From Flavobacteriales bacterium (GTDB taxonomy: Bacteria > Bacteroidota > Bacteroidia > Flavobacteriales_F > PHOS-HE28), in contig JAGPDT010000024.1 in NCBI GenBank assembly GCA_018057455.1, forward strand, positions 1 through 45,195: a DNA stretch of 45,195 bases. The letters run 5' to 3'. Position 1 is the first letter of the stretch. Every line of letters starts with the position of its first letter. The position numbers were made by a program, and so were the translations under genes. Below are positions 1 to 45,195 of the stretch, one piece after another. A model generated the notes under the pieces. That model saw nothing but the letters and a program-made list of their open reading frames with translations. It ran no database searches and was not told where the DNA came from.

Positions 1-127
1 GAACGGTACCACATCGCTGCGGCCAGCGCTACTGTTCACCAATTGATCCAGCACCAAGCGCCCTTGCGCATCATACACCCGCAGTGCATGCAGCCCGTCC
101 GCAAGGCCCAACAGGGTAAGTTCCCCG
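1..127 (-). repeat. Direct repeat copy 1: C-terminal sorting-tag codons
   Basis: These 127 bases are identical, base for base, to 1399-1525. Beyond base 127 similarity continues with scattered mismatches to about 155. The repeat encodes the last part of the T9SS tag (GELTLLGLADGLHALRVYDA onward) of two adjacent genes. Identity at synonymous positions argues for recent duplication or gene conversion. Confidence 0.95.
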
Positions 128-1320
128 GATGGGGACCAAGCGATGCGCAGGGCATCCTCCCGGATGGTTGCTTCCTCCACCCCGGTGAACGTGCACAGCT
201 CGCCGGTGTAGCGCACCAGCCCCCCAAAGGAGGCTGGCGCGTTATCAATGGCCCCGTAAAAGCTGTCGTGGTAGAAGGCGAAAGGTGCACAACGTTCGGC
301 GAAGGGTTCCCCTTCCAGCAAGCAATATGCCCAGCCGTCCCAGGTGCAGATGCCCGCAGGCACGGGCTGGTGATCAACGAAATCGTAGTACCCACCGATG
401 TAAAGCAGGCCGTCGCGCACTTGCAGTTGATGGATGTCCGGTGAGTACTGGTCCGAATAGTTGATGACCTGCAAGCCATCGCCCACGGGACCCAGCGAAC
501 TCCATTGCTGCCCGTTCCAGCGCATGATGCCTTGGCCGGCATTGCCCGTGGCGTAGAAGAAGATGCCGCCTACATACAGGTAACCCTGGTACTCCACCAT
601 GGAGCCCACCCCGTCCATACCGCCCATCAGGCAGCCGTTGCACACCGGCACCCAGGCCGTGCCTTCGTACTGCAACATGTCCTTCAGCGTGAGGTCCTGG
701 GAGCTGAAATTGCCGCTGACTATCAACTTGCCTTGGTAGCGGATGATCTCCATGAGCCAAGGATTCGCATTTAAGGTCAGTTCGGTCCAGCCCGGCACCG
801 GCTCCCAGTGGCCGCCTACCCGCTGGGCCAGGCTTTGGCAGTACTGGCCATCCGCCGTCTCGAATATCCCCAGCGCATAGAGAGTGCCGTCGATCACCCG
901 AAGGCGTTGGATGACCCCTTGGGATACACCATTGCTGAACGTACCGTAGGGATGCCAAGCCCCATCGGCATAGCAGGCGATGGACACTGCGGTGCTGCTC
1001 CTCACATGGTCGAATGAGCCACCCACGATTAGTGTATCGTGGTATACCACAGCCGTACGGACCAAATTCCCAAACAGGCCCAAGGTGTCCCAATCCACGC
1101 TGTTGTAGTGGCACAATGGGAAATATCCTGTGTCCTCAACAACGATTTCCTGATTCTGCAAGGCCACCAGTAGCCAGTCGTGCAGGCTATCGGTGTATAC
1201 CATGTTAACGTTGTGGTTTCCGCCGGGGAGGCCCGCATTCTCCCACTGGGAGAAGGCGGGCAGTGCCAGGACCAAGGCCATACCGGCCACGGCCGCGCGA
1301 AGGGTGTGCCATGTGTTCAT
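1..1320 (-). CDS. Secreted beta-propeller-like protein with T9SS sorting tag (3' end cut by window)
   Basis: Reading the minus strand from ATG at 1320 gives 440 codons with no stop; the frame runs off base 1, so the last 20 or so residues are missing. Residues 1-24 form a signal peptide (MNTWHT, a hydrophobic core, then LPAFSQ). The body has recurring blade-like units of the pattern 'G.LYxGG.F....Q....W.G..W' (for example around 620-540, 510-480 and 400-340), as in Bacteroidota surface proteins that report measured values. The last 60 or so residues (LRVYDAQGRLV) match a T9SS type A sorting domain, so export across the outer membrane is inferred. Its C-terminal codons are identical to those of the upstream neighbour. 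It starts 3 bp after that gene's stop, so the two are probably one operon. The specific function is unknown. Confidence 0.85.
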   Translation of the reverse strand, partial: MNTWHTLRAAVAGMALVLALPAFSQWENAGLPGGNHNVNMVYTDSLHDWLLVALQNQEIVVEDTGYFPLCHYNSVDWDTLGLFGNLVRTAVVYHDTLIVGGSFDHVRSSTAVSIACYADGAWHPYGTFSNGVSQGVIQRLRVIDGTLYALGIFETADGQYCQSLAQRVGGHWEPVPGWTELTLNANPWLMEIIRYQGKLIVSGNFSSQDLTLKDMLQYEGTAWVPVCNGCLMGGMDGVGSMVEYQGYLYVGGIFFYATGNAGQGIMRWNGQQWSSLGPVGDGLQVINYSDQYSPDIHQLQVRDGLLYIGGYYDFVDHQPVPAGICTWDGWAYCLLEGEPFAERCAPFAFYHDSFYGAIDNAPASFGGLVRYTGELCTFTGVEEATIREDALRIAWSPSGELTLLGLADGLHALRVYDAQGRLVLDQLVNSSAGRSDVVPF

Positions 1321-1398
1321 GGCTCAGCGGATCGGCACCAGGCGGCCGGTGCGTTCGTTGTCCACCACCAACAGGTACAAGGCAGCGCTCCGTTCGTT

Positions 1399-1525
1399 GA
1401 ACGGTACCACATCGCTGCGGCCAGCGCTACTGTTCACCAATTGATCCAGCACCAAGCGCCCTTGCGCATCATACACCCGCAGTGCATGCAGCCCGTCCGC
1501 AAGGCCCAACAGGGTAAGTTCCCCG
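1399..1525 (-). repeat. Direct repeat copy 2: C-terminal sorting-tag codons
   Basis: This is an exact 127-base copy of 1-127, offset by 1398 bases. It encodes the T9SS tag near the end of the SBBP-repeat gene. The rest of the two genes is unrelated in sequence, so only the tag module is shared. Confidence 0.95.
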
Positions 1526-3862
1526 AAAGCGGACCAAGCGATGTGCAGGGCAGCTTCCGAAACATGGCCCTCCGTATCCTCATTCAGGCTCTTGAACGTG
1601 GGGATGTCATTGCAGAATTGCGTGATGAAGCCGTCCGAGAAGTTGCCCAGTTGGCCATCAAAGTTGTAGTTCTCATTGAAGAACATGGTACCGGAGGTGG
1701 TGCCGGCCAAGGGGATGGGCGTTGTTACCACACCGGTGGACTGGGAAGTATAGCCCACGGCATAGATGCTGCTGCCCAGATCGGCCACGGCGGTCACGTT
1801 CTCTGGTATGTACATGGTACCGCCCTGCCCGCCGAAGTAGCTGGCCCACTGGATCTGTTGCTGCCCATCGAACCGAATGATGAAACCATCCTTGTTGTTG
1901 AAATTGGCGCTGGCATCCGGAACGAAGTTCGGCTGATAGTACATGCCATTCACGGGAGTCACCGGGAAATTGACGTCATTGGTGTACCCCCCGATGGTCA
2001 CTTGGGTCCCGTTGTTCTCCAACGTGGTGATGCAGGAGGGGCTGTGCATAAGATGCGGATTGCCCCACCCGTCAATGAGTACCGGGCCGTCACCGAGGTA
2101 GGAGATCCATTGGGCGACATGGCTGTCTGAACCGAACCGGGCGACGAACCCGTTCTGACCTACCGTGGTGGGCACATTATCAATCCAGCCGGGGCCGTTC
2201 ACCAAGGTGGGCAAGGTGCCGGACGTGCCCGTGAGGAACAAGTCCCGCGGTGCGGCCATGCCTTGCGGAGCCAAGCACTCGTTGCCCGCACCGCCAAAAT
2301 AGGTGGACCATTTCAGCAGGCCCGTCTCACTGAATTGGGCTATGAACACATCCCGGTTCCCATGGTAGTTCTCTAAGAAGCTGCCACCGGGCCCTTGTAC
2401 AGGCAAGCCGTTGCTTCGGGTGTTTCCCGCCAACACCAGGTCCTTGCCCGAGCACTTCACCAAGGCGATGTCCTCGGCGAATGCTCCACCATAGTAGGCC
2501 GTCCAGTCCACGCTGCAATCCGGTTTGAAGAAAGCCACGAAGGCATCTCGTTGGCCGTGGTTATTGTTGTACGTGTACGTGCCGAAAGGAGGCAGAAAGC
2601 CGCCCGGCGGTAAACCATTGCCCTGAACCACGCCGGAGATGGCGATCCGCCCATTAAAAGGGAATATATCGATGGCCTGCACCCAAACATTCCCCAAGCC
2701 GATGTAGGTGGACCATTGAATGGTCCCATCAACATCGGAATATCGGCACACAAAACCCTTGGAAAGGGCATTGTTGCTGTTCTGGTCGTTATACGCCCCT
2801 AAAAGAGACCAGGTAAGGAAGTCATCCTCATTTGTGCTTCCGGCCAGATACACCCGGTTGTTGGCGGCGTCAATGGTCACCGCCGTCCCCACGCTCTCGC
2901 TGGCACCATCACTATTGCCATTGCCGCCCTGGTAATTGGTCCACTGCAGCACGTGTGCTGCGTCGAACTTGGTAAGAGTGGCCATGCTCGCCCCAATGGA
3001 TTGTTGGGAAGCGCCATATACGTGCGGGAAATTGGCCCAAGGGGATACGGTGCGACCAGCCACATAGATGTTGCCCGAAGCATCCGCCTTCATATCCTTG
3101 GGAAAGTCGAAATCCACGCCACCGTAGAAGGTGCTCCAGCACAGGCCGGGGGTATCGTAGGTGCAGCAAGGTGTAGCAGGCGGGGGACCGATCACCAGCA
3201 CCAGCGGAAGGTCATGGTTGAAAGCACCGGAAATAAAGGACACCTTGCCTGTGCCATTGTCCACCGCGTAATGGGCCATCCAATTCACCGGGATCACATT
3301 GCCGAGGCTATCGGTCTGGAAGGCCACCAATGCCGGCCATACCAGGGTGCGCCCCGCCAGCAGCAAGAGCAGGTTTCCGGCCGTGTCCACCGCTAAGCTG
3401 TCCTGCCCTTGGAAATGCAATTGGATGTCATCGGGGTCGCCGCCGGGCCGCATGAAAAAGGCCATCTTCTGCCCGCGCTGTCCGCCGTAGAAGTGCAGGT
3501 CGATGTCCGGAAAAGCCTCCAGATAGCTCAGCCAGCCGAACGATTGCACGTTGGCGGCACCGGACGGACCGCATTGCGGCAGGTAGAAGTTGGCATGGTG
3601 GGGTCGCACCAAGCTGGCCACCGGATCCGGGTGATTGGCCTTCAAACCGGCAAATGCCACATCGAAGCGGCGAAGGGTATCCAAGATAGCAGTGGTATCC
3701 GGGCTGTTGTACACCATGGAAAAAAGGCCATCCTGCCGAAAATAGGTCTGTACGCCACCTTCCGTGTAATAGGAGATGTCCGGCACTGCCGAGCCTTGAT
3801 CATTCACCACCTGCCCGGCGTTGGGCAGTACGTTGTAGTTCAAATTATCGCCATCCCCAGGG

Positions 3863-3988
<126 letters not shown>

Positions 3989-4148
3989 TGCATAGGGGTT
4001 TGAGATGCACAATATAAGGCAACCAGGAGCGGGTCGTACCGGTGTGGTTCGGGCCATTGATGGCCTGCGACACAGGTCCGCCACTTTGAAATACGGCGGC
4101 AAGTACGCTTGGGTTGGGTGGGTCAGGCACCGGAAGGCCCTCTGCGGA

Positions 4149-7145
4149 TCACTCCCCCTGTTCTTCCGGCAGCACGGGCAGCACGGGCCTGGGTGCGCTG
4201 CGCTCCACCACGCGCTGCACCTCGGTGCGTATGTTCATTTGCTGCAGGCGCTTGTTGGCGGCATCGGGATAGACGCGATTGCTGAGGAAGACGTAGACGG
4301 TGCCATTGTCCGGATCGGCCCAGACCATGGTGCCGGTAAAGCCGGTATGCCCGAAGCTGGCGGCGCTGGCCTCATCGCAACTGGGCCCGGGCGTGCCGGG
4401 GGCCTGCGGCTTGTCCCAGCCCAGGCCGCGGCGGTTGTCCTTTTTCGGATGGCCGGTGCAATAGCGGCAGGCGGTGAAGAGCGCAATGGTGGATGCCTTC
4501 AAATAACGCCTGCCTCCGTAGGTTCCTCCGTTGAGGAGCATCTGCATGAGGATGGCCAGGTCGTTGGCGTTGGAGAACAGGCCCGCATGGCCGGCCACCC
4601 CGCCCATCATGGCCGCTCCGGGGTCGTGCACATGGCCGCGGACAAGCCCGTGCCGGAAGAGGGTATCGTTCTCCGTGGGCATGATGCGGCCCATGGGGAA
4701 TCTGTCCAAGGGGTTGAAGCCCATGGTGGCCAGGCCCAGGGGTGCATAGAACTCGTTTTCCAGGAAGGCCTCGAAAGGTTGGCCCGAGACCCGTTCCACC
4801 ACCTGCCGCAGCAGGTACATGCCCATGTCGCTGTACACGTATTCGCCGCGCTCGCCCAAGGGTGTCTCCAACACCCATTTCACCACGGAATCGCGGTAGC
4901 TGTGGTGGATGAAGAGGCCATCGGCCACCTGCAGATCGTGCTGTTCATCGGGCACGGTGGCCATCACCCCGGGTTCCCATTGGCCCTTGACCTGCAGGCG
5001 CCGGTAGAAGGGCACGAAGGCCTTCAGGCCGCTCTGGTGAGCCAGGATCTCGCTGAGCGAAAGGGCCGCGTGCTTGGGGTAGCGGGCCTGCAGTTCCGGC
5101 AGGTAGGTGCCCAAGGTCTTGTCCACGTCGATGCGTCCGTCATCCACCAATTTCATCAGGGCAAGGGTGGTGGCGGCCACCTTGGTGATGCTGGCCAGGT
5201 CGTAGATGTCCCCGGTGGTCACGGGTGGCTCGCCCACGAAGGTGGGAGCGCCATAGGCCTTGTTCCAGACCACGGTGCCACCGCGCACCACCAGCACTTG
5301 GCAGCCGGGATAGGCTTCGGCCTGCAGGCCCCGGCGCACCAGGGTATCGATGCGCAGGAGGTCCTTGCTCTTCATGGCCTCCTCCTCGGGCAGTCCGTAG
5401 CGCAGGCGGCCGATGGGGGGCACCTGTACGCCCTGCCCTGCCCTGAACCAGGAGGAAGCGGTGACCGGCAGGGTGCCGTTGCCGGGAATGGCGCCGAAGA
5501 GCAGTTGCGCGGCCAGGTCCTGCGTGTCGGCATTCTCCTCGTAGGCCACCACCACGGACTTCCAGCGCTGTGCGCCGTAGGCCGTGCCCAAACGGTAGGG
5601 ATTGGCGAAGAGCACGAACACCATGGGCTGCTGGTCGGCCAGGCGGCGCAGGAAGTCCAAGGTGAGCTGGGGCACGCCGAATTCCTTGTTCACGCGGAAG
5701 GAGGTGTTGTGCACCGAGGTGATCACCAGGTCGAAGTGTTTGAGGCTGTCCAGCAACTGCGTGGACTGCGCGGCGTTGAGCACCTTGTCGCAGCTGAACT
5801 CCGTAATGCGGGCATAACGCCCCAAGGCCTGCTGGAAGGCGTTGTGCACGCTGTCGCCGATCACCAGTGAGGCGATGCGCAGCGTATCCAGCCCCTGGAT
5901 GGGCAGCACACCCTGGTTGGTGGCCACGGTGAGCGACCCCTGCACCAGTTCCCGCTGCAAGGCTTTCCCTTCCGGGGTGTTGAGGTCGTCGTACAGGTTA
6001 TCAAGCCGTAGCGGGCGGAAACGGTCCAGGCCCGCCCATTCCTTGGCCCGCAACACCTTCAGGCATTTGGCGGCGATAAGCTCGCGGCTCACCAGCCCGC
6101 TGTCCACGGCTTGGCGGATGCGCACAATGGCGGCCACGGGATCCTGCGGGAAGAGCAGGACATCATTGCCGGCGAGCAGGGCGCGCAATTCGATCTCGCC
6201 GGGCTTGGCCGCATCGGCGATGCCCTTCATGTTGAGCGCATCGGTGAAGACAAGGCCCTGGAAGCCCATTCGTTCCTGCAGCAGGTCCGTGGTGATGGCC
6301 TTGCTCATGGTGCTGGGCAGCGCGCGGGTGCTGTCCAATGCGGGCACTTCCAGGTGTGCCACCATCAGGGCCGCCACACCGGCGTCGATCAGGCGCTGAA
6401 AGGGCAACAGTTCCACGGAATCCAGCCGTTGGCGCGATACGCTCACCAGGGGCAGGGTCTTGTGGCTGTCCTTGTCGGTATCGCCGTGCCCGGGGAAGTG
6501 CTTGGCCGTGGCGATGACGCCACCGCGCTGGAGGCCGCGCATGTAGGCGATGCCCTTGCGGGCCACCAGTTCCGGCGATTCGCCGAAGCTGCGCTCGTTG
6601 ATCACCGGGTTGGCCGGGTTCACGTTCACGTCCACGTCCGGGCTGAAGCTCACGTGCACGCCCAGGCGCCGCATCTGCCGGGCGATCTCGGCGCCCATGC
6701 GCTCCACGCCCTCGTCATCGGCGATGGCGCCCAAGGCCATTTGGCGGGGAAATTTCAACGTGCTGTCCAAGCGCATGGACAGGCCCCACTCGAGGTCCAT
6801 GCCGATGAGCAGCGGTGTGCGTGCCGCGGTTTGGAAGCGGTTGGTGAGGGTGGCTTGCCGCACGGGGCCGCCCTGGAAGAAGATCAATCCGCCGATGTTG
6901 TACCGGCGCACCAGGTCCTCGATCCCGGCCGCATGCTTTTCATCCTTGTTGCTGTACGCCGCCACCATCATCAACTGCGCGATGCGCTGGTCCAGGTCCA
7001 GCGTGGCCAGCACGGAATCGGCCCAGGGTGATGGTTGAGCAAGAAAATCGGGAAGCGTTCCGGGCGACCGGTGTGCGGGCTTGCCACCGCCCAGCGAGAC
7101 CAGGCCCACCAGCAGCACAGCGGAAAAGAGAAGGGTTCGTTGCAT
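4149..7145 (-). CDS. GH3 beta-N-acetylhexosaminidase-like domain fused to beta-lactamase-family serine hydrolase
   Basis: 998 residues. An N-terminal hydrophobic segment (about 3-22) acts as signal peptide. Residues about 40-380 are a glycoside hydrolase family 3 domain of NagZ type: KHFPGHGDTDKDSH carries the Asp-His acid/base pair and VFTDALNMKG carries the nucleophile Asp. A middle region (about 390-590) resembles the GH3 C-terminal domain. Residues about 600-990 are a class C beta-lactamase/CubicO-like hydrolase with SITK (SxxK, Ser nucleophile), YSD in place of YxN, and GHTG near the end. This two-enzyme fusion is known in Bacteroidota and is thought to act in the periplasm on N-acetylglucosaminyl linkages, probably in peptidoglycan turnover; the natural substrate of the second domain is not known. 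ATG 7145 is chosen because it sits just after a promoter element; a TTG two codons upstream is less likely. Confidence 0.9.
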   Translation of the reverse strand: MQRTLLFSAVLLVGLVSLGGGKPAHRSPGTLPDFLAQPSPWADSVLATLDLDQRIAQLMMVAAYSNKDEKHAAGIEDLVRRYNIGGLIFFQGGPVRQATLTNRFQTAARTPLLIGMDLEWGLSMRLDSTLKFPRQMALGAIADDEGVERMGAEIARQMRRLGVHVSFSPDVDVNVNPANPVINERSFGESPELVARKGIAYMRGLQRGGVIATAKHFPGHGDTDKDSHKTLPLVSVSRQRLDSVELLPFQRLIDAGVAALMVAHLEVPALDSTRALPSTMSKAITTDLLQERMGFQGLVFTDALNMKGIADAAKPGEIELRALLAGNDVLLFPQDPVAAIVRIRQAVDSGLVSRELIAAKCLKVLRAKEWAGLDRFRPLRLDNLYDDLNTPEGKALQRELVQGSLTVATNQGVLPIQGLDTLRIASLVIGDSVHNAFQQALGRYARITEFSCDKVLNAAQSTQLLDSLKHFDLVITSVHNTSFRVNKEFGVPQLTLDFLRRLADQQPMVFVLFANPYRLGTAYGAQRWKSVVVAYEENADTQDLAAQLLFGAIPGNGTLPVTASSWFRAGQGVQVPPIGRLRYGLPEEEAMKSKDLLRIDTLVRRGLQAEAYPGCQVLVVRGGTVVWNKAYGAPTFVGEPPVTTGDIYDLASITKVAATTLALMKLVDDGRIDVDKTLGTYLPELQARYPKHAALSLSEILAHQSGLKAFVPFYRRLQVKGQWEPGVMATVPDEQHDLQVADGLFIHHSYRDSVVKWVLETPLGERGEYVYSDMGMYLLRQVVERVSGQPFEAFLENEFYAPLGLATMGFNPLDRFPMGRIMPTENDTLFRHGLVRGHVHDPGAAMMGGVAGHAGLFSNANDLAILMQMLLNGGTYGGRRYLKASTIALFTACRYCTGHPKKDNRRGLGWDKPQAPGTPGPSCDEASAASFGHTGFTGTMVWADPDNGTVYVFLSNRVYPDAANKRLQQMNIRTEVQRVVERSAPRPVLPVLPEEQGE

Positions 7146-7155
7146 GGACAAGTGC

Positions 7156-7163
7156 CAAAACTA
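7156..7163 (-). promoter_or_regulatory. TAnnTTTG -7 element for the GH3-hydrolase gene
   Basis: On the minus strand the octamer is TAGTTTTG, a perfect match to the Bacteroidota -7 consensus TAnnTTTG, with TTG (7190-7188) 24 bp upstream as a possible -33 element. It ends 10 bp before ATG 7145, so the leader would be only a few bases. Confidence 0.55.
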
Positions 7164-7230
7164 TCGGCACACTTCGGGGCCTCTGCCCAATGGCCGTGCC
7201 ACTTGTCAACACTCCGGGCGGGATTTGCAA

Positions 7231-7262
7231 TTGTTGCGCATGGCACCAGGCGGGTACTTTCG
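7231..7262 (+). promoter_or_regulatory. Possible promoter for the 7287 gene (TTG - TACTTTCG)
   Basis: Overlapping TTG triplets at 7231-7236 are followed after 18-21 bp by TACTTTCG (7255-7262), one mismatch from TAnnTTTG. It lies 24 bp before the GTG start at 7287 and supports that start over longer in-frame extensions, which would overlap the divergent gene. Confidence 0.4.
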
Positions 7263-7286
7263 TGGCCGCTCCAACGTTCCACCGCC

Positions 7287-8135
7287 GTGGCCCGCCTGCA
7301 CGCACTCCTGTTTTTCCTCTTGCCGCCGCTGCTGCACGGACAGGCCGTTCCACCGGCCGCGCACAGTGAATTGGTCCTTGCCCTGCAAGCCATCGGCACG
7401 GCCGCCAACGACGCCGGGCGCGACAGCGCCAGCCAGCGCGTGAAACAACTCCTTGGCGACGTACTGCGTTCGGACAGCGCCATGCAGGCACGCTTCGCCG
7501 GGGTGCCCATTACGCGCGTTGACGCGCCCGATGGCGCATTCCGGTTGTTCACCTGGAACGTGGAACAGGCCGATGGAACGTTCCGCTACGAAGGCGCGCT
7601 GCTGGTGGCCCACAACAACGGGACGGAACTGTACGAGCTGCAGGACAAGACCGGGCAGATCGCCAGGCCGGAGAGCGCACAACTGAACCCCGGCAACTGG
7701 TATGGTGCGTTGTACTACGAAGTGGTCCCGGTGAAGGACGGGCGCAAGACCTACTACACCCTTTTGGGCTGGAAAGGCCATAGCCAGGTAGAGACCCGCA
7801 AGGTGATCGACGTGCTGTACCTCTCGGGCCCCACGCCCCGGTTCGGGGCACCCTTGTTCACCACGGACAACAAGCGGCAAAGCAGGAAGGTGTACGCTTA
7901 CACCGCAGCGGGCAAGATGCTGTTGCGCTGGGAACCGGCCTACAAGTCCATCGTGCTGGACCACCTCTCGCCCACCGTGGCCGAGCTGGCCGGCCAACCG
8001 GCCTTCATGGCGCCGGACCTTTCGTTTGACAGCTTCACATGGGAGAAGGACCGCTGGCAATTCCACCGCGACGTGGACCTGCGCGGGCCTGAGCGGGGCA
8101 AGCCGTACCATGCACCGCCCAAGGAACAGCGATAG
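7287..8135 (+). CDS. Conserved secreted protein of unknown function
   Basis: 282 residues from GTG 7287 (reading MARLHALLFFLLPPLLHGQ), which gives a clean signal peptide cleaved near residue 19. The frame is open upstream to 7035, but that part overlaps the start and promoter region of the divergent gene, so the GTG is preferred. The mature part contains YYTLLGWKGH (about residues 155-165), a FGAPLF segment, an 'MLLRWEP' strand and 'IVLDHLSP'. From memory these resemble an uncharacterised Bacteroidota family of periplasmic or cell-surface proteins of about 280 residues, but I cannot name a domain. It is divergent from the GH3 fusion and 92 bp upstream of hutI, with no visible link to histidine breakdown. 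Confidence 0.75.
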   Translation: MARLHALLFFLLPPLLHGQAVPPAAHSELVLALQAIGTAANDAGRDSASQRVKQLLGDVLRSDSAMQARFAGVPITRVDAPDGAFRLFTWNVEQADGTFRYEGALLVAHNNGTELYELQDKTGQIARPESAQLNPGNWYGALYYEVVPVKDGRKTYYTLLGWKGHSQVETRKVIDVLYLSGPTPRFGAPLFTTDNKRQSRKVYAYTAAGKMLLRWEPAYKSIVLDHLSPTVAELAGQPAFMAPDLSFDSFTWEKDRWQFHRDVDLRGPERGKPYHAPPKEQR

Positions 8136-8227
8136 CGCACGGAAACCGGGCCAACGAAGTGACCGGCACCCCGTTGAGCACAGGGGCCATGCGGGATTTC
8201 GCCGTGCCATGCCGTACTTCGCGACCG

Positions 8228-9502
8228 ATGGAAGCAAACCGTTTGCTGATCAAGAACGCCAAGGCGCTGGTGGGCGTGCATGCCCCGGGCACCGGCCGCC
8301 TGCCGGGTGCGGCCATGCGCGAACTGCCGCAGCTGGAGCACGGCTGGCTGATGGCCGAGAACGGGATCATCACGGCCATGGGCACCGATGCGGATTGGCC
8401 CGGCATTGATGATTGGAACGGCCTGGAAGTGATCGATGCCACCGACCGCCATGTGCTGCCGGGCTGGTGCGACCCGCACAGCCACACGGTGTTCGCCGCC
8501 TCGCGCGAAGGCGAGTTCGTGGACCGCATCAAGGGACTGGACTATGAACAGATCGCGGCCAAGGGCGGCGGCATCCTCAACAGCGCGGCCAAACTACGGG
8601 CGATGGAGGAGGACGACCTCTACGTGCAGGCACTGGCGCGCGTGGAGCACTTGATGGCCCAAGGCACCGTGGCCCTGGAGATCAAGAGCGGCTACGGGCT
8701 GGACCTGGGCAGCGAGCTGAAGATGCTCCGCGTGGCCAAGCGGCTGAAGCAGGACTTGCCGTTGCAAATACGGGCCACGCTGCTGGCGGCCCACGCCATT
8801 CCCCCGGAACACAAGGCGGACCGCACGGCCTACGTGGACCTGATCGTGGACAAGCTCATACCCCGCGTGGCCGAAGAAGAGCTGGCCCAATACGTGGACT
8901 GCTTCTGTGAGCGCAACTACTTCACCGTGGCCGAGATGGAACGCATCTTGGAAGCGGGCAGCCGCCATGGCCTCGGCGGCAAGGTGCACGTGAACCAGTT
9001 CAGCAGCCTGGGCGGCATTGCCTCTGCCGTGGCCCAGGGCGCGCTGAGCGTGGACCACCTGGAGGTGATGGAATCGGCGGACATCGAGGCCCTGCGCGGG
9101 TCCTCCACCATCCCCACCCTGCTGCCCTCGTGCTCCTTCTTCCTGGGCATCCCGTACGGGCCTGCCCGGCAATTGATCGAGGCCGGCCTGCCCGTGGCAC
9201 TGGCCTCCGACTTCAACCCCGGCACCACGCCCAGCGGCAACATGAACCTGGTGGTGGCCTTGGGCTGCATCAAGCTGCGCATGCTGCCCGAAGAGGCCAT
9301 CAACGCGGCCACGCTCAACGCCGCTGCCGCCATGGGGCTGCAAAAGGAACTCGGCAGCCTCACCGTGGGCAAGCGGGCCAGTTGCATCATCACCCGGCCG
9401 GTCCCTTCCTTGGCCTACCTCCCCTATGCCTTCGGGCAAGACCACATCGACACCGTGATCATTGATGGACGAGTCATCCGTACCGGAGCAGCCACAGCCT
9501 GA
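8228..9502 (+). CDS. hutI: Imidazolonepropionase
   Basis: 424 residues. It hydrolyses 4-imidazolone-5-propanoate to N-formimidoyl-L-glutamate, the third step of histidine degradation, in the cytoplasm. It belongs to the amidohydrolase family. DPHSHTVFA (about 83-91) gives the HxH metal ligands; LAAHAIPPE (about 195-203) and GGKVHVNQF (about 254-262) give further His ligands, and ASDFNPGT (about 334-341) gives the catalytic/metal Asp. Length is typical of HutI. ATG 8228 is chosen over an in-frame upstream GTG at 8159, since the family begins with the LLIKNAKAL strand. The end overlaps the next gene by 38 bp, and ftcD follows, so the three probably form one hut operon. hutH and hutU are not in the window. 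Confidence 0.95.
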   Translation: MEANRLLIKNAKALVGVHAPGTGRLPGAAMRELPQLEHGWLMAENGIITAMGTDADWPGIDDWNGLEVIDATDRHVLPGWCDPHSHTVFAASREGEFVDRIKGLDYEQIAAKGGGILNSAAKLRAMEEDDLYVQALARVEHLMAQGTVALEIKSGYGLDLGSELKMLRVAKRLKQDLPLQIRATLLAAHAIPPEHKADRTAYVDLIVDKLIPRVAEEELAQYVDCFCERNYFTVAEMERILEAGSRHGLGGKVHVNQFSSLGGIASAVAQGALSVDHLEVMESADIEALRGSSTIPTLLPSCSFFLGIPYGPARQLIEAGLPVALASDFNPGTTPSGNMNLVVALGCIKLRMLPEEAINAATLNAAAAMGLQKELGSLTVGKRASCIITRPVPSLAYLPYAFGQDHIDTVIIDGRVIRTGAATA

Positions 9503-10259
9503 CCTGCAACCCTTCAGGCCCGCCGGCCTGGAGATGGCCCGCGGCCTGCTCTACTTCTCGCTGGTGTTCATGCTCTTCATGTTCACCCAGATGGCCGCGC
9601 TCATTTGGCAGGTGCTGGCCCGCACACCGGAACTGCGTGCCGGCGGCATCAGCCTCTCCACCCTGGATTCCGCCGCTTTCCAAGCGCGGTGGATGGAACT
9701 GGGCACCAACGGGGACGTGCTCTCCCTGGTGAGCTTGGCGGCCGACGGCGCCTGCATGGCCCTGTTCTTCTGGATCGTGTACAGCTGGAAACGCGGCCGT
9801 ACGGGCCACTTCCTCGCGTTGCGGTTGCCATCGCTGCGCGCGCTCTTCCAATGGACGGGCTACTTCCTGCTGCTCTTCGCGGCGCTGGAAGGATTGGGCA
9901 GGCTGCTTCCTGAAATGGACAGCAGCTTCATGCAGAAGGTCCTCAGCTCCGTCACCAACTACCCCCTGCTGATCCTCGGCCTGGGGTTGTTGCCGGCGCT
10001 GTTCGAGGAGTTCCTGTTGCGCGGGCTGCTCTACGGCTCCTTGCGGCACCTGCTGGACAAGCACGTCTCCATTGCCATCGTGGCCGGTGTGTTCACCCTG
10101 GTGCACCAGCAGTACGACTGGCAAGTGCTGCTGTTCTATGTGCTGCCCCTGGGCGTCTTCCTGGGTTATGCCCGCGCCAACACCGGTTCCATCTGGACCA
10201 GCGTGTTCCTGCACCTGTTGAACAACGTGGCCAGCATGCTGCTGCCGCACGGCACTTGA
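9465..10259 (+). CDS. CPBP-family intramembrane glutamic metalloprotease-like protein
   Basis: 264 residues with about six to seven transmembrane segments. The CPBP (CAAX protease / bacteriocin-processing, ABI) signature is complete: EEFLLR (EExxxR, about 178-183), TLVHQQ (FxxxH-like, about 210-215) and HLLNN near the end. Members are integral membrane proteases or protease-like proteins with varied roles. ATG 9465 lies inside the end of hutI (38-bp overlap), implying translational coupling; a TTG three bases earlier is also possible. It sits between two histidine-degradation genes, but no role there can be inferred from sequence. Confidence 0.88.
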   Translation: MDESSVPEQPQPDLQPFRPAGLEMARGLLYFSLVFMLFMFTQMAALIWQVLARTPELRAGGISLSTLDSAAFQARWMELGTNGDVLSLVSLAADGACMALFFWIVYSWKRGRTGHFLALRLPSLRALFQWTGYFLLLFAALEGLGRLLPEMDSSFMQKVLSSVTNYPLLILGLGLLPALFEEFLLRGLLYGSLRHLLDKHVSIAIVAGVFTLVHQQYDWQVLLFYVLPLGVFLGYARANTGSIWTSVFLHLLNNVASMLLPHGT

Positions 10260-10325
10260 CCACCGGCGCCCGGCCGTCGGCCTTCCGGACAACGCGGACT
10301 GACCACGGACACCCACCCCATCCGC

Positions 10326-10333
10326 TAGCTTTA
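10326..10333 (+). promoter_or_regulatory. Possible -7 element (TAGCTTTA) before ftcD
   Basis: TAGCTTTA differs from TAnnTTTG only in the last base and ends 20 bp before the ftcD ATG. No clear TTG lies at the -33 distance. It may give ftcD its own promoter in addition to readthrough from hutI. Confidence 0.3.
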
Positions 10334-10353
10334 CCCCGCAAACACCAAGAAAA

Positions 10354-12042
10354 ATGCCCATCATCGAATGCGTTCCCAATATCAGTGAAGGCCGTGACCG
10401 CGCCAAGATCGACGCGATTGCCGCCGTGGTGGAGACCGTGGAAGGCGTGCGCCTGCTGGACGTGGACCCCGGCAAGGCCACCAACCGCACGGTGATCACC
10501 TTCTCGGGCGAACCCGGCCCCGTTTGCGAGGCCGCCTTCAGGCTGGTGAAAAAGGCCCAGGAGCTCATCGACATGAGCGCACACCACGGCGAACATCCGC
10601 GTTTCGGCGCCACCGACGTCTGCCCCTTGGTGCCCATCAGCGGCATCACCATGGAAGAACTGGTACCCTACGCCCACCAACTGGGCCAGCGCATCGGCAA
10701 CGAGCTGGGCATCCCCGTTTACGCCTATGAGGCCGCGGCCCGCGAAGCCAAGCGCCGCAACCTGGCCAACAACCGCGCCGGTGAATATGAAGGCCTGGAG
10801 AAGAAACTGCAGGACCCCGCCTGGAAGCCGGATTTCGGGCCCGCCGGGTGGAATGATGGCGTGCGCCGCAGCGGGGCCACCGCCGTGGGCGCCCGCAAGG
10901 TGCTCATCGCCTACAACATCAACCTGAACACCACCAGCATCCGCCGCGCCAATGCCATCGCCTTCGACCTGCGTGAAAGCGGCAGGGCCCAGCGTGAAGG
11001 TGGTACCCTCACCGGCAAGCTGGTCAAGGATGAACACGGGCAACCGGTGATGGTCCCCGGCAAGCTGAAGGCCGTGAAAGGCATCGGCTGGTTCATCGAG
11101 GAATACGGCATCGCCCAGGTATCGCTCAACCTGAACGACACCGACGTGACCCCGCTGCACGTGGCCTTCGACGAGGCCTGCAAGAGCGCCGCCGCCCGTG
11201 GCATCCGCGTTACCGGCAGCGAGCTGGTGGGCCTGGTGCCCAAGCAGGCCTTGCTGGATGCCGCCGACTTCTTCCTGCTCCGCCAGCAGCGCAGCCTGGG
11301 CATACCCGAGCGGGAGAAGATGCTGATCGCCGTGAAGTCCCTCGGCCTGGACGACCTCGCCCCCTTCGATCCGGCGAAGAAGGTCATCGAATACCAGCTT
11401 GAAGATGCCTCCACCAGCCCCTTGGTGCAGCTCAGCCTCACCCGGTTCACCGAGGAGACGGCACGTGAAACCCCGGCTCCGGGCGGTGGTTCCGTGGCCG
11501 CCATCGTGGGCGCCATGGGCACGGCCTTGGGCGCCATGGTGGCCAACCTCAGCGCCAACAAGCGCGGGTGGGACCACCGCTGGGAGGAGTTCAGCGGCTG
11601 GGCCGTAAAGGCCGAGACCTACCGCACCCGGTTGTTGCAACTGGTGGACGAGGATACGCGGGCCTATGAGCGCATCATGCAAGCCTTGCAGTTGCCCAAG
11701 CACACGCCTGAAGAGACCACTGCACGAAAGGCCGCCCTGCATGAAGCCACCAAAGGCGCCATCCTGGTTCCCTTGGAAACCCTGCGCGTATGCGTGGCCA
11801 GCATGGAAGTGGCCCAGGCCATGGCCCGCATCGGCATGCCCAGCAGCATCAGCGATGCCGGCGTGGGCGTGCTGTGCGCCCGCACCGGAGCGCTGGCCGC
11901 GTACCTCAATGTGCGCACCAACTTCAAGGGCTTCGACGACGCCGCGTTCCAACAGGCCGTGATGACCGAGGCGGAGGCCTTGAGGGCCCGGGCGGAAGTG
12001 ATCGAAACCGAAGTGATGGAGGCCACCTTGGCCAAACTTTGA
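10354..12042 (+). CDS. ftcD: Glutamate formimidoyltransferase / formimidoyltetrahydrofolate cyclodeaminase (bifunctional)
   Basis: 562 residues, close to the usual length of the bifunctional enzyme (about 540-560). The N-terminal half (1-325) is the formimidoyltransferase: MPIIECVPNISEGRD at the start, and MSAHHGEHPRFGATD (about 74-88) with the catalytic His. The C-terminal part (about 355-562) is the cyclodeaminase with PAPGGGSVAA (about 374-383). It moves the formimidoyl group of formimidoylglutamate, made by HutI, to tetrahydrofolate and then releases ammonia, giving 5,10-methenyl-THF. With hutI it defines the folate-linked route of histidine catabolism. It acts in the cytoplasm. Confidence 0.96.
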   Translation: MPIIECVPNISEGRDRAKIDAIAAVVETVEGVRLLDVDPGKATNRTVITFSGEPGPVCEAAFRLVKKAQELIDMSAHHGEHPRFGATDVCPLVPISGITMEELVPYAHQLGQRIGNELGIPVYAYEAAAREAKRRNLANNRAGEYEGLEKKLQDPAWKPDFGPAGWNDGVRRSGATAVGARKVLIAYNINLNTTSIRRANAIAFDLRESGRAQREGGTLTGKLVKDEHGQPVMVPGKLKAVKGIGWFIEEYGIAQVSLNLNDTDVTPLHVAFDEACKSAAARGIRVTGSELVGLVPKQALLDAADFFLLRQQRSLGIPEREKMLIAVKSLGLDDLAPFDPAKKVIEYQLEDASTSPLVQLSLTRFTEETARETPAPGGGSVAAIVGAMGTALGAMVANLSANKRGWDHRWEEFSGWAVKAETYRTRLLQLVDEDTRAYERIMQALQLPKHTPEETTARKAALHEATKGAILVPLETLRVCVASMEVAQAMARIGMPSSISDAGVGVLCARTGALAAYLNVRTNFKGFDDAAFQQAVMTEAEALRARAEVIETEVMEATLAKL

Positions 12043-12124
12043 GCGATCCCGTACAAGCAGGCATGGACGGGACCTCCCGGCCTGCCTATCTTGTACGCAT
12101 GTGGTCAACAAGCCCCCATCTGCC

Positions 12125-14512
12125 ATGACCCGCAAGGTGCTCCTGCGCCAGGTCACGGGCCGGGTGCTGTACTTCTTCCCTTTCCAGTTGGTGGTGCTCC
12201 ACCTGAAGAAGAACCACGTGATGCTCTTCCTGTGGCTGTTGTTGTTCGGCTACATCACCGGCTCGGTGGGCCGCAAGTACGGCATCCCGTCCATCCTGCT
12301 GTACCCGGAGTACTTCGGCCAGGCCAACATCCTGTCCTTCCTGATGCTGGGCTTCTCGCTGGGCGGGTTCATCACGGCGTTCAACCTGTTCACCTACATC
12401 TTCCATGCCTACCGCTTTCCGTTCGTGGCCACCTGGGCCCGTCCCTTCCTGAAGTTCAACATCAACAACGCCATCATCCCGGTGGCCTTTGTGTTCACCT
12501 ACCTGTGGCGTTCGGCCAAGTTGCAGATGGACAAGGAACTGATCCCGCCGGGGGACACCACCCTGCATCTGCTGGGGTTCCTCCTGGGCATCGGCTTGTT
12601 CCTGCTGATCGCCCTGCTGTACTTCACCCGTACCAACATCGACATCGTGAAGGTGGCGGGCACCGATGCGGATGCATTCCGGCCCGAACCCCTGCTGGAG
12701 GACATCATCCCGGCCGCACCACCGCGTTCGGAGGGCTACCGGAACAACCAGCAACGCAAGGCCACCCGTTGGCTCCGCCGCCAACAGACCACCCGGAAGT
12801 GGCGCGTGGACACGTACCTCACCTGGCCCCCGCAGATCATGCTCACGCGGGGCATCAAACACTACGACCCCGAGCTGCTGCGTGCCGTGCTGTGGCAGAA
12901 CCACGTCAACGGCAGCATTTTCCAAGTGGCCGTGGCCGTGTCTTTCATCGCCTTGGGCATCTTCAGCAACACGGCCTTCTTCGCCATTCCCGCAGGCAGC
13001 AGCATCATCCTGCTCTTCTCCATCCTGCTCATGCTGTTCAGCGCCGCCAGCAGTTGGCTGAAGGGTTGGATGATCACCTTGCTGCTGGCCGGTACCGTGC
13101 TGCTCAACATGCTCAGCCACGGCACGCAGGATTTCCTGTACGACACCCAGGCCTACGGACTGGACTACAGGGCCCCGCCGGCCGTCTACAACAGGGAGGT
13201 CATCCACGAGGCCGCCACGGACACCGCCGCCGCACGGCGTGATGCCATGGCGCAGGAAGCCGTGCTGCAGCAATGGCTGCGGCACAACCAAGCACTGCCG
13301 CATGGCGACGAAAAGCCGCCCTTGGTGATCATCAACACCAGCGGCGGGGGCTCCCGGGCCATGCTATGGACCTTCCGCTGCCTGCAGGTGGCAGACAGCC
13401 TGTTGGGCGGCCAGCTCATGGAACGCACCGCCCTGCTCACCGGCAGCAGCGGCGGCCTGATCGGCGCCACCTACTACCGGCAACTCGCATGGGGCGCCAA
13501 GAACGGCGGGGCCATGGACCCGGGCGATCCGCACCACCTGGACCGCATGGCCGCCGACATCCTCAACCCGGTGATGTTCAGCTTGGTCACCAACGACATG
13601 TTCATCCGCTACCGCAAGGTGCATGATGGAGACCGGAGCTACACCATGGACCGCGGTTACACCTTCGAATCCCGGTTGAACGGACTGACGGACGGCCTGC
13701 TCAACATCAGGCTCAAGGACATGGCCGAAGCCGAGCGCCGGGCCGAAACGCCCCTGCTGGTGATCACCCCTACCATCCTCAACGATGGCCGGCGGCTGTT
13801 GATCAGTGCTCAACCGGTCGCCTATCTCTCCAATATCCGGCCGCAAGGGCCCGTGCATGCCACCGTGGAACCGGAAAGCATCGAATTCCAGGCCCTGTTC
13901 AAGGACCAGGATGCGGCGAACCTGAAACTCTCCAGCGCCCTGCGCATGAGCGCCACGTTCCCGTACATCACCCCGGTGGTCACCCTGCCCAGCGAACCGA
14001 AGATGCGCGTGATGGACGCGGGCGTGCGCGACAACTACGGATACCGCACCACCCTGGCCTACCTGCACACCTACCGCCACTGGCTGGCCGAGCACGTGGG
14101 GCGGGTGGTGATCATCCAGATGCGGGACAAGCAGCAGCAGCTGAAGGTCCGCTCCGTGGGCCAGTCCTTGCTGGGCCGCCTGTTCCAACCCGTTGGCAGC
14201 GTGTACGGCAACTTCATCCGGGCACAGGACCAGGATTTCGACTTCGCCTTGAAGGCGGCCGATGCGTGGATGCCGGTGCCCTTGGACGTGATCAATCTCC
14301 AATTGTGGTTGGACAAGGACGCGCAGGTGAGCCTGAGCTGGCACCTCACCGCGCTGGAAAAACGCTTGGTGCTGTCCATGATCAACACACCTTCCAACCA
14401 GCGGAGCCTGGGCCAGCTACGGCAACTGGTCTTGGGCGAGACCGCGCTCAGCTCAACACAGGGGCATGGTACGCCAGCAGCCCCGGCAGCGGGTCCCTTA
14501 CCGCGGCCGTGA
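12125..14512 (+). CDS. Membrane-anchored patatin-like phospholipase
   Basis: 795 residues from ATG 12125; an in-frame GTG at 12101 is possible. Residues about 20-350 contain seven or eight hydrophobic helices in two groups (about 30-170 and 265-340) separated by a soluble stretch. Residues about 400-700 form a patatin domain: NTSGGGSRAM (about 404-413, oxyanion hole), LLTGSSGGLIG (about 436-446, GxSxG nucleophile) and MDAGVRDNYG (about 628-637, catalytic Asp of the dyad). Patatins are Ser-Asp lipid acyl hydrolases. Here the enzyme is tied to the inner membrane and probably acts on phospholipids from the cytoplasmic side; the substrate is not known. The tail overlaps the convergent sugar-kinase gene by 65 bp. 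Confidence 0.88.
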   Translation: MTRKVLLRQVTGRVLYFFPFQLVVLHLKKNHVMLFLWLLLFGYITGSVGRKYGIPSILLYPEYFGQANILSFLMLGFSLGGFITAFNLFTYIFHAYRFPFVATWARPFLKFNINNAIIPVAFVFTYLWRSAKLQMDKELIPPGDTTLHLLGFLLGIGLFLLIALLYFTRTNIDIVKVAGTDADAFRPEPLLEDIIPAAPPRSEGYRNNQQRKATRWLRRQQTTRKWRVDTYLTWPPQIMLTRGIKHYDPELLRAVLWQNHVNGSIFQVAVAVSFIALGIFSNTAFFAIPAGSSIILLFSILLMLFSAASSWLKGWMITLLLAGTVLLNMLSHGTQDFLYDTQAYGLDYRAPPAVYNREVIHEAATDTAAARRDAMAQEAVLQQWLRHNQALPHGDEKPPLVIINTSGGGSRAMLWTFRCLQVADSLLGGQLMERTALLTGSSGGLIGATYYRQLAWGAKNGGAMDPGDPHHLDRMAADILNPVMFSLVTNDMFIRYRKVHDGDRSYTMDRGYTFESRLNGLTDGLLNIRLKDMAEAERRAETPLLVITPTILNDGRRLLISAQPVAYLSNIRPQGPVHATVEPESIEFQALFKDQDAANLKLSSALRMSATFPYITPVVTLPSEPKMRVMDAGVRDNYGYRTTLAYLHTYRHWLAEHVGRVVIIQMRDKQQQLKVRSVGQSLLGRLFQPVGSVYGNFIRAQDQDFDFALKAADAWMPVPLDVINLQLWLDKDAQVSLSWHLTALEKRLVLSMINTPSNQRSLGQLRQLVLGETALSSTQGHGTPAAPAAGPLPRP

Positions 14513-15293
14513 GCTGCATGCCAAACTGCGCCAGGGTTGTTTCCAGGATGGACCGGAAACCGGTGGCTACAGAGCCGATGGCACGCACTTCATGGCGTTC
14601 ATCCAACGCATGGTAACGCCCGAGCACCTGGGCCAGCGCGACAAACCGGGCCGACAACAGGTCATGCACATAGTTGTGCTGCACATGGCCGGCGAGCGCC
14701 CCCGCGAAAGAAGCCACATAGGCTTGGGCGGCCGGTGACCGGTACACGGCCTCCAACACCTCCGACAAGATGGGGCCATTGGGAAACAGGCTTGATCCTA
14801 TCTCAGGAGGAATAACCCCATGGAGCGCATCGCGCAGTAGGTGCTTGCCGATGTCCGCACCGCTGCCCTCATCGCCAAGAACATAGCCCAGCGAAGGCAT
14901 GGGCGTGCGCAGATGTGCGCCGTCGAAAAAGCCCGCGTTCATGCCCGTACCCAGGATTAGCACAAGCCCTGGCGCACGGCCGTACAGGCTGCGCGCGGCC
15001 CCCAGCAGGTCGGTACCCACTTCTATGCGGGCCAGGGGCCACACGGCGGCCAAGGCCTCGTGCATGCGCGCGGCACGCACAGGGTGCCCGCATCCGGCGC
15101 CATAGGCCACCACGTCCAAGTGACCTGCTCCCGCACCCAGGTCCATGGTCCGCAGCGTTTCCTGCATTGCGCCGGGGTCGCCGCTGGAAGGATTGAACCC
15201 GGGAAAAGGCCCCGGCAAAGCATGGGCAACGCCTTGGCCGATCACCGCCCAGCGCGAACTGCTCCCCCCGATATCCGCGATCAGCAACGCCAT
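14448..15293 (-). CDS. BadF/BadG/BcrA-type ATPase, N-acetylglucosamine kinase-like
   Basis: 281 residues of the ASKHA fold. DIGGSSSRWAV (about 7-17) is the phosphate-1 loop, LILGTGMNAG (about 111-120) the phosphate-2 loop, and GYVLGDEGSGADIG (about 134-147) is typical of the N-acetylglucosamine kinase group within BadF/BadG ATPases. It probably phosphorylates an amino sugar such as N-acetylglucosamine in the cytoplasm, which would suit recycling of cell-wall sugars released by the GH3 enzyme at 4149-7145. Sugar specificity is inferred, not shown. Its start is 36 bp after the stop of the LuxR-type regulator; its 3' end overlaps the patatin gene by 65 bp. Confidence 0.85.
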   Translation of the reverse strand: MALLIADIGGSSSRWAVIGQGVAHALPGPFPGFNPSSGDPGAMQETLRTMDLGAGAGHLDVVAYGAGCGHPVRAARMHEALAAVWPLARIEVGTDLLGAARSLYGRAPGLVLILGTGMNAGFFDGAHLRTPMPSLGYVLGDEGSGADIGKHLLRDALHGVIPPEIGSSLFPNGPILSEVLEAVYRSPAAQAYVASFAGALAGHVQHNYVHDLLSARFVALAQVLGRYHALDERHEVRAIGSVATGFRSILETTLAQFGMQLTAAVRDPLPGLLAYHAPVLS

Positions 15294-15329
15294 GGTGCCG
15301 CAAGATGGCGAACGCGGAGCACCCTTTGC

Positions 15330-16004
15330 TCAGGCGTTGAAAAGGAATTTGTCCGGGCTCACCAGGCCGTATTTCACGGCATAGAGCACCAAGGCGGCCG
15401 TGCTGTTCACGCCCAGCTTCTGCATGATGTTCTTGCGGTGCGTGGTCACCGTGTGGGCGCTGAGGCACAACCGGTCGGCGATGCGGGTGTAGGAAAAGCC
15501 TTCGGCGATCAGGGCGATGACCTGCGACTCCCGCTCACTGAGGGTCACGGGGTTGCAATCCAGCGCGGGCCGGAACAGCTTGTCGGGCTGTAATGAAGCC
15601 GCTTCAATGGCCCGCAGGATCTTGCCGCAGAAGAACTTCTGGCCATCGCCCGTGTACAGCACGGAATCGATGATCTCATCGCGCTTGCAGTCCTTTTTGA
15701 TGTAGCTGGAAACCCCGGCCCGCAATGCGCTCATCAAGGCCATTTGGGAAGGGTCCGGCGTGATGGCCACGAACCGGGTACGTGGAAACTTGCGCAAGGC
15801 GTCCCGTACCGCATCGGCACCGAATCCCTCGGCGGTATGGTCGATCAGCACCACGTCCGGCTGGAGCCCTTCGATCTTCGCCTGCATTTCAACGGCATCG
15901 TATGCCTCCCCCACCAGGTGGATGCGTGGCACCGGTTCCAGTATGCAGCGCAGGCCCACGCGGGCGAGCTCGCTCCGGTCGGCCAGCAAGGTCTTGATCC
16001 GCAT
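15330..16004 (-). CDS. LuxR/NarL-type response regulator
   Basis: 224 residues. Residues 1-120 form a receiver domain: Asp in LLADRSE (about 9; the usual second acidic residue is replaced by Arg), phosphoacceptor Asp in VVLIDHTAEG (about 55), Thr in VAITPDP (about 82) and Lys in SYIKKD (about 103). Residues about 155-215 form a LuxR-type helix-turn-helix (LSERESQVIALIAEG, then TVTTHRKNIMQKLGV). It binds DNA and regulates transcription, probably after phosphorylation by a histidine kinase not in this window. A 17-bp near-palindrome lies just upstream. The next gene in the same direction is the BadF-type kinase. Confidence 0.93.
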   Translation of the reverse strand: MRIKTLLADRSELARVGLRCILEPVPRIHLVGEAYDAVEMQAKIEGLQPDVVLIDHTAEGFGADAVRDALRKFPRTRFVAITPDPSQMALMSALRAGVSSYIKKDCKRDEIIDSVLYTGDGQKFFCGKILRAIEAASLQPDKLFRPALDCNPVTLSERESQVIALIAEGFSYTRIADRLCLSAHTVTTHRKNIMQKLGVNSTAALVLYAVKYGLVSPDKFLFNA

Positions 16005-16009
16005 CCTTG

Positions 16010-16026
16010 TTTAGAATGATCCTAAA
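16010..16026 (-). promoter_or_regulatory. Near-perfect palindrome upstream of the LuxR-type regulator
   Basis: The sequence TTTAGAATGATCCTAAA has seven of eight arm positions paired around a central base. It ends 5 bp before the regulator's ATG. It could be an operator, possibly for autoregulation; this is inference from symmetry and position only. Confidence 0.3.
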
Positions 16027-16071
16027 GTCGCCGCGAATGTACGGCACGCCCGCGGATCCCACGCGGCTTCA

Positions 16072-16995
16072 TCAGGGCACCAACGGCACACCGATCTGGA
16101 ACGTGCGCCCTTCCTCCGCCGGCAGCGTGTTGGGGAAGATGGCCACGGCTTCGGCCACCAGCAGGCCCACGTCCTTGTAGCGCGAACTGAAATGGCCCAG
16201 CAACAGCTGCCCCGCTCCGGCTTCCTTGGCCATGGTGGCGGCCTGGCCTGCCGTGCTGTGCATGGTTTCCTTGGCACGTGCGGCCAACGCGGCCGCGAAG
16301 GTGGCTTCGTGGTACAGCAGGTCCACGCCGCGCAAGAAGGGCACCAGCTCGGGGGCAAGGGCCGTATCGGAACAGTAGGCATAACTGCGCACCGGTGGCG
16401 GGGGGCCGGTGAGCTGCACGTTGGGGACCACTTCACCGGTGGGCAGCAGGAGGTCTTCCCCGCGTTTCACGGACCGGCGGGCGTAGTGGGGGATCCGGCC
16501 TACCTGCTCCTTGAGCAGCCGCCGTGGGTGCGGGGCCTCGCGGAACAAAAAGCCGGTGCATTCGATCCGGTGGCGCAGGGCCAACGCGGTGACCGTGACT
16601 TGCCCGTCCTCCAACACCATGGCCCCGCTTTGGTGCGGCACGGCGTGGATGTGGAGCGGGAACCGCAGGTAGGTGCGCGACACGCGCAGTTGCAGCTCGA
16701 TCACTTCCCTGAGCTCGGCCGGGCCGTGCACATGCAGCTCCTTCAGGCGGCCTTGCAGGTGCATGCTGCTGATCAAGCCCATGAGGCCCAAATAATGGTC
16801 GCCGTGGAGGTGGCTGATGAAGACCCGTTCGATGCGGCCCATGTTCACTTGGGCCATGCGCAGGCGCTCTTGGGTGCCCTCCCCGCAATCCACCAGGAAC
16901 AGGCGCTCATGGATATTGAGCAACTGGGCCGTGGGATATCGCCCGCGCGCCGGCAAGGCTGCACCGGTACCCAAGGTGGTCACCTCAAACCGCAT
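16072..16995 (-). CDS. rnz: Ribonuclease Z
   Basis: 307 residues, the usual length of the short RNase Z. The metallo-beta-lactamase motif is SHLHGDH (about 64-70), with further ligands in LLYHEATF, MHSTAGQAA and LLGHFSSRY (about 245-290). It cleaves pre-tRNA 3' trailers, mainly those lacking encoded CCA, in the cytoplasm using zinc. The start is MRFEVTTLGTG at 16995. The frame is open to 17025, but that extension would be encoded by the terminator hairpin at 17007-17032 and is not part of the family. The upstream T9SS gene lies in the same direction with the terminator between. Confidence 0.95.
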   Translation of the reverse strand: MRFEVTTLGTGAALPARGRYPTAQLLNIHERLFLVDCGEGTQERLRMAQVNMGRIERVFISHLHGDHYLGLMGLISSMHLQGRLKELHVHGPAELREVIELQLRVSRTYLRFPLHIHAVPHQSGAMVLEDGQVTVTALALRHRIECTGFLFREAPHPRRLLKEQVGRIPHYARRSVKRGEDLLLPTGEVVPNVQLTGPPPPVRSYAYCSDTALAPELVPFLRGVDLLYHEATFAAALAARAKETMHSTAGQAATMAKEAGAGQLLLGHFSSRYKDVGLLVAEAVAIFPNTLPAEEGRTFQIGVPLVP

Positions 16996-17006
16996 GGGCC
17001 GGGAAA

Positions 17007-17032
17007 CGAAAAGCCCCCGCAACATCGGGGGC
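17007..17032 (-). terminator. Intrinsic terminator between the T9SS gene and rnz
   Basis: On the minus strand a 7-bp all-GC stem (GCCCCCG / CGGGGGC, plus-strand arms 17013-17019 and 17026-17032) with a 6-nt loop is followed by TTTTCGTTT. It lies 25 bp after the stop of the 17058 gene and 11 bp before the rnz start. Confidence 0.8.
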
Positions 17033-17057
17033 CGTGCGTAAAGGAAGAAGGATCATT

Positions 17058-17813
17058 TCAACGGTTCACCATCATGCGGCCCGTCCATGTGGTACCGGCG
17101 GCTTCAAGCCGGTAGATGTAGATGCCGCTTTCCAGCCCTTCCCGGCCGAAGGGAAGGCGGTTCAGCCCGGCCTTGCCTTGCAGGCTCTTGTTCCAAAGTT
17201 CTTCGCCCACCAGGTTGAAGACCTTCACCTTGACCGGCGCGGCCTTGGACAGATTGAACTCGATGGTGGTGCGGTCGGCGAAGGGGTTGGGCACGTTCAG
17301 CACCTTGCCCAAGCGCACGATGGCAAGGTCATCCACGCCGGCCAGGTTGCCAATGGTGATGGAATACCCGGTATAGGCCAAGGGAATGGCCTGGGTGATG
17401 CCGAAGATCTGCACATAGCCCACCACCTCGATGGACATGGTGTAGGTGCCCGTTTGGGTGGGCGTTCCTTCCAACAGGCCGCAGCCCACCACGCCGGTGA
17501 GGTACGTGCATGCCGCGCTGGTCTGTGAGTTGCAGAGGATATCGATGCCCGGCGGAAGGCCGGTGATCTGCGTCAGGGCCACCGAATCAATGGCGAAGCC
17601 GTTGTACAGCGGATCGATCAGCCCCGCATCGGAGGGGATCAGGAGCTGGAGGGTATCGGAATAGAACACCCCCAGGTTTCCGTCGATGAAATTCTCCGTG
17701 GTGTCCGGCCATACGCCATACACGCTGTCCGCATAGAGCGGGTTGGGCACGCACTGTGAAAAACCGCTGATGCCGACCGCCACGGAAGCGGCGAAGAGTA
17801 GGGTTCTGATCAT
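17058..17813 (-). CDS. Secreted protein with canonical T9SS type A sorting domain
   Basis: 251 residues. A signal peptide (MIRTLLFAASVAVGISGFSQ) is cleaved near residue 20. The middle (about 25-160) is a putative Ig-like, beta-rich region with Cys residues (about 119, 125 and 134). Residues about 175-251 form a canonical type A sorting domain: NVPNPFADRTTIEFNL, then VKVFNLVGEEL, GIYIYRL and a final TGRMMVNR. Export by the T9SS is therefore inferred; the function of the mature part is unknown. The gene starts 2 bp after the STAS gene's stop, so both are on one transcript, and it is followed by an intrinsic terminator. Confidence 0.9.
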   Translation of the reverse strand: MIRTLLFAASVAVGISGFSQCVPNPLYADSVYGVWPDTTENFIDGNLGVFYSDTLQLLIPSDAGLIDPLYNGFAIDSVALTQITGLPPGIDILCNSQTSAACTYLTGVVGCGLLEGTPTQTGTYTMSIEVVGYVQIFGITQAIPLAYTGYSITIGNLAGVDDLAIVRLGKVLNVPNPFADRTTIEFNLSKAAPVKVKVFNLVGEELWNKSLQGKAGLNRLPFGREGLESGIYIYRLEAAGTTWTGRMMVNR

Positions 17814-17815
17814 GC

Positions 17816-18190
17816 TTAGGGCTCCTTGTTCACATCCTTCTCGATCTCCTCCATGTACAGCAGGTCCACGGCTTCGTTCACCGTGGGGGTGATGGAGAGC
17901 ACGCTTTCCAGCTGGCTGATCTGGATGAGCTTCATCACGGATTCCTGCAGGGCGCAGATCACCAGGCTGCCATTGACGCCCTTGCACAGGCGGTTGGCCA
18001 CCAGCAAGGCACTGAGCCCGGAACTGTCGCAGTAGCGCGTGCGGCCCAGGTCAATGATCACGTTGCGCACGTTGGTCTTGTTCAGGTACACCAGCTCGCT
18101 TTTCAGCTCCGGGGCGCAGGTGGTGTCCAATTTGTCCACGTTCGCCACCACGAGGGCGTATTTGTCCTTGTTGGTAATGGTGAAGTTCAT
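17816..18190 (-). CDS. STAS-domain protein (anti-sigma factor antagonist-like)
   Basis: 124 residues forming a single STAS domain of SpoIIAA/RsbV type. RYCDSSGLSALL (about 53-64) holds the Ser phosphorylated by anti-sigma kinases in characterised members, so it may work by partner switching. ATG 18190 (MNFTITNKDKYAL) is preferred to an in-frame start at 18208 because the family starts at this strand; a -7 element lies 28 bp upstream. No RsbW/SpoIIAB-type kinase or matching sigma factor is in the window, but a SpoIIE-type phosphatase, the enzyme class that dephosphorylates such proteins, is at 22191-23660. Cotranscribed with the T9SS gene downstream. Confidence 0.9.
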   Translation of the reverse strand: MNFTITNKDKYALVVANVDKLDTTCAPELKSELVYLNKTNVRNVIIDLGRTRYCDSSGLSALLVANRLCKGVNGSLVICALQESVMKLIQISQLESVLSITPTVNEAVDLLYMEEIEKDVNKEP

Positions 18191-18218
18191 GTGCTTTGCT
18201 TTTCTCAAGCGCTGCCGT

Positions 18219-18226
18219 CAAAGATA
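18219..18226 (-). promoter_or_regulatory. TATCTTTG -7 element for the STAS gene
   Basis: On the minus strand TATCTTTG matches TAnnTTTG exactly and ends 28 bp before ATG 18190. No clear TTG lies in the -33 window. It would drive the STAS-T9SS gene pair. Confidence 0.5.
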
Positions 18227-18299
18227 ATCAGATGGATGGTTTGCCGTGGTGGCTTGAAAGGATTTATCCGCCAAGCCCGGCTTATGGATCGCCGATGGA

Positions 18300-19253
18300 T
18301 CACCCTTTTGGCGTGCGGTCCACCCCACCGGCCAATAGGAAAAGCACCGCCATGCGCACGGCCACGCCGTTCTGCACCTGGTCCAGGATGATGCTGCTGG
18401 CGCCGTCGGCCACCTCACTGGTGATCTCCACCCCACGGTTGATGGGCCCCGGGTGCATGATCACTATTTCCTTTCCCAAAGCCTGGTAGCGCCTGCGGTC
18501 CAGGCCGAAGAGCATGGCGTATTCGCGCAGGGAAGGGAAGTTGGCGATGCCATCCCCGCCTTGCCGCTCCAGCTGGATGCGCAGCATGTTGGCCACATCG
18601 CACCAGCGCAGGGCTTCATCCAGGTTATGCGACACGAGCACGCCCAGTTCCTTGGCGTAGCGGGGCATCAGCGTGGTGGGGCCGCACAGCAATACTTCAG
18701 CGCCCAGCTTGCGCAGGCACAGGATATTGCTCAAGGCCACGCGGGAATGCAGGATATCGCCCACGATGGCCACTTTCACGCCTTTCACACGGCCGAGTTT
18801 TTCACGGATGCTGTACGCGTCCAGCAAGGCCTGGGTGGGGTGCTCGTGGGTACCGTCGCCGGCGTTCACGATGCGGGCATCCACGTGGCGGCTGAGGAAC
18901 ACGCCCGCCCCGGGATCGGCATGGCGCATCACCACCATGTCCACTTTCATGGCCAGGATGTTGTTCACCGTATCCACCAGGGTTTCCCCTTTCTTGGTGC
19001 TGCTGGAACTGCTGCTGAAGTTGACCACGTCGGCGCTCAGGCGCTTTTCGGCCAGCTCGAAACTGATGCGGGTGCGCGTGCTGTTCTCGAAGAAGATGTT
19101 GGCCACGGTGATGTCGCGCAAGGACGGCACTTTCTTGATGGGCCTGGCCAGCACCTCCTTGAAGCCGTCCGCGGTGCGGAAGATCAGGTCCACATCGGCC
19201 AACGAGAGGTCGTCGATCCCCAGGAGGTGGCGGGCGCTCAACACTTCGATCAT
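18300..19253 (-). CDS. pyrB: Aspartate carbamoyltransferase catalytic subunit
   Basis: 317 residues. It condenses carbamoyl phosphate and L-aspartate to N-carbamoyl-L-aspartate, the second step of pyrimidine synthesis. FFENSTRTRISFE (about 54-66) is the carbamoyl-phosphate binding loop, with the active-site Ser and Lys of the 80s loop in SSSSSTKKGET (about 80-90). NAGDGTHEHPTQALLD (about 129-144) and MHPGPINRGVE (about 268-278) complete the site. The start overlaps the pyrR stop by 4 bp (ATGA). No pyrI regulatory subunit is next to it. Confidence 0.97.
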   Translation of the reverse strand: MIEVLSARHLLGIDDLSLADVDLIFRTADGFKEVLARPIKKVPSLRDITVANIFFENSTRTRISFELAEKRLSADVVNFSSSSSSTKKGETLVDTVNNILAMKVDMVVMRHADPGAGVFLSRHVDARIVNAGDGTHEHPTQALLDAYSIREKLGRVKGVKVAIVGDILHSRVALSNILCLRKLGAEVLLCGPTTLMPRYAKELGVLVSHNLDEALRWCDVANMLRIQLERQGGDGIANFPSLREYAMLFGLDRRRYQALGKEIVIMHPGPINRGVEITSEVADGASSIILDQVQNGVAVRMAVLFLLAGGVDRTPKG

Positions 19254-19795
19254 CGGCTTGTACGTTTGAGCAGCACCCGGTCGACCCCATCACTCTCCTT
19301 CCATTCCACTGTTACATGATGCCCGTCGATGCTGTCCACGTAGCGGCCCGTGAAGTCCGGCTGGATGGGCAGTTCACGGCTGAACCGGCGGTCGATGAAG
19401 ACCATCAGTTCCACCGAGCGCGGGCGCCCGAATGCCAAGAGCGCGTCCAGTCCGGCACGGATGGTGCGCCCGGTGTAGAGCACATCGTCGATCAGCACCA
19501 CGCGGCGGCCCTCCACGCTGAAATCCAGGTCGGTGGTGCCGGGTATGGCGGTGACGGACCGCTGGCGGAAATCGTCGCGGTGGAAGGTGATGTCCAGCTC
19601 ACCATAGGCGATGTGCCGCTCGCCGGTGATGTGCAGCAATTCCTTGCGCAAGCGGCGCGCGAAGAACACGCCGCGGGGCTGCAGGCCGATCAGGGCCGTT
19701 TCCCCCAAGCTTCCGCGATCCTCGATCAATTGGTGGCACAGGCGCCGGACCGTCAGGTCGAAGGCCTCGCTCTCCAACAGTGTAAGGGACTGCAT
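19250..19795 (-). CDS. pyrR: PyrR: bifunctional pyr regulator / uracil phosphoribosyltransferase
   Basis: 181 residues of the type I phosphoribosyltransferase fold. VVLIDDVLYTGRTIRAGLDA (about 95-114) is the PRPP-binding loop, and LIGLQPRGVFFARRL (about 38-52) is typical of PyrR. In Firmicutes PyrR binds pyr mRNA to cause attenuation and also has uracil phosphoribosyltransferase activity; regulation in Bacteroidota is less clear. ATG 19795 is chosen; a longer frame to 19846 runs through the promoter-like element. It is translationally coupled to pyrB by ATGA. No PyrR-binding RNA loop was recognised in the leader. Confidence 0.94.
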   Translation of the reverse strand: MQSLTLLESEAFDLTVRRLCHQLIEDRGSLGETALIGLQPRGVFFARRLRKELLHITGERHIAYGELDITFHRDDFRQRSVTAIPGTTDLDFSVEGRRVVLIDDVLYTGRTIRAGLDALLAFGRPRSVELMVFIDRRFSRELPIQPDFTGRYVDSIDGHHVTVEWKESDGVDRVLLKRTSR

Positions 19796-20097
19796 CGGCG
19801 GCGAAGATAACCGGGCGCCACCATGCCCTGGATCTTCGGCGCCCAACAGCCGGCGACCCTTGACCCGCGCCTACCGCATGCGCAAGGAACTCGCAACACC
19901 GGATGTCCGGTCGTACACGGTGATGATGCATTGAACAACGTGCCTCCTTCTCCCCTGCTCCCGCCTTCGGCCGCAGGCCGCCTGATCCCAGTTCCGGCCT
20001 GGCCCGGGGAATGCACGGACGATGTCCACCAGGTGGCTCCGCGCGGCAACGACCCGGCACGCCGATCTTCGCCGTGGAATTTCCGGTTCTTTGCACC
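19796..20097. other. Divergent intergenic region between pyrR and the tyrosine phosphatase
   Basis: 302 bp between two divergent genes. Apart from the -7-like element next to pyrR, no gene, RNA or clear repeat was recognised. A weak GTTCTTTG motif lies at about 20086-20093, just before the plus-strand gene. Confidence 0.5.
19802..19809 (-). promoter_or_regulatory. Possible -7 element (TATCTTCG) before pyrR
   Basis: TATCTTCG on the minus strand is one mismatch from TAnnTTTG and ends 6 bp before ATG 19795. If used, the mRNA would have almost no leader, which leaves no room for an attenuator. Confidence 0.35.
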
Positions 20098-20583
20098 ATG
20101 GTTTCCCCACACCCCGAAAAACGGATCCTCTTGGTCTGCTTGGGCAACATTTGCCGTTCACCCATGGCCGAAGGACTGCTGCGCCACATGGCCCGTGAAC
20201 GCGGTTTGGAGGTGTACACCGATTCGGCAGGCACGGGCCGCTCCCACCTGGGCCAAGCGCCCGACCCGCGGGCGCAGGCGGAGATGCTCAAGCACCGCTT
20301 GGACATCAGCGACCTGCGGGCACGCCTGTTCCATGGGTCCGATTACGAACGCTTCGACCTGCTGTTGGCCATGGACGGCACCAACCTGGCCGACATGCTC
20401 CGCCTGGCTCCCAACCCGGACCTGGCCGCAAAGGCCCGCTTGATCCTGGACTGGTCTTCCACCCACCCCGGCGGCGATGTGCCCGACCCTTGGTATGGCG
20501 GGCCGGAGGGCTTTGAATACGTACATGCGCTGCTCGAAGAGGCCATCGGGACCTTGCTCAACGACCTCCGCGATGAAGCCTGA
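20098..20583 (+). CDS. Low molecular weight protein-tyrosine phosphatase
   Basis: 161 residues, the standard family length. VCLGNICRSP (about 15-24) is the CX5R phosphate loop with nucleophile Cys and Arg. DPWYGG (about 130-135) has the general-acid Asp and the aromatic residues of the DPYY-type motif. It removes phosphate from tyrosine residues of cytoplasmic proteins and in many bacteria works with tyrosine kinases of polysaccharide export; none is seen here. ATG 20098 is chosen because the family begins just before the LLVCLGN strand. It overlaps the next gene by 11 bp. Confidence 0.94.
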   Translation: MVSPHPEKRILLVCLGNICRSPMAEGLLRHMARERGLEVYTDSAGTGRSHLGQAPDPRAQAEMLKHRLDISDLRARLFHGSDYERFDLLLAMDGTNLADMLRLAPNPDLAAKARLILDWSSTHPGGDVPDPWYGGPEGFEYVHALLEEAIGTLLNDLRDEA

Positions 20584-21289
20584 AGGCACCTTGTACCTGC
20601 TGCCTGTATGGCTGGGGGAAGCGGGCGGGCCGGAACAGCTGCCCGCGGCGAATACCGCCGTGGCCGAGCAGCTGGACCTCTTCTTCTGCGAGGACGAGCG
20701 CACGGCGCGCCGGATGCTCCGCCGCATGTCCGCGGCGATCGACCTCAACGCCATAGAGCTGCGGTTGCTGGACAAGGACACCACCCCGGCCGAACTGGGG
20801 CAATACGCGAAGATGCTCGCAACAAGGGATGCAGCGGTGCTCAGTGAGGCCGGCATGCCCTGCATAGCCGACCCCGGTGCACGGCTGGTGGCCGAGGCAC
20901 ACCGAACGGGTGCGCGCGTGGTGCCGCTCGCGGGGCCTTCCTCCCTGCTGCTCGCCTTGGCGGCATCGGGCCTCAATGGCCAGCGGTTCTCCTTCCATGG
21001 CTACTTGCCGCGCGACCCGGGCCAGCGCCGTTCACACCTCAAACACCTGGAGCAACAGGCCCAGCGCACCGGCGCCGCGCAACTCTTCATTGAAACACCC
21101 TACCGCAATGAGGCCCTGCTGGCCGACCTCCTGGCCAGTTGCGCGGACCAGACCCGGCTTTGCCTGGCCATTGACCTGGGGCAACCCGGAGGCAGTGTGC
21201 ACACCCGCACCTTGGCCCATTGGCGCAAAGCCGTGCCCTTGCTGGGAAAACGGCCCTGCGTGTTCATCCTCGGCCACGAAGGCCCCTGA
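20573..21289 (+). CDS. RsmI-like SAM-dependent methyltransferase (tetrapyrrole methylase fold)
   Basis: 238 residues. LSEAGMPCIADPGARLV (about 90-106) corresponds to the SDAGTPGISDPG motif of the RsmI family, with PLAGPSSLLLALAASG (about 120-135) and FSFHGYLP (about 140-147) following. RsmI adds a 2'-O-methyl group to C1402 of 16S rRNA. This is the short Bacteroidota form, without the extra C-terminal domain of E. coli RsmI (about 286 residues), so the target is probable but not certain. ATG 20573 overlaps the end of the phosphatase gene by 11 bp, indicating coupled translation. Confidence 0.85.
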   Translation: MKPEGTLYLLPVWLGEAGGPEQLPAANTAVAEQLDLFFCEDERTARRMLRRMSAAIDLNAIELRLLDKDTTPAELGQYAKMLATRDAAVLSEAGMPCIADPGARLVAEAHRTGARVVPLAGPSSLLLALAASGLNGQRFSFHGYLPRDPGQRRSHLKHLEQQAQRTGAAQLFIETPYRNEALLADLLASCADQTRLCLAIDLGQPGGSVHTRTLAHWRKAVPLLGKRPCVFILGHEGP

Positions 21290-21334
21290 TCCTTTCATCC
21301 ATCCATCCGACCTTAGCCCCCCTATCATCACCCC

Positions 21335-22105
21335 ATGGAAGAAGGATATGTAAAGACCGGCATGGACAACGGCATCGCCACCGTCACCTTCCACCACCCC
21401 AAGAGCAACAGCTTGCCCGGCACGGTGCTGCGGGCCCTGGCGGAACAGATCACCAACGCGGGTGCCACGGCAGGCGTGCGTGTGATCGTGCTGCGCAGCG
21501 ACGGCGACAAGGCCTTTTGCGCGGGGGCCAGTTTTGATGAACTGGCGGCCATCGGCACGGAAGCGGAAGGGCTGGACTTCTTCAACGGCTTTGCGTTGGT
21601 GATCAACGCGGTCCGCACGGTGCCCTGCCTGGTGCTGGGCCGTGTGCAGGCCAAGGCGGTGGGCGGCGGCGTAGGCCTGGCCGCGGCCGTTGACGTGTGC
21701 TATGCACATGAGCACGCCGCGCTCCGGTTGAGCGAATTGGCCATCGGGATCGGTCCGTTCGTGGTGGGCCCGGCCGTGGAGCGCAAAGTGGGCACCTCCG
21801 CCTTTGCCTTGATGAGCAGCACACCGGCGGCATGGCGCACAGCCCAGTGGGCGGAACAAAGGGGTTTGTACGCAGCTTGTTTCCCCACCATGGCTGAACT
21901 CGACGCAGCGGTGGACGGCCACGCCCGTGAGCTGGCCGCATACAGCCCCGAGGCCATGGCCGACCTCAAGCAGGTGCTATGGCGTGGAACCGGGGATTGG
22001 GCCACGCTGCTACCCGAACGGGCCGCCATCAGCGGCCGGTTGGTGCTCTCCGCGTTCACGCGCGGCGCCATCGCCGATTTCAAGCGGAAAACAGCCCAGC
22101 GCTGA
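21335..22105 (+). CDS. Enoyl-CoA hydratase/isomerase (crotonase) family protein
   Basis: 256 residues. AFCAGASFDEL (about 61-71) and AKAVGGGVGLAAAVD (about 106-120) form the oxyanion hole typical of crotonases; LSELAIGIGP (about 130-139) carries a Glu at the usual catalytic position. It acts on CoA thioesters in the cytoplasm. Its pattern is nearest, by eye, to methylglutaconyl-CoA hydratases of leucine breakdown, but no neighbouring gene supports this, so only the family is called. It stands 45 bp after the methyltransferase gene. Confidence 0.88.
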   Translation: MEEGYVKTGMDNGIATVTFHHPKSNSLPGTVLRALAEQITNAGATAGVRVIVLRSDGDKAFCAGASFDELAAIGTEAEGLDFFNGFALVINAVRTVPCLVLGRVQAKAVGGGVGLAAAVDVCYAHEHAALRLSELAIGIGPFVVGPAVERKVGTSAFALMSSTPAAWRTAQWAEQRGLYAACFPTMAELDAAVDGHARELAAYSPEAMADLKQVLWRGTGDWATLLPERAAISGRLVLSAFTRGAIADFKRKTAQR

Positions 22106-22190
22106 ACCGCCCAAGGCAACATTGCCCTCCCTTCCTCCGTAGGAACGCGGGTCCGGCCGTTGCCATTGTTGCAGCACGGCGGTCCGCATC

Positions 22191-23660
22191 GTGAAACAGT
22201 ACTTCGCCTCCACCTCCCGCAAGGTCATGCTGCTGCTCTATGGAGCAGCGGTGATCATCGGCGTGGCCATCCTGGTGCAAAGCCACCGCGGCGGCAACAA
22301 GGCGGCGCAACAGCGGGCCATGGCCCGCCTCTCCGGCGTCGCGGGCACCTTGGCCGCGCAGCTCGACGGCAACCGCATCACTCGCCTGTTGAAGACGTAC
22401 GATTCCAGGGGCATGCTGATCAAGAGCACCCAGGACGCCTGGTACTACGTGCTGCATGGTGCCTTGCGCCGCAGCGCCGATGCCGACGACCTGGACGCCC
22501 CCTTGACCGTGGTGGCCTATGACTCGCTGAAACAGGAACTCCAGACCGTGGTGACCTCTTTGGACAAACCCGCCCTGCGTGATGCCTACACCGGGCCCGG
22601 CGCCATGCGGGCCCGGCAATTCCTGCAAACCAACAGCAATACCACCGTGCGCACGATGGTCGCCGGGCATCTGGTGGCCTTGGCCCCGGTGGTGGACCGC
22701 AGCGGGCAGGTGGTGGGCGCCGTGCTGGCCTACACCACCTTGGCCCCGCTGGATACGGCCGCACAGCAGGATCTGCTGAAAGAAGTGGCCATCATGGTGC
22801 TGCTCTTTGCCTTGGTCGGCGTGCTGCTCTTCCGCCGCATCGGCCGGTTGGTGCGGCACGAGGAGCAGGACCACCAAAGGCTCCGGAAAAAACACACCGG
22901 CATTACCGACAGCATCGCCTATGCCAGCAAGATCCAAACGGCCCTGATCCCCCCGCCCGAACGGTTCCGTGGGCATTTCGACGACTTCTTCGTGCTCAAC
23001 CGCCCGCGCGACCAGGTCAGCGGCGATTTCCATTGGTACCACCACATCAACGACCACGAATGCCTGGTGGCCGCCGCGGACTGCACCGGCCATGGACTGC
23101 CCGGCGCCATGCTCGCCGCCATTGCCTGCTCGCTGCTCAATGACCTGGGGCGTGAAATGGCCGCGCATGACCCCTCGGACATCCTCACCGAACTCAACCT
23201 GCGCATGATCCGCACCCTGCACCAGGAAGGCCACAACCGCACGGGCACCGGCGACGGCATGGACATCGCGCTTTGCCGCATCAACCGCCAAACCCGCCAG
23301 ATCTTCTTCGCCGGTGCCTTGCGCCCCTTGTACTGGGTGCACCAAGGCAAGTTGGTGGTGATCAACGGGGACCGCCGGCCCGTGGGCGGATCCCACCATG
23401 GCACCGAACGGAAATTCACCACGCACCACATCGACTACCACGAAGGCGACAGCATCTACCTGTTCAGCGACGGTTACGTGGACCAGTTCGGCGGGCCCGA
23501 TAAGCGCAAGTTCATGGCCCGCAGGCTCGATGACATCATCCAGGCCAACCACGGCAAGCCCATGGCCGCACAAGCCCAGGTGCTGGAACAAGCCTTCCTG
23601 GAATGGAAAGGCCCCCTGCCCCAAGTGGACGACGTGTGCATGCTCGGCATCGCCGTGTGA
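22191..23660 (+). CDS. Membrane sensor SpoIIE-type (PP2C) serine phosphatase
   Basis: 489 residues from GTG 22191. Transmembrane segments lie at about 12-30 and 198-218, with a periplasmic sensor-like domain of about 165 residues between them. A short linker leads to a SpoIIE phosphatase domain (about 240-489): QVSGDFHW (about 279-286), ADCTGHGLPGAM (about 300-311), YLFSDGYVDQFGG (about 422-434) and QVDDVCMLGIAV at the end hold the metal-binding Asp residues. It probably dephosphorylates a STAS-domain protein in response to an outside signal; the STAS protein at 17816-18190 is a candidate. No other domain such as HAMP or response regulator was recognised. Confidence 0.92.
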   Translation: MKQYFASTSRKVMLLLYGAAVIIGVAILVQSHRGGNKAAQQRAMARLSGVAGTLAAQLDGNRITRLLKTYDSRGMLIKSTQDAWYYVLHGALRRSADADDLDAPLTVVAYDSLKQELQTVVTSLDKPALRDAYTGPGAMRARQFLQTNSNTTVRTMVAGHLVALAPVVDRSGQVVGAVLAYTTLAPLDTAAQQDLLKEVAIMVLLFALVGVLLFRRIGRLVRHEEQDHQRLRKKHTGITDSIAYASKIQTALIPPPERFRGHFDDFFVLNRPRDQVSGDFHWYHHINDHECLVAAADCTGHGLPGAMLAAIACSLLNDLGREMAAHDPSDILTELNLRMIRTLHQEGHNRTGTGDGMDIALCRINRQTRQIFFAGALRPLYWVHQGKLVVINGDRRPVGGSHHGTERKFTTHHIDYHEGDSIYLFSDGYVDQFGGPDKRKFMARRLDDIIQANHGKPMAAQAQVLEQAFLEWKGPLPQVDDVCMLGIAV

Positions 23661-23844
23661 GCGCACCGCCCGGTGAAGCTGAGGCCGCCCTGCACCACGG
23701 GCCACTTGTCCAATTCCCTGGCGGCATGCCGCGGAGCCGCGTGGGCTATCGCGATGCCTTCCGTATCAAGGCCTCGTTCCCAAGCCGCACGGAGGGCATC
23801 GGAGGATCCCTTGCACGCCGCTCCGCGCGGCCATTCCACACGCC

Positions 23845-23878
23845 TTGGTGCGTGGCGAACGCCAGCCTTCTATATTTG
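23845..23878 (+). promoter_or_regulatory. Promoter for the DUF349 gene (TTG - 23 bp - TATATTTG)
   Basis: TATATTTG at 23871-23878 is a perfect TAnnTTTG -7 element with TTG at 23845-23847 upstream, matching the Bacteroidota sigma-A layout. It ends 38 bp before ATG 23917 and excludes longer in-frame starts such as 23845. Confidence 0.7.
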
Positions 23879-23916
23879 GTCGCTCAACCCGCCAGAAAGG
23901 GTTGGATCCGAACAGC

Positions 23917-25761
23917 ATGGCATCGAAAAGCGAGTTGATCGCCCGCATGGAAGAACTGCTCCAACAAACCGACGTGGAGGGTTCGGCCGAAGCAGTGGAG
24001 ACCTTGAAGGAAACCTACGAGGCCTTGGTGGCTGCGGAGAAAGCAGAAGCTCAAGCAAGGGCTGCCGAAGCGGCCAGCGAGCAAGAAGCCGTGCCGGAAC
24101 AGGAGGAAGAGGACCGCTCGGGCCCGCCCCCGGCGGCAATGCCCAAGATGGCCGCCGAACCCCAGCCCATCGAATCCGCCCCGCTCAACGATGAGTTGGA
24201 CAAGCGGTTCAAGCAGCTGCTGGACGCGTTCAACACCAAGGTGAACGACATCCACCGCCGACGCCAGAAAGAGGAGCAGGACAACCTGTCGGCCAAGCAG
24301 CTGGTGATGGCCGAGCTGCGCGAGCTGATCGCCAACGAGGAGAACATCGGGAATGCGTTCCACCGGTTCAACGAGCTGGGTGAGCACTGGAAGCACATCG
24401 GCCCCATACCCCACCAGAGTTTCCGCGAACTACAGCAGGAATACAACCAGTTGCGCGAGGACTTCTTCTACCACATCCGCATTTACAAGGACCTGCGCGA
24501 CCATGACCTGCGCAAGAACACGGCCCTGAAACAGGCCCTGGTGGCGGACATGGAAGCCGTACAACGCGTGGACACCGTGCGCGAGGCGGAAACCCTGGTG
24601 AAGGAATACCAGGACAAATGGCACCAGATCGGTCCGGTGGTGCGTGAAGACCGGGAAGCCGTGAACGAGGCCTTCTGGAACGCCACCCGTGCGGTGTACG
24701 ACCGGATCAATGACCATTACAAGGCGCGCCGGGCGGAGCACGAAACCAACCTGGCCGCCAAAGAAGGCCTGGTCGAGAAAGCCAAGGAACTGGCCAAACA
24801 GGCGGAACAGGTCGCCGCCAGCGAGTGGAAGACGATCACCGACCAGGTCCTTGAACTGCAGCACACCTGGAAGAGCATCGGCTTTGCCACCAAGAAGGAC
24901 AATGAGCGCGTGTGGCGCGATTTCCGCGAGGCCTGCAACACCTTCTTCGACCGCAAGAACGCGCACTATGCCTCGGTGAAAGTGCTGTTCAAGGCGGCGC
25001 GCGACAAGAAAGAGGCGCTGATCGGCCAGGCCGAGGCGCTCAAGGACAGCACGGCCTGGAAGCAAACAGCCGATAAGCTGAAGACCCTCCAACAACAATG
25101 GAAGGACGCTGGCCATGCCGGCCAGCGGGACGAGCACCGGCTGTGGACCCGTTTCCGTGAAGCCTGCGACGGGTTCTTCAAGGCCCGCAGCGCCAACTTT
25201 GAGCAACAGGACGCCGAGCAGGCCGAACATGCCAAGGCCAAGGAAGCGCTCATATCGGAGATCGAATCCTTCACCTTGAGCGGTGACCGGAATGCGGACA
25301 TGGACCGGCTAAAGGCGTTCAGCCAGCGCTGGGTGAACGGAGGACGTGTTTCACCCAAGCAGTACGACAAGCTGAGCGCGCTTTACCGTACCGCGCTGGA
25401 CAAGCAGTATGACCAGTTGAAGGTGAATGAAGGAGAGCGCCGCAAGATGTCCTTCCAGAACCGGCTCAACGAGATCACTTCCGCACCGGACGGCAAGGAC
25501 CGCGTAGAACGCGAGAGCCGGTTCGTGAAGCGCAAGATCGAGGAACTGCAGGGCGAAGTGCGGCAGGGCGAGGAGAACATGGGCAAATTCAACTTCAAGA
25601 GCGCGGCAGGCGAGGCCATGCGCAAGGAGATGGAGAGATCCCTGGACCGCACCCGGCAAGAGATCGACCGCTTGAAAGAACAGCACAAACAATTGCTGGC
25701 CGAGCTGCGCGGGCCAACCGCGTCCGCACCCAAGGTGGCCAACAACGAGGCCGAGGGCTGA
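23917..25761 (+). CDS. DUF349 repeat protein
   Basis: 614 residues, very rich in charged residues and almost wholly helical. An acidic N-terminal region (about 15-70) is followed by about five DUF349 repeats (about 95-480), each with the pattern 'W..iGp....d...W..Fr.a...ff' (examples: HWKHIGPIPHQSF, KWHQIGPVVRED, TWKSIGFATKKD, QWKDAGHAGQRD). A long coiled coil occupies about 510-600. No signal peptide or membrane segment is present, so it is cytoplasmic. DUF349 proteins are widespread in Bacteroidota; from memory, members elsewhere have been linked to stress tolerance, but the biochemical role is not established. It has its own strong promoter. Confidence 0.92.
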   Translation: MASKSELIARMEELLQQTDVEGSAEAVETLKETYEALVAAEKAEAQARAAEAASEQEAVPEQEEEDRSGPPPAAMPKMAAEPQPIESAPLNDELDKRFKQLLDAFNTKVNDIHRRRQKEEQDNLSAKQLVMAELRELIANEENIGNAFHRFNELGEHWKHIGPIPHQSFRELQQEYNQLREDFFYHIRIYKDLRDHDLRKNTALKQALVADMEAVQRVDTVREAETLVKEYQDKWHQIGPVVREDREAVNEAFWNATRAVYDRINDHYKARRAEHETNLAAKEGLVEKAKELAKQAEQVAASEWKTITDQVLELQHTWKSIGFATKKDNERVWRDFREACNTFFDRKNAHYASVKVLFKAARDKKEALIGQAEALKDSTAWKQTADKLKTLQQQWKDAGHAGQRDEHRLWTRFREACDGFFKARSANFEQQDAEQAEHAKAKEALISEIESFTLSGDRNADMDRLKAFSQRWVNGGRVSPKQYDKLSALYRTALDKQYDQLKVNEGERRKMSFQNRLNEITSAPDGKDRVERESRFVKRKIEELQGEVRQGEENMGKFNFKSAAGEAMRKEMERSLDRTRQEIDRLKEQHKQLLAELRGPTASAPKVANNEAEG

Positions 25762-25823
25762 CCCTTTGCACTTGGCCGCCAGCGGGCCATCACTTACGAA
25801 CAAACCCCAAATACCAACTCAAC

Positions 25824-26252
25824 ATGGGCATGATGAAGGAGTTCAAGGAATTCGCGATGAAAGGCAATTTGGTCGATATGGCCGTTGCATTTGTCATGGG
25901 CGGTGCTTTCGGCAAAGTGACCTCCTCGTTCATCGACGGCATGGTGATGCCGTTGGTGGGCCAATTGACCGGTGGCGTGGACTTCAACAACAAGAAGTGG
26001 GTGCTTACCCAGGCGGTTTCCGAAGTGAAGGATACCGCCGGGACCGTGGTCACACCAGCCGTATCGGAAGTGGCCATCAAGTGGGGCACGTTCGTCACGG
26101 TGGCGATCGAATTCCTGGTGATCGCGTTCGTGATGTTCATGGTGATCAAAGCAGTGAACCGCATGAAGAAGGCCGAACCGCCCCCTGCGCCTGCCGGCCC
26201 CACCGACGACCAGAAGTTGCTGATGGAGATCCGCGACCTGCTGAAGAAGTAA
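25824..26252 (+). CDS. mscL: Large-conductance mechanosensitive channel
   Basis: 142 residues with the family layout: N-terminal amphipathic helix (MMKEFKEFAMKGNLVDMAVA), TM1 with FVMGGAFGKVTSSFIDGMVMP (read in two parts, about 23-43), a periplasmic loop longer than in E. coli (about 50-85), TM2 (about 88-110) and a charged C-terminal helix. It forms a homopentameric inner-membrane channel that opens under membrane tension to release solutes during osmotic downshock. It is followed by a terminator. Confidence 0.97.
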   Translation: MGMMKEFKEFAMKGNLVDMAVAFVMGGAFGKVTSSFIDGMVMPLVGQLTGGVDFNNKKWVLTQAVSEVKDTAGTVVTPAVSEVAIKWGTFVTVAIEFLVIAFVMFMVIKAVNRMKKAEPPPAPAGPTDDQKLLMEIRDLLKK

Positions 26253-26272
26253 GCACCCCCTCCTTCCATTGA

Positions 26273-26304
26273 AAAGCCCCGGTTGCCTGGGGCTTTCCTC
26301 TTTC
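26273..26304. terminator. Bidirectional intrinsic terminator after mscL
   Basis: An 8-bp stem (AAAGCCCC 26273-26280 / GGGGCTTT 26289-26296) with an 8-nt loop. The plus strand continues with pyrimidine-rich CCTCTTTC; the minus strand exits through TTTTC. It lies between the convergent mscL and ABC-transporter genes and can serve both. Confidence 0.75.
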
Positions 26305-26407
26305 ATGTGCGGGTAGAGCCCCTGAACTTGAGGAGTGCCCCAGGGATCGGACTGCGGAAACGGCGAACGTATCTGTACGCGGCCTCCAGGTCCCGCAGAT
26401 CCGGAGG

Positions 26408-27187
26408 TCACCGCAGGAACCGGTGTGTACCCGAGGCGGGGTCAAAGGCCACACCACTGCCACTGAACGCCCGGGCCAATTCGCCCGAGGCCATGGCCTC
26501 GGCCGGTGTGCCGTGCCAAGCGCCCTCGCCGCTGCGCAAGAGCACCAAACGATCGCACAGGTCCAAGGCCAGCTGCAGGTCGTGGGTGCTGAACAGGATG
26601 GCCTTGCCCTGCTGGTGTGCCTCGTTGCGCAGCATGCGCACCAAGGCGGCGCGGTTGGGCAGGTCCAGGAATGCGGTGGGCTCGTCCAACAACAGGACGG
26701 AGGTGTCCTGGGCGAGGGCACGGGCCAAGAGCACCTTCTGGCTCTCGCCGTCGCTGCATGTGCCGAGCAACCGGTGCCGCAAGTGCGCTGCACCGGTTTG
26801 TACCAGGGCCCGTTCCACGGCGGCGCGATCGTTGGGGGTGGTGCGCCCCCAGCGATCGGTCCAGGGATGCCTGCCCAAGCTCACCAGGGTCTCCACGTCA
26901 AGAATGCCGGCCGGAGGACGCCCCGTGAGCACTATGGCCATGTGCCGCGCACGGTCCGTGGCGGAAAGCGCATGCAGGTCCCCCCCGTGGAGGAGCACTT
27001 CCCCATGGATCGGCCGCTGAAGGCCGGCCAAGGTGCGCAGCAGGGTGCTCTTGCCGATGCCATTGATGCCCATCAGGGCCGTAAGGCTTGCGCCAGACAG
27101 CTGCATGTTGATCTGCTCCATCAGCACCTTGCCAGCATGGCCGATGGCCAAGGCCCGGGCTTGGAGAACGGGTTGCGCACAGCTCAT
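26408..27187 (-). CDS. ABC transporter ATP-binding protein, FecE/BtuD type
   Basis: 259 residues. Walker A is GINGIGKST (about 38-46), the signature is CSDGESQK (a SDGE variant of LSGGQ, about 139-146), Walker B is VLLLDEPT (about 159-166) and the switch His is in FSTHDL (about 195-200). It powers import together with the FecCD-type permease, whose stop codon overlaps its start by 4 bp (ATGA 27184-27187). The frame continues upstream, but that part lies in the permease gene. Substrate is probably an iron-siderophore, haem or cobalamin; no binding protein or receptor is adjacent. Confidence 0.93.
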   Translation of the reverse strand: MSCAQPVLQARALAIGHAGKVLMEQINMQLSGASLTALMGINGIGKSTLLRTLAGLQRPIHGEVLLHGGDLHALSATDRARHMAIVLTGRPPAGILDVETLVSLGRHPWTDRWGRTTPNDRAAVERALVQTGAAHLRHRLLGTCSDGESQKVLLARALAQDTSVLLLDEPTAFLDLPNRAALVRMLRNEAHQQGKAILFSTHDLQLALDLCDRLVLLRSGEGAWHGTPAEAMASGELARAFSGSGVAFDPASGTHRFLR

Positions 27188-28194
27188 CCCCGGCCCCAAT
27201 TTCTTCCGGTCAACAAGACCCAGATCACCACCGGTGCGCCCAGGAGGCTGGTCACGGCGTTCAACGGCAAGCCGGCACCGGGCCAAGGCGCACGCACCAC
27301 CAGGTCGCAGACCAGGGCCAGCACGGAGCCCAGGAGGATGGTGCCGGGCATCAGCAGCCGATGGTCGGCGGTGCGCAACAAGGCCCTGGCGACATGGGGT
27401 ACGGCCAAGCCCAGAAAGGCAATGGGGCCGCAACACGCCGTGATGGTGGCTGCCAGCACACCCGTGGTCCAGATGGCCCTTCGGCGCATGCGCCCCACAT
27501 CCACCCCGAGGCTGCGCGCGTGGTCGTCACCGATGAGCAACGCGTTCATGGGTTTCATCATGGAAAGCGACCCGAGCAGGCCCATGCCCACGGGCACCAA
27601 CAGCCACGGCAACCGCGGCAGTGCCATGCCCGCGAAGGACCCCATGCCCCAGACCACAAAACCTTTGACCGCCCTGGCATCGCCAGCGACCTGCAGGATG
27701 CTCACCAATGCGGAGGCAAGGTAGCCCACCATCAATCCCAGGATCAACAGGGTGATGCCATCGCCCAAGCGCCGATCGGCCACGATGATCAGGAGCAGAA
27801 CGGCCACGGCACCAACCAATGCCGCCAGCAACACCAAAAGGTCCTGCGCCCAGGGCACCAGGGCCCACACGGGCTGTGCCAGCATCACCACGGCCACGCC
27901 CAAGGCCGCCCCGCCGTTGATGCCCAGCACGCCGGGGCCGGCCAGGGGGTTGTGGAAGACCGTTTGCATGAGCAGACCTGCGGCCGCCAAGCCTGCGCCG
28001 GCAGCGGCGGCGGTGATCACCTGGGGCAGGCGCACCTGCACCACAATGACCTGGTGCGGCCCGGACAAGTTCCCCACCAGCGCGTTCCACACATCGGCCA
28101 GGGGTACTCCCACACTGCCCACCGCCAAGCCCAGCAAGGCCAAAACCAAGCCCAAGGCCAGCAACAGCAACAACCACCCGCCACGCCCAAGCAT
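27184..28194 (-). CDS. FecCD-family ABC transporter permease
   Basis: 336 residues with about nine to ten transmembrane helices. RLPQVITAAAAGAGLAAAG (about 55-73), NPLAGPGVLGINGGA (about 82-96) and GPIAFLGLAVPHVAR (about 254-268) are characteristic of BtuC/FecCD permeases. It forms the inner-membrane channel for iron-chelate or vitamin B12 import with the ATPase encoded next. The substrate-binding protein and TonB-dependent receptor are not in the window, so the substrate stays open. A perfect -7 element ends 4 bp before its ATG. Confidence 0.93.
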   Translation of the reverse strand: MLGRGGWLLLLLALGLVLALLGLAVGSVGVPLADVWNALVGNLSGPHQVIVVQVRLPQVITAAAAGAGLAAAGLLMQTVFHNPLAGPGVLGINGGAALGVAVVMLAQPVWALVPWAQDLLVLLAALVGAVAVLLLIIVADRRLGDGITLLILGLMVGYLASALVSILQVAGDARAVKGFVVWGMGSFAGMALPRLPWLLVPVGMGLLGSLSMMKPMNALLIGDDHARSLGVDVGRMRRRAIWTTGVLAATITACCGPIAFLGLAVPHVARALLRTADHRLLMPGTILLGSVLALVCDLVVRAPWPGAGLPLNAVTSLLGAPVVIWVLLTGRNWGRG

Positions 28195-28198
28195 GCGG

Positions 28199-28206
28199 CA
28201 AACTTA
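28199..28206 (-). promoter_or_regulatory. TAAGTTTG -7 element of the ABC transporter operon
   Basis: A perfect TAnnTTTG match on the minus strand ending 4 bp before ATG 28194. Transcription would begin at or next to the start codon, implying a leaderless mRNA if this is the promoter. No clear -33 TTG is seen. Confidence 0.45.
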
Positions 28207-28285
28207 TTCGGTGCGGGCGATGGAGCCCGTGCCGGACCGTTGGAAGATCGGCAATCCGGACCTGTGGCCGATCTTTGCGCCCGAA

Positions 28286-28576
28286 ATGAACGACCACACT
28301 TCCACGATCCAACGATTCCGCTGGGTGGCCTTGCTCGAAGGCCTCAGCTTCCTGGTGCTGCTTTTCATCGCCATGCCGTTGAAATACTGGGCGGACCTGC
28401 CGCTGCTGGTGAAATACGTGGGCTGGGCCCACGGCGTATTGTTCATCAGTTACATCGTGCTGGCGGTGCCCCTGTTCACCCGGGTGAAATGGCCCATGGA
28501 CCGGATCTACGGGGTGGGCATCGCTTCGTTGCTGCCCTTCGGCACGTTCGTGATGGAACGCCGCTGGCTGCGCTGA
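28286..28576 (+). CDS. DUF3817 small membrane protein
   Basis: 96 residues from ATG 28286. It has three hydrophobic segments and the family motifs RFRWVALLEGLSFLVLL, MPLKYW (about 31-36) and VGWAHGVLFISYIVLAVPLF (about 44-63). Members are small integral inner-membrane proteins of unknown role, often near transport genes. An in-frame ATG at 28220 would add 22 residues that are not part of the family, so the shorter form is chosen. Convergent with the next gene, 22 bp apart. Confidence 0.88.
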   Translation: MNDHTSTIQRFRWVALLEGLSFLVLLFIAMPLKYWADLPLLVKYVGWAHGVLFISYIVLAVPLFTRVKWPMDRIYGVGIASLLPFGTFVMERRWLR

Positions 28577-28598
28577 GCAGCGTCGGGATCAAAGCGGT

Positions 28599-30368
28599 TC
28601 AAGGTGCGGGGAGGAGTCCTTCGGGCTTGAACTGGAGCATCACTGCGCTGCCATTGCTCCATCCATTCTCGGGGCCCAGCTTGGCCATGCGGAAATCCAG
28701 GTAGAGCGGCTGCTCCACTGGCTTGGCGTAGTGCGCGGGGAAGTCCTTGCCGGAGCGCATCAGGGCTTGGATGTAGTAAAGTGCCACATCATAGCCCAGG
28801 AACGCGTATTCACCGGGCTCATTGGCGTAGCGGGCCCGGTACGCCGCAATGAAGTTGTTCACCGCCGGTGAGGCCAGGTCTGCGTAGGCACTGGCCGGTA
28901 CGTGCACGTGTAGCTTCACCATAGCCGCCACGTCCAAGGTGTTCAAAGTGGTCCAAGCATTCATGCCGTACACGGTAATGGCGTACTTGGGCGCCAAGGA
29001 TGAAAATTTGCCCAGTACCGTGGTGATGAACTCCACATCCTCACTGGGCACCACCAGGATGTTGGGCCGGGAAGGATCCAGCTTGGCCACCACGGCGGAA
29101 ACATCGCGGCGGTTGCAGGGCACCACCAGGAGGCTGTCCCGCAGTTTGCCGCTTTGGGGCAACAGGGCCTGCTTCAGCTCGCGGGCCACCAGGTCCTGCA
29201 CTTCGCGTTCCTTGTAGATGTCCGGCTTGAGGAAGAGGATGTTCTCGCGCGCATGCTTGTCGGCCACCTGGCGGGCCATGTGCTTCAGCCGGTCCGCACG
29301 CCCGCTTACCGCCTTGCTCACCGTGGGATTGCCCAGGACCACCTTGTTGCTTTGCGGTACGGGACAGACCACGGGCACGTTCCCCGATACTTTCACCAGG
29401 CTCTCGATGGCGGCCCTGTGGAAGGGACCGATGTAGAGGTCCATCCCACGCACCTCATCGCTTTTGAACAACTTGGACCATTGCTCAGGCTTCATGCCCG
29501 TGTCGAACACGTACACGTCGGCATTGAGGCCACGCGCCTTGAGCGTGTCCAAGGCCAGGCCCAGGCCTGCGCGGAACTCCACGGCCGCTTCGGTGGCCGA
29601 CCCGGAGCGGACCTCGTCCTCACCGGTGTTGGCCGAGTCGCTGGCGGTGAAAGGCAGCAACACGGCAATGCGGCGGTGCGCGGCAGGCACCGGCTTGGGT
29701 GCCATCGCGGCAGGGCCCGGTGAATCCACCGGCAGCGGCTCCGCTGGCTTGGGGATGCGCACATAGGTACCGGCCTTCAAGCCCTCGGGCAATCCGCCAT
29801 TGGCCTCCCTGATCCGCTCCACGGGCAGGTTGAACTGCTTGCCCAGGGCGAACAGGGTTTCGCCGGGTTGCAACAGGTGGAACACGTCGTTGTCCGCTGT
29901 TGCCGGCTGCACCGCTGCTGGCGGTGCCGCCGTGCTGGTGGCCACTTGGATGTGCAGCACCATGCCGATGACAAGGCCGTGCTGCAGGTCGGGGTTCCAC
30001 CGGCGCAGGTCTTCCTGCGCAACTCCGTAGCGCTTCGCAATGCCGTAGATGGTCTCTTTGCGGGCAACGGTATGCAGGAGTTGGCCTTGTTGCAGGGCGG
30101 GTGCGTTGCGGAGTTCCTTTTTGGACTGCTCCTTGACCGGGACCAGGAGCACTTGGCCCAGGCTGAGCCCTTCGGCAGCGCCTGGATTGGCGCCGGTGAG
30201 CGCCTCCAAGGGCACGGCATAGTGCCTGCTGAGGCCGAAGAGCGTTTCACCCTGCGCCACGGTGTGCGCGATGTACTTCGTGCCGTTCACCGTGCGCACC
30301 TCCTGGCCCACGGCCTGCGGGGCACACAAGCCCACGAAGACCAACGCCAGCAGGTATGCACGGATCAT
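28599..30368 (-). CDS. LysM-domain periplasmic-binding-like protein (type 1 fold)
   Basis: 589 residues. The signal peptide [20 protein letters not shown] is cleaved before GQEV. Three LysM domains follow (about 34-80, 97-140 and 160-205; each has the '[11 protein letters not shown]' pattern), which bind peptidoglycan glycan. A proline-rich linker leads to a type 1 periplasmic-binding fold (about 235-589; [12 protein letters not shown], then [25 protein letters not shown] and [12 protein letters not shown]), resembling the LpoA/YraM and amino-acid-binding group. It is probably held at the cell wall. No Cys lipobox is evident. The start overlaps the guaA stop by 4 bp (ATGA), so it is in a guaA operon; a functional link to GMP synthesis is not apparent. 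Confidence 0.88.
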
Positions 30369-31900
30369 TCCCATTCGATGGTGGCCGGGGGCTTGCTGCT
30401 GATGTCGTACACCACGCGGTTCACGCCCTTCACCTTGTTGATGATGCTGTTCGAGATCCGTGCCAGAAGCTCGTAGGGCAGGTGGCACCAGTCGGCCGTC
30501 ATGCCGTCCGTGCTTGAAACGGCGCGCAACGCCACGGCATTCTCGTAGGTGCGCTCATCCCCCATAACGCCCACGCTGCGCACCGGCAGCAGGATGGCCC
30601 CGGCCTGCCACACCTGGTCGTACTGTCCGGCGGTGCGCAGTTCCTGGATGAAGATGTGGTCCACGTCCTGTAACAAGGCCACCTTCTCGGCAGTGACCTC
30701 TCCCAGGATGCGGATGGCCAGGCCCGGGCCGGGGAACGGGTGGCGGCCGAGGATGGCGGGATCGAGGCCCAGGGAGCGCCCCACGCGGCGCACCTCATCC
30801 TTGAAGAGGGAACGCAGGGGTTCCACTACTTTGAGGTTCATGCGCTCGGGCAAGCCGCCCACATTGTGGTGGCTCTTGATGGTGACGCTGGGGCCCTTCA
30901 CGCTGACACTTTCGATCACATCCGGATAGATGGTGCCTTGGCCGAGCCATTTTACGCCCCGGATGCGCTTGGCCTCCACATCGAACACTTCAATGAAGGT
31001 GCGGCCGATGGCCTTGCGCTTGGCTTCAGGCTCTTCCAACCCTTTGAGGGCCGCAAGGAAGCGGTCGCGCGCATCCACGCCCACCACGTTGAGGCCCATG
31101 CCGCGGTAACCTTCGAGCACCTGGTCGTACTCACCCTTGCGCAGCAGGCCATGGTCCACGAAGATGCAATGCAGGCGGTCGCCGATGGCGCGCTGCAGGA
31201 GCATGGCCGCCACGGAGCTGTCCACACCGCCGCTGAGCGCCAGCACCACTTGGTCCTGGCCCAATTGGTCTTGCAGGGCCTCCACGGTCTCTTCCACGAA
31301 GGCCGCCGGGGAATGGTCGGCCGTGCAGCCGCATATGCCGATGATGAAGTTGCGCAGCAGACGGGTGCCATCGGTGCTGTGGAACACCTCCGGATGGAAC
31401 TGCACACCGTAGGTCTCCTCTCCTTTGATGCGGAAGGCGGCCACGGGCACGGCACGGGTGCCGGCCAGCACCTCCATGCGGTCCGATCCCGCATGGATGC
31501 TGTCGCCATGGCTCATCCACACCTGGGTGCCCACATGGATGTCCGTGAACAAGGGTTGCTGCACGAAGATGTTGTCCAGCAACGCCCGGCCATACTCACG
31601 GGTGGTGCTGCGCACCACTTCGCCACCGGCACGCTTGGCCAGCAGCTGGGCCCCGTAGCAAACCCCCAGCACGGGCAGCTTGCCTTGGAAGCCACGCAGG
31701 TCCGTGTCGGGCGCCCCTTCATCAAACACCGAAGCGGGGCTGCCGCTGAGGATGACACCCTTGACGGTGGGGTCATTCGCGAAGGTGGCGGCCGCATGGA
31801 ACGGGTGGATCTCGCAATACACGTCCAGCTCACGTACGCGGCGTGCCAACAGTTGCGTGTACTGCGAACCGTGGTCGAGGATGAGGATCTTGGAATGCAA
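30365..31900 (-). CDS. guaA: GMP synthase (glutamine-hydrolysing)
   Basis: 511 residues from TTG 31900 ([20 protein letters not shown]). The class I glutamine amidotransferase domain (1-190) has [10 protein letters not shown] with the nucleophile Cys (about 80) and FHPEVFH with His and Glu (about 168-174). The ATP pyrophosphatase domain (about 205-390) has [12 protein letters not shown], the PP-loop. The C-terminal dimerisation domain ends with the conserved PPATIEWE. It converts XMP to GMP. No ATG lies between the family's expected N terminus and the TACCTTTG element at 31921-31928; an in-frame ATG at 31981 lies upstream of that promoter and would add unrelated residues, so a TTG start is inferred. 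Confidence 0.95.
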
Positions 31901-31920
31901 AGGGTGTGGAATTGGGAGGC

Positions 31921-31928
31921 CAAAGGTA
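31921..31928 (-). promoter_or_regulatory. TACCTTTG -7 element of guaA
   Basis: A perfect TAnnTTTG match on the minus strand, 20 bp before the TTG start at 31900. It is the main argument that translation starts at TTG and not at the ATG of 31981. Confidence 0.55.
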
Positions 31929-31940
31929 TTTCCCGGGGGG

Positions 31941-31995
31941 GAACGGACATCGGTCTGCACGACCGGGGAAAATCCGTGCACCTGACGGTCCGTTC
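31941..31995. repeat. Interrupted inverted repeat upstream of the guaA promoter
   Basis: Outer arms GAACGGAC (31941-31948) and GTCCGTTC (31988-31995) are perfect; inner arms GCACG (31957-31961) and CGTGC (31975-31979) pair inside them. It lies 12 bp upstream of the -7 element, overlapping the -33 region. It could be an operator or an RNA hairpin from upstream transcription. Confidence 0.4.
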
Positions 31996-32129
31996 AATCA
32001 TGGATGTTGGACCACCGGACGCACAGGGAACAGGAAGGACGATCGCCTCCGGGCCCACGCACAAATCATTGGCGGGCCCACGGCCTCTGCCGGGGCGGGT
32101 CCATCCAGGGCCGGAAATCAATCGGAATC

Positions 32130-32146
32130 CGCGCCCGCAGGGCGCG
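32130..32146. repeat. GC-rich hairpin after the RimK-family gene
   Basis: CGCGCCC and GGGCGCG form a 7-bp stem with a 3-base loop, 50 bp after the stop of the RimK-family gene. There is no T tract, so its role as a terminator is uncertain. Confidence 0.3.
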
Positions 32147-32195
32147 TGCTGGCCGATAGCCCAAGGACCCGGGTGTGGCGCGGCCTTCCCGGTCA

Positions 32196-33071
32196 CTACT
32201 TCACGCCCCGCTCCACAAAGCTGATGATCTCGGTGGCGATATCGGTGCCCGTGGCGGCTTCAATGCCCTCGAGGCCGGGCGAGGCATTGACTTCAATGAC
32301 CAACGGGCCACGCGCGCTCTGCAGCAGGTCCACCCCGGCCACGCGCAAGCCCAGCGCCCTGGCCGCATGGATGGCCATTTCCTCCTGCTCAGGGGTGAGT
32401 TGGATCAGCTCGGCTTTGCCGCCGCGGTGCAGGTTGCTGCGGAACTCCCCTTCCTTGCCGGTGCGGCGCATGGCGCCAACGATGGTGCCGTCCACCACAA
32501 AGGCACGGATGTCCTCGCTGCGGGCTTCCTTGATGTACTCCTGCACGATCACCCGGGCCTTGAGGGTATTGAACGCCTCCAGCACGGCGATGGCCGCCTT
32601 TTTGGATTCGGCCAGCACCACCCCCAGGCCTTGGGTGCCTTCCAACAACTTGATGATGCAGGGGGCGCCGCCGACGCGTTCCACGGCCACGGCCACGTCC
32701 TTGCTGTAGTTGGTGAACACGGTCCGGGGCATGTCCACGCCGGCCTTGCTGAGGATCTGCAGGCTGCGGAGCTTGTCGCGGCTGCGCACCAAGGACTGGC
32801 TTTCCACGGTGGTGAACACCTTCATGGCCTCGAACTGGCGCACCACCGCCGCGCCATAAAAGGTGACGCTGGCACCGATCCGCGGGATGATGGCATCCAC
32901 ACCTTCCAGGCGCTGCCCTCCGTACATCACATGAGGGTCCTTGCGGGCGATCACCAGGTCGCACTTCACATGGTCCACCACGCTCACCTCATGGCCACGG
33001 GCGCGGCCGGCCTCCACGATGCGGCGGGTGGAATACAGCTTTCCGCTGCGTGAGAGGACCAGGATCTTCAT
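32196..33071 (-). CDS. RimK-family alpha-L-glutamate ligase (ATP-grasp)
   Basis: 291 residues, like E. coli RimK (300). [17 protein letters not shown] starts the N-terminal domain, followed by [23 protein letters not shown] (about 60-82, read in two parts), the ATP-grasp lysine region [18 protein letters not shown] (about 139-156) and metal ligands in [14 protein letters not shown] (about 258-271). RimK adds glutamates to ribosomal protein S6; relatives modify other targets, so only the family is called. ATG 33071 is chosen; the frame extends to 33092, but a -7 element lies there. Confidence 0.93.
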
Positions 33072-33089
33072 GCGGGAAGGGAAGGACGG

Positions 33090-33097
33090 CAAAACTA
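33090..33097 (-). promoter_or_regulatory. TAGTTTTG -7 element of the RimK-family gene
   Basis: A perfect TAnnTTTG match on the minus strand, 18 bp before ATG 33071. The octamer is the same as that before the GH3-hydrolase gene. Confidence 0.55.
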
Positions 33098-33302
33098 ACC
33101 GCCTGCCTGCCTGGTTTTCCCGAGCCCTGAACCTTTACGCGGCCACGGCTCCGGACGCTTGAAGGAAGCGCGTGTGCAGCACGGCTCCTGGCCGCACACA
33201 GGCCAACGGGGCGCCTTGGACAGCGTATGCACGAAATCATCGCGGCCGAAAGGCCCGGCCCTATCTGCGGGCGGCCATGGCTATTTTGCCGCCTTGAACA
33301 CC

Positions 33303-34817
33303 ATGGCCATGCGGGAACTCCATGCCCAGATGCAGCAACGCCCGCTGTATTGGCTCACACTGATCGCGCTCGTACCCCGCTTGTTGGCCGCCTTCTTCTC
33401 CGGGGGGTACTTCGCCCACGACGACCACTTCCTGATGATCGAAGCAGCCCAAAGCTGGGTGGACGGCCATGACTACAACCGTTGGCTGCCCTGGAACCAA
33501 AGCGGTACCCCGCAGCCCACCGGGCACATGATGCTCTACCCGGGCTTCCACTACCTGCTCTTCAAGCTCTGCACCCTGCTGGGCCTCACCGACCCCTCTT
33601 GGAAGATGGTCGTGGTGCGCTTGCTCCACGCGGGTTGGAGCCTGATCGCCGTACGGACAGGCTACCGGCTCGCCCTGCGCCTCTCCAACCCCGGCACGGC
33701 CTGGCGTTGTGGCCTGTTGCTCGCCTTGTTCTTCTTCATGCCCTTCCTTTCAGTGCGCAACCTGGTGGAAACCGTGGCCATACCGCCGCTGATGTTGTGC
33801 GCGTGGTGGTTGGTGCGCAGCGGGGACAAACCCACGGGAAGGGATGTGCTGATCGCCGGGATGTTCGCGGGCCTGGCCGTGGACCTTCGCTTCCAAACCC
33901 TCTTCTTCGCCGCCGGTGCAGGTCTTGCCCTGCTCATGCAGCGCAATGTGCGCGGTGCGGTGCTGTTCGGCGTGGGGCTGCTGCTCCCCATTGTGCTGGT
34001 GCAAGGCCTCGTGGACCTGGCGATCTGGGGGCGGCCGTTCGCCGAAATGACCGAGTATGTGCGTTACAACCTGGCCAATTCCACCACCTACTTCGACCAG
34101 CCTTGGTACAACTACTTGTTGGTGCTCGGCGGGGTGTTCATCCCTCCCTTTTCCCTGGCCGTGTTGTTCGGGTTCTTCAAGCGCCCCAAGCCCCTGCTGA
34201 TCTGGCTGCCGGTGTTCAGCTTCCTGTTCTTCCATTCCCTGTTCCCCAACAAACAGGAGCGCTTCATCCTTTCCATCGTCCCGCTGGTGCTGGTGCTTGG
34301 CTTCACGGCCTGGGAAACCTTCCGGGAGCGCAGCCCGTGGTGGCAGGCACGCCGCAAGCTGTGGCAAGGTGTGATGACCTGGACCTGGGCCTTCAACCTG
34401 CTGCTGCTGGTGCCGCTCACCTTCAGCTACAGCAAACGCGAACGCGTGGAGGCGATGTTGATGCTGCGGGGCACGGATGTACGGGGGATCATCGTGGAGG
34501 ACACCGCCGAACAGGACCCGCCCATGCTGCCGCAGTTCTATTTGGGCCGGTGGGAGGTGGCACAGCAGGTGCTGACGGATCCCCAAGCGGACATCCGGGC
34601 GATGGCCACGGCCCCCGGGCCGGAGCACCGCCCGAACGTGGTGCTCTTCATCGGCACGGAAGACCTGGATGCCCGGCTCGCCAGGATGCAGGCGGCCTTG
34701 GGTCCCATGCATCCGATCGGCCGCGCGGAACCCGGGCTGCTGGACCGCGTGGTGCACTGGCTGAACCCGGTGAACCGCAATGAGACCATTTCACTCTACG
34801 GCCTAGGGCCGCGCTGA
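33303..34817 (+). CDS. Multi-pass GT-C-type glycosyltransferase (GT22/Alg9-like)
   Basis: 504 residues from ATG 33303; ATG 33309 and longer in-frame starts are possible. There are about nine to eleven membrane helices. YFAHDDHFLMIEAA (about 34-47) carries the acidic loop motif typical of GT-C enzymes, and FPNKQERFILSIVP (about 316-329) resembles the HKExRF motif of GT22 mannosyltransferases. A soluble domain of about 120 residues is at the C terminus. Such enzymes transfer a sugar from a polyprenyl-phosphate donor to a lipid- or protein-linked acceptor on the outer face of the inner membrane. The sugar and acceptor are not known, and no other glycan genes surround it. Confidence 0.8.
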   Translation: MAMRELHAQMQQRPLYWLTLIALVPRLLAAFFSGGYFAHDDHFLMIEAAQSWVDGHDYNRWLPWNQSGTPQPTGHMMLYPGFHYLLFKLCTLLGLTDPSWKMVVVRLLHAGWSLIAVRTGYRLALRLSNPGTAWRCGLLLALFFFMPFLSVRNLVETVAIPPLMLCAWWLVRSGDKPTGRDVLIAGMFAGLAVDLRFQTLFFAAGAGLALLMQRNVRGAVLFGVGLLLPIVLVQGLVDLAIWGRPFAEMTEYVRYNLANSTTYFDQPWYNYLLVLGGVFIPPFSLAVLFGFFKRPKPLLIWLPVFSFLFFHSLFPNKQERFILSIVPLVLVLGFTAWETFRERSPWWQARRKLWQGVMTWTWAFNLLLLVPLTFSYSKRERVEAMLMLRGTDVRGIIVEDTAEQDPPMLPQFYLGRWEVAQQVLTDPQADIRAMATAPGPEHRPNVVLFIGTEDLDARLARMQAALGPMHPIGRAEPGLLDRVVHWLNPVNRNETISLYGLGPR

Positions 34818-35058
34818 ACAGCCTGCGCGACCGTTACCGGTGCCCCTGGGCCAAAGCATCTTACGCGCGCCTGCCGGCACCTGCATGCAGTGCCCGGAAC
34901 CAGGGACCCGCAGGGATCCTCATGCATCAAGAAGGGCCATTGCATCTGTTTCGATGAAGACCCCGCCGTGCTGCAGCGTGGTTCGTGTTTGGGAGCACCC
35001 CGCGCCGGCATGGCGCGTGGAATACGGAGGCCCAGCCCGGGGGCCGGTGCCTTTCAAC

Positions 35059-35079
35059 GGCGCGAAGTACTTTCGCGCC
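35059..35079 (+). promoter_or_regulatory. terC promoter element inside a perfect inverted repeat
   Basis: Arms GGCGCGAA (35059-35066) and TTCGCGCC (35072-35079) are perfectly complementary around GTACT. TACTTTCG (35068-35075), one mismatch from TAnnTTTG, lies inside. It ends 14 bp before the terC ATG. The layout suggests a repressor site over the -7 element, though a short RNA hairpin is an alternative. Confidence 0.45.
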
Positions 35080-35093
35080 CCCCGATACTGCCC

Positions 35094-35846
35094 ATGATAC
35101 CGTTGGAAAGCCTTGATTTCTCCATTTTCCTCACCACCCAAGGCTGGGTGCAACTGCTCACCCTCACGGCCCTGGAGATCGTACTGGGAATCGACAACAT
35201 CGTTATGATCAGCATCCTCAGCGGGGAGCTGCCCCAGGCCAACCAGGCCAAGGCGCGCCGCATGGGATTGGCCTTCGCGTTGATCACGCGCATCCTGCTG
35301 CTGCTCACCCTCAGCTGGATCATGCACCTGGTGGAACCCTTGTTCCATCTGGGATCGTTGGCGGTCACCGGCAAGGACCTGGTGTTGATCACCGGGGGCC
35401 TGTTCCTGATCTGGAAGGCCAGCATGGAGATCTGGCACAAGGTGGAATTCGTAAAGGAGAAGGAAGGAGAGAACCGGGCGCGCGCCTCGGTGTTCATGGT
35501 GGTGTTCCAGATCGTGCTGATGGACATCGTGTTCTCTTTGGACTCGGTGATCACGGCCGTGGGCATGAGCAACCAGTTGCTGATCATGGTGCTGGCCGTG
35601 GTGATCGCGGTGATCATCATGCTGGTGGCCGCGGAGCTGATCAGCGACTTCGTGAACCGCCATGCCACGGTGAAGGTGCTGGCCCTGGTGTTCCTGGCCA
35701 TGGTGGGCGTGGTGCTCCTGCTGGACGGCTTCGGCGTCCACATCGACAAGAACTACCTCTATGCCGCCATGGGCTTCTGCACCTTGGTGGAACTGCTCAA
35801 CCTGCGCATGCGCAAGAACGCCAAGCGCCTGGGCAAGGAGGAATAG
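35094..35846 (+). CDS. TerC-family integral membrane protein
   Basis: 250 residues with seven to eight transmembrane segments. The two family signatures are present: LEIVLGIDNIVMISIL (about 23-38) and MDIVFSLDSVITAVGM (about 142-157), with membrane-embedded Asp residues thought to bind metal. Relatives such as MeeF/YceF and Alx export manganese; others are linked to tellurite resistance. Manganese or other metal export is the likely role here. ATG 35094 is chosen because longer in-frame starts would read through the promoter region. It is convergent with the protease gene, 5 bp apart. No yybP-ykoY riboswitch was recognised upstream. Confidence 0.92.
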   Translation: MIPLESLDFSIFLTTQGWVQLLTLTALEIVLGIDNIVMISILSGELPQANQAKARRMGLAFALITRILLLLTLSWIMHLVEPLFHLGSLAVTGKDLVLITGGLFLIWKASMEIWHKVEFVKEKEGENRARASVFMVVFQIVLMDIVFSLDSVITAVGMSNQLLIMVLAVVIAVIIMLVAAELISDFVNRHATVKVLALVFLAMVGVVLLLDGFGVHIDKNYLYAAMGFCTLVELLNLRMRKNAKRLGKEE

Positions 35847-35851
35847 GAGCG

Positions 35852-37933
35852 TTACGGCAACACCTGGGTGCGTACCGCGGTGGGCGTGCCGCCCAGCACG
35901 GAAATGATCCGGTCGCGGTCATTCCCCGCATTGGTGTACTTGGTGGCACCGTCCAAATTGATATCCTCCCTGGCATAGCCCGGGACCACGGTGGTGGTTG
36001 AGCCCCCCCCGATGCGGAGCAGGACCGCATCGCGGTCATTGGCCGGCCCGGTATAGCTCACCTGTCCATCGCCATTGGCATCACCGGCGCGCAGGCAGCG
36101 TGTGTTGCCCACCTGCACGGTGGCATTGTTTCCACCTTGCAGGGGCATGCTGCCATCGGTGAAGTCCATCGTGGTGGGTATTGCGGTGAGTGATCCGGGG
36201 GTGGCGGTGATGATGCCCAAATGATTGCGATGCCTTACCGCCACGTAGTAGTTGCTGGCGGGCATTCCATGGAACTCCACGGCGCCCACGCCGTCCACGC
36301 CCACCACCTGGCCATCGCTGCGCAACAGGGCCGCGCGGCTGGCGAGCACCAGGGCCGGGTCGTTCTTGTGCCGTAGTTCCACGAGCAACCAGTCCACGAT
36401 CGCCCGGGGCCCGGCCACGGCAAGCACATCCGGATCGGTGGTTTCGCCGCCTCCGTTGCCGGCCATGGCATACCCCAGGCCCGTATAGGGTTCGGCCAGG
36501 GGAAGCAGGCCGGTGCTGCTCAACGATGCGGTCATCAGGCCGGCCGCCTGTACATAGGGGCCTTGCAGCATCACCTTGGGCCTCACCGCCACGAACGGCT
36601 GGGCCCCGTTGGGGTCATATCCGTCCAAGGCCGTGGTGGTGTTGGCGGGGTCCAGCCAATCGCGCAGGCGTGAACCGGCGTTGGTGCCGCCGTTCCAATT
36701 GAAGCTGAACTTGGAGGCGAAGGCGGTGTCGGTGGTGGCCGTGGCACAGGTCATGCCACCGCCCACCATATGGCCCACCAAGCGCTTGTTCTGGTCGAAC
36801 AACGGGGCACCGCTTGCACCCGCTTCCAGGATGCCATTGAACCAGCGGCTCGCCCAACAGGGCACCTCTTCCTCCTCCAAGGCGGCCGAGGTGGCCGGCG
36901 TGTTGTAGAAGCCGATTTTCTTCACGTCCGACAAGGGGTTGAGGATGGCCGCACCGCTTTGTGGCGCATTGCCGCCGCGGTCCCAGCCGGCGTAGTAGGC
37001 GTTGAAGGCAGGGGGCGGCGTGTCGAAAAGCTCCATCAGGCAGAAATCGCCGTGGTAGAGGACCGCCCGCCTGACGCTGCCCGTGAGCGATTGCATGGTC
37101 TGCCCGGTATCAACGGAACAAGTGGGGCTTTGGTAATTGAAGTAGTACACCCATTGGCTTTCGGAAGGCACGTAGCAGTGGTTGGCGATGAGCACGTAGG
37201 GCTTCCCGTCCTGGAGGGTGTTGTTCAGCAGGGTGCCGTTGCAGGTATGGCCCTCCGGCGTCATGAACCAGACTACCGCGCGGCTTTGGTCCTGCCAGTC
37301 GGCGGCCACGGGGCAGGCCACGTTGTTGTGGCAGGGGGAGCTGGGGTAGCCGGGATAGAAGTCACGCTGTGCCGCCTGGGCCGCCGGAAAGATGCTGCGC
37401 CAAGCATGTGTGACGTGCGACACCCGGATGGCCGCGGGTGGGGCACCGGCCGGTTCCTGGTATTCGACGGTGATGGCATCGCCCGGCAGGAAGGCCGTGG
37501 CAAACCGGCCATCCGGCAGCTGATCAGCCTGGGTGAAGGCCCCGAGGAAAGTGGTGCGTGCCGCATTGTAGAGGAACAGGCGCCCGCCCCACGGCAAAGC
37601 GAGTTCGCTGAACTGCATGCTCATCATCATCGCGCCTTCGCTGTGCACGGTGAAACGGCACACCCTGCCCCCACTTGGCAGGTGTGACCAGTGGCCTTCG
37701 GCGATCATGTCCACACCCACGTCCCTGCGTGTGCCGAACCGGTATCCGCGCGGCGCACCGGCGGTGTCCGCCGCCGCTTCGGTGGCGGCTGGGTCCACCG
37801 GCCCCAAGTGCAGATCGGCCACCATGGCGGCCGGATGAGCAGAGGGATCCCAGTTGAGCGGGGTTCCACCAAGGGGAAGTTGAGCGTTCACCTCCACGAC
37901 GGCCAGCAACAACAACGCGGCAATGATCCTCAT
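35852..37933 (-). CDS. Secreted lysyl-endopeptidase-like serine protease with dockerin-like repeat tail
   Basis: 693 residues. The signal peptide MRIIAALLLLAVVEVNA is cleaved before QLPLG. Residues about 60-190 form a beta-rich N-terminal region. Residues about 200-430 resemble Achromobacter protease I/lysyl endopeptidase: CNGTLLNN, the catalytic His in IANHC, Asp in HGDFCLME and Ser in GASGAPLF, plus several Cys. A beta-sandwich-like stretch follows (about 450-610). The end (about 615-693) has two similar 39-residue units, GDANGDGQVSYTGPANDRD and DINLDGATKYTNAGNDRD, each with a calcium-loop-like DxNxDG pattern, ending in TQVLP. There is no ordinary T9SS tag; the repeats may replace it. ATG 37933 is chosen as the signal-peptide start, 47 bp after the upstream gene. 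Confidence 0.85.
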   Translation of the reverse strand: MRIIAALLLLAVVEVNAQLPLGGTPLNWDPSAHPAAMVADLHLGPVDPAATEAAADTAGAPRGYRFGTRRDVGVDMIAEGHWSHLPSGGRVCRFTVHSEGAMMMSMQFSELALPWGGRLFLYNAARTTFLGAFTQADQLPDGRFATAFLPGDAITVEYQEPAGAPPAAIRVSHVTHAWRSIFPAAQAAQRDFYPGYPSSPCHNNVACPVAADWQDQSRAVVWFMTPEGHTCNGTLLNNTLQDGKPYVLIANHCYVPSESQWVYYFNYQSPTCSVDTGQTMQSLTGSVRRAVLYHGDFCLMELFDTPPPAFNAYYAGWDRGGNAPQSGAAILNPLSDVKKIGFYNTPATSAALEEEEVPCWASRWFNGILEAGASGAPLFDQNKRLVGHMVGGGMTCATATTDTAFASKFSFNWNGGTNAGSRLRDWLDPANTTTALDGYDPNGAQPFVAVRPKVMLQGPYVQAAGLMTASLSSTGLLPLAEPYTGLGYAMAGNGGGETTDPDVLAVAGPRAIVDWLLVELRHKNDPALVLASRAALLRSDGQVVGVDGVGAVEFHGMPASNYYVAVRHRNHLGIITATPGSLTAIPTTMDFTDGSMPLQGGNNATVQVGNTRCLRAGDANGDGQVSYTGPANDRDAVLLRIGGGSTTTVVPGYAREDINLDGATKYTNAGNDRDRIISVLGGTPTAVRTQVLP

Positions 37934-37938
37934 CCCGG

Positions 37939-37946
37939 TAAAGTTA
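37939..37946 (-). promoter_or_regulatory. Possible -7 element (TAACTTTA) before the protease gene
   Basis: One mismatch from TAnnTTTG on the minus strand, ending 5 bp before ATG 37933. If used it would give a nearly leaderless mRNA. No -33 TTG is evident. Confidence 0.3.
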
Positions 37947-37980
37947 CGGCTGGCGATCGGTGGACCTTCCGCAGGCGTGC

Positions 37981-40068
37981 TCAATGGGCCGTGATCACAA
38001 AGGTGGTGCGCCGGTTGAGGGCACGGCCGGCCTCGCTGCCGTTGTCGGCCATGGGCACGGTGGGGCCGAACCCCTTGCTGGTGAGCCGCGCCGCGCCGAT
38101 CCCGAGCGTCACCAGGTGTTCCAGCACGTTGGCGGCCCTGTCGCGGCTCAGGGCCATGTTGGCTTCCAAGTCCCCCACATTGTCCGTGTGGCCCTGCAGT
38201 TCGATGCGCACCTTGGGATTATCCATCAAGAAGGTGGCCAACTCGGCCAGGATGAAGCGGCTGGCGCCGGTGATCTCCGCGCTGTTGGTGGCAAAGCGGA
38301 TGTCGTTCACCTTGTAGTTGCGGCCCGTCTCGATTTTTTCCAGCTGCATGTCCACGTGGGCCACGCCTCCCCGCACGGTGTCTTCCAGGCTGAACGAGCG
38401 GCTGTCGAAGACGTGGTCGGGCTTTTTCACGGTGACGATCACGTCGGAGCCCGGTTGCAGGCGCAGTACGGCGGCGTATTTGCCGTCGTTGGGGTCCACA
38501 TTGAGCATTTCGGTCTTGCGGGTGTCCATGTAGGTAATGGAGACCGTGGCATCCTTCACGGCCTTGCCCAACTCATCCTTCACTTCGCCTTTCACGATCG
38601 TGATTTCCTGGGGGCGGGCCTCTTTGGGCAGATCGAACCCGTAGATGTCCAACCCGCCGGGCCCTTTGAAGCGGCTGCTTGCGAAATAGGCGGTCCGTCC
38701 ATCGGCACTGACGATCAAGCCGTGCTCATCCTGCGGGGTGTTGATGGGATTGCCCAGGTTCTTGGGCGTTGTCCAGCCTTCGTTTTCCGCCAGGCGGCTG
38801 TAGAAGATGTCATAGCCCCCGATGCCGCGGTGGCCGGTGCCCAGCTGTTCGTTGCCGTGTTCATCGCGCGGGGGCCGCGCGGCGAAGTAGAGCGTTCGGC
38901 TGTCGCTGTGCATGAAGGGTGCCTTTTCATCACCTGCCGTATTGATGGGCGCGGGCAAGGGTTGGGCCGGGGCCCATTCGCCCTTTTCGTTGCGCTCGCT
39001 GGAGTAGATGTCCGTGCCTTGGCTGTTGCGCCGCAGGGTGGCGAAGAACAAGGTCCTGCCATCCGAGCTGAGCGAAGGTTGGCTCTCCCAACCATCCTCG
39101 GTGTTGATGGCCGGCCCCAGGTTGTTGAGTTCGCTCCAGGTGAAGGTCTGCTTGCCCGAGCTGAAATCCACATGGGTGGTGTAGTGCGTGCTGTAGATAT
39201 CGCAGTTCTTGTAGCCGGCGTCCACGGGCCTGCACACGGTGACAAAGAGTTCCTTGTTGTTGAGGCTGACGGTGACGCCGCCGTAGCTGTCGCCCGTGTT
39301 GAAGGGCGGCGGCAACGGGTGGCCTCCGCCGAAATCGGCCTGCACGGATGCGCGCCTGGCCTCCGTAAGTTCCTCCACGTCGCGGGGGAACCGGTCGCCG
39401 AGCGCTTGGCGTTTGCTCATGCGGGTGAAGAAAAGGAGCTCATTGTCCGGCGAGAACATGGGCAGGTATTCATCGGCAGGGGTATCCACGCCATGGAGCG
39501 GAGTGGGTGCCATGGGCGCTTTGTCGCGGTAGAAATCGCGATAAAACGCCAGCTCGGGCAGGATGCGTTCCACCTCGCCCATCATGCGGCCGTGCTCGTC
39601 GGCGGCATCGCCCCCGGCCGTTTGCGGCAGGTCCTGGAAGTGCTGGAAGGCCTGTGCGGCCCCGGCATACTGCTCCTGGGCATAGTAGATGGAACCGAGG
39701 TAGTAGTACAGCTCCGTGCGCTGTTGCGGGCAGGTCTGCTGGTACTGCTCAAGGTATTGCAGGCCGGCGGCAAAGCTGCCCGCCCCGGACCTGGCCCGCA
39801 GAAAGGCGCTTTCCCCGGTGCGGAAGAGGCATTCGGCGCAGTCGGGCTGCTCATCCAACAGGGCCTTCAGTTTCTGGTGGCGCTCGGTGGGGTTACGGGC
39901 GTCCATGGCCTCTTCCAGGCGTTTGCCCACCTTCTTGTCGGCCGGTGGTCCGCAGGGATCGCCTTCCCTATCCTGCCCGGATGCCGCCGTGCCCAGCACG
40001 CTCAATAGCAACAGGCAGGCGGTTTTCAGCAAGCCCGGTAGGGCCAACCTGCTCTCCTCACGTTCCAT
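37981..40068 (-). CDS. PorE-like outer-envelope protein: TPR, PD40 propeller, regulatory-like fold and OmpA domain
   Basis: 695 residues from ATG 40068 (MEREESRLALPGLL then a hydrophobic core ending TAASGQ). TPR-like helices lie at about 30-130, PD40/WD40-like propeller units at about 150-430 (PMFSPDNELLFF, PSLSSDGRTLFFAT, PFMHSDSRTLYFAA, LIVSADGRTAYFAS), a carboxypeptidase-regulatory-like domain at about 440-535, and an OmpA C-terminal peptidoglycan-binding domain at about 545-690 (IELQGHTDNVGD, LSRDRAANV, NRRTTF). This order is that of P. gingivalis PorE, a T9SS component that binds peptidoglycan, but also of other Bacteroidota OmpA proteins. GTG 40113, overlapping the asmA-like stop, and ATG 40101 are alternative starts with long N-terminal extensions. 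No clear lipobox. Confidence 0.88.
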   Translation of the reverse strand: MEREESRLALPGLLKTACLLLLSVLGTAASGQDREGDPCGPPADKKVGKRLEEAMDARNPTERHQKLKALLDEQPDCAECLFRTGESAFLRARSGAGSFAAGLQYLEQYQQTCPQQRTELYYYLGSIYYAQEQYAGAAQAFQHFQDLPQTAGGDAADEHGRMMGEVERILPELAFYRDFYRDKAPMAPTPLHGVDTPADEYLPMFSPDNELLFFTRMSKRQALGDRFPRDVEELTEARRASVQADFGGGHPLPPPFNTGDSYGGVTVSLNNKELFVTVCRPVDAGYKNCDIYSTHYTTHVDFSSGKQTFTWSELNNLGPAINTEDGWESQPSLSSDGRTLFFATLRRNSQGTDIYSSERNEKGEWAPAQPLPAPINTAGDEKAPFMHSDSRTLYFAARPPRDEHGNEQLGTGHRGIGGYDIFYSRLAENEGWTTPKNLGNPINTPQDEHGLIVSADGRTAYFASSRFKGPGGLDIYGFDLPKEARPQEITIVKGEVKDELGKAVKDATVSITYMDTRKTEMLNVDPNDGKYAAVLRLQPGSDVIVTVKKPDHVFDSRSFSLEDTVRGGVAHVDMQLEKIETGRNYKVNDIRFATNSAEITGASRFILAELATFLMDNPKVRIELQGHTDNVGDLEANMALSRDRAANVLEHLVTLGIGAARLTSKGFGPTVPMADNGSEAGRALNRRTTFVITAH

Positions 40069-40109
40069 GGGATCAAACGCCGGGTCCGCGATGCACTTCA
40101 TCGCCCTGT

Positions 40110-42950
40110 TCACTTCACCGTGGTATCCGTGGCCTCCGCTTTGGCAATGAGGGCGTCACCCTGCTTGCGGGCCAGGTCCACCAGCCCATCGGCGCGTTTG
40201 TCCGCCTCCGCAATGAACTGCCTCTCCTTGTCATCGGCGGCCTTTTTCGCCTTGTCGGCCGCCACCTTGGCCGCGGCTTTGGCCAAGGGGTTGTTGGCCT
40301 GGTTGACCAGGTCGTCCGCGGCCTTGTACCCTTGGGCCTTCACGTTGGCCGCCTCGCTGCGCGCCCTGGCCTTGATGTCGTTGGCCTGTTTCTGGGCCTC
40401 GGCCAACAGGCGAGCGGCTTCTTCGCGGGCCTTGGCGATGGCTTCCTCCTTGGCTTTGCCGATCTGCTGGTTGACCTGTTCCTTCACTTCTTCCTTGATG
40501 GTCTCCTTCACGTTCCCGCCCCCGGCGAACACCGGTTTCACCACGGGCTTTTCCACGGTGCCGGTGATCTTGGCGGTGAGGTCCAATTCCTTGGGCAATT
40601 GGGTATCGGTGCCCAAGGTGCGGTTGATCTGGCCCAGGAGACCGCCCACCAGCTGGCCGGCATCAGCGCCGAACATGTCCGTGGGCACCTTGGTCTTGAG
40701 GGTGTAGTCGATGGCATGGTCCGCAAAGGCCGTACTGCCGGCCACATGGGCCGTGAGGCGATCGATCTTCACCTGGAACGGCTTGGTGATCATCTTGCCG
40801 TCCTGGATGTCGTAGCTGAAGTCCATGTCCTGGACGTTCGCCGTGGCCAGTTGGGGCATTTTCAGCACGTTGGCCGCTTCCTGCAGGGGCTTGAAGCCCG
40901 ACAAGGCGATGTTCTTGGTCTTGAGCACACCCTGGCCCGCCAGGCTGGCCATCACCGGCGCCATCTGCGGGTCCAGCGTTCCGGCCAAGGCCAAGGTGGT
41001 GGTTACGCGCCCTGTGCAATACTTGGCCACCGGGGCCATCTCCTGCACCATTTCCACGTTGTCCACCAACTTCTTGATGTCGACGTCGCTCACCTTGAGG
41101 TCCATGTTGAACTTGGGGGCCGCCTGGTCCCGGGTGTCGTAAGAGCCGTCCATGCCCATTCGGCCGTCGAAGATGTTGAAGCCCATGCCACGGAGGTCCA
41201 CACGCTGGTCGTGCACGTGCAGTTTGCCGGCGGCGTTGGCCAGGACGAGGTTTTCATACAGCACTTCCTTCACGGCGGCGGTGAGGGTGAAGTCGATGTT
41301 CCGCGGCACTTCGATGATACCTGCCGCGGCGCTATCGGTGGTGGCCGCGGCGGCGGTGGAGCCCGCATCGGCCGGGCCCATCAGTTCGTTGAGGTCGAAC
41401 CGGTTGCTTTTCACATCGAAGGCCCCGGTGAGGGTGCTGTCCTTGAGCCACCATTGCAGGTAGTTGTCCATGCGTCCGCTGGCCTGCACGTCGCTCTTGC
41501 CCACGCTGCCGGTGAAGTTGGTGAGTGCCAGGAATCGCGGGCTGAAGTCGAAGATGAGCGAGCGGATGTCCACCGGGTACGGCAGGGAATCGCTACGGTA
41601 GTTCATGCCGCTGAGCGCGAGCTGGCCTTCGGCCTTGAATTGCTCGAAGCGTTGGGCTTCCACATCGCTCATGCGGCCGGCCATGCGCACATCGGCCACC
41701 ACCTTGCCGGTGAGGGCATCCCCCTTGGTCATGGGCACCACCTTGTTCACGTTGGCCAGGTCGATGTCGGCTTTCAGGGCCGCATCCACGTTGGGATCGC
41801 TGATGGGCGTGGAGAGGTGCATGCGTGCTTCCACGGGGTTGCCCGCGAGCTTCAGGGCGAACCGTTTGAGGTCCACTACCATGCCGTCCAGGTCCTTGCC
41901 TTGCGGACTTTGGATGATGCAATCCACGAAGATGGCCTCCATGCTGGCGGGCAGGTCGGGGTATTTGAAGCGGCCGTTGTCCACGTTGATGTTCACGCCG
42001 AAGCCCGGCGAGGTCTGTTCATTGTAGGTGCCTTTCACGTAGCCCGAGAAGGCGGCCTTACCGGAGAGGTCCACACCCTTGAGGTCGGAGGCAAATTCCG
42101 CAGGTACCAATGAGAGCAGCGTACCGATGTCGCTCTTCTTCATGTTCCAGGTGAGGTCCATGTCGATGTCGTCCGCAGGCATGGCCAACCATCCGTCCAG
42201 GCCGAGCTCGAGTTGGTTCACCAGGATGTTGTTGTCCTTGAAGGTGAATTTCATGTGGGGCAGGTCCATGTCGATGTCGGCCTGCAGGTTGGCCTTGGCG
42301 TTGCGCAGGTATTTCACGCCATCGTAGGCCACGGTGGTCCGTTCCACGGTGGTGTTGGTGCTGAGGGTGAAGAGGTCCTGGGTGAAGTCGCCCTTGCCGG
42401 TGTGCTCCACGTCCTGGAGGTCCATCATTATCGGCAGGCTCTCGTCATCGTACATAATGTGCCCCTTGGTGATGCTGTACTGCTTGAGGGCCACGTTGAA
42501 CCGTGTGGTGGCGGTGTCCTCGGGCAACTCGGCCGTGGTGCTGTCGGGCATGGCGATGTCCCAGTTGGCGCGGCCGTCCTGGAGCACCTTGATGTGGATG
42601 ACCGGTTCCACCAAAGCCACCTCCCTGATCTTGATCTGGTCGCTGAAGAGGCTCATGGTGGCGATGGTGGCGCGGACCTCACCGAGGTCGGCCAGGCAAA
42701 CCCCTTCGAAGGGCGCCTTGTTGCACACCTTCACATTCTTCACTTCCACGCTGGCATTGGGAAAGCTGCGCAACAGGCTAATGTCCCAATCGCCCCAATC
42801 CACCGTGGCGTTGATGCTCTTGTTCACCTGTTCCTTCACGGCCGCCTCGATCTTGTCCTTGTACAGCACCGGGATGAGCACGGCGGCCACCAGCAGCAAT
42901 ACGATAAGGATACCGAACACGAGCAGGATACGCTTGGTCCACTTGGCCAT
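40110..42950 (-). CDS. AsmA-family protein
   Basis: 946 residues. One N-terminal transmembrane helix (about 8-30) anchors a very long periplasmic region. The start WTKRILLVFGILIVLLL with 'KDKIEAAVKEQVNKSINATVDWG' (read in parts, about 32-54) and repeated beta-strand units are typical of AsmA/TamB-like bridge proteins; the AsmA C-terminal-like domain is at about 600-800. The last 125 residues are an Ala-, Lys- and Glu-rich coiled coil. AsmA-like proteins are thought to move phospholipids between inner and outer membrane. The stop overlaps the possible GTG start of the OmpA-domain gene downstream, so both are probably on one transcript for outer-membrane upkeep. Confidence 0.9.
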   Translation of the reverse strand: MAKWTKRILLVFGILIVLLLVAAVLIPVLYKDKIEAAVKEQVNKSINATVDWGDWDISLLRSFPNASVEVKNVKVCNKAPFEGVCLADLGEVRATIATMSLFSDQIKIREVALVEPVIHIKVLQDGRANWDIAMPDSTTAELPEDTATTRFNVALKQYSITKGHIMYDDESLPIMMDLQDVEHTGKGDFTQDLFTLSTNTTVERTTVAYDGVKYLRNAKANLQADIDMDLPHMKFTFKDNNILVNQLELGLDGWLAMPADDIDMDLTWNMKKSDIGTLLSLVPAEFASDLKGVDLSGKAAFSGYVKGTYNEQTSPGFGVNINVDNGRFKYPDLPASMEAIFVDCIIQSPQGKDLDGMVVDLKRFALKLAGNPVEARMHLSTPISDPNVDAALKADIDLANVNKVVPMTKGDALTGKVVADVRMAGRMSDVEAQRFEQFKAEGQLALSGMNYRSDSLPYPVDIRSLIFDFSPRFLALTNFTGSVGKSDVQASGRMDNYLQWWLKDSTLTGAFDVKSNRFDLNELMGPADAGSTAAAATTDSAAAGIIEVPRNIDFTLTAAVKEVLYENLVLANAAGKLHVHDQRVDLRGMGFNIFDGRMGMDGSYDTRDQAAPKFNMDLKVSDVDIKKLVDNVEMVQEMAPVAKYCTGRVTTTLALAGTLDPQMAPVMASLAGQGVLKTKNIALSGFKPLQEAANVLKMPQLATANVQDMDFSYDIQDGKMITKPFQVKIDRLTAHVAGSTAFADHAIDYTLKTKVPTDMFGADAGQLVGGLLGQINRTLGTDTQLPKELDLTAKITGTVEKPVVKPVFAGGGNVKETIKEEVKEQVNQQIGKAKEEAIAKAREEAARLLAEAQKQANDIKARARSEAANVKAQGYKAADDLVNQANNPLAKAAAKVAADKAKKAADDKERQFIAEADKRADGLVDLARKQGDALIAKAEATDTTVK

Positions 42951-43320
42951 GGGATGCTTGGGGGGAAGTTGAATTCAATGAGGGAACGTGTGGTGCATGC
43001 AAGAACCGTGCACTTGGGGCACCGGGTGCAAAGATCAGCTTTTCGGGGTTTGGCATGAACGGTGGGGATGATACCTGCCCACGCGGGCGCACCTTCCGAC
43101 CCACGCGGTCCATCGGGGCCGATGTGCTCCCGGACCACCTTGGACAAGTGCTGGAGCAACGACTGTACCGGGTATTGAGGGCAACTGCCCCGGTAGGGGG
43201 CCGGACCGAGGGCCTACTCCTTATGACGTAGGGAATTGCCCACAGGGCCTGGTTCGTAGGTGGCAGTACGTAGGGAATGCCGCCCATCGAACCCTTCCAT
43301 ACGCTCAGACCTCCCCGCAC
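42951..43320. other. Intergenic region upstream of the AsmA-family gene
   Basis: 370 bp without a credible gene. Two exact copies of ACGTAGGGAAT (43226-43236 and 43268-43278) lie 42 bp apart, with CGTAGG again at 43255-43260. A GATCTTTG motif on the minus strand (43036-43029) could be a weak -7 element 78 bp before the ATG. No RNA gene or terminator was recognised. Confidence 0.5.
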
Positions 43321-43539
43321 TTACGGCAATATCACCGATCGCCCCGTGCGGGTATGAACATGAGGGGAGCCCAAGGCCACCCGCACCATATACGTGCCCG
43401 GTGCCAATGCCCTCGCAGTCAAGGTACAGCTGGAACTTCCCGCAGGCCAAGGTTCTTGCAGCACCACGCGCCCGCTGGCATCGTGTACGGTGGCTTCGAG
43501 TGCCTCAGCCACCGGTACCCCCTCGATGTTTCCACAGGG
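43321..43539 (-). pseudogene. Orphan T9SS sorting-domain fragment
   Basis: An open frame of 72 residues after an in-frame TGA at 43540-43542, with only a GTG (43512) as possible start. It encodes HDASGRVVLQEPWPAGSS, then ALAPGTYMVRVAL and TGRSVILP, matching the end of the sorting domain of the gene upstream (HDASGRVVLREEWPDG, LLAPGTYVVRVAV, TGKMIVLP). There is no signal peptide and no passenger. Best read as the remnant of a deleted or duplicated T9SS cargo gene. Confidence 0.75.
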
Positions 43540-43568
43540 TCACCACTTGGGGACCCTGCGGAAACATC
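43525..43568 (-). terminator. Strong hairpin after the delta-60-repeat gene
   Basis: Arms of 17 bases (43525-43541 and 43552-43568) pair with one mismatch, which can be a wobble pair in one strand, around a 10-base loop. It begins 6 bp after the stop of the 43575 gene. No T tract follows, so it may be a terminator of non-standard type or an mRNA 3'-end stabiliser. Confidence 0.5.
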
Positions 43569-43574
43569 CGTTCT

Positions 43575-45098
43575 TCATGGCAGTACGATCATCTTGCCGG
43601 TGTAGGTGTCCGTTCCGCTGGCAGAGGCCCTCGAAGCCAGGGGAACGGCCACCCGCACCACGTAGGTGCCCGGCGCCAGCAGGCCAGCCTGCAGCGTGTG
43701 CGTAAACGTGCCGTCAGGCCACTCCTCCCGCAGCACCACCCGCCCGCTGGCATCGTGTATGCTGAGTATGGCCCGCTTGGGAACCTCGTCTACGGATAGT
43801 TGCACCGCCCCGCCATGGCTGGGGTTGGGCGCGATATGCAGTGTGGCCGATCGTGCCGGCTGCTCGTTGATGCCCACGTTCAAGCCGTACAATTTGCTCA
43901 GTAGCCGCTGGCTGGGGTCGTTGGTGGCACCATCATCGTAGCCGCGATAGTAGCCGTAGATATAGTAGCCGCCATCCTGGGCGGGTTCGATGCCCAATAT
44001 GCCCTGGTAGTAATCATTGTAGGGATAGCTGAAATAGCCTCCGCAACCGCTCCCTTCAAAATAACCCGGCAGCAGGTTGCCCGCCGTGTCGAGCATGGCA
44101 ATGCCGCCGTGGTCTTCGCCATTGATGCGGTCGAAGGTACCCGTGACCGCCAGGAGGCCCTCGCCGATGGGTTCCACGTCTTGTACCATGGCCGACCAGA
44201 AGCCGTAGGTCACCTCAAACCATTGTTGGTTGTTGAAGGTGGGGTCCAACTGCCCATTGGGAAGCAAACGCACCAAGCAGGTCCAGGGCACCATATCGGC
44301 AAAGTGGAAGCGCCCATAGGCCAGCACCTTTCCGCCGGGCTGTGGTAGGAAACCGTAACTCTCTATCCACCCATCCAGGTCCGGCACGTGGAAGCTGGTG
44401 TCCAGGGCGCCATCGTCATGCACCCGGAAGATGGGTTCCACGGGTACGCCTTCGAACAAACCCGAACCACCACTGCACATGAATTTGCCATCAGGCAGTT
44501 GTTTGATGTGCTCCAAAGCACCGTTACCGCTATTGGAAATTCGTCTGTGGATGCGCGTGGTGTCCAAACTGCCATCGCTGTTCCGCCACAACAAACCGTA
44601 TCCCCATCCCACGAATCCGCGTACCGAGTCTTGAATGGAGTAATTACCTGCTTGTAGTAATCGACCGTCAGGAAACACATGATAGTCACCACCTACGCCA
44701 CCACCGCTCATCGGTTGCATATGTGCCATGAAGGCGCTGTCCCAACCGCCATCCATCCATAGCCGTTGGATGGTATGACTGTTCTGAACATAGAACTGAT
44801 CGCCCCATGGAACCATCTTACCACCCATGTAGAAATACCAATCCAATGCTGGGATGTCGGACGGACTGGGGATTATTGACCCGTTTGGCTCCAACAATAA
44901 ACCCGAGCACTGAATATCCCAACTTGGGTATTGCATAATGCCCGAGACGATGATTTTCCCATCGGGTCGTTCAAGCACATCCCCCACGGCGATGCCTTGG
45001 GGATCAAAATGAAAGCCGGGGTCCAGTTGGAACGGCTGCTGGGCAGCCGTTGCGGTGGCGGCCAGTAGGGCCGCCACGGCAAGGTTGCGCAGGTTCAT
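43575..45098 (-). CDS. Delta-60-repeat-like secreted protein with T9SS sorting domain
   Basis: 507 residues from ATG 45098 (MNLRNLAVAALLAATATAAQ, a signal peptide cleaved before QPF). Repeated units with 'LDxxF' endings (QLDPGFHFD, GALDTSFHVPD, GQLDPTFNNQ) and 'V.PDGK....G' strands are typical of delta-60 repeats, giving a propeller-like passenger (about 20-400). Residues about 425-507 form a type A sorting domain: LHIAPNPSHGGAVQL, LSIHDASGRVVL, LAPGTYVVRV and TGKMIVLP. It is probably exported by the T9SS and attached to or released from the surface. The start overlaps the upstream gene's stop by 4 bp (ATGA 45095-45098); longer in-frame starts lie in that gene. Confidence 0.9.
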   Translation of the reverse strand: MNLRNLAVAALLAATATAAQQPFQLDPGFHFDPQGIAVGDVLERPDGKIIVSGIMQYPSWDIQCSGLLLEPNGSIIPSPSDIPALDWYFYMGGKMVPWGDQFYVQNSHTIQRLWMDGGWDSAFMAHMQPMSGGGVGGDYHVFPDGRLLQAGNYSIQDSVRGFVGWGYGLLWRNSDGSLDTTRIHRRISNSGNGALEHIKQLPDGKFMCSGGSGLFEGVPVEPIFRVHDDGALDTSFHVPDLDGWIESYGFLPQPGGKVLAYGRFHFADMVPWTCLVRLLPNGQLDPTFNNQQWFEVTYGFWSAMVQDVEPIGEGLLAVTGTFDRINGEDHGGIAMLDTAGNLLPGYFEGSGCGGYFSYPYNDYYQGILGIEPAQDGGYYIYGYYRGYDDGATNDPSQRLLSKLYGLNVGINEQPARSATLHIAPNPSHGGAVQLSVDEVPKRAILSIHDASGRVVLREEWPDGTFTHTLQAGLLAPGTYVVRVAVPLASRASASGTDTYTGKMIVLP

Positions 45099-45195
45099 GG
45101 TTTCACAACGAGTTTTGCGGTGCTCAAGGAAGCACCGTGGTTCATGAGTTCCACGGTATAAGTGCCGGGTGCCACGGCGCGCGTATCCCACACGG
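45095..45195 (-). CDS. C-terminal end of another T9SS cargo gene (partial)
   Basis: The minus strand enters at the window edge and reads 33 codons, VWDTRAVAPGTYTVEL...TAKLVVKP, then TGA at 45095-45097. APGTYTVEL followed by KLVVKP is the last part of a T9SS type A sorting domain. The rest of the gene lies outside the window. It overlaps the next gene by 4 bp. Confidence 0.75.
   Translation of the reverse strand, partial: VWDTRAVAPGTYTVELMNHGASLSTAKLVVKP

Follow-up and report, generated by a model that had tools for sequence, protein, structure and literature searches.

The stretch of DNA analysed here, hereafter the window, comprises 45,195 nucleotides of contig JAGPDT010000024.1 from a Flavobacteriales bacterium. 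Its minus strand carries a gene for a secreted, protease-like protein that ends in the module described below (Table 1). The listed reading frame (35852-37984, minus strand) encodes 710 amino acids from a TTG start. The ATG given in Table 1 is the more likely start, because a signal peptide begins there when the translation is read directly. The predicted 693-residue protein then starts with MRIIAALLLLAVVEVNA, followed by the Q before which it would be cleaved. Cleavage before Gln is the usual pattern in Bacteroidetes, known as the Q-rule, according to PMC5837995, and the signal peptide in the window fits it.

A prior description of the sequence had called the protein lysyl-endopeptidase-like and had stated that it lacks a T9SS type A tag. 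The trypsin-like character is suggested by the protein's sole Pfam match, a sub-threshold one to Trypsin_2, while the name 'lysyl-endopeptidase' itself was given by eye. No NCBIfam model matches the protein at E <= 1, so neither a type A tag nor one of type B or C is recognised. Elsewhere in the window (about 3863-4057, minus strand), a short frame of low complexity contains a run of Ser-Leu dipeptides (SLSLSLSLSL...), which may be a simple repeat.

Table 1. Features at the locus, in window coordinates.
Feature	Position	Strand	Basis or remark
PD40-OmpA gene, directly upstream of the protease	37981-40113	minus	same strand as the protease gene
Gene for the module-bearing secreted protein	35852..37933	minus	693 aa from ATG 37933-37931
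Signal peptide MRIIAALLLLAVVEVNA, cleaved before Q	37883..37933	minus	read from translation
Trypsin-like protease region	36773..37198	minus	sub-threshold Trypsin_2, E 0.0029, residues 263-404
C-terminal X-module-dockerin-like module, 246 aa	35855..36592	minus	alignments, AlphaFold2 model, fold matches
X-module-like beta-sandwich part	36086..36592	minus	conserved IVDWxLVELR and RHRNHLG; conservation and model secondary structure
Both NDRD units	35855-36082	minus	last third of module
Dockerin-like unit 1	35966..36082	minus	DANGDG...NDRD, helix from module residue 186
NDRD, unit 1	36029..36040	minus	N, D and R each in 85/85 aligned sequences
Dockerin-like unit 2	35855..35965	minus	DINLDG...NDRD, helix from module residue 225
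NDRD, unit 2	35912..35923	minus	N, D and R each in 85/85 aligned sequences
Terminal TQVLP	35855..35869	minus	Pro in 85/85 at this column

A conserved C-terminal module

The sequence-only reading had drawn attention to the last 79 or so residues of the protein, which it described as two units of 39 residues each. Two units are present, but they are 39 and 37 residues long and together span 76: residues 635-710 of the listed frame run from DANGDG...ARE in the first unit to DINLDG...VLP in the second. The translation bears out the DxNxDG loop and the NDRD element in both units, as well as the TQVLP ending. The two units are identical at 13 of 37 ungapped positions, a value reached by 3 of 100,000 shuffles of unit 2.

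The tail is real, but it makes up no more than the final third of a longer conserved unit, about 246 residues in length. Searching the same genome with the tail recovered three further proteins with a clear copy, each at the exact C-terminus; two additional matches were weak (E 0.35 and 0.58) and were left out. All four copies align over about 245 residues, through EPY, IVDWxLVELR and the RHRNHLG part, and then the two units.

An alignment of 85 modules was assembled from the window copy and 84 others taken from the collected loci, all matching over their full length, lying at the C-terminus and sharing no more than 85% mutual identity. In both units, the NDR triplet is invariant across this alignment. 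Among the calcium-loop positions, just one matches NDR in strictness, namely the initial Asp of unit 2; the first loop position of unit 1 holds Asn in 48 of the 85 sequences and Asp in 36. The NDR extension is therefore more strictly conserved than most of the loop residues. The commonest endings in the family are EQLP (48/85) and QQLP (21/85).

Predicted fold and relationship to dockerins

AlphaFold2, supplied with the 85-sequence alignment, modelled the window module with a mean pLDDT of 97.4 and a pTM of 0.93. In the predicted structure, an Ig-like X-module and the two loop-helix units behind it form a single fold, and the helices of both units begin at NDR. The top five Foldseek matches in the PDB are X-module-dockerin (XDoc) chains, with a best E of 3.5e-3 and none at 1e-3 or better. 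Eight XDoc entries also lead the VIA-align list, at Z 8.5-9.8 over 142-148 residues and 3.7-4.1 A, ahead of a next entry at Z 4.8; these values are to be read against a best Z of 7-8 that is typical of models lacking a clear match. The sandwich also overlaps the type A domain of a T9SS protein, mirolase (8qb1, Z 3.7). This overlap was disregarded, because Ig-like sandwiches score such Z values widely in that list.

A relationship is also detectable between sequences when the wider family is considered. A profile built from 33 diverse members matches PDB chains 2b59_B (the XDoc of CipA) at E 2.1e-4 and 3kcp at E 8.8e-4. Of the 26 chains matched at E 10 or better, 22 are cellulosome-type by name, the remaining four being calmodulin and three erythrocyte membrane proteins. 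The profile of the window subtype (NDRD) alone matched no PDB dockerins, and the window module itself has no match to Pfam Dockerin_1. Nine of the 33 diverse members match Dockerin_1 at E <= 0.1, the best at 6.6e-4. Three members match Pro_racemase, the best (2.7e-4) being slightly better than that for Dockerin_1; we take this relation to be due to chance, and in one locus (L034) the match sits on the sandwich half.

Many other Bacteroidota have this first part of the module in front of an ordinary dockerin pair with short loops. The resemblance to dockerins that had been noted by eye is real, and it extends to the whole X-module-dockerin fold, a relation that is well supported at the level of the predicted model. 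Together, the model fold, the wider-family matches and the short-loop relatives make it most likely that the window module is a derived X-module-dockerin with extended loops. According to PMC5141474, the X-module packs on the dockerin loops and in CipB stabilises both calcium loops, cohesin recognition occurs at loop positions 11-12, and one calcium loop of an A. cellulolyticus dockerin has a four-residue insertion. Judging by the aligned sequences and by where the helices start, the NDR triplets would lie at about the same place as loop positions 11-12 or this insertion.

Distribution, position and passengers

Within the window's genus, the module occurs in every one of the 31 genomes sampled, at 4-46 copies each. 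The same genomes have from 108 to at least 131 type A matches and 31-62 type B matches. Among 395 sampled Bacteroidota genomes, the wider-family profile detected the module in 53 and the narrow profile in 50. All titles are Bacteroidota for the 78 loci that were drawn from the best 80 of at least 573 relatives, and a plasmid search with the window module returned no matches.

The collected loci hold 178 distinct module-bearing frames, a set biased to near relatives and protease homologues, and 174 of these frames are complete. The module is C-terminal with rare exceptions: 159 of the 174 end within 3 residues of it and 170 within 20. Further residues after the profile match number 27, 31 and 55 in L221, L026 and L009, respectively. 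A Pro occurs within the last four residues of 163 of the 174. The single clear non-terminal carrier is L056, where the module directly follows the signal peptide and 212 residues lie behind it. In this frame (4908-6371, plus strand), the 212-residue domain that trails the module is one we take to be FISUMP-like. The module also co-occurs with signal peptides: 78 of 87 complete module frames have a signal-like start under a home-made rule, compared with 97 of 229 neighbouring frames.

The proteins to which the module is attached are diverse, with 196 passengers falling into 52 clusters, and each of 136 frames has one module match (136/136). Pfam matches on 30 chosen carriers include PKD, kelch, FG-GAP, reprolysin/metallo-peptidase, MAM and lysyl oxidase, among others. 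NCBIfam adds three 'choice-of-anchor' families, with one carrier each; such families differ in their C-terminal anchor. At the other extreme are two carriers of 297 residues that amount to barely more than a signal peptide and the module (L015, 1246-2136, plus strand; L016, 1459-2349, minus strand). These are hard to square with the role of a pure tag. In several distant Bacteroidota genomes, the module occurs in just one frame, about 700 residues long. Three of these frames, L031 (1459-3636, minus strand), L032 and L035 (1450-3603, minus strand), have nothing in Pfam at E <= 0.01. The single carriers in these distant genomes are possibly one conserved surface protein.

Exchange with the type A tag

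Homologues of the protease domain were drawn from 45 genomes, among the matches listed, in 30 loci and 40 further regions. The window protease has 83 complete distinct homologues: 36 of them carry the module at their end, and the other 47 lack it. At E <= 0.01, 46 of these 47 match the type A model TIGR04183, some of them below its 23-bit cut-off (for example, at 16.4 bits), and one is uncalled. Searching the module-bearing frames with a home-made profile recovered no type A end. A quick maximum-likelihood tree of 82 passengers, in which every row without the module was labelled 'A', requires a minimum of three tail switches, two of them forced by starred branches. Among proteins that differ in their tails, many pairs can be aligned over 638-683 residues, at 42-53% identity. 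The module exchanges with the type A tag on homologous passengers, and the two are mutually exclusive.

Another passenger, a C25-like protein, offers thin support as a second case. It is represented by 30 frames, six of them complete: four end in the module, one in a type A tag (20.1 bits, below the cut-off) and one in neither (L238, the end of which appears to be out of frame). The passengers of carriers outside L126-L195 have 61 non-module homologues, which are largely the same protease paralogues. Among 40 of the 61, the home-made profile recognises a type A end in 39; the remaining one, a delta-60-like frame (L075) that is apparently broken, has neither tail.

A proposed role in protein sorting

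We propose that the derived X-module-dockerin fills the C-terminal T9SS type A slot, and that one common partner reads it via the duplicated NDR face; we consider this reading slightly more probable than not. Since the module replaces the type A tag and keeps NDR in both halves of all 85 aligned copies, a common reader is the simplest account, and since the module occupies the place of the tag, we locate this reader where the type A tag is normally read. The protein would leave the cytoplasm through Sec by means of its signal peptide. A periplasmic or outer-membrane partner, common to all carriers, would then bind the module by its duplicated helix-start face, with the Asn-Asp-Arg that is invariant in both units forming the partner-facing surface. 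The beta-sandwich half would keep both loops in place, much as the X-module does in cellulosomes. Reading by the partner would commit the protein to passage across the outer membrane by the T9SS, to retention at the surface, or to both.

A more specific version is that an X-module-dockerin has given rise to a further class of T9SS signal. Its dockerin face, fixed in the double Asn-Asp-Arg signature, would have given up cohesin for a T9SS component in the outer membrane, perhaps of the PorV or PorE type, and would bring up to 46 different proteins per genome to the surface. We advance this version tentatively, at somewhat short of an even chance. Several observations count against the proposal: the non-terminal module of L056, the extra residues in L221, L026 and L009, the 297-residue carriers L015 and L016, the lack of a dockerin match for the window subtype profile, the enrichment of cohesins in module-bearing Bacteroidota, and the presence of cohesin and module together in L034.

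We infer that a sorting or retention role of the module would be tied to the T9SS, whose presence was judged by SprA alone. SprA occurs in all 53 module-bearing genomes and in 251 of the 342 other Bacteroidota genomes (Fisher p 6e-7, ancestry ignored). This association is weak and confounded by ancestry, because 304 of the 395 genomes have SprA and its absence is confined to a few lineages. Fifteen of 20 listed SprA-negative genomes (71 more are unlisted) belong to one family.

The gene directly upstream of the protease might be thought to supply the partner. Of the 29 loci L126-L154, among which is the window's, 28 have PD40-OmpA next to the module-bearing protease, and in the exception (L149) the protease match lies 298 bases from the contig end. 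It is possible that the two genes form an operon and that their products are partners. In P. gingivalis, a type B substrate requires PorE in order to be secreted properly (PMC10202324). The resemblance of the PD40-OmpA protein to the CHU_0125 and PorE models is far below their cut-offs. As a general partner of the module it was set aside and is kept as a lead, for it sits beside the protease orthologues and is irregular near other carriers: the sole other case among L037-L114 is a PD40-OmpA fragment in L044, 2.3 kb from a different carrier. None of the top 12 clusters of open reading frames around the 78 loci is a module-specific partner gene, and these clusters look like passenger-specific synteny only.

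Cohesins and alternative explanations

The main rival to this proposal is ordinary docking, in which the module functions as an X-dockerin and recruits its carriers to a surface scaffold through a cohesin too diverged for Pfam, with export achieved by other means. It draws on the relation to XDocs in both fold and sequence, and on the role of type II XDocs in anchoring complexes at the cell surface in cellulosomes, as described in PMC5141474. The distribution of cohesins also speaks for it. Cohesin is found at E <= 0.001 in 127 of the 395 genomes of the phylum sample, and it is commoner where the module is present: 33 of 53 module-bearing genomes have it, compared with 94 of the 342 that lack the module (odds ratio 4.4, p 2e-6, ancestry ignored). 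One protein contains cohesin and module together. This frame (L034, 1-2082, plus strand) has a cohesin domain and a short-loop module at its end, a scaffoldin-like layout. The enrichment and L034 make ordinary docking plausible in short-loop dockerin lineages. By eye, 4 of 10 extended-loop genomes and 12 of 19 short-loop genomes are cohesin-positive, numbers too few for a conclusion with 24 of the 53 unclassed.

The window's genus tells against docking. The sequence-only reading had set its proposal against a standard dockerin with cohesin partners in the same genome; nine relatives do match Dockerin_1, but the PF00963 cohesin is detected at E <= 0.01 in none of the 31 genomes of the genus, despite their 4-46 modules each, and a more diverged cohesin beyond the reach of Pfam is possible. 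The window's own genome has three weak cohesin matches (L115-L117, E 0.03-0.5), which we rejected by eye: the best lies in an M43/PKD-like protein frame with a type-A-like end, and the others are a repeat protein and a match beside VWA/BatD-like frames. We therefore reject the standard dockerin-cohesin pair for this genus, on the basis of the own genome and the 31 genomes, and retain it as a rival elsewhere. Docking also offers no reason for the absence of the type A tag wherever the module is present. On balance we regard ordinary docking as unlikely to be the general function of the module.

Less likely still is that the module serves as a structural cap. In that case it would bind calcium at the C-terminus and lend stability to secreted or periplasmic proteins, and would take part in neither sorting nor docking. 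The compact, confidently predicted fold, the DxNxDG loops and the carriers with almost no passenger would suit such a cap. The occurrence of one module on so many different passengers, together with NDR triplets that do not vary in either unit, instead indicates a shared partner, and exchange with a sorting tag would be unexpected of a cap. We give very little credence to a surface domain for adhesion or ligand binding, which would attach to polysaccharide or another cell after export: carriers such as those with PKD, kelch, FG-GAP, MAM and metallo-peptidase domains among the 30 chosen do appear extracellular, but the module lies nearly always at the extreme C-terminus with its near-constant Pro, and it occurs singly in each frame, never alongside a type A end.

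If the sorting proposal is true, T9SS predictions based on types A, B and C would overlook a large number of surface proteins in those Flavobacteriales that are known chiefly through metagenomes. It would also mean that a dockerin has been recruited to protein sorting instead of complex assembly. Even if the module performs ordinary docking, 4-46 X-dockerins per genome without a recognisable cohesin would imply a novel receptor.

Comparison with known systems

The suggestion that the C-terminus had gone undescribed holds for the sources covered. Neither Pfam nor NCBIfam has a model for the window copy, and five motif strings were absent from the literature searched. Titles and the starts of abstracts in that literature, whose coverage mostly excludes subscription papers, yielded no description of the module.

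The closest structural counterparts are the cellulosomal X-module-type II dockerins of CipA, ScaA and CipB (2b59, 3kcp, 4u3s, 4wi0, 5m0y and 5g5d). In both systems, a sandwich precedes two loop-helix units, and the whole is placed at the C-terminus of secreted proteins. The window module has DxNxDG loops and is a putative binder of two calcium ions, a trait of X-module-dockerins. The two systems also differ. The sandwich part in the window is about 165 residues, whereas the X-module of CipB is 98, and both loops are extended, with the extension ending in the invariant NDR. The window subtype lacks a sequence match to cellulosomal XDocs, and in the 31 genomes of its genus cohesin was not found. 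Further, the cellulosomal XDoc is carried by a scaffoldin, while the module rides on many different passengers. Other Bacteroidota proteins do end in a short-loop pair recognised by Dockerin_1 (PF00404), as in L019 and L021, a model that the window module does not match.

In its context, the module resembles the T9SS type A tag (TIGR04183 / PF18962). Both are C-terminal, both occur in many copies per genome on Sec-exported proteins of the surface type, and both are found on homologues of the same passengers. The module differs in having no sequence match to the tag, in its length of 246 residues against 72 model positions, and in the dockerin-like pair that it contains. Type B (TIGR04131) and type C (NF033708, ChiA) are likewise C-terminal T9SS signals, and the window protein matches neither. 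For type B, fusions suggest that a region of more than 200 residues is needed, according to PMC10202324. Because a cohesin partner and a match to a tag model are both missing, the module formally belongs to neither class; it is an X-module-dockerin by fold and like a T9SS C-terminal domain by context.
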